A stretch of DNA of 39,965 nucleotides from an uncultured Lachnospiraceae bacterium (GTDB taxonomy: Bacteria; Bacillota; Clostridia; Lachnospirales; Lachnospiraceae), in assembly GCA_947570615.1 (NCBI GenBank), contig CANOVJ010000036.1, positions 1-39,965 on the forward strand. The letters run 5' to 3'. The position numbers and the translations under genes are program-made. The notes below the pieces were generated by a model. It saw only the letters and a list, made by a program, of their open reading frames with translations. It searched no databases and had not been told where the DNA came from. Shown here piece after piece: positions 1-39,965 of the stretch. Every line of letters begins with the position of its first letter. Positions within the stretch are counted from its first letter, which is position 1.

Positions 1-85
1 CGGGTATTTCTGCTTTTTAAATATTCAGTTGTAACACATGTATTGTAATCCTACATGCCGAAGCACCCCCATTCCCTAAACTCTC

Positions 86-114
86 TTGCAAAATTCGCAG
101 TGTTGGTTTATAAT
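86..114 (+). promoter_or_regulatory. Promoter of putative antitoxin RNA
   Basis: TTGCAA at 86-91 and TATAAT at 109-114 are separated by exactly 17 bases, a near-consensus sigma-A promoter on the plus strand. No plausible plus-strand coding gene follows. A perfect hairpin followed by TTTTCC lies about 80 bases downstream, so the likely product is a short untranslated RNA converging on the small toxin gene. Confidence 0.6.
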
Positions 115-120
115 CAGCTT

Positions 121-232
121 AGAAGCCGGAGGATATGGTGTATCCGACGGTTGTACAATCGGAAACAATAATCAGTTTAAAAATCAAACGGATTACAGGG
201 CTATCCTCTATGGCAGTAGAGGATAGCCTTTT
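121..232 (+). ncRNA. Putative antisense antitoxin RNA (type I TA)
   Basis: This is an inferred RNA of about 110 nt, from a start a few bases after the TATAAT at 109-114 to the U-rich end of the hairpin at 199-228. It runs convergently towards the 3' end of the minus-strand toxin gene and would pair with the toxin mRNA 3' region if that mRNA extends past the hairpin. Such 3'-overlapping convergent RNAs are known antitoxins of small hydrophobic toxins (TxpA/RatA and BsrG/SR4 in Bacillus, and related pairs in clostridia). Both ends are predictions. There are no convincing ORFs within it. Confidence 0.5.
199..228. terminator. Perfect 11-bp hairpin, probable bidirectional terminator
   Basis: The arms at 199-209 and 218-228 are perfect inverted repeats (GGCTATCCTCT and its complement) around an 8-base loop. 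On plus it is followed by TTTTCC, so it should end the antisense RNA. It also lies 7 bases past the toxin stop codon on minus, where the following T-richness is weaker. Confidence 0.65.
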
Positions 233-235
233 CCG

Positions 236-319
236 TTACTTGCGGTTGTTTCTGTTGTCTAAGTATGTTAATGCTGCGAAAATGACCAACAGCAGTGTAA
301 GTATCTCAAGTGTGTTCAT
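236..319 (-). CDS. Holin-like small hydrophobic toxin (27 aa), type I TA
   Basis: This is a 27-residue ORF starting MNTLEILTLLLVIFAAL and ending in a charged tail with DNRNNRK. It has one hydrophobic segment (about residues 4-19) and a basic C-terminus, the architecture of the putative holin-like toxins (Hol_Tox/Fst-like) common in Firmicutes, which act by inserting into the membrane. A perfect AGGAGG lies 5 bases before the ATG, and a TATAAT (391-396, minus) gives a leader of about 65 nt. The convergent RNA and hairpin at the 3' end make a type I toxin-antitoxin pair the best explanation. Assignment is from composition and layout; such short proteins give little alignment signal. Confidence 0.75.
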   Translation of the reverse strand: MNTLEILTLLLVIFAALTYLDNRNNRK

Positions 320-390
320 ACCGACCTCCTTTCCGTTTCCAGAAAGGACAACCGCAGACTATCCCTACTTGTTCTAATCTGACTAAGAGA

Positions 391-419
391 ATTATAGCAC
401 GTTATATCGAATAATTCTA
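391..419 (-). promoter_or_regulatory. Toxin gene promoter
   Basis: The minus strand has a consensus TATAAT at 396-391, with a weak -35 candidate (TAGAAT, 419-414) 17 bases upstream. The predicted leader to the toxin ATG is about 65 nt, long enough to fold and delay translation, as is typical of type I toxins. Confidence 0.5.
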
Positions 420-436
420 TAAAAGATTTGCGTTAA

Positions 437-706
437 TCACTCCGCCGCTTCCAATACCACCTCTGCAAATTCCGCATCGCTCATGGCTTCTACTGTGTAC
501 CGTCTGCACTCGTCCACCTGTTCCTCTGCATCATCACAGTCAAGGAAGCTCGGCGTTGCGTTGCAGTAAAGGTGATACGCCATCCTGACCACTCTCACGA
601 TCCCGCCGGTCTGCCAGCCTTCTTGCAGGCACTCCGTTTTCACGCAGCCTGTCTTAAAATCATAAATACTTTTGATATTTCTCCTTGTGTCATCGCTGAT
701 AATCAC
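437..706 (-). pseudogene. DUF6075-like protein, N-terminally truncated
   Basis: The open frame encodes 89 residues from a GTG. The segment with DDTRRNIKSIYDFKTG, then LQEGWQTGG and VVRMAYHLY resembles, from memory, the core of the DUF6075 family of small phage or accessory proteins, whose members usually carry some 30-40 more residues before this point. Here an in-frame TGA lies just upstream. There is no ribosome binding site before the GTG and no other usable start, so the gene looks cut at its 5' end. It lies between the toxin locus and the housekeeping RlmCD gene, consistent with a decayed accessory insertion. Function is unknown. It could still be expressed from the weak GTG. Confidence 0.45.
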
Positions 707-784
707 CGATTTTGTTGAAACTGAAAAATGTCACAAAGTGCGTAAATTCAAGGATTTCAACATATCGTCTGCGATATATTGGTA

Positions 785-2221
785 TCATTTCCTTTGTATC
801 AACACCACCGTCTCTGTATGCACCGTCATCGGAAACAAATCCACCCCCCGTACCCTCTCAAGCTCATACCCGCCCTCGCAGAGCACCTTCAGATCCCTCG
901 CCAGGGTAGCGCTGTCACAGCTCACATACACGATTCGCTCCGGCTTCATCTTCAGCATGGTCTCCAGACAGGGGCTATCGCACCCCTTCCGGGGCGGATC
1001 CACCACGATCACATTGGCGGATATCCCCTCCCGTTCATATTTTTCCGGAAGCACCTCCTCCGCTCTCCCCTCGAAAAAGCAGGCGTTTCCGATTCCGTTC
1101 TTCCCGCAGTTTCTCCTGGCGTCCCTGACTGCCTGGGGCGTCACCTCCACCCCGCACACCTGCCCGGCCTCTCCGGCCAGAAACAGGGAGATCGTCCCGA
1201 TTCCGCAGTACAGATCCCAGACCGTTTCGTCTCCCTTAAGTGCCGCATAGTCCAAGGCCAGACTGTAGAGCTTTTCCATCTGCTCCGGATTCACCTGGTA
1301 AAAGGAAAGGGGGGAAATATCAAAACTGATTTCCCGTCCAATCTCCTCAAAATTTTTCTCTACATCCCGGACCCTGATAATATCCTCGATGGTCTCCTTT
1401 CCCCACAGGAGGGCAGTCTCCTGGCCCATAATCACGTTGGTCCTGCGCGGGTTAAAGCAGACGGAAATACTGGTCATCCCCGGGATACCGGCAAGGGCGT
1501 CGATCAGCCCCCTCTGGCCGGGCAGATACTCCCCGGCCTTCCTGCCATCCGCCCTTTGGTTGATCACCAGGCAGACCATAATCTGACCGCTGCGGAATCC
1601 CCTGCGGATGAGCGCATGGCGGATCAGCCCTTCGCCCGTATCCTCCCTGTAGGCAGGCACGTGATTCTCCTCCATCCAGTTAAGGATCATTTCCAGAATC
1701 TCCTGATTTTCCGGCGCTCCGAGGGCGCAGTCCGTGTTGGCAATGATGGAATGGGTTCTGCCCGCATAAAAGCCCGCCACGGGCTTTCCGTTCTTATCCA
1801 CGCCGACAGGATACTGGGCCTTATTCCTGTAATGAAAGGGCTCCTCCATTCCCACGATGGGCTCCGACACCCGGTCGACCAGCTCCTGCGAAAAGCCGCC
1901 GATGCGGATCAGATTATTTCTGATCCTGGACTGCTTAAACCGAAGCTGGCGCTCATAGCTCATGGCCTGAATCTGACAGCCGCCGCACTGTCTGTGAAAC
2001 GCGCATACGGGCTCCACACGAAAAGGAGAAGGCGTGAGCACCTTCTCTAATCTTCCATAAGCATAATTCTTTTTCACCCGGGTGACGCGGATCTGCGCCC
2101 GATCCCCGATGACCGTATCCTTCACGAAAAAGGGGAACCCGTCCAGTTTTCCGACTCCTTCTCCTTCGGAAGTCATATCCGCGATCTCCACCATCAAAAT
2201 CTGATTTTTTTGAAAACTCAT
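785..2221 (-). CDS. rlmCD: 23S rRNA (uracil-5-)-methyltransferase, RlmCD/RumA type
   Basis: The 478-residue protein is a SAM-dependent 5-methyluridine methyltransferase of the TrmA/RumA family, predicted to modify U747 and/or U1939 of 23S rRNA. It has an N-terminal TRAM RNA-binding domain (residues 1-60) and a 4Fe-4S motif C73-x5-C79-x2-C82 with C165 as the probable fourth ligand. These are followed by the SAM-binding DLYCGIGTISLFLA motif and the catalytic nucleophile Cys435 in YVSCDSATLARDL. The start was placed at the ATG giving MSFQKNQ; the frame stays open 70 codons further upstream, but that part overlaps yhaM and is of low-complexity shadow composition. It is the last gene of a minus-strand run htrA-like, yhaM, rlmCD. 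Gram-positive genomes often carry one enzyme for both sites, so the exact target is inferred. Confidence 0.9.
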   Translation of the reverse strand: MSFQKNQILMVEIADMTSEGEGVGKLDGFPFFVKDTVIGDRAQIRVTRVKKNYAYGRLEKVLTPSPFRVEPVCAFHRQCGGCQIQAMSYERQLRFKQSRIRNNLIRIGGFSQELVDRVSEPIVGMEEPFHYRNKAQYPVGVDKNGKPVAGFYAGRTHSIIANTDCALGAPENQEILEMILNWMEENHVPAYREDTGEGLIRHALIRRGFRSGQIMVCLVINQRADGRKAGEYLPGQRGLIDALAGIPGMTSISVCFNPRRTNVIMGQETALLWGKETIEDIIRVRDVEKNFEEIGREISFDISPLSFYQVNPEQMEKLYSLALDYAALKGDETVWDLYCGIGTISLFLAGEAGQVCGVEVTPQAVRDARRNCGKNGIGNACFFEGRAEEVLPEKYEREGISANVIVVDPPRKGCDSPCLETMLKMKPERIVYVSCDSATLARDLKVLCEGGYELERVRGVDLFPMTVHTETVVLIQRK

Positions 2222-2252
2222 AACCGTCCCGCTTTCAGAATTCTTTTTCCTT

Positions 2253-3197
2253 CTATCCCAGCTTCGTCTCCCGCAGATTGGAGTCAAAGAGCCGGTTAAA
2301 GCCCAGCCACCCCGTCTCCGTGGTATTTTCCAGAAGCTCCGTGAAGGTCTGGAGCTTGGCGTCCGTGTTGTCGGCATAGCAGAGGGCAACCGCCTCCATG
2401 ATCGCCGGTTTTTTGGGAGAGCCGAACTCATACTCCCCGTGATGGGCCAGAATGCAGTGCTTGAGCTCTCTTGCCAGCAAAACCGGAAATCCTTCTATCT
2501 TTCCGATCTTCTCCGCAAGCATCTCCGAGCCGATCACGATATGCCCCAGGAACTGCCCCTCCTCCGTGTAATCATTCTGGGGAAAAAGGGATATCTCTCT
2601 TGTCTTTCCCATGTCGTGACAGATCGCCGCGCTGATCAGCAGATCCTTTTTCAGCAGGGGATAGGCCTTACAGTAATAATCGCACAGCCTGGTCACGCTT
2701 AAGGTATGCTGTAAAAGCCCTCCCACAAACCCGTGATGAACCGTCTTGGCGGCAGAGGACTGTTTAAACCGGCTGATAAACTCCTGATCCTCCACAAAGA
2801 AGGCCTTAAGGAGCCTGTTCAGCCAGGGATTTTCAATCTCTTCAATATAAATCAGCAGCTCCTCATACATATCCTCAATGGGAAATCTGCTCACCGGAAG
2901 GTAGTTGGCGGGGTCATACTCTCCCTCCTGGCATTTGCGGATCCGCTTGATGTTGGCCTGCAGGGCCCCCTGAAAGCTGGTCACGTCCCCGTAGACCTCT
3001 ATGTAGTCCAGGGCGTCGAACTCCGCGATCCCTGCGCTGTTGGGATCCCATACCTTCGCATCGATGGTCCCTGTTTTATCCTGTAAAATAAGGTTTTCAT
3101 AGGGCTTTCCGTTTCTGGTCACCGCCGACTGTTTATGTCTGCACAGATAAATGTCAAAAATCCTGTCGCCCTCTTTGTAGTCCCTGATGAATTTCAT
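2253..3197 (-). CDS. yhaM: 3'-5' exoribonuclease YhaM
   Basis: The 314-residue protein matches YhaM in length and layout. An N-terminal OB-fold nucleic-acid-binding domain (about residues 1-95, with LQDKTGTIDAKVWD) is followed by an HD phosphohydrolase domain (about 150-290). Metal ligands visible are H164 in LLQHTLS and the H194-D195 pair in ICHDMGK, followed by a further HCILAHH motif. YhaM trims short single-stranded RNA 3' ends in the cytoplasm of Firmicutes. An AGAAAGGG ribosome binding site precedes the ATG, 25 bases after the upstream htrA-like stop, so the two are probably co-transcribed. Confidence 0.9.
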   Translation of the reverse strand: MKFIRDYKEGDRIFDIYLCRHKQSAVTRNGKPYENLILQDKTGTIDAKVWDPNSAGIAEFDALDYIEVYGDVTSFQGALQANIKRIRKCQEGEYDPANYLPVSRFPIEDMYEELLIYIEEIENPWLNRLLKAFFVEDQEFISRFKQSSAAKTVHHGFVGGLLQHTLSVTRLCDYYCKAYPLLKKDLLISAAICHDMGKTREISLFPQNDYTEEGQFLGHIVIGSEMLAEKIGKIEGFPVLLARELKHCILAHHGEYEFGSPKKPAIMEAVALCYADNTDAKLQTFTELLENTTETGWLGFNRLFDSNLRETKLG

Positions 3198-3222
3198 GTC
3201 TGTGTGCCCTTTCTGTCTCGTT

Positions 3223-4542
3223 TTATTTCAGCCCCAGAACCGCCGCGACTTCCATCTGCGTATATCCCTCCGGCCCCTGCCGCATAAGACCGATGGTTAT
3301 AGTCTTTTCCGGTTCCTGGGCAAGCAGGGCATTAACCAGATCCTGATAATTGCCGATTTCCGTCTCATTTAACATTGTGATCACATCGCCGCTCTGAATC
3401 CCGGCATTCATAGCCGGAGAATCCATGTCCGTTTCCGTGATATACGCGCCCAGAGGTACTCCCAGCTCCTGATTGGCCTCCTGCGTCACATCCGCCCCGT
3501 ACACGCCAAAGTAAGCGATATCCTTATCGTTGGAAAGACTCTGCACCACTCTTTTCAGATCGGAAATCCCAACCGCGCTTACAAGATTTTTCAAATCCGC
3601 CGGATTGTTGGACATGTCAATAATACCCACCACCTGTCCCCTCAGATTGATCAGGATGCCGCTGGCGCCGGCGCTTCCATAGATATCGGTAGTCATGAAC
3701 TTGTAGCTGGAATCGGGAAGGCGGATGGCGTTTCCGGCAGAGGTAATGTTCCCATAGCAGAGAGAGCCGTCCATACCCATGGGCCTGCCCATCGCTATCA
3801 CCGGAACGCCCACCAGAGAACTGCTGGAGGTTCCCAGAGTCGCCGCCACCGCTGTCTCCAGCGTAGTTTCCTTCATGGCGGACTTGGCTATGGATATGAT
3901 CGCCAGCCCCGTGTTATTGTCCTTTTTCATGATGGAGGCCTGATACACCTCCCCGTCCTGGAACGCGACCTCCAGCGACTGGGCCTGCTCTATGGCGCTC
4001 ACATCCGCCAGAATCAGAAGCTCGATTCCGTTGTCGGCCACCACTACCCCACAGACAGCTCCCTCGCTCTCATACTCGTTGTCGTCCAGCCATCCCACGT
4101 CGGAGGTCACCCCCACCACCGTGACGAGAGATCTGCGGACCTCCTGCGCCACCTCCCGGATTCCGGCAAAGAGCGAGAGATAATCCTCCACTCCCAGTTT
4201 CATCTCTGAGAGCACCTGGGCGATCTGCTCATCCTCCAGGGCCGGCGGCTCCGTTGGCTCCGGCTGCATCTGGGATTCGTCGGCTATCATATCCTCCGGC
4301 AGGATCTCATCCTCCGGCGGCTCCTCCACGAACTCCACCACCTCCGGCTCCTCCTCCGGATAAAGCCGGTTGCTGATAACAGGCTCAAGCAGGAGGAAGG
4401 TAAAGCACGCCACCATTCCGAATACCACCGCCATTGCCGCCGTGAGCAGCGTACGTCTGACCAGCTTTCTCCTGTTCAGAGGCCTTTGCTTGATCGTCTC
4501 CTTCATAAAATCAGTGTGATCCTGATTTCTGTGCTCCTCCAT
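3223..4542 (-). CDS. HtrA-like membrane protein with PDZ domain, probable pseudoprotease
   Basis: The 439-residue protein has a short cytoplasmic N-terminus, one transmembrane helix (about residues 32-56) and a very acidic Pro/Glu-rich linker (60-105). A trypsin-like S1C fold (about 135-335) and a C-terminal PDZ domain (about 345-435) follow. The layout is that of surface HtrA/DegP proteases. However, the segment aligned to the catalytic His motif (around ELLILADVSAIE, 174-185) contains no His, and the Asp motif (normally DLAV) reads TGLAI. Only a Ser in GSAGASG remains where GNSGG is expected. It is therefore probably a non-proteolytic binding or scaffold protein. An AGGAGG lies 8 bases before the ATG. 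It is first in the operon with yhaM and rlmCD, just downstream of the tRNA terminator. Confidence 0.8.
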   Translation of the reverse strand: MEEHRNQDHTDFMKETIKQRPLNRRKLVRRTLLTAAMAVVFGMVACFTFLLLEPVISNRLYPEEEPEVVEFVEEPPEDEILPEDMIADESQMQPEPTEPPALEDEQIAQVLSEMKLGVEDYLSLFAGIREVAQEVRRSLVTVVGVTSDVGWLDDNEYESEGAVCGVVVADNGIELLILADVSAIEQAQSLEVAFQDGEVYQASIMKKDNNTGLAIISIAKSAMKETTLETAVAATLGTSSSSLVGVPVIAMGRPMGMDGSLCYGNITSAGNAIRLPDSSYKFMTTDIYGSAGASGILINLRGQVVGIIDMSNNPADLKNLVSAVGISDLKRVVQSLSNDKDIAYFGVYGADVTQEANQELGVPLGAYITETDMDSPAMNAGIQSGDVITMLNETEIGNYQDLVNALLAQEPEKTITIGLMRQGPEGYTQMEVAAVLGLK

Positions 4543-4610
4543 CCGCAGCTCCTCCTGTGGTCCGGCGTCCTTATGCTGACAAACGCTGTCACGTTCCGCG
4601 AGCCAGCTTA

Positions 4611-4642
4611 TTGTAACAAAAGAGCGCCTTGCCAGCGCTCTT
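4611..4642 (-). terminator. Terminator of tRNA-Pro transcript
   Basis: On minus, AAGAGCGC (4642-4635) pairs with GCGCTCTT (4627-4620) around a 7-base loop and is followed by TTTTGTTA. It lies 27 bases after the tRNA 3' end and is the first terminator after the Mrp operon, so it probably ends both transcripts. Confidence 0.7.
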
Positions 4643-4668
4643 AAGTCTGTATATCCGTATCAATATCA

Positions 4669-4742
<74 letters not shown>

Positions 4743-4761
4743 CAGTCTGATGACACTGAAC

Positions 4762-4790
4762 ATCATACAATTTTTGCGGCGGATTGTCAA
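4762..4790 (-). promoter_or_regulatory. tRNA-Pro promoter
   Basis: On minus, a perfect TTGACA (4790-4785) and TATGAT (4767-4762) are spaced by 17 bases. Transcription should begin around 4755, about 13 bases before the mature tRNA. The -35 element lies only 3 bases beyond the stop codon of the last Mrp-operon gene. Confidence 0.8.
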
Positions 4791-4793
4791 GTT

Positions 4794-6899
4794 TTAATTC
4801 CTCAAAAACAGATATACCACCGTAATAATCAGCCCGATACAGAACAGCATCAGCCCGAAGGACATACTTCGTCCGATCATGGTCCCCACCTCGGAGAGCT
4901 CCTCATAGATCATCGCATACCTGTGCTCGTAGTCCTTCTTCTTCGGATTCTTCCTGAATATAACGGCGTTGGCAGCCCGTTCCAGCGCGTTCATCAGACC
5001 TCCCAGGGCATGGGTGATGGCATTTCCCTCCTCCAGCTCCTGGGGGAGCTTACTGTCCCTGTAGATGGTTTTGCGCGCAAGCACCACGAGCCAGTCCACC
5101 AGGGAATCCAAAATCCTGCAAAGCACCCCGAACACAAAGGGCAGGGCCCCAAGCAGGATGGGACGGTAAAAGTAGTTTTCCAGATCGAAATATTTATACC
5201 ACCGGTTCACATAAATCCTCCGCCCGTTTTCCTTCTTCATGAGCCAGAGCCTTACGATCACCAGATAGACCAGCGCCCCGATCAGAACAGAGGTGAGGGC
5301 TCCTTTTAAGTTGATCCAGGAAAACCAGGAGGCCATCCCCCAGGCCCTGTCCGTTCCCTGCATGAACCCATACCCCAGATCCGCCGCCGGACTCATCACC
5401 TGATCCGGCAAAAATCCCATCACCGGAAGCAGGCCGGCGCTGATGGTCAGGGCTGCCGCGCTGGTTTTGTTCATATAAGCGCCCTTCAGGGAATCAAACT
5501 TTTCCTGCACGGCCGGATCCGTGTTCTTTTCAATAAACAGCGCCACGTAGAGCTTGGTCATATAGGCCACGGTCAGGCCGCCGCTTACCAGAAAGGCCCA
5601 CTCCACCGCCTTCATGGCTCCGGCATCGAACATGCCCGAAACGGCCCCCTCCTTTAAAAGCTCCAGATACTCCACTATACTTTCGTGGATCAGGGTCTTG
5701 CTGATATAGCCGTTCCAGAGGGGGATTCCGCCGATCCCCAGCGCCCCCATCAGGAAAATACCGTTGAGCAGCGGTTTTTTCCTCCCAAAGCCCCGGATCT
5801 CGTTCAGATCCAGCTTATGCACATTCATGAACACCACCCCGGCGGCCATAAACAGGGCCAGCTTGATCAGCGAGTGGTTTACCATGTGAAGAAGGCTGCC
5901 CCTTATGGCCAGGGCGTTTTCCTCCCCCAGGAGCCCCGACATCCCCACTCCCACCAGAATAAATCCGATCTGGGATACGGAGGAGCATGCCAGGGTACGT
6001 TTTAAGTCAATGGAAAACAGAGCCAGCACCGCGCCGATCACCATGGTACATACGCCCAGGATCAGGATCAGACTCCCCCAGCCGCTGTCCCACAGGAAAA
6101 GATAACTGGTGAGGACTAAAATTCCGAACATCCCCACCTTGGTGAGAATCCCCGAAAGAAGCGCCGACGCCGGGGCCGGGGCCACCGGATGGGCCTTCGG
6201 CAGCCAGATGTGCAGGGGGAACGCGCCGGCCTTTGCCCCGAACCCGAACAGCATACACAGCCCGGCCGCCCACAGCTTTTTCTGATCCACCTCCTGAACC
6301 CGGCCGGCAAGGCCGATGAGCTCATCAAACCGGAGGGTACCCGTCATGCTGTATAACAGAAAGATTCCCATCAGCATCACCAGACCACCGATCACCGCCA
6401 CCGCCAGATAGGTTCCCGCCGCCCGCAGGGACTCCCGCCTCTCGTCATGGGCAACCCACACATAGGAGGTAAAGGACATCATCTCAAAGAACAGGAATGT
6501 GGTGTAAAAATCCGCCGACAGGAACACCCCTTCCGTGGCCCCCAGGGTCAGAAGCAAAAAGAGGTAATAGCGGTTCCTGTTGCGGTAATGGCCAAAATAC
6601 TCCCCCGAAAACAGAGTGGACATAAACCACATAAAAGCCGCGATCGTCCCATACAGGACCCGGAAGCCGTCCAGCTTAAAGGCAAGCCCCATCCCGCAGA
6701 TCCCCGGAAGATACGCCAGCTCCACCCTGCTTCCCGATATCAGATGGCTGACCAGAAGATACAGAAATAATCCAAATTCCAGCCCGGTTGCCGCCACCGC
6801 CAGGCAATCGCGCAGCTTCCTGCTCCTTCTCCCCGCAAGATAACCGGCCAGGGCCGCAACTACAGGAAAAAACACCGCAATATAAAGCATCACATCCAT
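4794..6899 (-). CDS. NuoL/MrpA-like antiporter subunit, last gene of Mrp operon
   Basis: The 701-residue polytopic membrane protein belongs to the complex I NuoL/M/N and MrpA/D antiporter superfamily. Key features are the TM5 glutamate in LFFEMMSFTSYVW, the lysine segment GAKAGAFPLHIWLPKAHP, and a second lysine in VNHSLIKLALFMAAG. It is about 200 residues longer than the three related subunits upstream. The extra C-terminal part (about 545-701) contains more helices and a charged loop, as in NuoL/HyfB-type proteins. It should conduct H+ and/or Na+ as part of a membrane complex. It starts 14 bases after the preceding subunit. No complex I redox subunits (NuoB, C, D, H, I) follow; the next gene is a tRNA. 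Which Mrp or Mbh subunit it replaces is uncertain. Confidence 0.85.
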   Translation of the reverse strand: MDVMLYIAVFFPVVAALAGYLAGRRSRKLRDCLAVAATGLEFGLFLYLLVSHLISGSRVELAYLPGICGMGLAFKLDGFRVLYGTIAAFMWFMSTLFSGEYFGHYRNRNRYYLFLLLTLGATEGVFLSADFYTTFLFFEMMSFTSYVWVAHDERRESLRAAGTYLAVAVIGGLVMLMGIFLLYSMTGTLRFDELIGLAGRVQEVDQKKLWAAGLCMLFGFGAKAGAFPLHIWLPKAHPVAPAPASALLSGILTKVGMFGILVLTSYLFLWDSGWGSLILILGVCTMVIGAVLALFSIDLKRTLACSSVSQIGFILVGVGMSGLLGEENALAIRGSLLHMVNHSLIKLALFMAAGVVFMNVHKLDLNEIRGFGRKKPLLNGIFLMGALGIGGIPLWNGYISKTLIHESIVEYLELLKEGAVSGMFDAGAMKAVEWAFLVSGGLTVAYMTKLYVALFIEKNTDPAVQEKFDSLKGAYMNKTSAAALTISAGLLPVMGFLPDQVMSPAADLGYGFMQGTDRAWGMASWFSWINLKGALTSVLIGALVYLVIVRLWLMKKENGRRIYVNRWYKYFDLENYFYRPILLGALPFVFGVLCRILDSLVDWLVVLARKTIYRDSKLPQELEEGNAITHALGGLMNALERAANAVIFRKNPKKKDYEHRYAMIYEELSEVGTMIGRSMSFGLMLFCIGLIITVVYLFLRN

Positions 6900-6913
6900 C
6901 TTTTACGCCTCCC

Positions 6914-8377
6914 TTAATACATCCCCGCCGCCACATCCTTAAAGAACGATACGATGGGGGCGGAGTGAAGACCAAATATCAGCACAGACACCGAAAAGAT
7001 CAGGAGCGGCACCAGCATTTTCCAGTTCGGATCCGTGATTCCCTTCACCGTCTCCCGGTCAAAATCCTTTCCCGGGAAAAAAGCCCTGATCACTATGGTA
7101 AGCATATAGATCGCCGTCAGCAGGGCGGAAATCAGAAGACAGGCAATCCCTGCCCAGGCAATCCCGTTCCCGCTTTCCACCGCTGCCGAGGCCAGATTCC
7201 ATTTGCTCACGAATCCTGCCAGTCCCGGCACTCCCATCAGCGCCAGGGAGGACACCGTGAACACGCCGAACACGAAGGGCATCTGATATCCCAGCCCATC
7301 AACCTCATGGACGTATGATCTCTGCGTCTGGTGCATGACAGCCCCCGCGCAGAAAAAGGAGCTGATCTTCATCACCGCATGAAAGATCAGGTGCGAGAGC
7401 GCCGCCGCCATCCCCAGGGGCGTCATGATGGTCACGCCGAACAGGATGTAGGAGAGGTTGCTGACGGTGGACCAGGCCAGCCTTCTCTTTAAGTGGGTCT
7501 CCTTCACCGCCCGGCTGCAGCCATACACGATCGTGAACATCACAATCACCATGACCACATTCTGCGCCCAGGTCCCCCGCAGGAAATCCGTGCCGAAGCT
7601 GTAATAGGTCAGCCGGATGATGGCGAAGGCGCCGGACTTGACCACCGCCACCGCATGCAGAAGGGCTGTCACCGGCGTGGGCGCAACGCCCGCATCCGGC
7701 AGCCAGGAGTTAAAGGGGCAGATCGCCGCCTTTACCCCAAAGCCCATAAAGGCAATCACGTAGATCAGCAGAAGTACATTCGTCCGTCCCCCGATTCTGC
7801 CCGGATCCAGCACGCCTCCCAGGTTAAAATCCGTGGTATTTCCATAAATAATCACGAAAATCAGTCCAATAAAAGCGAAGGCCGCGCCTCCCAGCGAGTA
7901 GTACAGGTACTTGCGGCTGGCAAGGATCGCCTCCCTGGTGAGGGTGTGCATCACCAGCGGAACCGTGACAAGGGTCAGCAGTTCATAAAAGAAATACATG
8001 GTCAGCAGGTTGGCGGAAAAGGAAATCCCCAGGGTCACTCCATAGGTGATGGTGTAGAACAGAAAGAAGACCTTTTCGTGCTCCTCCTTCGTCATATATT
8101 CAAAGGCATACAGGGTGGCCAGCGGCCAGAGCGTGGAGACCAGTCCGCCGAACACCATCCCCATTCCGTCCACCTTAAAGCTGATGGACAGATTCCCCGT
8201 AAAGTTTGCCAGTGTAAAAATATGATCAGGCCGGTGGAGCAGCAGATTCCACACCAGAAAGCTGTTTAAAATCACCATGCTCTCCAGAAACACTTCCATA
8301 TGACTGCGCTTTCTGAAAGGGATCAGGAACACAAGCGCGCCCGCCAGGACGGGAATTAAAATTACCGATAAGATCAT
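6914..8377 (-). CDS. MrpD/NuoM-like antiporter subunit (copy 3)
   Basis: The 487-residue multi-spanning protein belongs to the proton-conducting transporter family. The TM5 glutamate is seen in YFFYELLTLVTVP, the TM7 lysine region in GVKAAICPFNSWLPDAG, and further lysines in VVKSG and HAVMKISSFFCAG. It differs from its neighbours in the lysine region (CPFNSW instead of FPLHAW), so it is a diverged paralogue and not a recent duplicate. It would form one ion channel of the antiporter complex. It is packed between related subunits with 14-15 base gaps. Confidence 0.85.
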   Translation of the reverse strand: MILSVILIPVLAGALVFLIPFRKRSHMEVFLESMVILNSFLVWNLLLHRPDHIFTLANFTGNLSISFKVDGMGMVFGGLVSTLWPLATLYAFEYMTKEEHEKVFFLFYTITYGVTLGISFSANLLTMYFFYELLTLVTVPLVMHTLTREAILASRKYLYYSLGGAAFAFIGLIFVIIYGNTTDFNLGGVLDPGRIGGRTNVLLLIYVIAFMGFGVKAAICPFNSWLPDAGVAPTPVTALLHAVAVVKSGAFAIIRLTYYSFGTDFLRGTWAQNVVMVIVMFTIVYGCSRAVKETHLKRRLAWSTVSNLSYILFGVTIMTPLGMAAALSHLIFHAVMKISSFFCAGAVMHQTQRSYVHEVDGLGYQMPFVFGVFTVSSLALMGVPGLAGFVSKWNLASAAVESGNGIAWAGIACLLISALLTAIYMLTIVIRAFFPGKDFDRETVKGITDPNWKMLVPLLIFSVSVLIFGLHSAPIVSFFKDVAAGMY

Positions 8378-8392
8378 ACCGCCACTCCTTTC

Positions 8393-9865
8393 CTACAAAA
8401 CCTTCTGCGCAACCTGCGCCAGCGTCTCCACAATAACGCCCGGGAACAGGCCGAGAGCAACGCAGAGCAGAACAAGAATCAGCACAGGAACCGTCATGAG
8501 CGCACAGGGCTCCCTCTTTACCAGCGCCTTGTAATCGTAATCAGCCCCCGGGAAAAACCCATTAATGGTAAGGGGCAGAAGATATCCGGCGGTTAAGAGC
8601 GCGCTCAAAAGCAGCACCGCAGGCCCCAGCCAGGAAAAGACCGGCATTCCGGAAAAAAGCGCTCCCGTGGCCAGATACCACTTACTGACAAATCCCCCTG
8701 TGGGAGGAATCCCGATCAGTCCCAGGGATGCGATGGTATAGCACCACATCAGAAGAGGCATCTCCTTTCCGATTCCCCGAAGCTGGTCTACCCTGGTTTT
8801 TCCGGTCCGGAATATGATCGCTCCCGCGCACAGGAACAGGGCGGACTTGATAAATCCGTGACAGAGCACATGGAGAAGCCCTCCCGTCAGAGCCTGGGGC
8901 TCCATCACGGCCAGCCCGAAGAGGATGTAGGATACCTGACTGACCGTGGAATAGGCCAGCCGCTTTTTCAGCACCGGCTCCCGGCAGGCCAGCATGGAGC
9001 CCATGAAGACCGTCAGCAGTGCCAGGATCAGCCAGGCGTTCTGCACCCAGCTTCCCCGCAGAAAGGAGACCCCGAAAATGTAGTAGACCACTCTCACCAT
9101 CCCCAAAACCCCCGCCTTTACGATCACGGCGGAGAGCACCGCGGAGGCCGGAGCCGGGGCCACCGGATGGGCGCTGGGCAGCCAGGCATGAAGGGGGAAC
9201 ATTCCCGCCTTTACACCGAAGCCGATCAGCATCAGCATGGCGGCCGCCAGCAGAATCTGGCCGTGCTGCCCCGCGGCAGCGGCGCTGATCACCCCTCCCG
9301 CGCTGAAGGTCAGAGTATTTCCGTAGCTGTCGATGAAGTAGAGCCCAAACAGAGACATATAAGCCCCGCAGAGAGAATAAAACAGGTACTTAAGCCCTGC
9401 CATCACCGCCTCCCTGCTGCCATTGTGGAGCACCATGGGCATGGAGGATAAGGTCAACAGCTCAAAGAACAGGTAGAAGGTAATCAGGTTCCCCGCAAAG
9501 CACAGGGCCAGAAGAACTCCGAACACAATCAGATAAAATCCGTAATAACGCTTCTCATGCTCCTCGTGCTTCATATATTCAAAGGAAAAAAATCCTGCGC
9601 ACAAAAAGACGATCACCGTCATCATGGAAAACAGGATCCCCACCTGATCCACCTTAAACAGCACCGGAAGTCTGTCTGTTAAGTGAAACAGCGTAAGCAT
9701 CCCCCCGCCTGCCGTGCAGACTGCCGCCACCGCCAGAGCGGCCGTCGCAATCAGGGCGGCTGCGACCACCGTAAGCAGGCTTTTTCTGGACTTCATTTCC
9801 CTGGACACCAGAAGACATGCCCCTGCCACTATGGGAAAAAAGACAGATAAAATCATGTAATACAT
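8393..9865 (-). CDS. MrpD/NuoM-like antiporter subunit (copy 2)
   Basis: The 490-residue polytopic antiporter-like subunit has a TM5 glutamate in LFFELLTLSSMP, the lysine region GVKAGMFPLHAWLPSAHP, and HGFIKSALFLCAGA. The start is the ATG giving MYYMILSVFFP, 14 bases after the previous stop and preceded by GAGGAGGTG. The frame is open 34 codons further up, but only as overlap with the preceding gene. Among the four paralogues this one and the 4794-6899 subunit share the HPVAPAPASA motif after the lysine segment, suggesting those two are most closely related. Confidence 0.85.
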   Translation of the reverse strand: MYYMILSVFFPIVAGACLLVSREMKSRKSLLTVVAAALIATAALAVAAVCTAGGGMLTLFHLTDRLPVLFKVDQVGILFSMMTVIVFLCAGFFSFEYMKHEEHEKRYYGFYLIVFGVLLALCFAGNLITFYLFFELLTLSSMPMVLHNGSREAVMAGLKYLFYSLCGAYMSLFGLYFIDSYGNTLTFSAGGVISAAAAGQHGQILLAAAMLMLIGFGVKAGMFPLHAWLPSAHPVAPAPASAVLSAVIVKAGVLGMVRVVYYIFGVSFLRGSWVQNAWLILALLTVFMGSMLACREPVLKKRLAYSTVSQVSYILFGLAVMEPQALTGGLLHVLCHGFIKSALFLCAGAIIFRTGKTRVDQLRGIGKEMPLLMWCYTIASLGLIGIPPTGGFVSKWYLATGALFSGMPVFSWLGPAVLLLSALLTAGYLLPLTINGFFPGADYDYKALVKREPCALMTVPVLILVLLCVALGLFPGVIVETLAQVAQKVL

Positions 9866-9879
9866 AACAGCGCACCTCC

Positions 9880-11373
9880 TCAGGAGAACATGGCAAGGCC
9901 CTGATCGATCAGATCCACAATGGGCTGAGAGCTTACACCCAGAAACACATTCAGTACGATAAAGCACACCAGCGCCGCCGCATAGAGCTTTATATTTCGG
10001 AAGGTAACCCTCTCATAGGGATAATCCTCATAGGGCGTGTAAATGCGGATTACCGTCTTCATAAAGTAAATGGCGTTCAATATGGTGCTGATTCCCAGAA
10101 CAATCAGCGCCGGCAGCATTTTCACCTGATTCTGCACCGCCGCCTGGGCAAACATAAGCTTGCTGATAAAACCCGCAAACAGCGGCACACCCACCATGGA
10201 GAGGGAGCCCATGGTAAAGGCTGCGCCCGCCCATTTATTCCGGTAAGCCGCCCCGGTAAGCCGGATGAACTGCCTGCTCCCGTCGGACACATCGGTCAGA
10301 CCTATGGCCGCGATAAACAGAAGGGACTTGGTGGCCGCATGGGATAGAATGTGGAACACGGCGGCCGTCATTCCCGCCTGCGTCCCCATTCCGATCCCCA
10401 TATAAATATACCCGATCTGGGCCACGGAGGAAAAGGCGATCATTCTCCTGATATCATTCTCCCTGATAGCGCTCAGGGAGCCGAAGATCATTCCCATCAG
10501 CCCGAAAAGGAACAGAATATCGATGATCCGGCTGGAAGCAAATATATCAAATCCGATCACCCTGTAGATGATCTTGAACAGCAGGAATATGTAGCCCTTG
10601 GAAACCAGGCTGGACAAAATGGCGGCCGAGGAAACCGTAGAATACCCGTAGGCGTCCGGCAGCCAGGCGTGAAATGGGAACAGCGCGCTCTTGATGGAAA
10701 GACCCACGGACATCAGCGCGATGGCCACCAGAAGGGGGATCCGGTACTGCTTTATCCCGGAGATCACCTCCACCTGCGCCTTGATATTGCTCATCAGAAG
10801 ATGGCCTGTCAGGTCATAGAGCATACAGATCCCCATGAGCAGAAGGCCGGATCCCAGAAGGCTCATGATCATATAGCGGGCCGCCGCCTCTATGGTTCTC
10901 CCATTCTGCCGGATCATAATCAGTCCGCAGGCGGAAATGGTGTTGATCTCCACAAAGACATAGGCCGTAAACAGATCGTTGGTATAGACAAGGGCAAGCA
11001 GAGACGAGAGCAGCAGATTACAGAGCACATAATACAGGAAGGTTTTCCCCTCCTCCACCTCGTCCGCCAGCTTTTTTACGCCGCCCTCCAGGGACAGAAG
11101 CATGATCACGCAGAAAAACAGCGCCATCAGCGCCTCCAGCACCCCGATCCGGATCTCGTTCCCCCAGGGGGCCGGGAATTTTCCCATTACATATACACAG
11201 GACTCCCCTCTGGCCGCCACCCAGGCAAGCGTACACCCATTCAGAACCAGTTCTGTCACAAGCAGTATCCTGTTCACCCACCGGGCCGCATTCTTCTTAA
11301 GGCCGGAGCTTATGATCCCGGCAAAGAGACACAGCAGGATGGAGACTGCCGGAAAATTCTGTACAAAATCCAT
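9880..11373 (-). CDS. mrpD: MrpD/NuoN-like antiporter subunit (copy 1)
   Basis: The 497-residue antiporter-family membrane protein has TM5 FVEINTISACGL, the lysine segment SIKSALFPFHAWLPDAYGYS and HAATKSLLFIAAIG. It is the classical MrpD/MbhH position: its ATG directly abuts the TAA of mrpC, as usual for the C-D pair. The DAYGYS and VSSAAILSSLVSKGY stretch is typical of MrpD/MbhH proteins. It would form the ion-conducting subunit next to MrpC. Confidence 0.85.
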   Translation of the reverse strand: MDFVQNFPAVSILLCLFAGIISSGLKKNAARWVNRILLVTELVLNGCTLAWVAARGESCVYVMGKFPAPWGNEIRIGVLEALMALFFCVIMLLSLEGGVKKLADEVEEGKTFLYYVLCNLLLSSLLALVYTNDLFTAYVFVEINTISACGLIMIRQNGRTIEAAARYMIMSLLGSGLLLMGICMLYDLTGHLLMSNIKAQVEVISGIKQYRIPLLVAIALMSVGLSIKSALFPFHAWLPDAYGYSTVSSAAILSSLVSKGYIFLLFKIIYRVIGFDIFASSRIIDILFLFGLMGMIFGSLSAIRENDIRRMIAFSSVAQIGYIYMGIGMGTQAGMTAAVFHILSHAATKSLLFIAAIGLTDVSDGSRQFIRLTGAAYRNKWAGAAFTMGSLSMVGVPLFAGFISKLMFAQAAVQNQVKMLPALIVLGISTILNAIYFMKTVIRIYTPYEDYPYERVTFRNIKLYAAALVCFIVLNVFLGVSSQPIVDLIDQGLAMFS

Positions 11374-11748
11374 TTACAGGCCCTCCTTTTTCAGACGGAA
11401 GGAAATCTCGTCCAGATCCAGCGTCTGATAGCGCTGGTACAGACGGATGGTGATGGAGAGCATCAGCGCGCTGACCGATACCGACACAACAATACCGGTG
11501 AGCACCAGCCCGCTGGGAATCGGATTGATGTACGCATCCATGCTCTGGACGCCGTCTGTCACAATGGGCGCGACCCTGCCTGAAATATAGCCTTTCTCCG
11601 CAAGAAACAGGTAGATGGCCGTATCCATAATATTGAGCCCGATGATCTTCTTAATCAGATTATTCTGCAAAAGCAGATTGCCAAATCCGATCCCGAACAG
11701 GATCATGGCCACCGCTTCCCCGTAGTTAGTAAAAAGATTTGCTCCCAT
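11374..11748 (-). CDS. mrpC: MrpC/NuoK-like subunit
   Basis: The 124-residue protein has three transmembrane helices, matching MrpC (about 113 aa) and NuoK. Features include an early glutamate in TM1 (NYGEAVAMILFGIG), LLQNNLIKKIIGLNIMDTA and LVLTGIVVSVSVSALML. The start is the ATG giving MGANLF, preceded by GAGGGGGG and one base after the upstream stop. A 13-codon longer form would overlap the MrpB gene and lacks a ribosome binding site. In Mrp complexes it packs beside MrpD. Confidence 0.88.
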   Translation of the reverse strand: MGANLFTNYGEAVAMILFGIGFGNLLLQNNLIKKIIGLNIMDTAIYLFLAEKGYISGRVAPIVTDGVQSMDAYINPIPSGLVLTGIVVSVSVSALMLSITIRLYQRYQTLDLDEISFRLKKEGL

Positions 11749-11749
11749 T

Positions 11750-12715
11750 CTAAAGCCCCCCTCTCCGAAACAGAGCGTAGAACGCATACATGGTGCAGGC
11801 CACCTCCAGTCCCACGCAGATATCGATGGGAAGGATGATGCCTCCGCTTAAAATATGGCCCGGCTGACCCAGAGGGATATGGTTTTCTATCCCGTTCGCG
11901 CCCGTAATGTAAAAATAAGAACCGATAATTCCATACATACACAGAGCCGTGATCTTGGCGATCTTATAGATATGCTCGTCAAAAAAACGCCGGGTTTTGC
12001 CAAATCCGAAGGCGCTGGCATACAGAATCAGTCCCGCCCCCAGGATCGCCCCGCCGGAGAAGCCGCCGCCGGGGGAGATATGGCCGTTCAGGATAATATA
12101 AATACCAAAGATAAAGATGATGGGACACAGCACAAAGGCTGTCCCCTGCAGGATCTGGTCGTTCTTCGGCTCAAAATGCCGGTCGCCGCTCCCCGCGTCC
12201 AGCTTCTTCAAAATGGCCTCGTCCAGCATCAGCAGGATCATGACGCAGCAGGTGGCGATAAAAAGCACGTTGGTCTCCCCGAAGGTATCAAAGGCCCTGT
12301 AGGTCAGAATCATGCCGGAGACGATATTGACAGCCCCCGTCTCCTGGAGCCCTCGCTCGATGTATCGCTGGGAAACAATATTGTTATCCGGGTTGGACGG
12401 ATTTCCCGTCCTGGGAAGCCAGGAGACCGTATAGAGCAAAATCCCCACAAGAGCAATGCAGAACAGGATCGCCGCCACCACGTATACCCTGTGAAATACC
12501 GCAAGCTTTCTGTTGTGGCTCACATCATATACCTTCTCCCGGATCATCTGCTGCTCGTCCATCCGGTCCAGAATGGTGTCAACCGGCGTCTCCACTCTTT
12601 TCTGAGGTCTGAGCTCTACCTCCCCCAGATAGGGATCCTTACTCCCGGAAAGCCATCTGAAAAAGTGAAAGGCCCCTGTCTTTTCATATTCGTCCTGCGG
12701 CTTAAGCCTGCTCAT
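11750..12715 (-). CDS. mrpB: Fused MbhE-MrpB-like subunit
   Basis: The protein has 321 residues. Residues 1-70 are a charged cytoplasmic extension, and a first helix lies near 75-97. The following segment has QETGAVNIVSGMILTYRAFDTFGE (about 124-147), the hallmark of MbhE-type small subunits. From about 188 to the end is an MrpB/MnhB domain with NGHISPGGGFSGGAI. Mbh-type clusters usually encode E and F (MrpB) separately, while here they are one chain. The start was taken at the ATG giving MSRLKPQDE, which overlaps the upstream gene by 14 bases. The longer open frame is an arginine-rich shadow. It is a membrane part of the antiporter module. Confidence 0.82.
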   Translation of the reverse strand: MSRLKPQDEYEKTGAFHFFRWLSGSKDPYLGEVELRPQKRVETPVDTILDRMDEQQMIREKVYDVSHNRKLAVFHRVYVVAAILFCIALVGILLYTVSWLPRTGNPSNPDNNIVSQRYIERGLQETGAVNIVSGMILTYRAFDTFGETNVLFIATCCVMILLMLDEAILKKLDAGSGDRHFEPKNDQILQGTAFVLCPIIFIFGIYIILNGHISPGGGFSGGAILGAGLILYASAFGFGKTRRFFDEHIYKIAKITALCMYGIIGSYFYITGANGIENHIPLGQPGHILSGGIILPIDICVGLEVACTMYAFYALFRRGGL

Positions 12716-13088
12716 GATCGTCTGCCTCCTTCTCCCTGCTGCGGAAATCCCCCGCGTCCGTCTCACTCTCATAGGGTGTCTGGAAGTTGGCCTCCAGACT
12801 TTCCTCCATGGAAATCGAACCGGTATGATCCTCCCTGTCCCTGTCCTTTTCAATCTGAATCGCGTGAATCTTCTTTAAGGTGGCAAAGAACAGGATACTG
12901 GTGACTCCCGCTCCCACCGCCGCCTCCGTGATTGCCAGATCCGGGGACTGGAGACAGACCCAGATCACAGACATAACCAGGCTGTAGGACATATAGATCA
13001 GCACAGAGTTCAGGAGATTTTTAGAAAAGCTCACCGAGATGGCGCACACGATGAGAAAACCCATGAGTATACATTGAAACAGCGTCAT
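12702..13088 (-). CDS. DUF4040/MbhD-like Mrp subunit
   Basis: The 128-residue protein has three helices in its first 80 residues and a charged Glu/Asp/Arg-rich tail. The helix motif SPDLAITEAAVGAGVTSILF is diagnostic of DUF4040, which corresponds to the C-terminal part of MrpA and to MbhD of membrane-bound hydrogenases. It overlaps mrpG upstream by 4 bases and the MbhE-MrpB gene downstream by 14, so translation is probably coupled. A separate DUF4040 gene is the arrangement of group-2 Mrp and Mbh clusters, not that of a full-length MrpA. Confidence 0.88.
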   Translation of the reverse strand: MTLFQCILMGFLIVCAISVSFSKNLLNSVLIYMSYSLVMSVIWVCLQSPDLAITEAAVGAGVTSILFFATLKKIHAIQIEKDRDREDHTGSISMEESLEANFQTPYESETDAGDFRSREKEADDHEQA

Positions 13089-13480
13089 GCCTCCTGCCCT
13101 CCCGTCTGTTCATCCTCTTTTTCCCTGTTCAGCTCCTTCTCCAGCTCTGCCAGCTCCGCATAGTTCTGGCAGTGGTTTTCCAGATTCTCATTGGTCACTA
13201 CCTCCAGCCTTGCAAGCAGATGCGAAGAAACCGGCGATGCAAACCACAGGAAAATGACGATCAGCATCATCTTAAGGGTGGTAAAATTCAGTCCCGAGAA
13301 GACCATCAGTCCAACCAGAGAAAAGCTGATCCCCAGGGTATCTCCCATAGCCGCGGCGTGCATCCTGTTCAGCACGTACTTCAGATGAAAAACTCCGTAT
13401 AACTCGATCAGAAAGATGATCAGGCCGCACAGCAGAAGCGCTCCCCCCACGATCAGCCTGATCCACTCAAGAATTTCCAT
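13085..13480 (-). CDS. mrpG: MrpG/MnhG-like subunit
   Basis: The 131-residue protein has three helices and the MnhG pattern. A hydrophobic N-terminus is followed by LNRMHAAAMGDTLGISFSLV and then FLWFASPVSSHLLAR. The C-terminal 35 residues are hydrophilic and Glu-rich. An AGGAGA site lies before the ATG, inside the end of mrpF (14-base overlap). It is a small accessory subunit needed for Mrp complex assembly. Confidence 0.88.
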   Translation of the reverse strand: MEILEWIRLIVGGALLLCGLIIFLIELYGVFHLKYVLNRMHAAAMGDTLGISFSLVGLMVFSGLNFTTLKMMLIVIFLWFASPVSSHLLARLEVVTNENLENHCQNYAELAELEKELNREKEDEQTGGQEA

Positions 13481-13874
13481 TCGCGCTCTCTCCTTTCTCC
13501 GGTTCTGTCCCCTGCATCCCCGCCCGGTCCGCTTCGCGGTTATGTCCCTGCGGGTATTTCTGCCGGCGCCTCTGGGCCCGCTCCGCGTAAACGCCCATAT
13601 AAACCATGGATATGACTACCACTGCCAGAAAACTCACCATGGCGTAGATCAGGCAGATATCCACCAGAAAGCCCTCCTTAAGAAGAAGGGAGAGCACGGC
13701 GATCATAACCATGACCATGGTTCCCATCATGTTGACCGCCACAATCCGGTCCGCCACCCTGGGCCCCCGCACCGCGCGGATCAGGCAGACGAACAGCATG
13801 ACCGCCAGAATCACAAGAACAGCTATGTACATATTCCGGTAAATCATTTCCAGTACCGCGGATTTTTCACTCAT
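13467..13874 (-). CDS. mrpF: MrpF/MnhF-like subunit
   Basis: The 135-residue protein has three helices in the first 95 residues, with the MrpF core VRGPRVADRIVAVNMMGTM, followed by a basic, hydrophilic tail. It overlaps mrpE by 4 bases (ATGA type) and mrpG by 14. MrpF is a small membrane subunit of the Mrp complex and is related to MbhB. Confidence 0.88.
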   Translation of the reverse strand: MSEKSAVLEMIYRNMYIAVLVILAVMLFVCLIRAVRGPRVADRIVAVNMMGTMVMVMIAVLSLLLKEGFLVDICLIYAMVSFLAVVVISMVYMGVYAERAQRRRQKYPQGHNREADRAGMQGTEPEKGESANGNS

Positions 13875-14344
13875 CTGTCCTGATCCATCCTTTCCATTTT
13901 TTCAAGCATCGACACAAAGACGGAGCTGTCGATCCCCTCCGCCAGGCTCTTGTCCAGACAGTGAACCATATACTCGTCCCCCTCCTGCAGCACGGTGATC
14001 GTACCGGGCGTGAGCGTGATGGAATTGGCCAGCAGGATCCGGGCAGGCGTGGTCTTAAGGTTCGTCTTAAACCGTACCACGGCGGGCTCGATCTCATACC
14101 GGGAGGATGTGATCATTCGGATTACCGCGAAATTCGCCTTGATAATCTCCTTAATCAGAACAAAGACATACTGCAGGACACGGAACATCTTCTTAAAAAA
14201 GAGGATATCCGTTCGGGGACTGTAACCCAGAAATTTACAGGTAAACCAGTAGATCAGCGCGGAAACTGCCACGCCAAAGGCTGCGATCTCCCAGGTAAAC
14301 TGCCCGTTAAAGATAATCCAGATCAGGAAAAACAGAAAAAACAT
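13871..14344 (-). CDS. mrpE: MrpE/MnhE-like subunit, first gene of Mrp operon
   Basis: The 157-residue MrpE-family protein has two N-terminal helices (about 1-38), the SPRTDILFFKKMFRVLQYV linker, and a cytoplasmic domain ending in the MnhE-type LANSITLTPGTITVL segment with DEYMVHCLDK. It starts the ten-gene run E-F-G-DUF4040-(E/B)-C-D-D-D-A-like. An AAAGGAC ribosome binding site precedes the ATG. Only 54 bases separate it from trxA and no clear promoter lies there, so expression may depend on read-through past the trxA hairpin or on a promoter inside trxA. Confidence 0.88.
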   Translation of the reverse strand: MFFLFFLIWIIFNGQFTWEIAAFGVAVSALIYWFTCKFLGYSPRTDILFFKKMFRVLQYVFVLIKEIIKANFAVIRMITSSRYEIEPAVVRFKTNLKTTPARILLANSITLTPGTITVLQEGDEYMVHCLDKSLAEGIDSSVFVSMLEKMERMDQDR

Positions 14345-14380
14345 TGCGTGTCACGTCCTTTCCTTTCATTTACTCACGCA

Positions 14381-14413
14381 GAAAGAAAACAGGTGGGCTT
14401 ACGCCAACACCTG
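14381..14413 (-). terminator. Terminator overlapping trxA stop codon
   Basis: On minus, CAGGTG (14413-14408) pairs with CACCTG (14395-14390), an inner GGC/GCC pair closes a GTAA tetraloop, and TTTTCTTTC follows. The trxA TAA lies in the loop. It sits between trxA and mrpE and could act as a partial terminator that sets mrp operon level. Confidence 0.7.
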
Positions 14414-14719
14414 CTTTATTTTTGCTTCCAATTCATTTTTAGATATGGCGCCCATAAAAGTTTCTACCGCCTCCCCATCCTTAAAAAAGATAAAGGTTGG
14501 AACAGACATAATTTTAAACTCGTTTACCAGCTTCGGATTCTCATCCGTATTGCATTTGCCGATCCGGCATTTCCCCTCATAGCTCTGTGCGAGCTCCGCC
14601 ACGATCGGGCCCATCATCTTACACGGTCCGCACCACTCGGCGTAAAAGTCCACCAGAACCGGCATGCTGCTCTCCTTCACTTCCGTCCGGAAATTGCTGT
14701 CTGTAATTTTCAGTTCCAT
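14399..14719 (-). CDS. trxA: Thioredoxin
   Basis: The 106-residue protein has the standard thioredoxin size and fold motifs: VLVDFYAEWCGPCKMMGP with redox cysteines C30 and C33, followed by the cis-proline loop MSVPTFIFFKDG. It reduces disulfides of cytoplasmic proteins using thioredoxin reductase, which is not encoded nearby. An AAAGGAG site lies 6 bases before the ATG. The transcript is probably monocistronic, ending at the hairpin that overlaps its stop. Confidence 0.95.
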   Translation of the reverse strand: MELKITDSNFRTEVKESSMPVLVDFYAEWCGPCKMMGPIVAELAQSYEGKCRIGKCNTDENPKLVNEFKIMSVPTFIFFKDGEAVETFMGAISKNELEAKIKQVLA

Positions 14720-14805
14720 ATAATACTCCTTTCCTGATTCAAGTGCAATATAATTTTTTCATTTTTTCACTTTCTTAACAGCCCTTTCGGGAATTGCTTC
14801 TGCCA

Positions 14806-15450
14806 TTAGTGTTGTCTGTTAATCACATATTTATAAATCGGATTTCCCTGTGATGAAAATTTTTCTTCATATTCTGTCGTCACATTGTCCGTTTTCATCT
14901 GCCCGTCATGATGAAGGTCGAAGGTAAGAGCCCGTATCGCCCATCCCGCTCCCGGCAGCTCCCCCAGGGCGAAATCGAACAGCGCCTTATTGTCCGTCTT
15001 GAACTCCAGAACCCCGCCCCTTTTTAATATCCTCTCATATCTTGCCAGAAACTCCGCGGAGGGCAGACGCCGTCTGGCATGCCGCTCCTTTGGCCAGGGG
15101 TCGGAAAAATTCAGGTAGATCCTGTCCACTTCCCCCTCGCCGAACACCTCCGTGATCTCCTCCGCATCCATGCGGATAAAAAGAAGATTGGAGAGGGGCA
15201 GCTCGTCCATCTTCTCCAGTGCGCGCAGAAGAACGCTGGAATACTTTTCAATTCCGATATAATTGACTCCGGGATTCCTGGCGGCCAGCTCATGGATAAA
15301 TTTCCCTTTTCCCATTCCGATCTCGATCCGCAGGGGATGGGCGTTTCCAAACCGCCGCTGCCATCGGCCCCTTAATTTTTCGGGCTCATGCACCACCAGC
15401 GGGCTCTGCGCGATGCGTTCCCTGGATCCTGAAATATTCCTCAGCCTCAT
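14806..15450 (-). CDS. trmB: tRNA (guanine-N7-)-methyltransferase
   Basis: The 214-residue TrmB methylates G46 of tRNAs with SAM. The SAM site is visible in IEIGMGKGKFIHEL, and the family signature NFSDPWPKERHARRRL, which carries tRNA and catalytic contacts, follows near residue 130. The C-terminal TTEYEEKF motif is also typical of TrmB. AAGGA precedes the ATG. It is divergent from the carboxypeptidase gene, and the 178-base intergenic region holds both promoters. A TTTTCA/TAAAAT pair is only a weak candidate for its own promoter. Confidence 0.95.
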   Translation of the reverse strand: MRLRNISGSRERIAQSPLVVHEPEKLRGRWQRRFGNAHPLRIEIGMGKGKFIHELAARNPGVNYIGIEKYSSVLLRALEKMDELPLSNLLFIRMDAEEITEVFGEGEVDRIYLNFSDPWPKERHARRRLPSAEFLARYERILKRGGVLEFKTDNKALFDFALGELPGAGWAIRALTFDLHHDGQMKTDNVTTEYEEKFSSQGNPIYKYVINRQH

Positions 15451-15559
15451 ACAAAATCCTTCGTGAAAAAAATATCGGCCTGTGTTACAATCACCTATTT
15501 TACCTTATTTTCTGTCAAATGAAAAGTACAAATTTAAGGAACCTTTAATGAATTAAGTC

Positions 15560-15588
15560 TTGTCAGGGCCGGAGACAAACTGTAAACT
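15560..15588 (+). promoter_or_regulatory. Candidate promoter of D-Ala-D-Ala carboxypeptidase gene
   Basis: TTGTCA (15560-15565) and TAAACT (15583-15588) are spaced by 17 bases, ending 40 bases before the ATG at 15629. Each box deviates by one or two bases from consensus. Confidence 0.4.
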
Positions 15589-15628
15589 GATAGTGTTACG
15601 ATATTCACCGGATCTGTAAGGAGTTTTT

Positions 15629-17110
15629 ATGATTTTGTGTAAATCCCGGCGGACTCTGGCCGCTTTTCTTTCCATATTAAGCGCAGCGCTGATATCATTT
15701 TTTTTCTGTCTGGACGCGCAGGCTTCCTCTGCCCCGGTCACCACGGAGGATTTCCAGAGGCAGGCCGAGGAGCGCAAGGCCCTTCCCGTCCAGAGCAACC
15801 AGATCGAGAACTGGCCCGCAGGGCCCGCCATCGGCGCCCAGTCCGCCATTTTGTTAGAGGCCAACACGGGCGTGATCCTCTATGCCAAAAATGTGGACGA
15901 GCGCCTTTTCCCCGCCAGCACCACCAAGATTATGACCTGCCTGCTTGCGGTGGAGAACTGCAGGATCGACGAGACGATCCCCTTCTCTGCCAACGCGGTT
16001 TTCAGCATCGAGCCGGGCAGCTCCAATATCGGAATGGATGTGGGGCAGTCCATGCCCCTGGAGGAATGTCTGTACGGTCTCCTGACCGGTTCCGCCAACG
16101 AGGTAGCCAATGCGGTTGCGGAGCATATCGCCGGAAGCCTGGACGACTTTGCCGATATGATGAACGAACGGGCCAGGGAGCTCGGCTGCAAAAATACTCA
16201 TTTTGTCAACGCCCACGGCCTTCATGATGACAATCACTATACCTCCGCCTACGATCTGGCCCTGATCGCCAGGGCCTTTTTCCAGAACGAGCTGCTCTCC
16301 AAGGTGGGGAATACCGCTTCCCATCATTTTGAACCCACCGACTCCCAGCCCGACGATTTCATCAAGAAGAACAAGCATCAGCTGATCACCGGTGAGATCC
16401 CCTACAGGGGAATCAAGGGAGGAAAGACCGGCTTTACCGGCATGGCCCGGCAGACCCTTGTAACCTGTGCGGAGCAGAACGGCATGAAGCTGATCTGTGT
16501 GGTCATGAAGGAGGAGTCGCCGGAGCAGTTCAACGACACCGTCAGACTTTTTGACTACGGATTTACCAACTTCTCCGTGGTGAACGTGGTGGAAAATGAA
16601 ACCCGCTATTCCATCCGTCAGTCCAACTTTTTCAATACCTCCACCGATATTTTCGGAAACTCCAGCCCGATTCTTTCCCTGAACCCGGACAGCTACCTGA
16701 TTATGCCGGGGACGGCGTCCTTTGACGATCTGGACTCCGAAATCTCCTACGAAACCACGCAGGAGGACCAGGTGGCCATCATCAACTATTATTACCACGA
16801 CGTCTATGTGGGAAGCGCCACCGTCGACCTTGCTCCGCAGACAAACGCCTCCCGCGAATTTACGAGATCCCCGCAGCAGGCGCAGGAGCCGCCGGACTCT
16901 GATGTGATCGTGATCAATGTTCAGATCATTCTCATCATCGTCCTGGTCATCGCCCTGCTGCTGATCGCCTTTTTTACCGCCCGCTCCGTGATTAACAATT
17001 ACAGCTTCCGCCGGATCGGAGGCGTCAGAAGGCGGGAGCGCGGATTTCACAAAAGAAACCGGAAGGACGGTCCGCATTTCTCGTCCTCCCGGTTCAACAG
17101 GTTTTTTTAG
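15629..17110 (+). CDS. D-alanyl-D-alanine carboxypeptidase (class A low-MW PBP)
   Basis: The 493-residue serine DD-peptidase of the DacA/DacF type trims the pentapeptide stems of peptidoglycan. It has an N-terminal signal sequence (about 1-35) and catalytic motifs S97-T-T-K100, S155-A-N157 and K266-T-G268. A C-terminal transmembrane helix (about 430-455) is followed by a strongly basic 35-residue tail. Anchoring by a true helix with a basic cytoplasmic tail replaces the amphipathic helix of PBP5, as seen in many clostridial homologues. AAGGAG precedes the ATG. The last 17 bases overlap the end of the convergent exonuclease gene. Confidence 0.92.
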   Translation: MILCKSRRTLAAFLSILSAALISFFFCLDAQASSAPVTTEDFQRQAEERKALPVQSNQIENWPAGPAIGAQSAILLEANTGVILYAKNVDERLFPASTTKIMTCLLAVENCRIDETIPFSANAVFSIEPGSSNIGMDVGQSMPLEECLYGLLTGSANEVANAVAEHIAGSLDDFADMMNERARELGCKNTHFVNAHGLHDDNHYTSAYDLALIARAFFQNELLSKVGNTASHHFEPTDSQPDDFIKKNKHQLITGEIPYRGIKGGKTGFTGMARQTLVTCAEQNGMKLICVVMKEESPEQFNDTVRLFDYGFTNFSVVNVVENETRYSIRQSNFFNTSTDIFGNSSPILSLNPDSYLIMPGTASFDDLDSEISYETTQEDQVAIINYYYHDVYVGSATVDLAPQTNASREFTRSPQQAQEPPDSDVIVINVQIILIIVLVIALLLIAFFTARSVINNYSFRRIGGVRRRERGFHKRNRKDGPHFSSSRFNRFF

Positions 17111-18044
17111 CCCTGTGATGCTCCCTGGCCTGCTCCTTCTTCTGCGCGATCCCCCGGCAGTCCTCCTCCGAGATAAATTTGGAGGTTTTGACCACGTACA
17201 CCGTGCCGTGCTCTGTCTTTCGCACCCGGATCTTAAATTTCATCATTCCATGGACGGGACAGAGCGCAACGCTGTAGTAGTGCTTTCCGTTGGGCGAAAA
17301 CCAGCGGATTTTTTTGCGCAGATTCCTGTGACACAAATAGCACTTTGTGCTGATCACCTCCTGATCCTCCATCGCTTCCTGCTTACTGGAAAACTCTCTC
17401 GAGATATATTTCTTGTAATCGGAAAATACCGCGTGGATTTCCTCCTGTCTTGTCCTAGGAAGAACATAAGTGTCTATGGAAAAGTGGGAGAGAACCCTCT
17501 GCGGCAATATGGAAAGGATCCGGGCCGCATAGCTGGCGTCGCTCAGAGCCCTGTGAAAAGGGATGTCCTTTTCCAGATTCAGAAAATCGATGGCGTACTC
17601 CAGACTCCTTCTCTGCTTACTGTCCTCACAGGCGATGGCAAAGAGCTTCTGCACATCCAGAAACTTCACAGGGGTCGCGCTTAAAGGGGTCATGTGATAA
17701 TAATGCATGTTTCTCTGAAGCTCAAACAGATCCAGCGGCCCCCAGGTACAGAAAATAAAGTCCTCCCCGCACCATGAGAGGAACTCTCTGACCGCCTCCT
17801 CAAAGGGCCGGCCCTTCTTTAAGTCTTTCATATGAAGATGGATCAGATCCCCGGTCACCCTGTGCATCTGATGATAAATGGCCGGCCTGATGAGCTGGTT
17901 GTACTCTCCCACCGGCTTTCTCCCGTCGTCCAGCTTCACCGCGCCGATGTCGATGATCTCAAACGGGATCTGACCGGCCTCAGGTTCCTTTCCCGTATTG
18001 CTCTGATTCCATTCCAGATCCAGTACGATATAGTTCATTTTCAT
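17094..18044 (-). CDS. DEDDh 3'-5' exonuclease (KapD/ERI-1-like) with C-terminal zinc motif
   Basis: The 316-residue protein has an RNase T/DnaQ-type exonuclease domain (1-185) with metal ligands D9 and E11 (VLDLEWNQ), D105 (WGPLD), H164 and D169 (HRALSD), so it is a DEDDh enzyme. The C-terminal part contains C235-x2-C238 and C262-x2-H265, a probable zinc site, and ends in a basic tail. KapD-like proteins and ERI-1 trim RNA or DNA 3' ends; the substrate here is unknown. Two in-frame ATGs, 18044 and 18038, are both compatible with the GGAG site (3 or 9 bases away), and the second has the better spacing. Its 3' end overlaps the carboxypeptidase gene. Confidence 0.85.
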   Translation of the reverse strand: MKMNYIVLDLEWNQSNTGKEPEAGQIPFEIIDIGAVKLDDGRKPVGEYNQLIRPAIYHQMHRVTGDLIHLHMKDLKKGRPFEEAVREFLSWCGEDFIFCTWGPLDLFELQRNMHYYHMTPLSATPVKFLDVQKLFAIACEDSKQRRSLEYAIDFLNLEKDIPFHRALSDASYAARILSILPQRVLSHFSIDTYVLPRTRQEEIHAVFSDYKKYISREFSSKQEAMEDQEVISTKCYLCHRNLRKKIRWFSPNGKHYYSVALCPVHGMMKFKIRVRKTEHGTVYVVKTSKFISEEDCRGIAQKKEQAREHHRAKKTC

Positions 18045-18125
18045 ATACTCCGGTATATTCTACAATATAAAAGCAGTATATGTATCATACCATACTTATA
18101 TTAATTCGGCTACTTTCTGTTATCT

Positions 18126-19439
18126 TTATTCCACCCACCTGACCACATCGCCCTTTGCAAACTCCCTGTCCGCATAGCTTATGACTCTGGAATCGCTCTC
18201 CAGAGCGGGAGCCTCCAGCGCCGTCCAGGATTCGTTCCGGTCCAGCACCTTAACCATCACTTCCTCCACATAATATTCGGATCCAAGGATCCCTTCCCGC
18301 TCCTTCACCACATAGACATAGTTTCTGTTTTTACTCTCATAAACTGTGCCGGTGGGAACACAGCGGCCGTATTTTTCGCCTCTTTCCGTGCGCTTCATCG
18401 CGCCGGAAAGCCCGGGAAAGCCCGTATCCTGCGGCAGATCAAAAAGTATTTCATAGCCTCCTGGCGTAGTCTGGCTTTCGGAGAGATATCCCACCTGCGC
18501 ATCCAGCTCCCCGCCGCTGCCGTCCAGCCTAAGTAACACCTCGTCCCCATAGCCCACATATTTTTTCTGCTCTTTGTCAAGCGTCACCTTAAACTGACAG
18601 GGTACGCTCTCGTCTGTCATCATCATGGCCGCCGCATCCGGCGCCCTGCTCCCCGCACCCACAAAGATATCCGTGATCATGCCCCGGCCTTCGGCTCTCA
18701 CCTTTCCTTCATTGTTTAACACTTCCTGATAGACCGACATCCCCTCCCGCAGATCCCCCATCTGAGACTGCAGGAGGGCAAGGGCGGCGTCCGCATCTTC
18801 CGGCATCAGAATATCCTCCACAGCCCTTCCCGCGTCCTTTACCACACGATCCCGCTCCCGCATGGCGTCCGCCTCCTCATAGGCGGCGCTCTGCAAAGCC
18901 TCCTCCAGCGCTCTGCGCTCCTGTTCGCTCACATCCTCCGCATTCTCCAGATCCTCCAGCGCCCGGACGTATCGGTCCGCGGCCCGGCCCACATCCGTGT
19001 CCTTCTGCCTTGCCGTGATATCATAGTCCTCTCTCGCCCGGGCCTCCTCCAATTCTCTTCTCTGCTGTGCAAGAGCCCTGTTTTCCACAATGGCGTCGGC
19101 CTGTAGCTGCAGCTCATCGATGGCCGACTGCTTCTCCTCCATGATCGCCCCCAGATCCTCCAGGTCCACGGTGAAAAGCACATCCCCCTCCTCCACCCGA
19201 TCGCCCACATGCACCAGCACATCCTTCACCCTGAGGCCGGCCAGAGCCGAAACCGCCTTCTTACCACCCTCCACAACGATCCCGTCCGCCTCCACAATAT
19301 GCTCGATATACTTCTCCTCGGGCGTCACCGTATTCACCACCGGAAGCCCTGTAGTATACACACTTTTCGAAACCAGCGTGCAAACCCACATCCCTGTCAT
19401 AAACAGCACAAGGCCAGCCAGCACCTTTTTTTTTCCCAT
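18126..19439 (-). CDS. HlyD/MacA-type periplasmic adaptor-like protein
   Basis: The 437-residue protein has an N-terminal membrane anchor (about 5-25) and a split biotinyl-lipoyl domain (EADGIVVEG and LVHVGDRVEEGDVLFTVD). A long charged coiled coil (roughly residues 95-215) and a C-terminal beta-barrel part follow. This is the membrane-fusion fold of HlyD/MacA/YknX. In Gram-positives such adaptors assist ABC exporters such as MacB/YknZ. Here it is the last gene behind two importer-type permeases, an odd pairing. The start was placed at the ATG giving MGKKKVL, with AGGAGG 6 bases upstream. A GTG 33 bases earlier overlaps the preceding stop codon and has no ribosome binding site. Its working partner is uncertain. 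Confidence 0.82.
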   Translation of the reverse strand: MGKKKVLAGLVLFMTGMWVCTLVSKSVYTTGLPVVNTVTPEEKYIEHIVEADGIVVEGGKKAVSALAGLRVKDVLVHVGDRVEEGDVLFTVDLEDLGAIMEEKQSAIDELQLQADAIVENRALAQQRRELEEARAREDYDITARQKDTDVGRAADRYVRALEDLENAEDVSEQERRALEEALQSAAYEEADAMRERDRVVKDAGRAVEDILMPEDADAALALLQSQMGDLREGMSVYQEVLNNEGKVRAEGRGMITDIFVGAGSRAPDAAAMMMTDESVPCQFKVTLDKEQKKYVGYGDEVLLRLDGSGGELDAQVGYLSESQTTPGGYEILFDLPQDTGFPGLSGAMKRTERGEKYGRCVPTGTVYESKNRNYVYVVKEREGILGSEYYVEEVMVKVLDRNESWTALEAPALESDSRVISYADREFAKGDVVRWVE

Positions 19440-19471
19440 AACCTTCCTCCTGAACCCATAACCCAGGGCCA

Positions 19472-20335
19472 CTATTCCTTCAGCCCTGAATAAATAATCC
19501 CCTGCTCCAGATAATCCTGTCCCAGCACAAACACAAAGGCCGCAGGGATCAGCGTAATCACAGACGCACAGAAAGCAGATCCGGCCTGTACCCAGGTGAT
19601 CTGCGGCAAATACAGGGACAGAGGCCAGAGGGATTTATCATCGATAAATGCCATGGGCTGCTCCATCATGTTCCAGCTCTCCAGAAAGCCCAGCACCACT
19701 GCCGAGAGGATTCCGCTTTTCCCCAGAGGCAGTCCCATCCTGAAAAAAATATACCACTCCCTGGCTCCGTCCACCCTGGCGGCTTCGAAGAGCTGCTCCG
19801 GGATGCCGCGAAAGCCCCCGTAGGTCAGAAAAACGGGAAAGGTGGAGAACACCGCGGGCAGGATCACCGCCTGCCGGCTGTTTAAAAGAGAAAGCCTGTT
19901 CAGCACCAGATAGCTGGAAAGCATGGTGACCTGGAAGGGAAGGAGCATCAGCACCACATAGAGAGCGAACAGCGCTCTTCCCGCCCGCAGCTTATACACC
20001 GCAAAGGCCCAGGCCGCGGGTACGCCCACCAGAAGCTGTCCCGCCAGAATACCCGCCGCCATCCTCACGGAATTCCAGAACAGCACAAAAAACTGAGGCG
20101 TCATAAACAGAAGCTTTCCGTAATTCTCAAAGGTGGGATAGTCCGGCATCAGCTTCCAGCCGATAAAGTCCGTACCGTCCATAAATACGCTGGTGAGATA
20201 CCCTCCCAGCTCATACTGATCCATGACAGAGCCGGTGAGCAGGAGAATTACCGGGAAGAATACAAGCGCTCCCGGCAGAATCAGCGCGGCTCTGGTAATG
20301 CCCTTTTGCAGACTTTTTAAGACATTTTCTCTCAT
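19472..20335 (-). CDS. Sugar-type ABC permease (MalG/YcjP family)
   Basis: The 287-residue protein has six predicted helices and the importer EAA loop EAARVDGAREWYIFFRMGLP (about residues 187-206), where the ATPase docks. The sequence fits the CUT1 carbohydrate permease family (MalG side). It starts 11 bases after the partner permease. There is no ATP-binding gene in the operon, so a shared MsmK/UgpC-type ATPase elsewhere would be needed. The substrate cannot be told from sequence. Confidence 0.85.
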   Translation of the reverse strand: MRENVLKSLQKGITRAALILPGALVFFPVILLLTGSVMDQYELGGYLTSVFMDGTDFIGWKLMPDYPTFENYGKLLFMTPQFFVLFWNSVRMAAGILAGQLLVGVPAAWAFAVYKLRAGRALFALYVVLMLLPFQVTMLSSYLVLNRLSLLNSRQAVILPAVFSTFPVFLTYGGFRGIPEQLFEAARVDGAREWYIFFRMGLPLGKSGILSAVVLGFLESWNMMEQPMAFIDDKSLWPLSLYLPQITWVQAGSAFCASVITLIPAAFVFVLGQDYLEQGIIYSGLKE

Positions 20336-20346
20336 TACGTATCCCT

Positions 20347-21240
20347 TCAGGCTTTATCCCAGACTCTCTGTAACAGCAGTATGATGACCAGCAGAAATCC
20401 CCCGGTGCAGACTGCTGCTGCCGCCATTTTGTCAAACTCCAGATTCACAAACCAGTTGTTGAACAGGTGCTGGAGCAGATAGATGCTTTTGTGGGGATAG
20501 GCTCCGGCCACCAGATAAGCTTCCCTGTAAATCTTAAAGGAATTCAGAAAGGACAGGATCACGATGGTATAAAGGCTTCCCTTAAGATTCGGCAGAACGA
20601 TAAACCAGAGACGCTGAAGGCTCCCCGCGCCGTCCACCCGCGCCGCCTCGATCTGCTCCACCGCAATGTTCAGGATCCCGGCCAGCCAGAGCACCACGGT
20701 ATACCCGGTGTTCTTCCAGATATAGCTGCCCACCAGCACCCAGAATGCGGCTTCCGTCCCCAGATAATCCGTACGGATCTCTCCCCACAGCCCCGTCATC
20801 TCCCCCAGCCGCGTCAGAAACAGATTCAGAAATCCCTGCTTATAAAAGATCATCTTCCAGACCATGACGATGGTCGCCGTAGGCATGGCCAGGGGAAACA
20901 GATAAACGGACCTGATCAGTCCCGCTTCCTTCAGTCTGCTTAAGGGCCATGCGATCAGAAAGCCGATCAGTACCAGCAGAGGAATGCATACCAGCGTGAA
21001 CCGCAACGTATTTGCCACCGCAATCTGAAAAGCCTGATTGTGAAAGATCGTCCCGTAGTTGGCCGTGCCCACAAACTCTCCTGTCACCGCCGTGACAAGG
21101 GATCTTCGAAGCACATCCAGGAAGGGAAGCAACACAAAGAGCGCCACTCCCAGAAAGCTGGGAGCCATGAAGCTTAAAAAGGCCCCCCGCTTTCTCAGTT
21201 TCATACGGTTTATCCGATTCGGTTTATGCGGCTTTTTCAT
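20347..21240 (-). CDS. Sugar-type ABC permease (MalF/UgpA family)
   Basis: The 297-residue protein has a basic N-terminus, six helices and an EAA loop EAARVDGAGSLQRLWFIVLP (about residues 204-223). It is the MalF/UgpA-type partner of the next permease, with which it would form a heterodimeric membrane channel. It begins 13 bases after the large binding lipoprotein. AAGGAAGAG lies before the ATG. Confidence 0.85.
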   Translation of the reverse strand: MKKPHKPNRINRMKLRKRGAFLSFMAPSFLGVALFVLLPFLDVLRRSLVTAVTGEFVGTANYGTIFHNQAFQIAVANTLRFTLVCIPLLVLIGFLIAWPLSRLKEAGLIRSVYLFPLAMPTATIVMVWKMIFYKQGFLNLFLTRLGEMTGLWGEIRTDYLGTEAAFWVLVGSYIWKNTGYTVVLWLAGILNIAVEQIEAARVDGAGSLQRLWFIVLPNLKGSLYTIVILSFLNSFKIYREAYLVAGAYPHKSIYLLQHLFNNWFVNLEFDKMAAAAVCTGGFLLVIILLLQRVWDKA

Positions 21241-21253
21241 TTTCTCTTCCTTA

Positions 21254-23656
21254 TCATTCCGACAAATAAATGTCCACGCTCTGCTTGATCATCTTCACCG
21301 CCTCCTCCAGGCTGCACGTTCCCCGCATATACTCGCTGCCCGCGTTGTACACGGCATTCTCCAGCACACTGTCCGCCAAATAAGGGGTGGAGACGCTCTC
21401 CATCCAGCCCAGCACCTGCGCGCGCTGCTCATCCGAGAGCATGTAGATCTCCATTCCAAAGGAGGTTCCGTCAGGACTCGAGGAGCCGACAGAGCTGAAC
21501 ACGCCCTCCTCGCTGATCCATTCCTCATTGATGTCATACATTTTCGGAAACGCCCCTCTGTTTATGGAAAATCCATTGTAGAGATTGCTCTGGACTTCGC
21601 TGCCCAGCAGCGTTCTGAGCATCCCCTTCGCGCTCTCCATGTTGGCGGAGGCCGCATTGATTCCGACCAGGGTTTTGGGGATAAAGACCTTCTCGCTCAT
21701 GCCGCTCATGGGCAGGATCACATCCTCCTCAAAGCCTTCCACCTTCTGAATGGAAAACATCATACAGATTCCCGAGTGATAATACGTGGACCCGAAGGCA
21801 ATCTGCGACTCTCCCGCCAGATATCCCATCTCATCCGGCGTCCTGAAATAGTCGGATTCTTCCCTGGTCATTCCCAGATGTTCCATAAAGCTGGCATTGC
21901 TGTTCATGTAATCCTCCACATACTTTGCGGGAAGCCCATCCATCTGGGCGTCGTAGATCCGTTTGCTCTGCTTTAAGAACTCCCGCACAGCCTCCGTATC
22001 CAGCTCCCCGGACGCGGTTTTAAAAGCGGGAACCGAGGTCATGGCAAAGAAACGCATGATGCCCTTTTCCGAACAGATACGCATCAGCGGCTTTTCGGGG
22101 AAATCCGCCCGAAGCTGCTCCATCATATCCGCGATCCCCTCCAGATCATCCGCCATGGAAATATACTTTTCTTTTCCGGCCATAAGCGGAAGCTGAATCT
22201 CACAGGGCAGGGCATACACCCTGCCATCCACGTCAAAGGCGTCCACAATATTCTCAAAGAGCGCATCCTCCCCGGTGAGGCCGTCCAGGCACTGGCGCAG
22301 ATCGAGAAGCATGTTCTTGCTGATATACGAGTCCAGAGGCATATCGTCGAGAATGATCACGTCCGGCCCCTCCCCCGCCATGATCCGGGTGTTTAATTTC
22401 TTGAGGGCGTCGTCCCTCGTGAGGGAGTCCCCCTCTGCGAGCCCCACCTCATAGTCCACATAGACCTGGGGATTGGCGCTCTGGAAAATGCTCACGCCCT
22501 GCCGCAGCGTGTCGTTCTCCCTGAGACTGTACACCTTAAGCCGCTCATCAGGCACCGTTGGGATATCGGGATCGTACGTAAAGCGCGCCACCTTTCCCCC
22601 GTAAAACGCCGCCAGAAATTCATTGTCCGGCAGGGCGGTCATCCCCACCAGCGAGTGGACGTAGGCAGGGTTTCCGAAGCAGGAGAGGGCTCCGTCGATC
22701 ACCTGCTCCATGGCGCTTCCCCCGATCACATGCCGGTGCAGCCCCTTTTCCCCCGCGATATAGATCACCCCGTCCTCTCCCGGGAAGAATACCACCTCAT
22801 AGGCGTCTGCGGAGCTGTAGCTTCTGTCCTTATAGTTTTCCTGCACGAAGTCATGCAGAACCTCATCCTCCACATACTCCTTTTTTTCCAGATCATACAG
22901 AAGAAATCCATCATAGCGCTCCGCGTCCATAATCATAATATTTCCCTGGAACTGGATCTGCTCCGGTCTTTTGTCCACCGTCAGAACCTTCTGCGCGCTG
23001 CCATCCTCCTTCGCCTCGTAGATTTCCCCTGCCATCGTGGCGATAAATACCCGCCCCGTTTCGGTTATGGCAATATCGTCAGGAGCATTATCTCCTCCTC
23101 CGGGAATCTCCACGGGAATCTGCGTTCCATCGGGCTTAACCACGAGACACCTGGCGTCTGCCCGGTAGTTCTCCTCATCGGCAGACTGTTCGCTCTGCGG
23201 CTTGTAGATAATCCCGGCTGTGCCGTCCGCCCCGAAGGAAAGGGCGAACACATATTTTATATCCAGCTCCCTGAACCAGCCCGGTTTATCCGGTTCCCAC
23301 TCCTGGCTCTCCGGCGCCAGCGTCATGGTGGTCCCGCTGCCGATATCCGCGGTCACTAAAGAGCCGTCCGTCAGCCGGGTAACTCCGCATAACCTGTTAC
23401 AGAAATCCGACAGGTCTGTAATTGTCTCCACATAACGCCCCATGGCCGTATTTTTCTGATCATTGTCTTTTGCATCCCCGGGCTCTGCGGGCGGCTCCTT
23501 ACCGTCTCCTCCCGCTTCCTCCTCCTTTACACGCTCCTGTACGCCCGTCCCCTCTGCCTCTTTCTCTCCAAAAGGGCTGCCCCCACAGCCGGAAAGCGCC
23601 CCAAAGGCAAGTGACAGCGCCAGAAGGACTGACCACAGTCTTTTTCCTTTTTTCAT
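21254..23656 (-). CDS. Large lipoprotein: propeller-like N-terminal half plus solute-binding domain
   Basis: The 800-residue lipoprotein has a signal peptide ending in the lipobox LSG-C24, followed by an acidic Glu/Gly/Pro linker (25-70). Residues 75-370 form a beta-rich region with repeated short segments such as GRVFIATMAGEIYEA and GVIYIAGEKGLHRHV, suggesting a beta-propeller. Residues 372-800 resemble a type 1 (CUT1) extracellular solute-binding protein, with LNTRIMAGEGPDVIILDD as in sugar-binding lipoproteins. Ordinary family members have about 420-550 residues, so the N-terminal half is an added module. It is first in an operon with two permeases and a HlyD-like adaptor. Its promoter carries paired TTAGAGA boxes shared with the adjacent regulator gene. 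The ligand is unknown. Confidence 0.82.
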   Translation of the reverse strand: MKKGKRLWSVLLALSLAFGALSGCGGSPFGEKEAEGTGVQERVKEEEAGGDGKEPPAEPGDAKDNDQKNTAMGRYVETITDLSDFCNRLCGVTRLTDGSLVTADIGSGTTMTLAPESQEWEPDKPGWFRELDIKYVFALSFGADGTAGIIYKPQSEQSADEENYRADARCLVVKPDGTQIPVEIPGGGDNAPDDIAITETGRVFIATMAGEIYEAKEDGSAQKVLTVDKRPEQIQFQGNIMIMDAERYDGFLLYDLEKKEYVEDEVLHDFVQENYKDRSYSSADAYEVVFFPGEDGVIYIAGEKGLHRHVIGGSAMEQVIDGALSCFGNPAYVHSLVGMTALPDNEFLAAFYGGKVARFTYDPDIPTVPDERLKVYSLRENDTLRQGVSIFQSANPQVYVDYEVGLAEGDSLTRDDALKKLNTRIMAGEGPDVIILDDMPLDSYISKNMLLDLRQCLDGLTGEDALFENIVDAFDVDGRVYALPCEIQLPLMAGKEKYISMADDLEGIADMMEQLRADFPEKPLMRICSEKGIMRFFAMTSVPAFKTASGELDTEAVREFLKQSKRIYDAQMDGLPAKYVEDYMNSNASFMEHLGMTREESDYFRTPDEMGYLAGESQIAFGSTYYHSGICMMFSIQKVEGFEEDVILPMSGMSEKVFIPKTLVGINAASANMESAKGMLRTLLGSEVQSNLYNGFSINRGAFPKMYDINEEWISEEGVFSSVGSSSPDGTSFGMEIYMLSDEQRAQVLGWMESVSTPYLADSVLENAVYNAGSEYMRGTCSLEEAVKMIKQSVDIYLSE

Positions 23657-23687
23657 AATTCCTGACTCCTTTTTGTTCGTTTTCTGT

Positions 23688-23720
23688 AATATAACAGCTT
23701 AATCTCTAAAATTTCTCTAA
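23688..23720 (-). promoter_or_regulatory. Operon promoter with paired response-regulator boxes
   Basis: On minus, TTAGAGA occurs at 23720-23714 and again at 23709-23703, an 11-base period, followed after 9 bases by TATATT (23693-23688). The -35 hexamer at 17 bases spacing (AGAAAT) is not consensus, as expected for a promoter that needs an activator. The predicted leader to the lipoprotein ATG is about 25 nt. Confidence 0.65.
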
Positions 23721-23805
23721 GAAACGTCTGGAATTAACTATTTTGCGCGGCCGCTCAGCTCCATAAAGCCCTTGAACAGATACTACCGAATATAGTAGTA
23801 TTATC

Positions 23806-23838
23806 TTAGAGATCTTTTAGAGGTTTCTGTGGTAGAAT
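23806..23838 (+). promoter_or_regulatory. Regulator promoter with paired response-regulator boxes
   Basis: On plus, TTAGAGA (23806-23812) and TTAGAGG (23817-23823) are again 11 bases apart and 9 bases before TAGAAT (23833-23838). The geometry is identical to the divergent operon promoter. The -35 position (AGATCT) is poor. The leader to the regulator ATG would be about 95 nt and contains the palindrome TGTCCGGACA (23873-23882). Confidence 0.65.
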
Positions 23839-23939
23839 ATCCGAGAAACAAAAATATAGAATGGAGGTATTCTGTCCGGACAGAGATGGACGCTTTCAGG
23901 ACATATCATCTGATACCTGGCAGAAAAGAGGTTGACGAC

Positions 23940-24629
23940 ATGAGGATTTTACTTGCAGAGGATGACAGACAACTCAATCAGACGCTGACCATTTCACTGG
24001 AGCTGGAAGGTTTTACGGTAGATCCCTGTTATGACGGGGAGGAAGCCCTCTATTATGGAGAACAGAATATCCATGATATCATACTGCTGGATCGCATGCT
24101 TCCCCACATGGACGGCACGGAGGTTCTCACCAGACTTCGCAAAAAAGGAATCTCCACCCCCGTAATCTTCCTGACAGCCCTGGGCGCCTTAAATGACAAG
24201 GTGACAGGGCTTGATCTGGGCGCGGACGATTATCTGGTCAAGCCCTTCGAGATCGAGGAGCTCCTGGCCAGGATCCGCTGTATCACCAGACGGCCCTCCG
24301 CTCTGGCCGATGACGACGATGTTCTGACCGTATCGGATCTCACCTGGCATATCAACGAGGATCGGCTCTGCGGGCCCTCCGGAAGCTGTACGCTCTCCAA
24401 ACGGGAGGCGGCGCTGATGGAAACCTTTCTGCGCAGAAAGAACCAGACCCTTTCCAGAAGTCTTCTTCTCTTAAAGGTATGGGGCCCTGACAGCGATGTG
24501 GAGGACGGCAACCTGGACAATTACATCCATTTCTTAAGAAGGCGCCTTAAGGGCGTGGGAAGCAGACTGCAGATCAAAACAATCCGCGGGATCGGTTATC
24601 GTCTGCACGATGGGAGTCCTTATGTATAA
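23940..24629 (+). CDS. OmpR-family response regulator
   Basis: The 229-residue protein has a receiver domain (1-115) with acidic pocket E7-D8-D9 (LLAEDDR), phospho-acceptor D51 (ILLDRMLPHMDG) and the switch lysine in LVKPFE. A winged-helix DNA-binding domain (about 130-225) contains SKREAALMETFLR and IHFLRRRLKGVG. The start is the ATG giving MRILLAEDD, with AGAGG upstream; an open frame 37 codons longer lacks homology and a good site. It overlaps the kinase gene by 8 bases. Being divergent from the lipoprotein-permease operon and sharing its boxes, it is predicted to autoregulate and to activate that operon. Confidence 0.92.
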   Translation: MRILLAEDDRQLNQTLTISLELEGFTVDPCYDGEEALYYGEQNIHDIILLDRMLPHMDGTEVLTRLRKKGISTPVIFLTALGALNDKVTGLDLGADDYLVKPFEIEELLARIRCITRRPSALADDDDVLTVSDLTWHINEDRLCGPSGSCTLSKREAALMETFLRRKNQTLSRSLLLLKVWGPDSDVEDGNLDNYIHFLRRRLKGVGSRLQIKTIRGIGYRLHDGSPYV

Positions 24630-26004
24630 GAAGGTTCACCTGCGGCTTACCGCTCTGTGCGCGGGGATCACAGCGGCCCTCATGGTGGTTATGTCCCTGT
24701 GCTATCTGTATGTATCCGAGACAGGACTCTACAGAAACCAGTATAATTCGTTCAAAAATGATATTAATACCATCGCTACCAACCTGGAGCAGCAGTCCGT
24801 CATTTCCATGGAATGGCTCTCCAAAATGGAAGCCCAGGGAAACTATGCCTTTCTGGTCCTGGACAATGACGTTCCATTTCTCTATAACAGCCTGACCGGA
24901 AACGCCGATTCCCTCAAACACACTGTTCTGAAGGAAAGCCTGGATTTTTACCGGCAGAGCTTTTCCATCGGTTCGGCCCCGGAGGTTCCTCCTTCCCCTT
25001 ACGCGTCTTATCACACGGAATACCGCTTTTCATCGCCCTCCTCCGGAGAAGACTATTTCGGCTCCGTGATCATGATCGAAAAGAGAGCGTCCGTGTTAGA
25101 GATCGCCGTGGTCTCGCCCCTGAGTCTTCTGGAAAAGCAGATTTTTCATCAGCGCGTCCGTTTTTTCTTCATTGATCTGGCCGCGATCCTTCTGCTTGGC
25201 GCTTTTTCCTGGATCTTTACCGGTATCCTTCTAAGGCCCATAGCGGAAAGCCAGCGCAGACAGGCGCAGTTTATCGCCTCCGCCTCCCATGAGCTGCGCA
25301 CGCCGCTGGCTGTGATCCTATCCTCCGCAGAGTGCTGCGCCAACACAGGGCAGGAGCAGAAGGCGGGCTTTCTGAAAACAATAAAACAGGAAGGGCTTCG
25401 CATGTCCCGGCTGATTGAGGATCTGCTCACCCTGACGGAATCCGACGGCCACCACTTTTCCATCCGCAAAAAGAGTGTGGAGCTGGACACTCTCCTTTTG
25501 AATACCTGTGAGGCCTTCGAGGCGCTTGCCCGGGAAAACGCTCTCTCGCTCTGCCTCGCCCTGCCGCCGGAACCTCTTCCCCCCTGTCTGTGCGATCCTG
25601 ACCGGATCAGGCAGGTTCTTTCTATCCTGATACACAACGCCATCAGCTATACGCCGGCGCAGGGGAAAATCCTGCTGTCCCTCTCCTACAGGAGTTCCTC
25701 CTGCAAAAAGGCTCCTGAAAAGAACGTGTTTTACACAGAGCCCGCCCATGAGAAGGATTTGCGCAGAAAGTCGGCCTTTTATCTGTCCGTCTCCGACAAC
25801 GGCATCGGTATTTCCGACGAGGACAGGAAAAAAATATTCGACCGTTTCTACCGGGTGGAAAAGTCCCGCAGCACAAAAGACCATTTCGGGCTGGGGCTGT
25901 CCATCGCCTGCGAGATTGTACACGCCCACCGCGGAAGCATTGCCGTGGCCGATTCGAAGGAGGGCGGGGCCGTGTTTACAGTCGCTCTGCCGGAGAGGGT
26001 GTGA
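24622..26004 (+). CDS. Sensor histidine kinase, partner of the OmpR-type regulator
   Basis: The 460-residue kinase has two transmembrane helices (about 7-30 and 180-205) around an extracytoplasmic sensor of about 145 residues. The phospho-acceptor motif ASASHELRTPLAV and an ATPase domain with N-box HNAISYTP, DNGIGISDEDRKKIFDRFYR and GLGLSIA follow. No HAMP domain is evident between TM2 and the H box. The start is the ATG giving MYKKVHL, with GGGAG 6 bases before it; an ATG 12 bases earlier has no site. Translation is probably coupled to the regulator by the 8-base overlap. The gene ends 12 bases before the convergent helicase gene. Confidence 0.92.
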   Translation: MYKKVHLRLTALCAGITAALMVVMSLCYLYVSETGLYRNQYNSFKNDINTIATNLEQQSVISMEWLSKMEAQGNYAFLVLDNDVPFLYNSLTGNADSLKHTVLKESLDFYRQSFSIGSAPEVPPSPYASYHTEYRFSSPSSGEDYFGSVIMIEKRASVLEIAVVSPLSLLEKQIFHQRVRFFFIDLAAILLLGAFSWIFTGILLRPIAESQRRQAQFIASASHELRTPLAVILSSAECCANTGQEQKAGFLKTIKQEGLRMSRLIEDLLTLTESDGHHFSIRKKSVELDTLLLNTCEAFEALARENALSLCLALPPEPLPPCLCDPDRIRQVLSILIHNAISYTPAQGKILLSLSYRSSSCKKAPEKNVFYTEPAHEKDLRRKSAFYLSVSDNGIGISDEDRKKIFDRFYRVEKSRSTKDHFGLGLSIACEIVHAHRGSIAVADSKEGGAVFTVALPERV

Positions 26005-26016
26005 TGCGAACATTCC

Positions 26017-29000
26017 TTATATAAAATCAAACAGACTCATCTGCACATTTTTCACCGCCTCCTCATCCTCCGCCTTCTGCACCCGCTCCCGCGCGCTGCA
26101 GCTTTCGGGAACCTCCTCAAGAAACCGGGAGGGCTCCTGTCCGCAGACCAGGATCAGCTCCTCCTTCGCCCTGGTCATGCCCACGTAAAACAGACGGCGC
26201 TCCTCCTGCATCTGCGCCGCAGATAATGGGCGCTCCCCGCCGCCAAACTCCAGAGGCATCCTTCCCTTATCCATTCCGTAAAGGATCACCACGGGAAACT
26301 CCAGTCCCTTGGAGCCGTGAAGGGTCATCAGCGTCACCGCGTCCGAGGTGAATTTTCTCCCGCCGTTTCGCCGCACATCCCCCTCCTCTCCGAAGGAAAG
26401 CGTATGGAGAAACGCTTCCATGGTGGGATAAAGAACCGACATATCCATCAGCTTTTTCATGGCCTGCACATCCACAAGGGCAAATTCCGCCGTCCACTCC
26501 TCTAACAGCTTTACGGGACGGGTCCTTTTCACCTTTTTCCGGTACTTTTCGGTAAGGAGGATCCATTTCTCCTCCTCATCCTCCCCAAGCCAGGGACTCA
26601 GCAGCTTTCTGCACAGCTCGTCCCTCTCCTGCCGCCCGTCCTCCAGAATCCGGCGGAAAAAGTAAAGCGCCCCGCGCACCTCCCGCTCCGTCAGGAAATC
26701 CTCTCTCCCCGCCACCAGATAGGGAATCCCCTCCTGCCGCAGGCATTTCTCCAGAAGCGCCGCCTGTCTGTGGGTGCGGTAAAGTATGGCAATATCCGAA
26801 AATCCCCTGACCGGGCGATTCTCCTGCGCGCTGTTTTCATCCGTCTCCAGCATGTCGATGCCGCCAATCTGCCGGTTGATCTCTCTGGCCACAAAGATCG
26901 CCTCCCGCCTCTCATCCTCCGCCGACACGATGCGCACGGGGAAATCCGTCCTTTTCCGGGCCTGCATGGTACGCTTTCCGCCGTCATTATGGGAAATCAC
27001 CCCCAGAGCGGCCTGCAAAACCGACGGCGAGGAACGATAATTCTCCTCCAGGCGAACCGTGGAAAGATCCGGATATTCCTGCGCAAGACGGGCAAACACA
27101 TTCGGATCACATCCCCGGAATCCATAGATGGACTGATCCGGATCCCCGATCACAAACAGCTCCCGGCCTCCCTGTCCCCACTGCATCACCAGCCTGTACT
27201 GGAGCGGATTGATATCCTGGAACTCATCGATAAGCAGACAGGAAAACCTCTTTCGCTGCGGCGCCTCCCCGGGCAGATCCTGAAAAATTTTCAGGGTCTC
27301 CAGAAGAAGGTCGTCATAGTCCAGCGCCCCCGCCTCCCTGAGCAGCTTCTGATAATATTCATACACGCGTCTCTTATCATCCTCCGCCTGCTTCAGGCCA
27401 TTTTTTACCTGGGAGAGCTCCCGAAGAAAGCGGACGGGAGCGTCCTTCTTCTCAAATTCCCCCAGCGCTCTCTGAGCCAGCTCCAGCGTAAGACCCTCGT
27501 CCGCCACCACAAAGCACTGCCCCTCCTGCTGCAGAAAATGACTGCATATGGCATGAAAGGTTCCGATCCATACTCCCGTACCGGGCAGGGATTCCCGCTG
27601 TTGCCTTCGGCTCTGATTTTTACCGGACTCCTGGCTGGTCATCCTGCTCTGCATTTCCTCCGCCGCCCTGTTGGTAAAGGTCACCGCCGTGATCTCCCGG
27701 GGAGATACCTTCCGTTCCTTCAGAAGATGGTGGAGCCTGGCGGTCAGCGTCCTTGTCTTTCCGGAGCCCGGCCCGGCAATAACCGCGATTGCCCGGCCTG
27801 TCTGCTCTACGGCCTTTTGCTGTGGCTCATTCAGACCGTCTGCAAAGCTCTCCTGCGTCTTTTCATCCGCTTTTTCGCACAAATCCGTACCCGTACCGTT
27901 CTCCCTCCTCCCGGGACGGGATTTTTCCGACTTTTCCTCTTTTTTCAGTTCCCGAAGCTCCTGCGCTGAAAAGAAGGACATCTGTCCCTCCAGACTGCTG
28001 ATATCCTCCGCTGAAAGCAGGCTGATCTTTCCATATTCCCCGTCGAACCCGGGGGTTCGTTCCACCTCTCCCCTGCGAAGTCTGCGGATCCCCTCCGCCA
28101 CCAGCGGTCCTGCCGCCCTGCGGATATCCTCGATGGGAATTTCCCTCAGAATGGCAAATTCCGGGCCGAGCGCGCCTGTCATGTACTCGTACCTTTCCGC
28201 GGCCTTTTTTCCGGCGGCGGAGATTCCCATGGACGCTCCGATCACCTCCTGGAGGGGAACCAGGCTTTCAAAAGGGCGTCCCGCAGGAAGCACAAAGCCC
28301 TCCGCCCGGTCCGCAAGCTGCTCCACCCGGTTGAGCACGCCGATGGTTATCTTTTTTCCGCATACCGGACATCTGTTTCCATATTCCGCCGTTTCCTCCG
28401 GCGAAATGCACAGTCCGCATTTCCTGTGCCCGTCAAAATGATACTTCCCCTCCTCCGGGAAAAATTCGATGGTGCCCGCCAGGCCCCTGCCCTCCTGAAC
28501 GGCCCCGGCCAGCCCTTCATAGGACAGCTCTGTGTCAAACAGATTCGCCTCCCGCCCCAGCCTTGCCGGCGAGTGGGCGTCCGAATTGGAGATCAGATGA
28601 AACCGGTCCAGCGCGCCCACCCGCCAGTTCATGGGCGGGTCGGAGGAAAGCCCCGTCTCCAGCGCATGGATATGAGGCGTCAGATCCTCGAAGCATTCCT
28701 CTATCCGGTCAAACCCCGAAAACGCGCCGAACAGGGAAAAATGCGGCGTCCAGATATGGGCTGGCACATAGATTCCCCGGGGAATCATATCCAGCATGAT
28801 CTCCAGCAGATCACGGCATGGAAGTCCCAGTATGGGACGCCCGTCCGAATGGATATTCCCGATCTGCTCCAGCTTCCCGGAGAGCGCCTGCGCCTGCTCA
28901 AGGCCGGGAAGGATCAGAAGACTGTGTACCTTTCTCACCCTGTCGTCCTTTTTATAAATGGAGCTGATCTCCCCGGTCACCACAAAACGGGGGCGTCCCT

Positions 29001-29232
29001 GGGGGATCCCTTCCTTTTCAATCCGGTATTCCTTTTTGAGCACATACAGTCCGTCCTCCGCCGGCTCGAGCTTTTGCGATAGCTCCTCTCTCCAGGCCGG
29101 GTGAGTGAAATCTCCTGTGCCGATGATATGGATACCCTTTTTGCGCGCCCACAGATCAAGATGCTCCGGCGTGCATTCCCTGCTGGTGGCCCGGGAATAT
29201 CTGGAATGGATGTGCAGATCTCCTATGTACAT
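26017..29232 (-). CDS. EndoQ-like PHP endonuclease fused to UvrD/PcrA-type helicase
   Basis: The 1071-residue fusion begins with a PHP metal-dependent nuclease domain (1-260; H7-x-H9, D41/H44, D218-x-H220) and a zinc finger C272-x2-C275/C288-x2-C291, the layout of EndoQ (TIGR00375), which cleaves beside deaminated bases. Residues about 465-1030 form a superfamily 1A helicase: Walker A GPGSGKT, LLIDEFQDINP, DPDQSIYGFRG, LEENYRSS, LMTLHGSKGLEFP and FYVGMTRAKEEL. Sliding-clamp-type motifs QMSFF (417-421) and QMSLF (1064-1068) end each half. The start is the ATG giving MYIGDLHIHS, with GGAG 6 bases upstream; the 42-codon longer frame is basic shadow sequence. It is probably a DNA repair enzyme coupling nicking and unwinding. 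Confidence 0.88.
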   Translation of the reverse strand: MYIGDLHIHSRYSRATSRECTPEHLDLWARKKGIHIIGTGDFTHPAWREELSQKLEPAEDGLYVLKKEYRIEKEGIPQGRPRFVVTGEISSIYKKDDRVRKVHSLLILPGLEQAQALSGKLEQIGNIHSDGRPILGLPCRDLLEIMLDMIPRGIYVPAHIWTPHFSLFGAFSGFDRIEECFEDLTPHIHALETGLSSDPPMNWRVGALDRFHLISNSDAHSPARLGREANLFDTELSYEGLAGAVQEGRGLAGTIEFFPEEGKYHFDGHRKCGLCISPEETAEYGNRCPVCGKKITIGVLNRVEQLADRAEGFVLPAGRPFESLVPLQEVIGASMGISAAGKKAAERYEYMTGALGPEFAILREIPIEDIRRAAGPLVAEGIRRLRRGEVERTPGFDGEYGKISLLSAEDISSLEGQMSFFSAQELRELKKEEKSEKSRPGRRENGTGTDLCEKADEKTQESFADGLNEPQQKAVEQTGRAIAVIAGPGSGKTRTLTARLHHLLKERKVSPREITAVTFTNRAAEEMQSRMTSQESGKNQSRRQQRESLPGTGVWIGTFHAICSHFLQQEGQCFVVADEGLTLELAQRALGEFEKKDAPVRFLRELSQVKNGLKQAEDDKRRVYEYYQKLLREAGALDYDDLLLETLKIFQDLPGEAPQRKRFSCLLIDEFQDINPLQYRLVMQWGQGGRELFVIGDPDQSIYGFRGCDPNVFARLAQEYPDLSTVRLEENYRSSPSVLQAALGVISHNDGGKRTMQARKRTDFPVRIVSAEDERREAIFVAREINRQIGGIDMLETDENSAQENRPVRGFSDIAILYRTHRQAALLEKCLRQEGIPYLVAGREDFLTEREVRGALYFFRRILEDGRQERDELCRKLLSPWLGEDEEEKWILLTEKYRKKVKRTRPVKLLEEWTAEFALVDVQAMKKLMDMSVLYPTMEAFLHTLSFGEEGDVRRNGGRKFTSDAVTLMTLHGSKGLEFPVVILYGMDKGRMPLEFGGGERPLSAAQMQEERRLFYVGMTRAKEELILVCGQEPSRFLEEVPESCSARERVQKAEDEEAVKNVQMSLFDFI

Positions 29233-29354
29233 TTTTTCTCTCCGTTTCTGTTTTGTATATGTCCCTCCTTTATTATCGCCTTTTTTTCCCGTTTTGGGAA
29301 GACCTCTCTTTCCATCGCGCCGGCCGTCACCGCCGCCCGTATGGCGGGAAGGGC

Positions 29355-31748
29355 TCACTCGATTGCCCTGATCCTCTCCACCAGGGAGAGCCTTGCACAG
29401 TACCGGACCGCACAGACCGAGAACACTGCCTGCACAAGAAACAGCGCCAGACCAAACAGCAGCATCTGCGCCACCGGAAAGTGATACGTGATCTTCCCGA
29501 ACGTTCCGATCTGATCAAAGATATCGCAGATAATCCGGCTGCACGCCACCCCGATCGTCAGCGTGGTCAGTATGGTTATCCCCACGTAAAACATACATTC
29601 AAAGGACAGCATACCGGAAAGCTGCCGGCTGCTCATTCCCACGGACTGGAGGATTCCAAATTCCTGCTGCCGGGCCAGAAGACTGGTGATCAGCGTATTG
29701 GCCAGATTGATAAGAGAAAACAGAAATACAAAAATCACGATACCATAAAACAACTTCAATTCCCCCTTAAGATTCGTCCTTAAGGAGGAAACCATGTCGT
29801 CCAGAACGTCTATGAGGACTCTTTCGTCCGTCACCGTGTCGAACAGGGCCCGCCGGAGCTGAGGATCATCCTGTTTCGTGTGAATATTGAGATACGTTGT
29901 AAAGTTCTCAATTTCAGGGTAAAGCATGGAGAGCTCCTCCTGCGGCAGAAGGAAAAACTGAGACGCGCTGCCTGTCTGAATATCCTTTACGATCCCCTGA
30001 ACCGTATAGCTCCTGGTCACTGCGTTGTAGCCGGAAAATGTGATCGTATCGCCCACCTCAAAGGCCGCTCCGTAAACCCCCTCCAGCGTATCGCCTCCCG
30101 GACAGACCAGGATCCCGCCCTTTTCGCGCAGCTCCCGGTAATCGGCGGTTCCGCTCAGAATGTTCTCATCCGTATACAGCTTTGCTGCCTGACTCTCTGT
30201 CAGCCCTCTGATCTCAAAGACTTCCCCTTCAAGAATGGCGGGCACCTGGGCGCAGGTGGTGCTGCAGGCAGTCACATAATCCACGCCGGGAATCCGGGCG
30301 AGCTCCTCCTGCAATGCGGCATTGAGAATATCCTCCTTCTGGATTTCAATGAACTCCTCTCCGCTGTACTGCTCATACGGCAGCCGCAGCAGATAATTAC
30401 TCCTGTCCCCAAACTGGGACAGCGCCATCTCCTTTACGTCTATGGAACCGGCGTAAGCGGACACGCATACAAGCAGAATGCCCGTCAGACTCAGGGAGAG
30501 GGAGGTGACCGCCGCCTTTTTGCGGTTGCGGGAAAAATTCATCCAGGCAAGGCTCGGCATCGAAAGGCGGCGGTGCATCCCCCTGGAAATTCTGCGTCCC
30601 GGATGCTGCGAATACGCGCTGGCCCTCACCGCCTCAATGGCGGACACCTTCCCCGCCAGCCGCAGGGGCTTTCTGGCGGCGATCACCACGACTCCGTACA
30701 TTGTCAGAGAAATGGCAATGGCATATCTGATATTGTCCCTCCAGGACCAGACTCCCGGCATGACGATACAGGCGATAAGCGCCGCGGCCAGAAGCCCCGG
30801 GGGAATCGCCATGACGGTCAGATGGTTCCTCTCCCTCTTTATGATCTCCCGTAACTGTCCGGGCGTGGCTCCAAGCACCTTGAGCCGTCCATATTCCCGC
30901 ATCCTTCCTGAAACCGAAATATAGAAGATATTGTAGATCACCACCGCGCATACCAGTGCGATAATCAGCGCCAGCGCATAGATCTCCATTCCGCTTCCAA
31001 GGTAGATCTCTGTCATTTTAAAATAATTGGAGCTGTAGAATATCCTGTCCTTCGTGATTCCCATCTCCTCGAAAAAGGCGTCGATCTCCTCCTGGAGCCG
31101 GTGGGTATCCATGGATTCGCCCTGCGCAAAGCGGAAACGAAGCTCAAAGTGCGCTTCTTCCCTGCCTGCTGCCGCGGCAGTCTCTGAAATCCAGACCATA
31201 AAGGTACGGCTGGCATTCTCCCTTTCCAGGATTCCCGTAACCGTGTATGTCTCCTCCCCGCTTCCCAGATCCAGCTCGATACGCTGTCCGGTCTCCACAG
31301 GCAGACCACAGGATTCCAGAAAAGCCCGTTCCACACAGATCTGGGATACGCTCTGTGGATAATCCCCGATGATACTTCCGAACTCCATCAGATCGATCAT
31401 TCCCGGATCCACAAAGCTCACGTCCAGATTGGTGTCCCGATAGCGGATAAGCCCACAGCCCGCGGTATATCCCCATTTCTCAAATTCTCCGGCATTCACA
31501 AGCCGTTCTATCTCCTCATGGGACACCGGGCCGCATCCGGCCTGGTATTGCCCTCTTATATGCCTTAGCGTCTCCAGCCTTCTGGCGGAATAGACAAAGC
31601 AGAGCGTCCCCATAAGGCATACCGCAAGGGCGATGGTCAGGATCACAAAAATACTCCGCCTCCTGTCAGACGCCATACTCCGTTTCGCCAGCCTTCTGAC
31701 CACTGTACCCGTATTTTTCTCAAACGGCCATATCATAACTATATCCAC
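29355..31748 (-). CDS. MacB/FtsX-type ABC transporter permease (module 1)
   Basis: The 797-residue permease has an N-terminal helix, an extracytoplasmic domain, three helices, then a second helix, extracytoplasmic domain and three-helix set. That is two FtsX repeats, the C-terminal one with LINLANTLITSLLARQQEFGILQSVGMSSRQL. These permeases work with the ATPase encoded just upstream, either in export or in mechanical signalling to the envelope. The start is uncertain: a GTG at 31748 lies only 1-2 bases from AAGGAGT, while the ATG at 31736 is 13 bases away. The gap to the ATPase stop is 17 bases. Confidence 0.87.
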   Translation of the reverse strand: MDIVMIWPFEKNTGTVVRRLAKRSMASDRRRSIFVILTIALAVCLMGTLCFVYSARRLETLRHIRGQYQAGCGPVSHEEIERLVNAGEFEKWGYTAGCGLIRYRDTNLDVSFVDPGMIDLMEFGSIIGDYPQSVSQICVERAFLESCGLPVETGQRIELDLGSGEETYTVTGILERENASRTFMVWISETAAAAGREEAHFELRFRFAQGESMDTHRLQEEIDAFFEEMGITKDRIFYSSNYFKMTEIYLGSGMEIYALALIIALVCAVVIYNIFYISVSGRMREYGRLKVLGATPGQLREIIKRERNHLTVMAIPPGLLAAALIACIVMPGVWSWRDNIRYAIAISLTMYGVVVIAARKPLRLAGKVSAIEAVRASAYSQHPGRRISRGMHRRLSMPSLAWMNFSRNRKKAAVTSLSLSLTGILLVCVSAYAGSIDVKEMALSQFGDRSNYLLRLPYEQYSGEEFIEIQKEDILNAALQEELARIPGVDYVTACSTTCAQVPAILEGEVFEIRGLTESQAAKLYTDENILSGTADYRELREKGGILVCPGGDTLEGVYGAAFEVGDTITFSGYNAVTRSYTVQGIVKDIQTGSASQFFLLPQEELSMLYPEIENFTTYLNIHTKQDDPQLRRALFDTVTDERVLIDVLDDMVSSLRTNLKGELKLFYGIVIFVFLFSLINLANTLITSLLARQQEFGILQSVGMSSRQLSGMLSFECMFYVGITILTTLTIGVACSRIICDIFDQIGTFGKITYHFPVAQMLLFGLALFLVQAVFSVCAVRYCARLSLVERIRAIE

Positions 31749-31765
31749 ACTCCTTCTCTTTCCTT

Positions 31766-32431
31766 TTACCCCGCGATCCTTCCATCCTCAATCCGCACAA
31801 TGCGGTCGGCGAGCCGCGCGATCTCGTCGTTGTGGGTGATCATCACAATGGTCTGACTGAACTGCCTGCCGGTGCGCTTTAAAAGGTCGAGCACATCGGC
31901 GCTGGTTTTGCTGTCCAGATTTCCGGTGGGCTCGTCGGCCAGGACGATGGCCGGTTTGGTGATCAGCGCACGGGCGATGGCCACCCGCTGCTGCTGCCCG
32001 CCAGAGAGGTTGTTCGGCATATTTGGAAGCTTATCCTCCAGGGCCAGCATCCCCACGATCTCATCCATAAACTTCTGATCCGCCGTATCGCCGTCCAGCT
32101 CCACAGGCAGAACGATATTCTCATATACATTCAGAATCGGCACCAGATTGTAGTTCTGGAAGATAAAACCGATGTTGCGGCGGCGAAAGATGGTCAGCTC
32201 CCCGTCGCTTTTTCTGGCCAGCTCCTCTCCGCGGACAATGACACTGCCCGAGGTGGGCGTATCCAGACCGCCCATCATATTTAATAAGGTAGATTTTCCG
32301 CTTCCGGAGGTTCCCACCACGGCCACGAACTCCCCCTGCTCCACATTGAGACATACGCCGTCCAGGGAGCGGGTAATGTTCGGCTCGCTTCCATAATACT
32401 TTTTCAGATCAATGGTTTGAAGAATACTCAT
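31766..32431 (-). CDS. MacB/LolD-type ABC ATPase (module 1)
   Basis: The 221-residue ATPase has Walker [11 protein letters not shown]-loop [10 protein letters not shown], signature [15 protein letters not shown], Walker [13 protein letters not shown] and switch His in MITHNDE. It belongs to the MacB/LolD/BceA family that pairs with FtsX-like permeases. It has its own promoter region with a TATAAT and twin 10-base repeats upstream. AAAAAGGAG precedes the ATG. It powers the 29355-31748 permease. Confidence 0.93.
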
Positions 32432-32493
32432 ATTTTCTGTGCTCCTTTTTCCGCTGTTTTGTTATTCCGGCCGGTCAGTCAGCGGCTACATTT

Positions 32494-32560
32494 ATTATAT
32501 CTACAGCAGAAAACACGGCAACACAGAGCGTAAAATCTAATAATTAAAATGTAAAATCTA
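32494..32560 (-). promoter_or_regulatory. Module 1 promoter with 21-bp-spaced direct repeats
   Basis: On minus, TTGCCG (32521-32516) and TATAAT (32499-32494) are 16 bases apart. Just upstream, TAGATTTTAC occurs twice as an exact direct repeat (32560-32551 and 32539-32530), 21 bases apart, which is two helical turns. The distal copy reaches the stop codon of the preceding permease. This looks like a binding site for an activator, perhaps an OmpR-type regulator. Confidence 0.55.
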
Positions 32561-35053
32561 TTGGTCTGATCGAAGCCGCTCCACAATACTCCGGACTCCT
32601 GCCCTTTTATAGACAGCGGCCGGGATGATCATGCACAGAAGCATCGACAGCAGCATATAAAGCGTCATCGGAAAAGCCGGATAGCGGAATGTCCCAAATC
32701 CGATATTTTCCCGGACCACATGAAAAATCAGGAAATCAGCTCCGGACCCCAACGTAACAGACAGTGCCAGCGTCAGCAGGAAATACCAGATCCCCTCCCA
32801 TGTAATGAGTTTCTTTATCTGTTTTCTGGAGGCGCCTACCGCTTCCATGGTGGCAAATTCCCGCGCTCTGCCCAGAATGCTGACGCTCATGGTATTGATA
32901 AAATTCAGGATACCCACGGTAAACAGCACAATGGTGAGAAACGCGGACAGCTTTGACAGTGCGCCTCTGGTCTCCTCCAGGGATCTGGCAAGCTCCACCT
33001 TTGATGTCCTTGATATGGCGGGGATTCCTTCCGTCAGCTCCGCCGCCTGATTCAGGATGCTTTCCTCATATTCGGAAGCACTGTCAATCTTTACGGAATA
33101 GATAATGGCATCCTCCCTGTACCGGTCGATCACTTTATTGGAAACCACCAGCCAAGGGGCCGCCCCGCTGTTCATCCCGTCTCTTTCAAGGGGAATCTGC
33201 CCTCCGATGGGCAGTTCAAACTGCTCATCCGTATCCATCACGGAAAAAGGAATCCGGCTCCCACTGTGCAGTCCGCTCCCGTTCATATCTGTGGTGAGAA
33301 GAAACTCCCCCTTTTCAAACCCTTCTACATCAATGGGTGCTTCCGCAGACAGGTTATACTCTTCGATCACCCTGCTGTCAATCCCCACCAGCAGACTCCA
33401 GAAGGTTGCCTTCGGATTCTCCAGCCAGAGCCTAGTATCTGTGGGTTCCATTCCGTTTGCCTGCTCGAATTCGTTTTTGATCTCCAGCCAGTCTCCATAG
33501 ACTTCCTCCGAATAATGCTCATAGATGGGCACAACCCTGGTCATTTCAAAGCTCTCCACTCCCTCCAGATGCTGCAGTCGTTCCACAAGCTCCGGTGTGA
33601 AGCTCTGCTCCTCCTGGGTGGAAAAGGATGCCCTGCTCATGCTGTTATAAAGGGTAAGGTCATGGGCCGTATTATAATCAATAAATTCATCCAGAGACAT
33701 CCCGCCAGGCACCGTCATGCCAAGCAGGAAGGTCACACTGCTTAAGAAAAACGTCCCTATGACCATCCATGCCTTCCTGGGCTGCCGGAATACATTTCTA
33801 AGCCCCATCTGAAACAGCCCGGTATGGTCGCTCCCACGGCTCGTCCTCCGTCTGCTGCTGCCCTCCGCAAATGTCAGGGCGCCAATGGCGGAAACGGCCG
33901 TCACCTTCCTGGCTGTCATAAAAAAACTGACAAAGATCATCAAACCCGAAAAGAATGCTGCTGTAAACGGAATGATCAGATGGAACCGGACCGCCTCAAA
34001 TCCCTTCAGGATATCGCCCAGGATCATCGGAACAATCCACTGTGTCATAACGCCGCCAAGCACAAGGCCCACCGGCAGGGCGCTCAGAAGGATGTTTCTC
34101 ATCCTGTAGTACATGAGCCGTTTCAGCTGGCCGGGCGCGGTTCCAATGGTTTTGAGCAGACCGTAAAACTGAATATCCTTTGTAACAGAAATCGTATTGA
34201 TGTTATAGATCATCAGAAACCCGTCCAGCATAAAAAAGAGGATCACGGCCAGGGCGGTTCCCATATCCTTAAGTGACAGATGAAAACCCTGCCCGCCCAG
34301 GATCCTGAAATTTTGCTGTCCTGATACCTGCAGTTCTTCCCGGATCTCGGCCAGCTTTTTCTGAAACTGCCCTGCAGTGAAGGAAAAGCCCACAAGCTCT
34401 GCCTGCCCGTTATGGTTCTTAAGCGCCTCTTTAGACACAAGAACCTTCTGCCTGGAGGCCGTATCAATATAAGAAGTATCCGTATAACACCCGGAAAGGA
34501 CAAAGGTTTCTTCCCCCGCCACATCCCGGTCCTCCCATGTAACCGACAGCGGGATCTCACAGCCGATGACCGGCTCTATCCCCAGCCTCTTTAACAGCCA
34601 GGCCGACATCATCACCTCATTCTCCTTTACCGGGTAATTCCCCTGGATGTCCGTAAAAAGCGGGCGGCTCCAGGTATCCCAGTTCTCTTCTGCGTACAGG
34701 TAAAGGCTTAACCCTGACTGCCCCGGATTCCCCACCAGGCGCCCCACCTTATGGGATACAAACAGCGGCTGCTGTATCAGGTCACTTTCCGAAAGCAATG
34801 CCATCTGCTGCTCATCCGGGCCTGACAATACGACATCCGTCATGGCGCCGGTCTCTTTTAATTGCTGCATCTGCCCGAATCTCCGGATATTATAAAAGAC
34901 ACTGCAGGCGGCAGTGATCAGGATGGTCACAATCACCACGGCCATGGAAATCAGAAGGTTCTGCGTGCGGCCTGCCCGAAAACTTTGTCTTCCCAGCGTC
35001 CTGACTGCTGCTTTTGACAGACTTTTTCCGGTATGTTTCCTTTTTCCTGACAC
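32558..35053 (-). CDS. MacB/FtsX-type ABC transporter permease (module 2)
   Basis: The 831-residue permease has the same plan as module 1: TM1 near 35-57, a large extracytoplasmic part, three helices (about 260-390), another helix near 430, a second extracytoplasmic domain, and a C-terminal FtsX core with FINTMSVSILGRAREFATMEAVGASRK. The start is a GTG abutting the TAA of the ATPase gene, with a GGAG a few bases before it; no ATG fits. Sequence similarity to the module 1 permease is visible only in the FtsX cores, so this is an old duplication. Confidence 0.87.
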   Translation of the reverse strand: MSGKRKHTGKSLSKAAVRTLGRQSFRAGRTQNLLISMAVVIVTILITAACSVFYNIRRFGQMQQLKETGAMTDVVLSGPDEQQMALLSESDLIQQPLFVSHKVGRLVGNPGQSGLSLYLYAEENWDTWSRPLFTDIQGNYPVKENEVMMSAWLLKRLGIEPVIGCEIPLSVTWEDRDVAGEETFVLSGCYTDTSYIDTASRQKVLVSKEALKNHNGQAELVGFSFTAGQFQKKLAEIREELQVSGQQNFRILGGQGFHLSLKDMGTALAVILFFMLDGFLMIYNINTISVTKDIQFYGLLKTIGTAPGQLKRLMYYRMRNILLSALPVGLVLGGVMTQWIVPMILGDILKGFEAVRFHLIIPFTAAFFSGLMIFVSFFMTARKVTAVSAIGALTFAEGSSRRRTSRGSDHTGLFQMGLRNVFRQPRKAWMVIGTFFLSSVTFLLGMTVPGGMSLDEFIDYNTAHDLTLYNSMSRASFSTQEEQSFTPELVERLQHLEGVESFEMTRVVPIYEHYSEEVYGDWLEIKNEFEQANGMEPTDTRLWLENPKATFWSLLVGIDSRVIEEYNLSAEAPIDVEGFEKGEFLLTTDMNGSGLHSGSRIPFSVMDTDEQFELPIGGQIPLERDGMNSGAAPWLVVSNKVIDRYREDAIIYSVKIDSASEYEESILNQAAELTEGIPAISRTSKVELARSLEETRGALSKLSAFLTIVLFTVGILNFINTMSVSILGRAREFATMEAVGASRKQIKKLITWEGIWYFLLTLALSVTLGSGADFLIFHVVRENIGFGTFRYPAFPMTLYMLLSMLLCMIIPAAVYKRAGVRSIVERLRSDQ

Positions 35054-35770
35054 TTACTCCACCTCCCCGCCTGAAATCCAACCTGCGGACGGCCTCCGCA
35101 GCAGGTCGTCCATAATTTTCCCATCCTCAATCCGGATACTCCGGTCAGCCATCTGTGCAATTCCCCTGTCATGGGTGATCATCACAATGGTCTGATGAAA
35201 CCTCCTGCCGGAATCCTTCAGCAGGGAAAGAACATCCGCGCTGGTCCTGCTGTCAAGATTCCCGGTTGGCTCATCCGCGAGAATGATCTCCGGTTTTGTG
35301 AGGAGCGCACGGGCAATGGAAACCCGCTGCTGCTGTCCGCCGGAAAGATGGTTTGCAAGATTCTGAAGCTTATCCTGAAGCCCCAGGGAATGGACGACCT
35401 GCTCCAGCAGCTTCCGGTCTGCCCTCCGGCCGTCCAGCTGCAGGGGAAGCACTATGTTTTCATATACATTCAGAACCGGTACAAGATTGTAGTTCTGAAA
35501 GACAAAACCGATATGGCGGCGGCGGAAAGCGGCCAGTTTTTCCTCATTCTTATAAGAAATCTCTTTTCCGCCAATCAACACCTTTCCCGATGTAGGAGTG
35601 TCCAGCCCGCCCATCATGTGGAGCAGCGTGGATTTCCCGGATCCGGAGGTTCCCACGATGGCAACAAACTCCCCCTCTTCGATGGCAAGGCTCACGCCAT
35701 CCAGGGCTTTTGTCACGTTATCCCCCTGCCTGTAGTGTTTTTTCAGATCAACTGTTTGTAAGACAGACAT
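35054..35770 (-). CDS. MacB/LolD-type ABC ATPase (module 2)
   Basis: The 238-residue ATPase has [46 protein letters not shown] and MITHDRG motifs. It is closely similar to the module 1 ATPase across its length but carries about 17 more residues at the C-terminus ([16 protein letters not shown]). AAGGAG precedes the ATG. It drives the 32558-35053 permease, whose GTG start directly follows its stop. Confidence 0.93.
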
Positions 35771-35825
35771 ATAAGTTCTCCTTCTTTCCTGTTCTGTAAA
35801 GTTCTACGTCCATTTCCAGTCAGGC

Positions 35826-36902
35826 CTATGAGACCTGATGCCCTGCGAAAACCCGGCGGGAGAAAATACTCCCAGCCGCAATAAGGATCAATGCCGCAGG
35901 GACGGCCCAGATTGCATATAGGAGTATGCCGCTCATCTGCGCCACTGACATAAGGGAAACGAACTGCGCATGATAAATGGGAAGAAGTACGACCAGCCTA
36001 AACAGCGCGCTTGTTTCCGCGACCGGAAGCAAAAGAGGCAGAGCATATACGGCAACAGAAGCCACTAATGCAATCATCTGGTTCTTACAGGCAGCAGAAA
36101 AGAGCAATGTAATACCGGTCACCCCAATAGTGCCCGTAACAGCCAGTACAGATTGATATACCAGCAGTGTACCGCAGGTGATGTTGAAAGGGATGCCCCC
36201 CTCAATGTAAGTCAGCTGGGCAAAAAGAATACTGCAATCCAGACCCTCGCTTCCGTAAAAGGCAAGTGCCATCAGGAGATTAACCGCTAAAACGATGGCG
36301 GTTGTAATCAAGGCAGCCATAATGCCTGCAATCACCTTTGCCTCCGCACATTTTGTCCTTCCATATTTGCTGGATAAGATGATATTATCAACTCCGCTGT
36401 ATTCACCGCAAAAAACCGGGGCGATCATCATAATGATAAAGAACGAGAAGGCCACCAATATACTGGTCATGTTCCGGCTTGTACTCAACCAACCGTCCAC
36501 ATATCCAATTTTGATGCTTTCATCACCAAACAGATCCGAAACACGCAGGCCATTCCAATTCCCGTTTATATCAGAAAAACGGGCAGACACAGCGGATTGT
36601 ATGGTGTTTTGATAAAGATATATTGCATTGAGTCCATTTTCCCCCGATTCAGGGACGATCTCTGCGATCATCTGCTGTACTTTCTCGTCCGTCAAAATCC
36701 CGGAATATCTTGCGGCAACCGCCTTATCAATTTCTACGGCAGTCCGGCCAGTTCCTTCATTGCCCGCACCATCAGAGGCATACTTATTCTGCCAGGTCGA
36801 AAAGGCAAGGAGCGCCGACAAGAGCAATCCAACAGCCAAAGCAAACTGCGTAAGGCGTTTGGAAAAAATCTTCCGTAATTCAAGCCAAATCAGCTTTTTC
36901 AT
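35826..36902 (-). CDS. ABC-2-type exporter permease (BcrB/lantibiotic immunity-like)
   Basis: The 358-residue integral membrane protein begins with the basic segment MKKLIWLELRKIFSKRLTQF. It has one helix, an extracytoplasmic loop of about 100 residues (35-140), and then five further helices. This is the ABC-2 plan of permeases that partner BcrA-type ATPases in peptide antibiotic resistance or export. Its ATG overlaps the ATPase stop by 4 bases, so the pair is translationally coupled. The substrate is unknown. Confidence 0.82.
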   Translation of the reverse strand: MKKLIWLELRKIFSKRLTQFALAVGLLLSALLAFSTWQNKYASDGAGNEGTGRTAVEIDKAVAARYSGILTDEKVQQMIAEIVPESGENGLNAIYLYQNTIQSAVSARFSDINGNWNGLRVSDLFGDESIKIGYVDGWLSTSRNMTSILVAFSFFIIMMIAPVFCGEYSGVDNIILSSKYGRTKCAEAKVIAGIMAALITTAIVLAVNLLMALAFYGSEGLDCSILFAQLTYIEGGIPFNITCGTLLVYQSVLAVTGTIGVTGITLLFSAACKNQMIALVASVAVYALPLLLPVAETSALFRLVVLLPIYHAQFVSLMSVAQMSGILLYAIWAVPAALILIAAGSIFSRRVFAGHQVS

Positions 36903-37774
36903 TGTTCATCCTCCCCCTTGAAGTAGTATAAGAACAAATCCTCTAAATTGGGCTGTACTTTGACCGCGCCGGCCACAGGAGGCTGGTCTGCAATCACCCG
37001 GAGTACCGTTCTGCCGTTCTCCTCATTGCGCAGATTGCTGATATTCAGAGAAGCCGTATATTGCTCCACCCGGCTTGTGGGGACAGAACATTCCCAGACA
37101 CAGCCGTCTATTCCGGAGGTGATCTCATGGGGCCTGCCGAAGTGGATGATCTCGCCGTCTTTCATCATCATGATTTTCTCTGCGATAAATTCTATGTCAG
37201 AAACAATGTGCGTCGATAGAATCACGATCCTGTCTTTTGAATAGGCACTGATGAGATTGCGGAAACGCACACGCTCTTTCGGATCAAGTCCTGCTGTCGG
37301 CTCATCCAGAATCAAAATGTACGGGTCATTCAGCATGGCCTGCGCAATTCCCAGACGCTGTTTCATGCCGCCGGAAAAGGTCTTGATCTTGCGTCGGCTT
37401 TCCCCGGATAAGCCTACCTCCTCCAGCAGTTTGTTGGAGACTTTCTTCGCTTTCCTGTCATCAAGCCCTTTTAATGCCGCAACATACAGCAAAAACCCCA
37501 AAGCGGTGAAATCGGGATAGTATCCGAAGTGCTGGGGCAGATAGCCCAAAACATCCCGATACCGCTCTCCCAGTTTCCAGATGTTCTTACCATCCAAATC
37601 AATTTTTCCAGAGGTAGGGCGCTGGACAGTGCATAAGAGGCGCATGAAGGTCGTCTTTCCCGCGCCGTTCGCACCGAGCAGCCCGTACACACCATTCGTC
37701 AATGTAACATTCAGACGATTCACGGCTGTTTTTGAGCCATATCGTTTTGTCAGATTGACTGCGCTCAGTTCCAT
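36899..37774 (-). CDS. BcrA-type ABC ATPase
   Basis: The 291-residue ATPase has Walker A GANGAGKTT, signature FSGGMKQRLGIAQAM, Walker B ILILDEPTAGLD and STHIVSD switch His. A C-terminal extension of about 80 residues is common in BcrA/NatA-like exporters. The start was put at the ATG giving MELSAVNLTKR, preceded by AAGGAGGAG. The open frame continues 26 codons upstream, but there it passes through the hairpin at 37808-37836. It pairs with the 35826-36902 permease and lies downstream of a two-component system that probably controls it. Confidence 0.9.
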   Translation of the reverse strand: MELSAVNLTKRYGSKTAVNRLNVTLTNGVYGLLGANGAGKTTFMRLLCTVQRPTSGKIDLDGKNIWKLGERYRDVLGYLPQHFGYYPDFTALGFLLYVAALKGLDDRKAKKVSNKLLEEVGLSGESRRKIKTFSGGMKQRLGIAQAMLNDPYILILDEPTAGLDPKERVRFRNLISAYSKDRIVILSTHIVSDIEFIAEKIMMMKDGEIIHFGRPHEITSGIDGCVWECSVPTSRVEQYTASLNISNLRNEENGRTVLRVIADQPPVAGAVKVQPNLEDLFLYYFKGEDEQ

Positions 37775-37800
37775 AAAGGCTCCTCCTTTGTTCAGATATT

Positions 37801-37836
37801 CAGAAAAATACTCTCTATGGGGTACATAGAGAGTAT
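37801..37836 (-). terminator. Terminator or attenuator between kinase and exporter genes
   Basis: On minus, a perfect 12-base inverted repeat (arms 37836-37825 and 37819-37808, ATACTCTCTATG type) surrounds a 5-base loop and is followed by TTTTTCTG. It lies 20 bases after the kinase stop and 33 bases before the exporter ATG, with no room for a separate standard promoter downstream. Confidence 0.7.
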
Positions 37837-37856
37837 AGAAGACAATTTCCAATATT

Positions 37857-38972
37857 CTATCTACTTTTGAAAAAAACGCTTACTTCGGCCCCGGAAGGGG
37901 GATTCTCAATCCGCAGCCAGCCGCCATGATGCTCACAGAGCATTTTGCCGGTATAAAGGCCAAGGCCGAAGTGGTCTGCCTTTTCCCTGGTGAAATACGG
38001 GTCAACCGCTTTTTCCAGACTGGTTTTATCAAAACCGGGACCATCATCCGATACAGAAAGCAACAGCCCCTCCTGTGTTTCATCCAGGCAAAGTACGACC
38101 TGCGAGGCAGCATACCGCGTGGCATTTACTATCAAATTTCCGTATACCTGAGAGATCAAATCTCCATCCAATGACAGCGCCGACGAAGTTGTCCGGTTCT
38201 GCATGGAAAAACGCTTTCCTGACCGTTCGCAGATGATTGTTCCGCTTTCATACAAAGAGGCCGCGAGAGCCTTCAGGGGCGTCTGCCGATAGGTGGGCTG
38301 TGTATCTTCCAGCCGGCGCAACTGGCTCATGGTGTCCACATAGTTCTCCAGCCGGGAGATATGTCGCTGCATGGTAACGGCGGTGGTGCGGGTCTGTTCG
38401 TCTCCGCTGGCCTGCAGCATCTCATTGTATCCCTTCAGTACGGTGAGCGGTGTCCGAAGATCATGGGCAAAGGCGGCATTCAGCCGCTTGCGCTCCTCCA
38501 TCTGCCGCCACATCTCAGAGAAGTTCTGGGCCAGGGCCGCCCGCATGGTCTCAAAGGAGGCGCAGAGCTGCCCCAGTTCATCCCCGCTGTGGACGGTGAC
38601 GGTAAAGTCCAGGTCGTTTTGGGAGATCTTTCCCGATGCCAGCCGCAGCTCTGCCAGGGGGCGTTTGAGCTTGTTCCGGTAGAAAAGCAGCGCCGCCCCC
38701 AGGATGCAGAGGGCGGACCACACCGGTGTCGTCACCGTGGGCAGGGCCCGGAGGATGTCCACTGTCCGCTGGTCCTCGGAGGACAAGGGGATTGCATCGG
38801 TGCCGATGTAGGCCCCCTCCCCCAGCCGCTCCCCCCGCTCGTTGGTGAGGTAGTATTTTTCCATGCTGTCCAGGTAGCCGGCGTGGATTTCCCTGATCCC
38901 CATCCCGCACAGGTCGTTGGTCATCCCACAGAGGACCAGGGCCAGAAGGGCGGCGGCGGTGATATAGACCAC
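37857..38972 (-). CDS. Sensor histidine kinase with HAMP, irregular start
   Basis: This is a kinase of at least 371 residues with TM1 at the start, a short extracytoplasmic loop (about 75 residues), TM2 (about 84-103), and HAMP ending LGQLCASFETMR. The H box is FAHDLRTPLTVLKGY, followed by an ATPase domain with NLIVNATRYA, SDDGPGFD and HFGLGLYTGKM. The first standard start is a GTG at 38972, inside TM1. The frame is open 14 codons further, to the stop of the regulator, and those codons read as a basic pre-helix segment (RRRWRALSLRK) with no ATG, GTG or TTG. The true start is thus unclear or lost. GC content rises to about 65% in its 5' half. Confidence 0.82.
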   Translation of the reverse strand: MVYITAAALLALVLCGMTNDLCGMGIREIHAGYLDSMEKYYLTNERGERLGEGAYIGTDAIPLSSEDQRTVDILRALPTVTTPVWSALCILGAALLFYRNKLKRPLAELRLASGKISQNDLDFTVTVHSGDELGQLCASFETMRAALAQNFSEMWRQMEERKRLNAAFAHDLRTPLTVLKGYNEMLQASGDEQTRTTAVTMQRHISRLENYVDTMSQLRRLEDTQPTYRQTPLKALAASLYESGTIICERSGKRFSMQNRTTSSALSLDGDLISQVYGNLIVNATRYAASQVVLCLDETQEGLLLSVSDDGPGFDKTSLEKAVDPYFTREKADHFGLGLYTGKMLCEHHGGWLRIENPPSGAEVSVFFKSR

Positions 38973-39010
38973 CAGGGTCTTCCGAAGGGAGAGAGCGCGC
39001 CACCGGCGTC

Positions 39011-39682
39011 TTAACTACTCCATTTATAACCGCACCCCCAAACTGTTTCAATATAAGCGTGATCTGTGTGTGCGGCAATTTTTGTCCTGATCCTGCGGAT
39101 ATGCTCCGCAACAACACCGCTGTCCCCCTCGCTGTCATAGCCCCAGATCTTCTCGTAAATTCGTTCCTTGTCAAACACCTGCCCTGGATTTTGGGACAGC
39201 AGCTCCACAATGTCAAATTCCTTTTTCGTCACGGGAATTTCCTCTTTTCCATAAAACAGGCTGCGCCGGGCAAAATCTATGGTCAGATCCCCGGTAAATT
39301 TCACGAAAGTTTCCATGCTGTGCCGTGCCTGCCTGCGCAGATGGGCGCTTACCCTTGCCTCCAGCTCCGCAAGGGAGAAAGGTTTCACAATATAGTCATC
39401 CCCGCCGACGGAAAACCCCTTTACTTTATCCGTATCTTCTATTTTTGCGGTAAGGAAAAGGATGGGGCAGTCAATGTGATCCCGGATGCGCCTGCAGACC
39501 TCCAGACCGTTTAAACCCGGCATACTGATATCCAGCAGAATCAGATCCGGCCTCTTTTCTACCTGTTTTAAGGTTTCTATTCCGTCAGAAGCGGTCATTA
39601 CCTCATACCCTTTCCCCTCAAAAAAAGAAGTAAGCATTGTCACAATATCCGCTTCGTCATCCGCTATCAGCAGCCTGTCCAT
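39011..39682 (-). CDS. OmpR-family response regulator (second system)
   Basis: The 223-residue protein has a receiver domain with acidic pocket D8-D9-E10 (IADDEAD), phospho-acceptor D51 (LILLDISMPGLNG) and lysine in IVKPFS. The winged-helix domain contains TKKEFDIVELLSQNPGQVF and HIRRIRTKI, ending in the usual VWGCGYKW motif. The start is the ATG at 39682, which overlaps the lipoprotein stop by one base (TGATG) and has GAGGTG about 8 bases before it; a GTG one codon earlier is less likely. It is predicted to control the exporter downstream of its kinase. Confidence 0.92.
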   Translation of the reverse strand: MDRLLIADDEADIVTMLTSFFEGKGYEVMTASDGIETLKQVEKRPDLILLDISMPGLNGLEVCRRIRDHIDCPILFLTAKIEDTDKVKGFSVGGDDYIVKPFSLAELEARVSAHLRRQARHSMETFVKFTGDLTIDFARRSLFYGKEEIPVTKKEFDIVELLSQNPGQVFDKERIYEKIWGYDSEGDSGVVAEHIRRIRTKIAAHTDHAYIETVWGCGYKWSS

Positions 39683-39921
39683 CACTTTTTCACCTCAATA
39701 TAACGGTTTTCCGTTTGTTCCGGTTCTTTTGTCTTCTCCGTGTCTGACGTAGTTCCGCCTGGCTGGTTTGTTTCGTCCTGTTCCTCAGCCATTTGAGTAT
39801 CTGTATCTATACTGCCAGAATCATTATTTAAGGGTTCTTCACTCTGAGATGTACGGGCACATCCTCCCAATAATGTCAGAAAGACCGCCATACTTATTAC
39901 AACCCCTGTCATTTTGCTCAT
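39682..39921 (-). CDS. Small lipoprotein upstream of two-component system
   Basis: The 79-residue protein has a signal peptide and the lipobox LLGG-C21. The rest is a low-complexity acidic/Thr/Gln-rich tail (S, E, D, T, N, Q and P) without recognisable domains, ending RYIEVKK. It is coupled by TGATG to the response regulator, so it may be a membrane-surface accessory to the sensor. No ribosome binding site is visible before the first ATG. The frame stays open to the end of the window, so the true start might lie outside, although the lipobox distance fits the ATG at 39921. I do not recognise the family. Confidence 0.65.
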   Translation of the reverse strand: MSKMTGVVISMAVFLTLLGGCARTSQSEEPLNNDSGSIDTDTQMAEEQDETNQPGGTTSDTEKTKEPEQTENRYIEVKK

Positions 39922-39965
39922 GTGAGATAAAGAAGTAAAAGAAGTGTAAAAAATTTTGCCGTTCC

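Follow-up and report, generated by a model that had tools for sequence, protein, structure and literature searches.

The region between a two-component regulator gene and a divergently transcribed lipoprotein-permease-permease-adaptor operon, in a 39,965-nucleotide stretch (the window) of contig CANOVJ010000036.1 of an uncultured Lachnospiraceae bacterium, carries two pairs of TTAGAGA boxes that are likely (probability roughly 0.86) to be operators through which the regulator encoded at 23940-24629 activates both promoters. The initial annotation had suggested that this regulator would activate its own gene and the operon, and that suggestion is supported by our comparison of sequences, since five exact sites in the genome lie upstream of genes, the half-sites are conserved, the regulator promoters of relatives are boxed, the motif co-occurs with the regulator, and the operon lacks boxes in five genomes in which the regulator was not found. 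The regulon is new but of a known kind, its sites sharing the geometry of the PHO box and of CiaR sites, and it represents no new mechanism. None of the titles listed by literature searches among open-access PMC papers describes the motif or the system.

Operators and promoters of the divergent region

The features of the locus, in window coordinates, are:

18126..19472, minus strand: HlyD/MacA-like adaptor (NCBIfam RND_mfp, E-value 2e-10, under the curated cut-off)
19472..20335, minus strand: ABC importer permease B, sugar type (Pfam BPD_transp_1; EAARVDG motif)
20347..21240, minus strand: ABC importer permease A, sugar type (Pfam BPD_transp_1; EAARVDG motif)
21254..23656, minus strand: 800-aa lipoprotein (Pfam SBP_bac_8, 26.5 bits, just under the cut-off of 27)
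23688..23696, minus strand: extended -10 of the operon promoter, TGTTATATT (TATATT at 23693-23688)
23703..23720, minus strand: operon-side operator, TTAGAGA-N4-TTAGAGA (half-sites 23720-23714 and 23709-23703, four bases between)
23806..23823, plus strand: regulator-side operator, TTAGAGA-N4-TTAGAGG (half-sites 23806-23812 and 23817-23823)
23830..23838, plus strand: extended -10 of the regulator promoter, TGGTAGAAT (TAGAAT at 23833-23838)
23940..24629, plus strand: OmpR/PhoB-type response regulator, 229 aa (Pfam Response_reg and Trans_reg_C, both over cut-off)
24610..26004, plus strand: sensor histidine kinase, 464 aa (Pfam HisKA and HATPase_c), adjoining the regulator in relatives

The boxes stand as the initial annotation had described them, paired with an 11-base period on both strands, and the gap from operator to -10 is 9 bases on each side of the divergent promoter. 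The whole element, TTAGAGA-N4-TTAGAGR-N9-TANNNT, has two copies in the window and none in 100 dinucleotide shuffles. Both -10 elements are also extended by TGn, on which the initial annotation had not remarked. Its view that neither promoter has a good -35 agrees with our search of 23600-24000, which found no sigma-70-type promoter with a -35, and a promoter of the usual -35 kind was rejected on this ground. Nor does the 18-base box pattern recur elsewhere in the window at 0-2 mismatches, in keeping with the initial annotation, which had noticed no other copy; when 3 mismatches are allowed the count is 3, where 4.5 are expected, and matches this loose are uninformative. Just 5' of the regulator-side boxes an inverted repeat, ATACTAC-N8-GTAGTAT, was seen by eye at 23780-23801; it is perhaps a second operator, and among six aligned relatives a similar repeat is present only in the closest (G006).

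In the mechanism that we favour, a phosphorylated dimer of the regulator would occupy the two 7-mers, which are spaced by one helical turn, in head-to-tail orientation. It would thereby cover the -35 region of a promoter with an extended -10 (the boxes would fall at about -39 to -22, counting from the -10) and recruit RNA polymerase. Both the regulator gene, together with that of the kinase, and the divergent lipoprotein-permease-permease-adaptor operon would thus be activated, and the same element would act at three more promoters, those of a small lipoprotein, a C39-like protein and MurT-GatD. The sequences themselves show the element, the constancy of its geometry, its conservation and the fact that it occurs along with the regulator; we infer from the geometry both that the regulator binds this DNA and that its effect is activation. 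A regulator bound at the same boxes could instead repress, as sites over a promoter could block polymerase too, but neither promoter has a -35 match, the boxes occupy the place of the -35 in fixed phase to an extended -10, and this layout is that of PhoB- and CiaR-activated promoters (in the relevant parts of PMC4415409 and PMC3091779), all of which makes repression improbable.

The regulator and known operator systems

An OmpR/PhoB-type regulator had been noted close to the boxes, and its family assignment holds: the protein combines a receiver with a winged-helix Trans_reg_C domain and has the phospho-acceptor aspartate and the conserved threonine and lysine, while a direct-repeat operator of 11-base period is itself a trait of the family. 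Residues D51, T79 and K101 are invariant in 20 orthologs and residues 188-202 nearly so. The protein is not regarded as a PhoB ortholog, since it scores 168 bits against the NCBIfam PhoB model TIGR02154, under the cut-off of 296, and no phosphate gene was seen among the first genes named at the sites. Elsewhere in the window, a second kinase-regulator pair (37857-39685, minus strand) shares 23% and 32% identity with the present one, and 26017-29358 encodes a UvrD/PcrA-like helicase of 1113 aa whose N-terminal part has a stretch resembling TIGR00375, with a score under the cut-off of that model.

The closest geometric parallel is the PHO box of the PhoB/PhoP regulators, described in the part of PMC4415409 that deals with it as a pair of 7-base direct repeats 4 bases apart, or as two 11-base units, with head-to-tail binding and contact to sigma70. 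The 7-4-7 arrangement is that of the window operators; the half-site, in contrast, is TTAGAGA and not CTGTCAT, and the targets seen include no phosphate genes. The CiaR sites of Streptococcus, given as NTTAAG-N5-TTTAAG in the corresponding part of PMC3091779, likewise have an 11-base period and a spaced -10 at activated promoters, but differ in their TTAAG core (TTAGAG in the window) and in their targets. RR_1586 of Clostridioides difficile, which according to the portion of PMC6222199 on its binding site recognizes DRTTAAGNWWWDRTTAAGNWWW, resembles the present system in being an OmpR-family protein with a direct repeat of 11-base units and autoregulation, and differs in its TTAAG core and sporulation-linked targets. 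All four half-sites in the window read TTAGAG, whereas the CiaR and RR_1586 class has a TTAAG core in both half-sites. A pair of the RR_1586 kind (TTTAAG/TTCAAG type) does stand beside the gene in six of 14 loci of more distant regulators, with a TTATAG pair in one (L040) and none in the other seven; examples of these pair types are few, and the matrix that found them is biased to the TTAGAG motif.

Sites elsewhere in the genome and their predicted target genes

The initial annotation had named a genome-wide motif scan as a check, and in the 4.05-Mb assembly this gave five exact sites, each 5' of a gene; besides the two of the window, contigs 3, 62 and 74 carry a single site apiece. In all five a TANNNT hexamer lies exactly 9 bases 3', and TGn is present in four. 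The contig 3 site precedes the gene for a Peptidase_C39_2-domain protein, that on contig 62 the gene for a 193-aa lipoprotein, and that on contig 74 (L011) MurT-GatD. When TTAGAGANNNNTTAGAGR was searched with up to 2 mismatches there were 25 matches against 97 for the reversed pattern that served as control, so that loose genome matches carry no weight; the TTARAG form with up to 1 mismatch returned just the five exact sites, and its reversed pattern also gave five matches. A copy on contig 64 with one mismatch was not counted, lying just past an ATG in an apparent reading frame. A search of 37 genus genomes found MurT in the present genome alone, and the boxed MurT-GatD may have been acquired or may be a contaminant; the composition of contig 74 is close to that of the window and of the contig 3 and 62 stretches.

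Across a sample of 60 genomes (this one, 35 of the genus and 24 of the order) the strict form of the motif has 41 matches, against 2 for the reversed pattern, and the regulon extends past the regulator-kinase pair and the operon. BLAST to our own references was used to name the first gene lying no more than 300 bases from each of these distinct sites. It is a small lipoprotein gene in 19 cases, a C39-like protein gene in eight, the regulator and the 800-aa lipoprotein in four each, and MurT in one; the other five comprise three lipoprotein-like genes that match none of the references, a VanZ-like protein gene seen in one species only (G030), and the sole site that sits within a gene (G025, contig 5). 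Phosphate genes are absent from the first genes so named, among which the three lipoproteins lack matches. In many relatives the small lipoprotein gene is the first gene of the operon. Its product matches no Pfam family well; that it might have an OB fold is only a guess from weak OB_YrrC matches in 5/18 members (best E-value 0.0067).

Conservation among relatives

Comparison of the intergenic region in related genomes, also put forward in the initial annotation, showed that in an alignment of seven species the two half-sites on the operon side and the first one on the regulator side are invariant. A boxed pair with the same spacing to the -10 lies 5' of all 20 regulator orthologs of the genus (scores 19.6-36.0), and a twenty-first also has one in its own promoter. 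The second half-site on the regulator side is TTAAAG in 12 of the 20, and is weaker than on the operon side.

The fixed geometry is evident well beyond these orthologs. A profile scan with the 800-aa lipoprotein found 125 relatives, and the best 80 of these, which include proteins of Kineothrix alysoides, Parablautia muri and P. intestinalis, were kept and gave 73 loci; with 20 further loci this made 93, picked by protein. When TTAGAG direct pairs were counted there at spacings of 0-30, independently of any matrix, 110 of 120 had a spacing of N5, although the loci are all kin and the counts are not independent. Among these 110 TTAGAG-N5-TTAGAG pairs TANNNT follows at offset 10 in 98, and in the TGn-extended form (TGnTANNNT) in 92.

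A weight matrix was built from 54 sites of the genus, and the 19 loci of the training genomes were set apart; 350 bases upstream of each gene were scanned at a threshold of 20 bits, and genes with less than 150 bases upstream were dropped. Outside the training genomes, matches of at least 20 bits precede 30/37 regulator genes, 24/24 small lipoprotein genes and 40/93 solute-binding protein (SBP) genes, many of the last being internal copies, and the reversed matrix matches none, one and one respectively. The remaining seven regulator genes have no match in the 350 bases scanned. Other genes rarely carry a match (kinase 0/34, permease A 3/46, permease B 0/45, adaptor 0/46). A boxed lipoprotein gene is present in 64 of the 73 loci, and in 46 of the 54 outside the training genomes.

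Co-occurrence of the motif and the regulator

A close ortholog of the regulator is present in 20 of the 60 genomes (this one and 19 at 72-91% identity), or 27 when paralogs to an E-value of 1e-50 are counted. The strict motif occurs in all 20 genomes with a close ortholog and in one of the 40 others (G004), for which Fisher's test gives p = 5e-15. The TTARAG form with TGn has 50 matches in the 37 genomes of the genus, against none for the reversed pattern, and these fall in 22 genomes, namely the 20 with the regulator together with G004 and G060, in the last of which the regulator was later seen as well. In a sample of the family (250 genomes, one per genus, with the regulator called at an E-value of at most 1e-70) the regulator was found in 22 genomes and the TTARAG/TGn pattern in 21 (31 matches, against 3 reversed); the pattern is present in 14/22 genomes with the regulator and 7/228 without it (p = 1e-12), both p-values treating related genomes as independent. 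Eight regulator genomes of this sample thus lack the searched pattern, and seven genomes have the pattern without the regulator.

Twenty of the 24 family-level regulator loci besides that of the window were fetched, and all of them have a kinase and an SBP gene nearby; 17 also have permeases at 45% identity or more. In 17, likewise, the promoter of the regulator or that of the operon has a match of at least 20 bits, and none was found in L199, L201 or L209.

The element might be read by a different regulator or by an alternative sigma factor, with the neighbouring regulator merely linked to it. This would account for the seven genomes just mentioned, and for the C39 gene: close C39 orthologs are boxed in 12 of 12 cases (three more distant paralogs have no box), and three of the boxed ones are in genomes where only distant regulators were found (G004, G031 and G034, 86, 78 and 89% complete). 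Against it stand the co-occurrence in two samples, the boxed promoters of all 20 regulator orthologs, and the five genomes considered below in which the operon lacks boxes and the regulator was not found; the exceptions could stem from incomplete or mixed assemblies. The C39 protein of G004 has a start nearly the same as that in G009. We therefore consider another reader of the element very unlikely, and retain the neighbouring regulator as the protein that would bind it. That the boxes are chance AT-rich upstream repeats without function, an idea that the AT-rich 7-mers and the mismatched matches, no commoner than in controls, might encourage, is rejected on the empty shuffles, with which the 50 matches against none reversed agree.

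Proteins of the divergent operon

The profile of the 800-aa lipoprotein matched 13 distinct PDB sequences, two of which are receptor fusion constructs and were disregarded. Its C-terminal half matches solute-binding proteins, CbpC best, and residues ~160-240 match designed or PQQ-type propellers; on this evidence the protein may be predicted to have an ABC solute-binding C-terminal part and, probably, a beta-propeller N-terminal part. The four operon genes, of which the adaptor gene is the last in relatives, include no ATPase gene. Two TOBE_2 matches elsewhere in the genome could mark ATPases that serve the permeases.

Several relatives depart from this arrangement. Tandem 800-aa lipoprotein genes, in two to four copies, are found in L126, L128, L132 and L140, and in L128 a box lies 5' of each of two copies. 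In one group of relatives two large kinase-like proteins are encoded 5' of the lipoprotein genes (L160, 2277-7809); the L160 pair are hybrid histidine kinases, one with PAS and one with a weak dCache match, and similar pairs are present in L163, L164, L165, L168, L169, L171 and L172.

A BlaI-type operator in genomes without the regulator

Sixteen genomes of the genus have no close regulator, and 11 of them also lack the 800-aa lipoprotein; the other five (G004, G019, G031, G034 and G035) have the operon. The 13-16 kb fetched around these five operons contain neither a homolog of the regulator or kinase nor a box scoring more than 8 bits. All five promoters have instead TTGACA and a pair of GACTA..TAGTC repeats in facing orientation, a BlaI-type operator, and this pattern was not found in the window. 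Genes for BlaI (Penicillinase_R) and an M56 BlaR1-like protein are the immediate upstream neighbours in L241 and L242, with a small gene intervening in L244 (assigned by Pfam for L242 and L244 and as homologs in L241), and are absent from the stretches fetched for L243 and L245. The one blaI promoter examined, that of L242, has a near-identical operator 5' of the gene. The M56 proteins scanned match no penicillin-binding domain, so the signal need not be a beta-lactam. BlaI/M56 homologs also occur inside some TTAGAG-boxed loci (L178:2045-3647 and L122:16064-19778).

The same type of operator is known from Clostridium thermocellum, whose BlaI proteins, according to the relevant part of PMC8457756, bind GACTAT-type repeats, probably as four protomers. 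These belong to a repressor family acting on inverted repeats (up to four protomers), unlike the direct repeats of the window. A tree of both permeases was built from 81 of 99 loci (18 were dropped for missing or short permeases, 20 duplicates had been removed earlier, and the root was chosen by us). The five regulator-less loci form one clade in it (support 0.94), next to L083 and L084 (0.95), which are of the two-component type, and control of the operon thus seems to have been swapped once, from the two-component regulator to a BlaI-type switch.

Implications

The regulon probably answers cell-envelope stress, as the C39, VanZ, MurT-GatD and BlaI/M56 links suggest, and this is the weakest and least sure step of the argument. 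More tentatively, the operon might encode an undescribed envelope-guarding module, in which a propeller solute-binding lipoprotein, a sugar-type importer with an outside ATPase and an HlyD-type adaptor would act together and in which a BlaI/M56 repressor system would on one occasion have taken over from an activating two-component system, with the operon unchanged; such a module may help its kinase to sense.

The analysis provides a regulator, a DNA code and a first list of targets for a system that many Lachnospiraceae genomes conserve. That a BlaI-type operator seems to have replaced it in one sister lineage points to cell-envelope stress, and opens to test what an unusual combination of genes, importer permeases together with an adaptor, is for. 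The TTTAAG-, TTATAG- and TTAGAG-type pairs, which go with differing recognition regions in the regulators, offer a handle on the evolution of specificity in the OmpR family.
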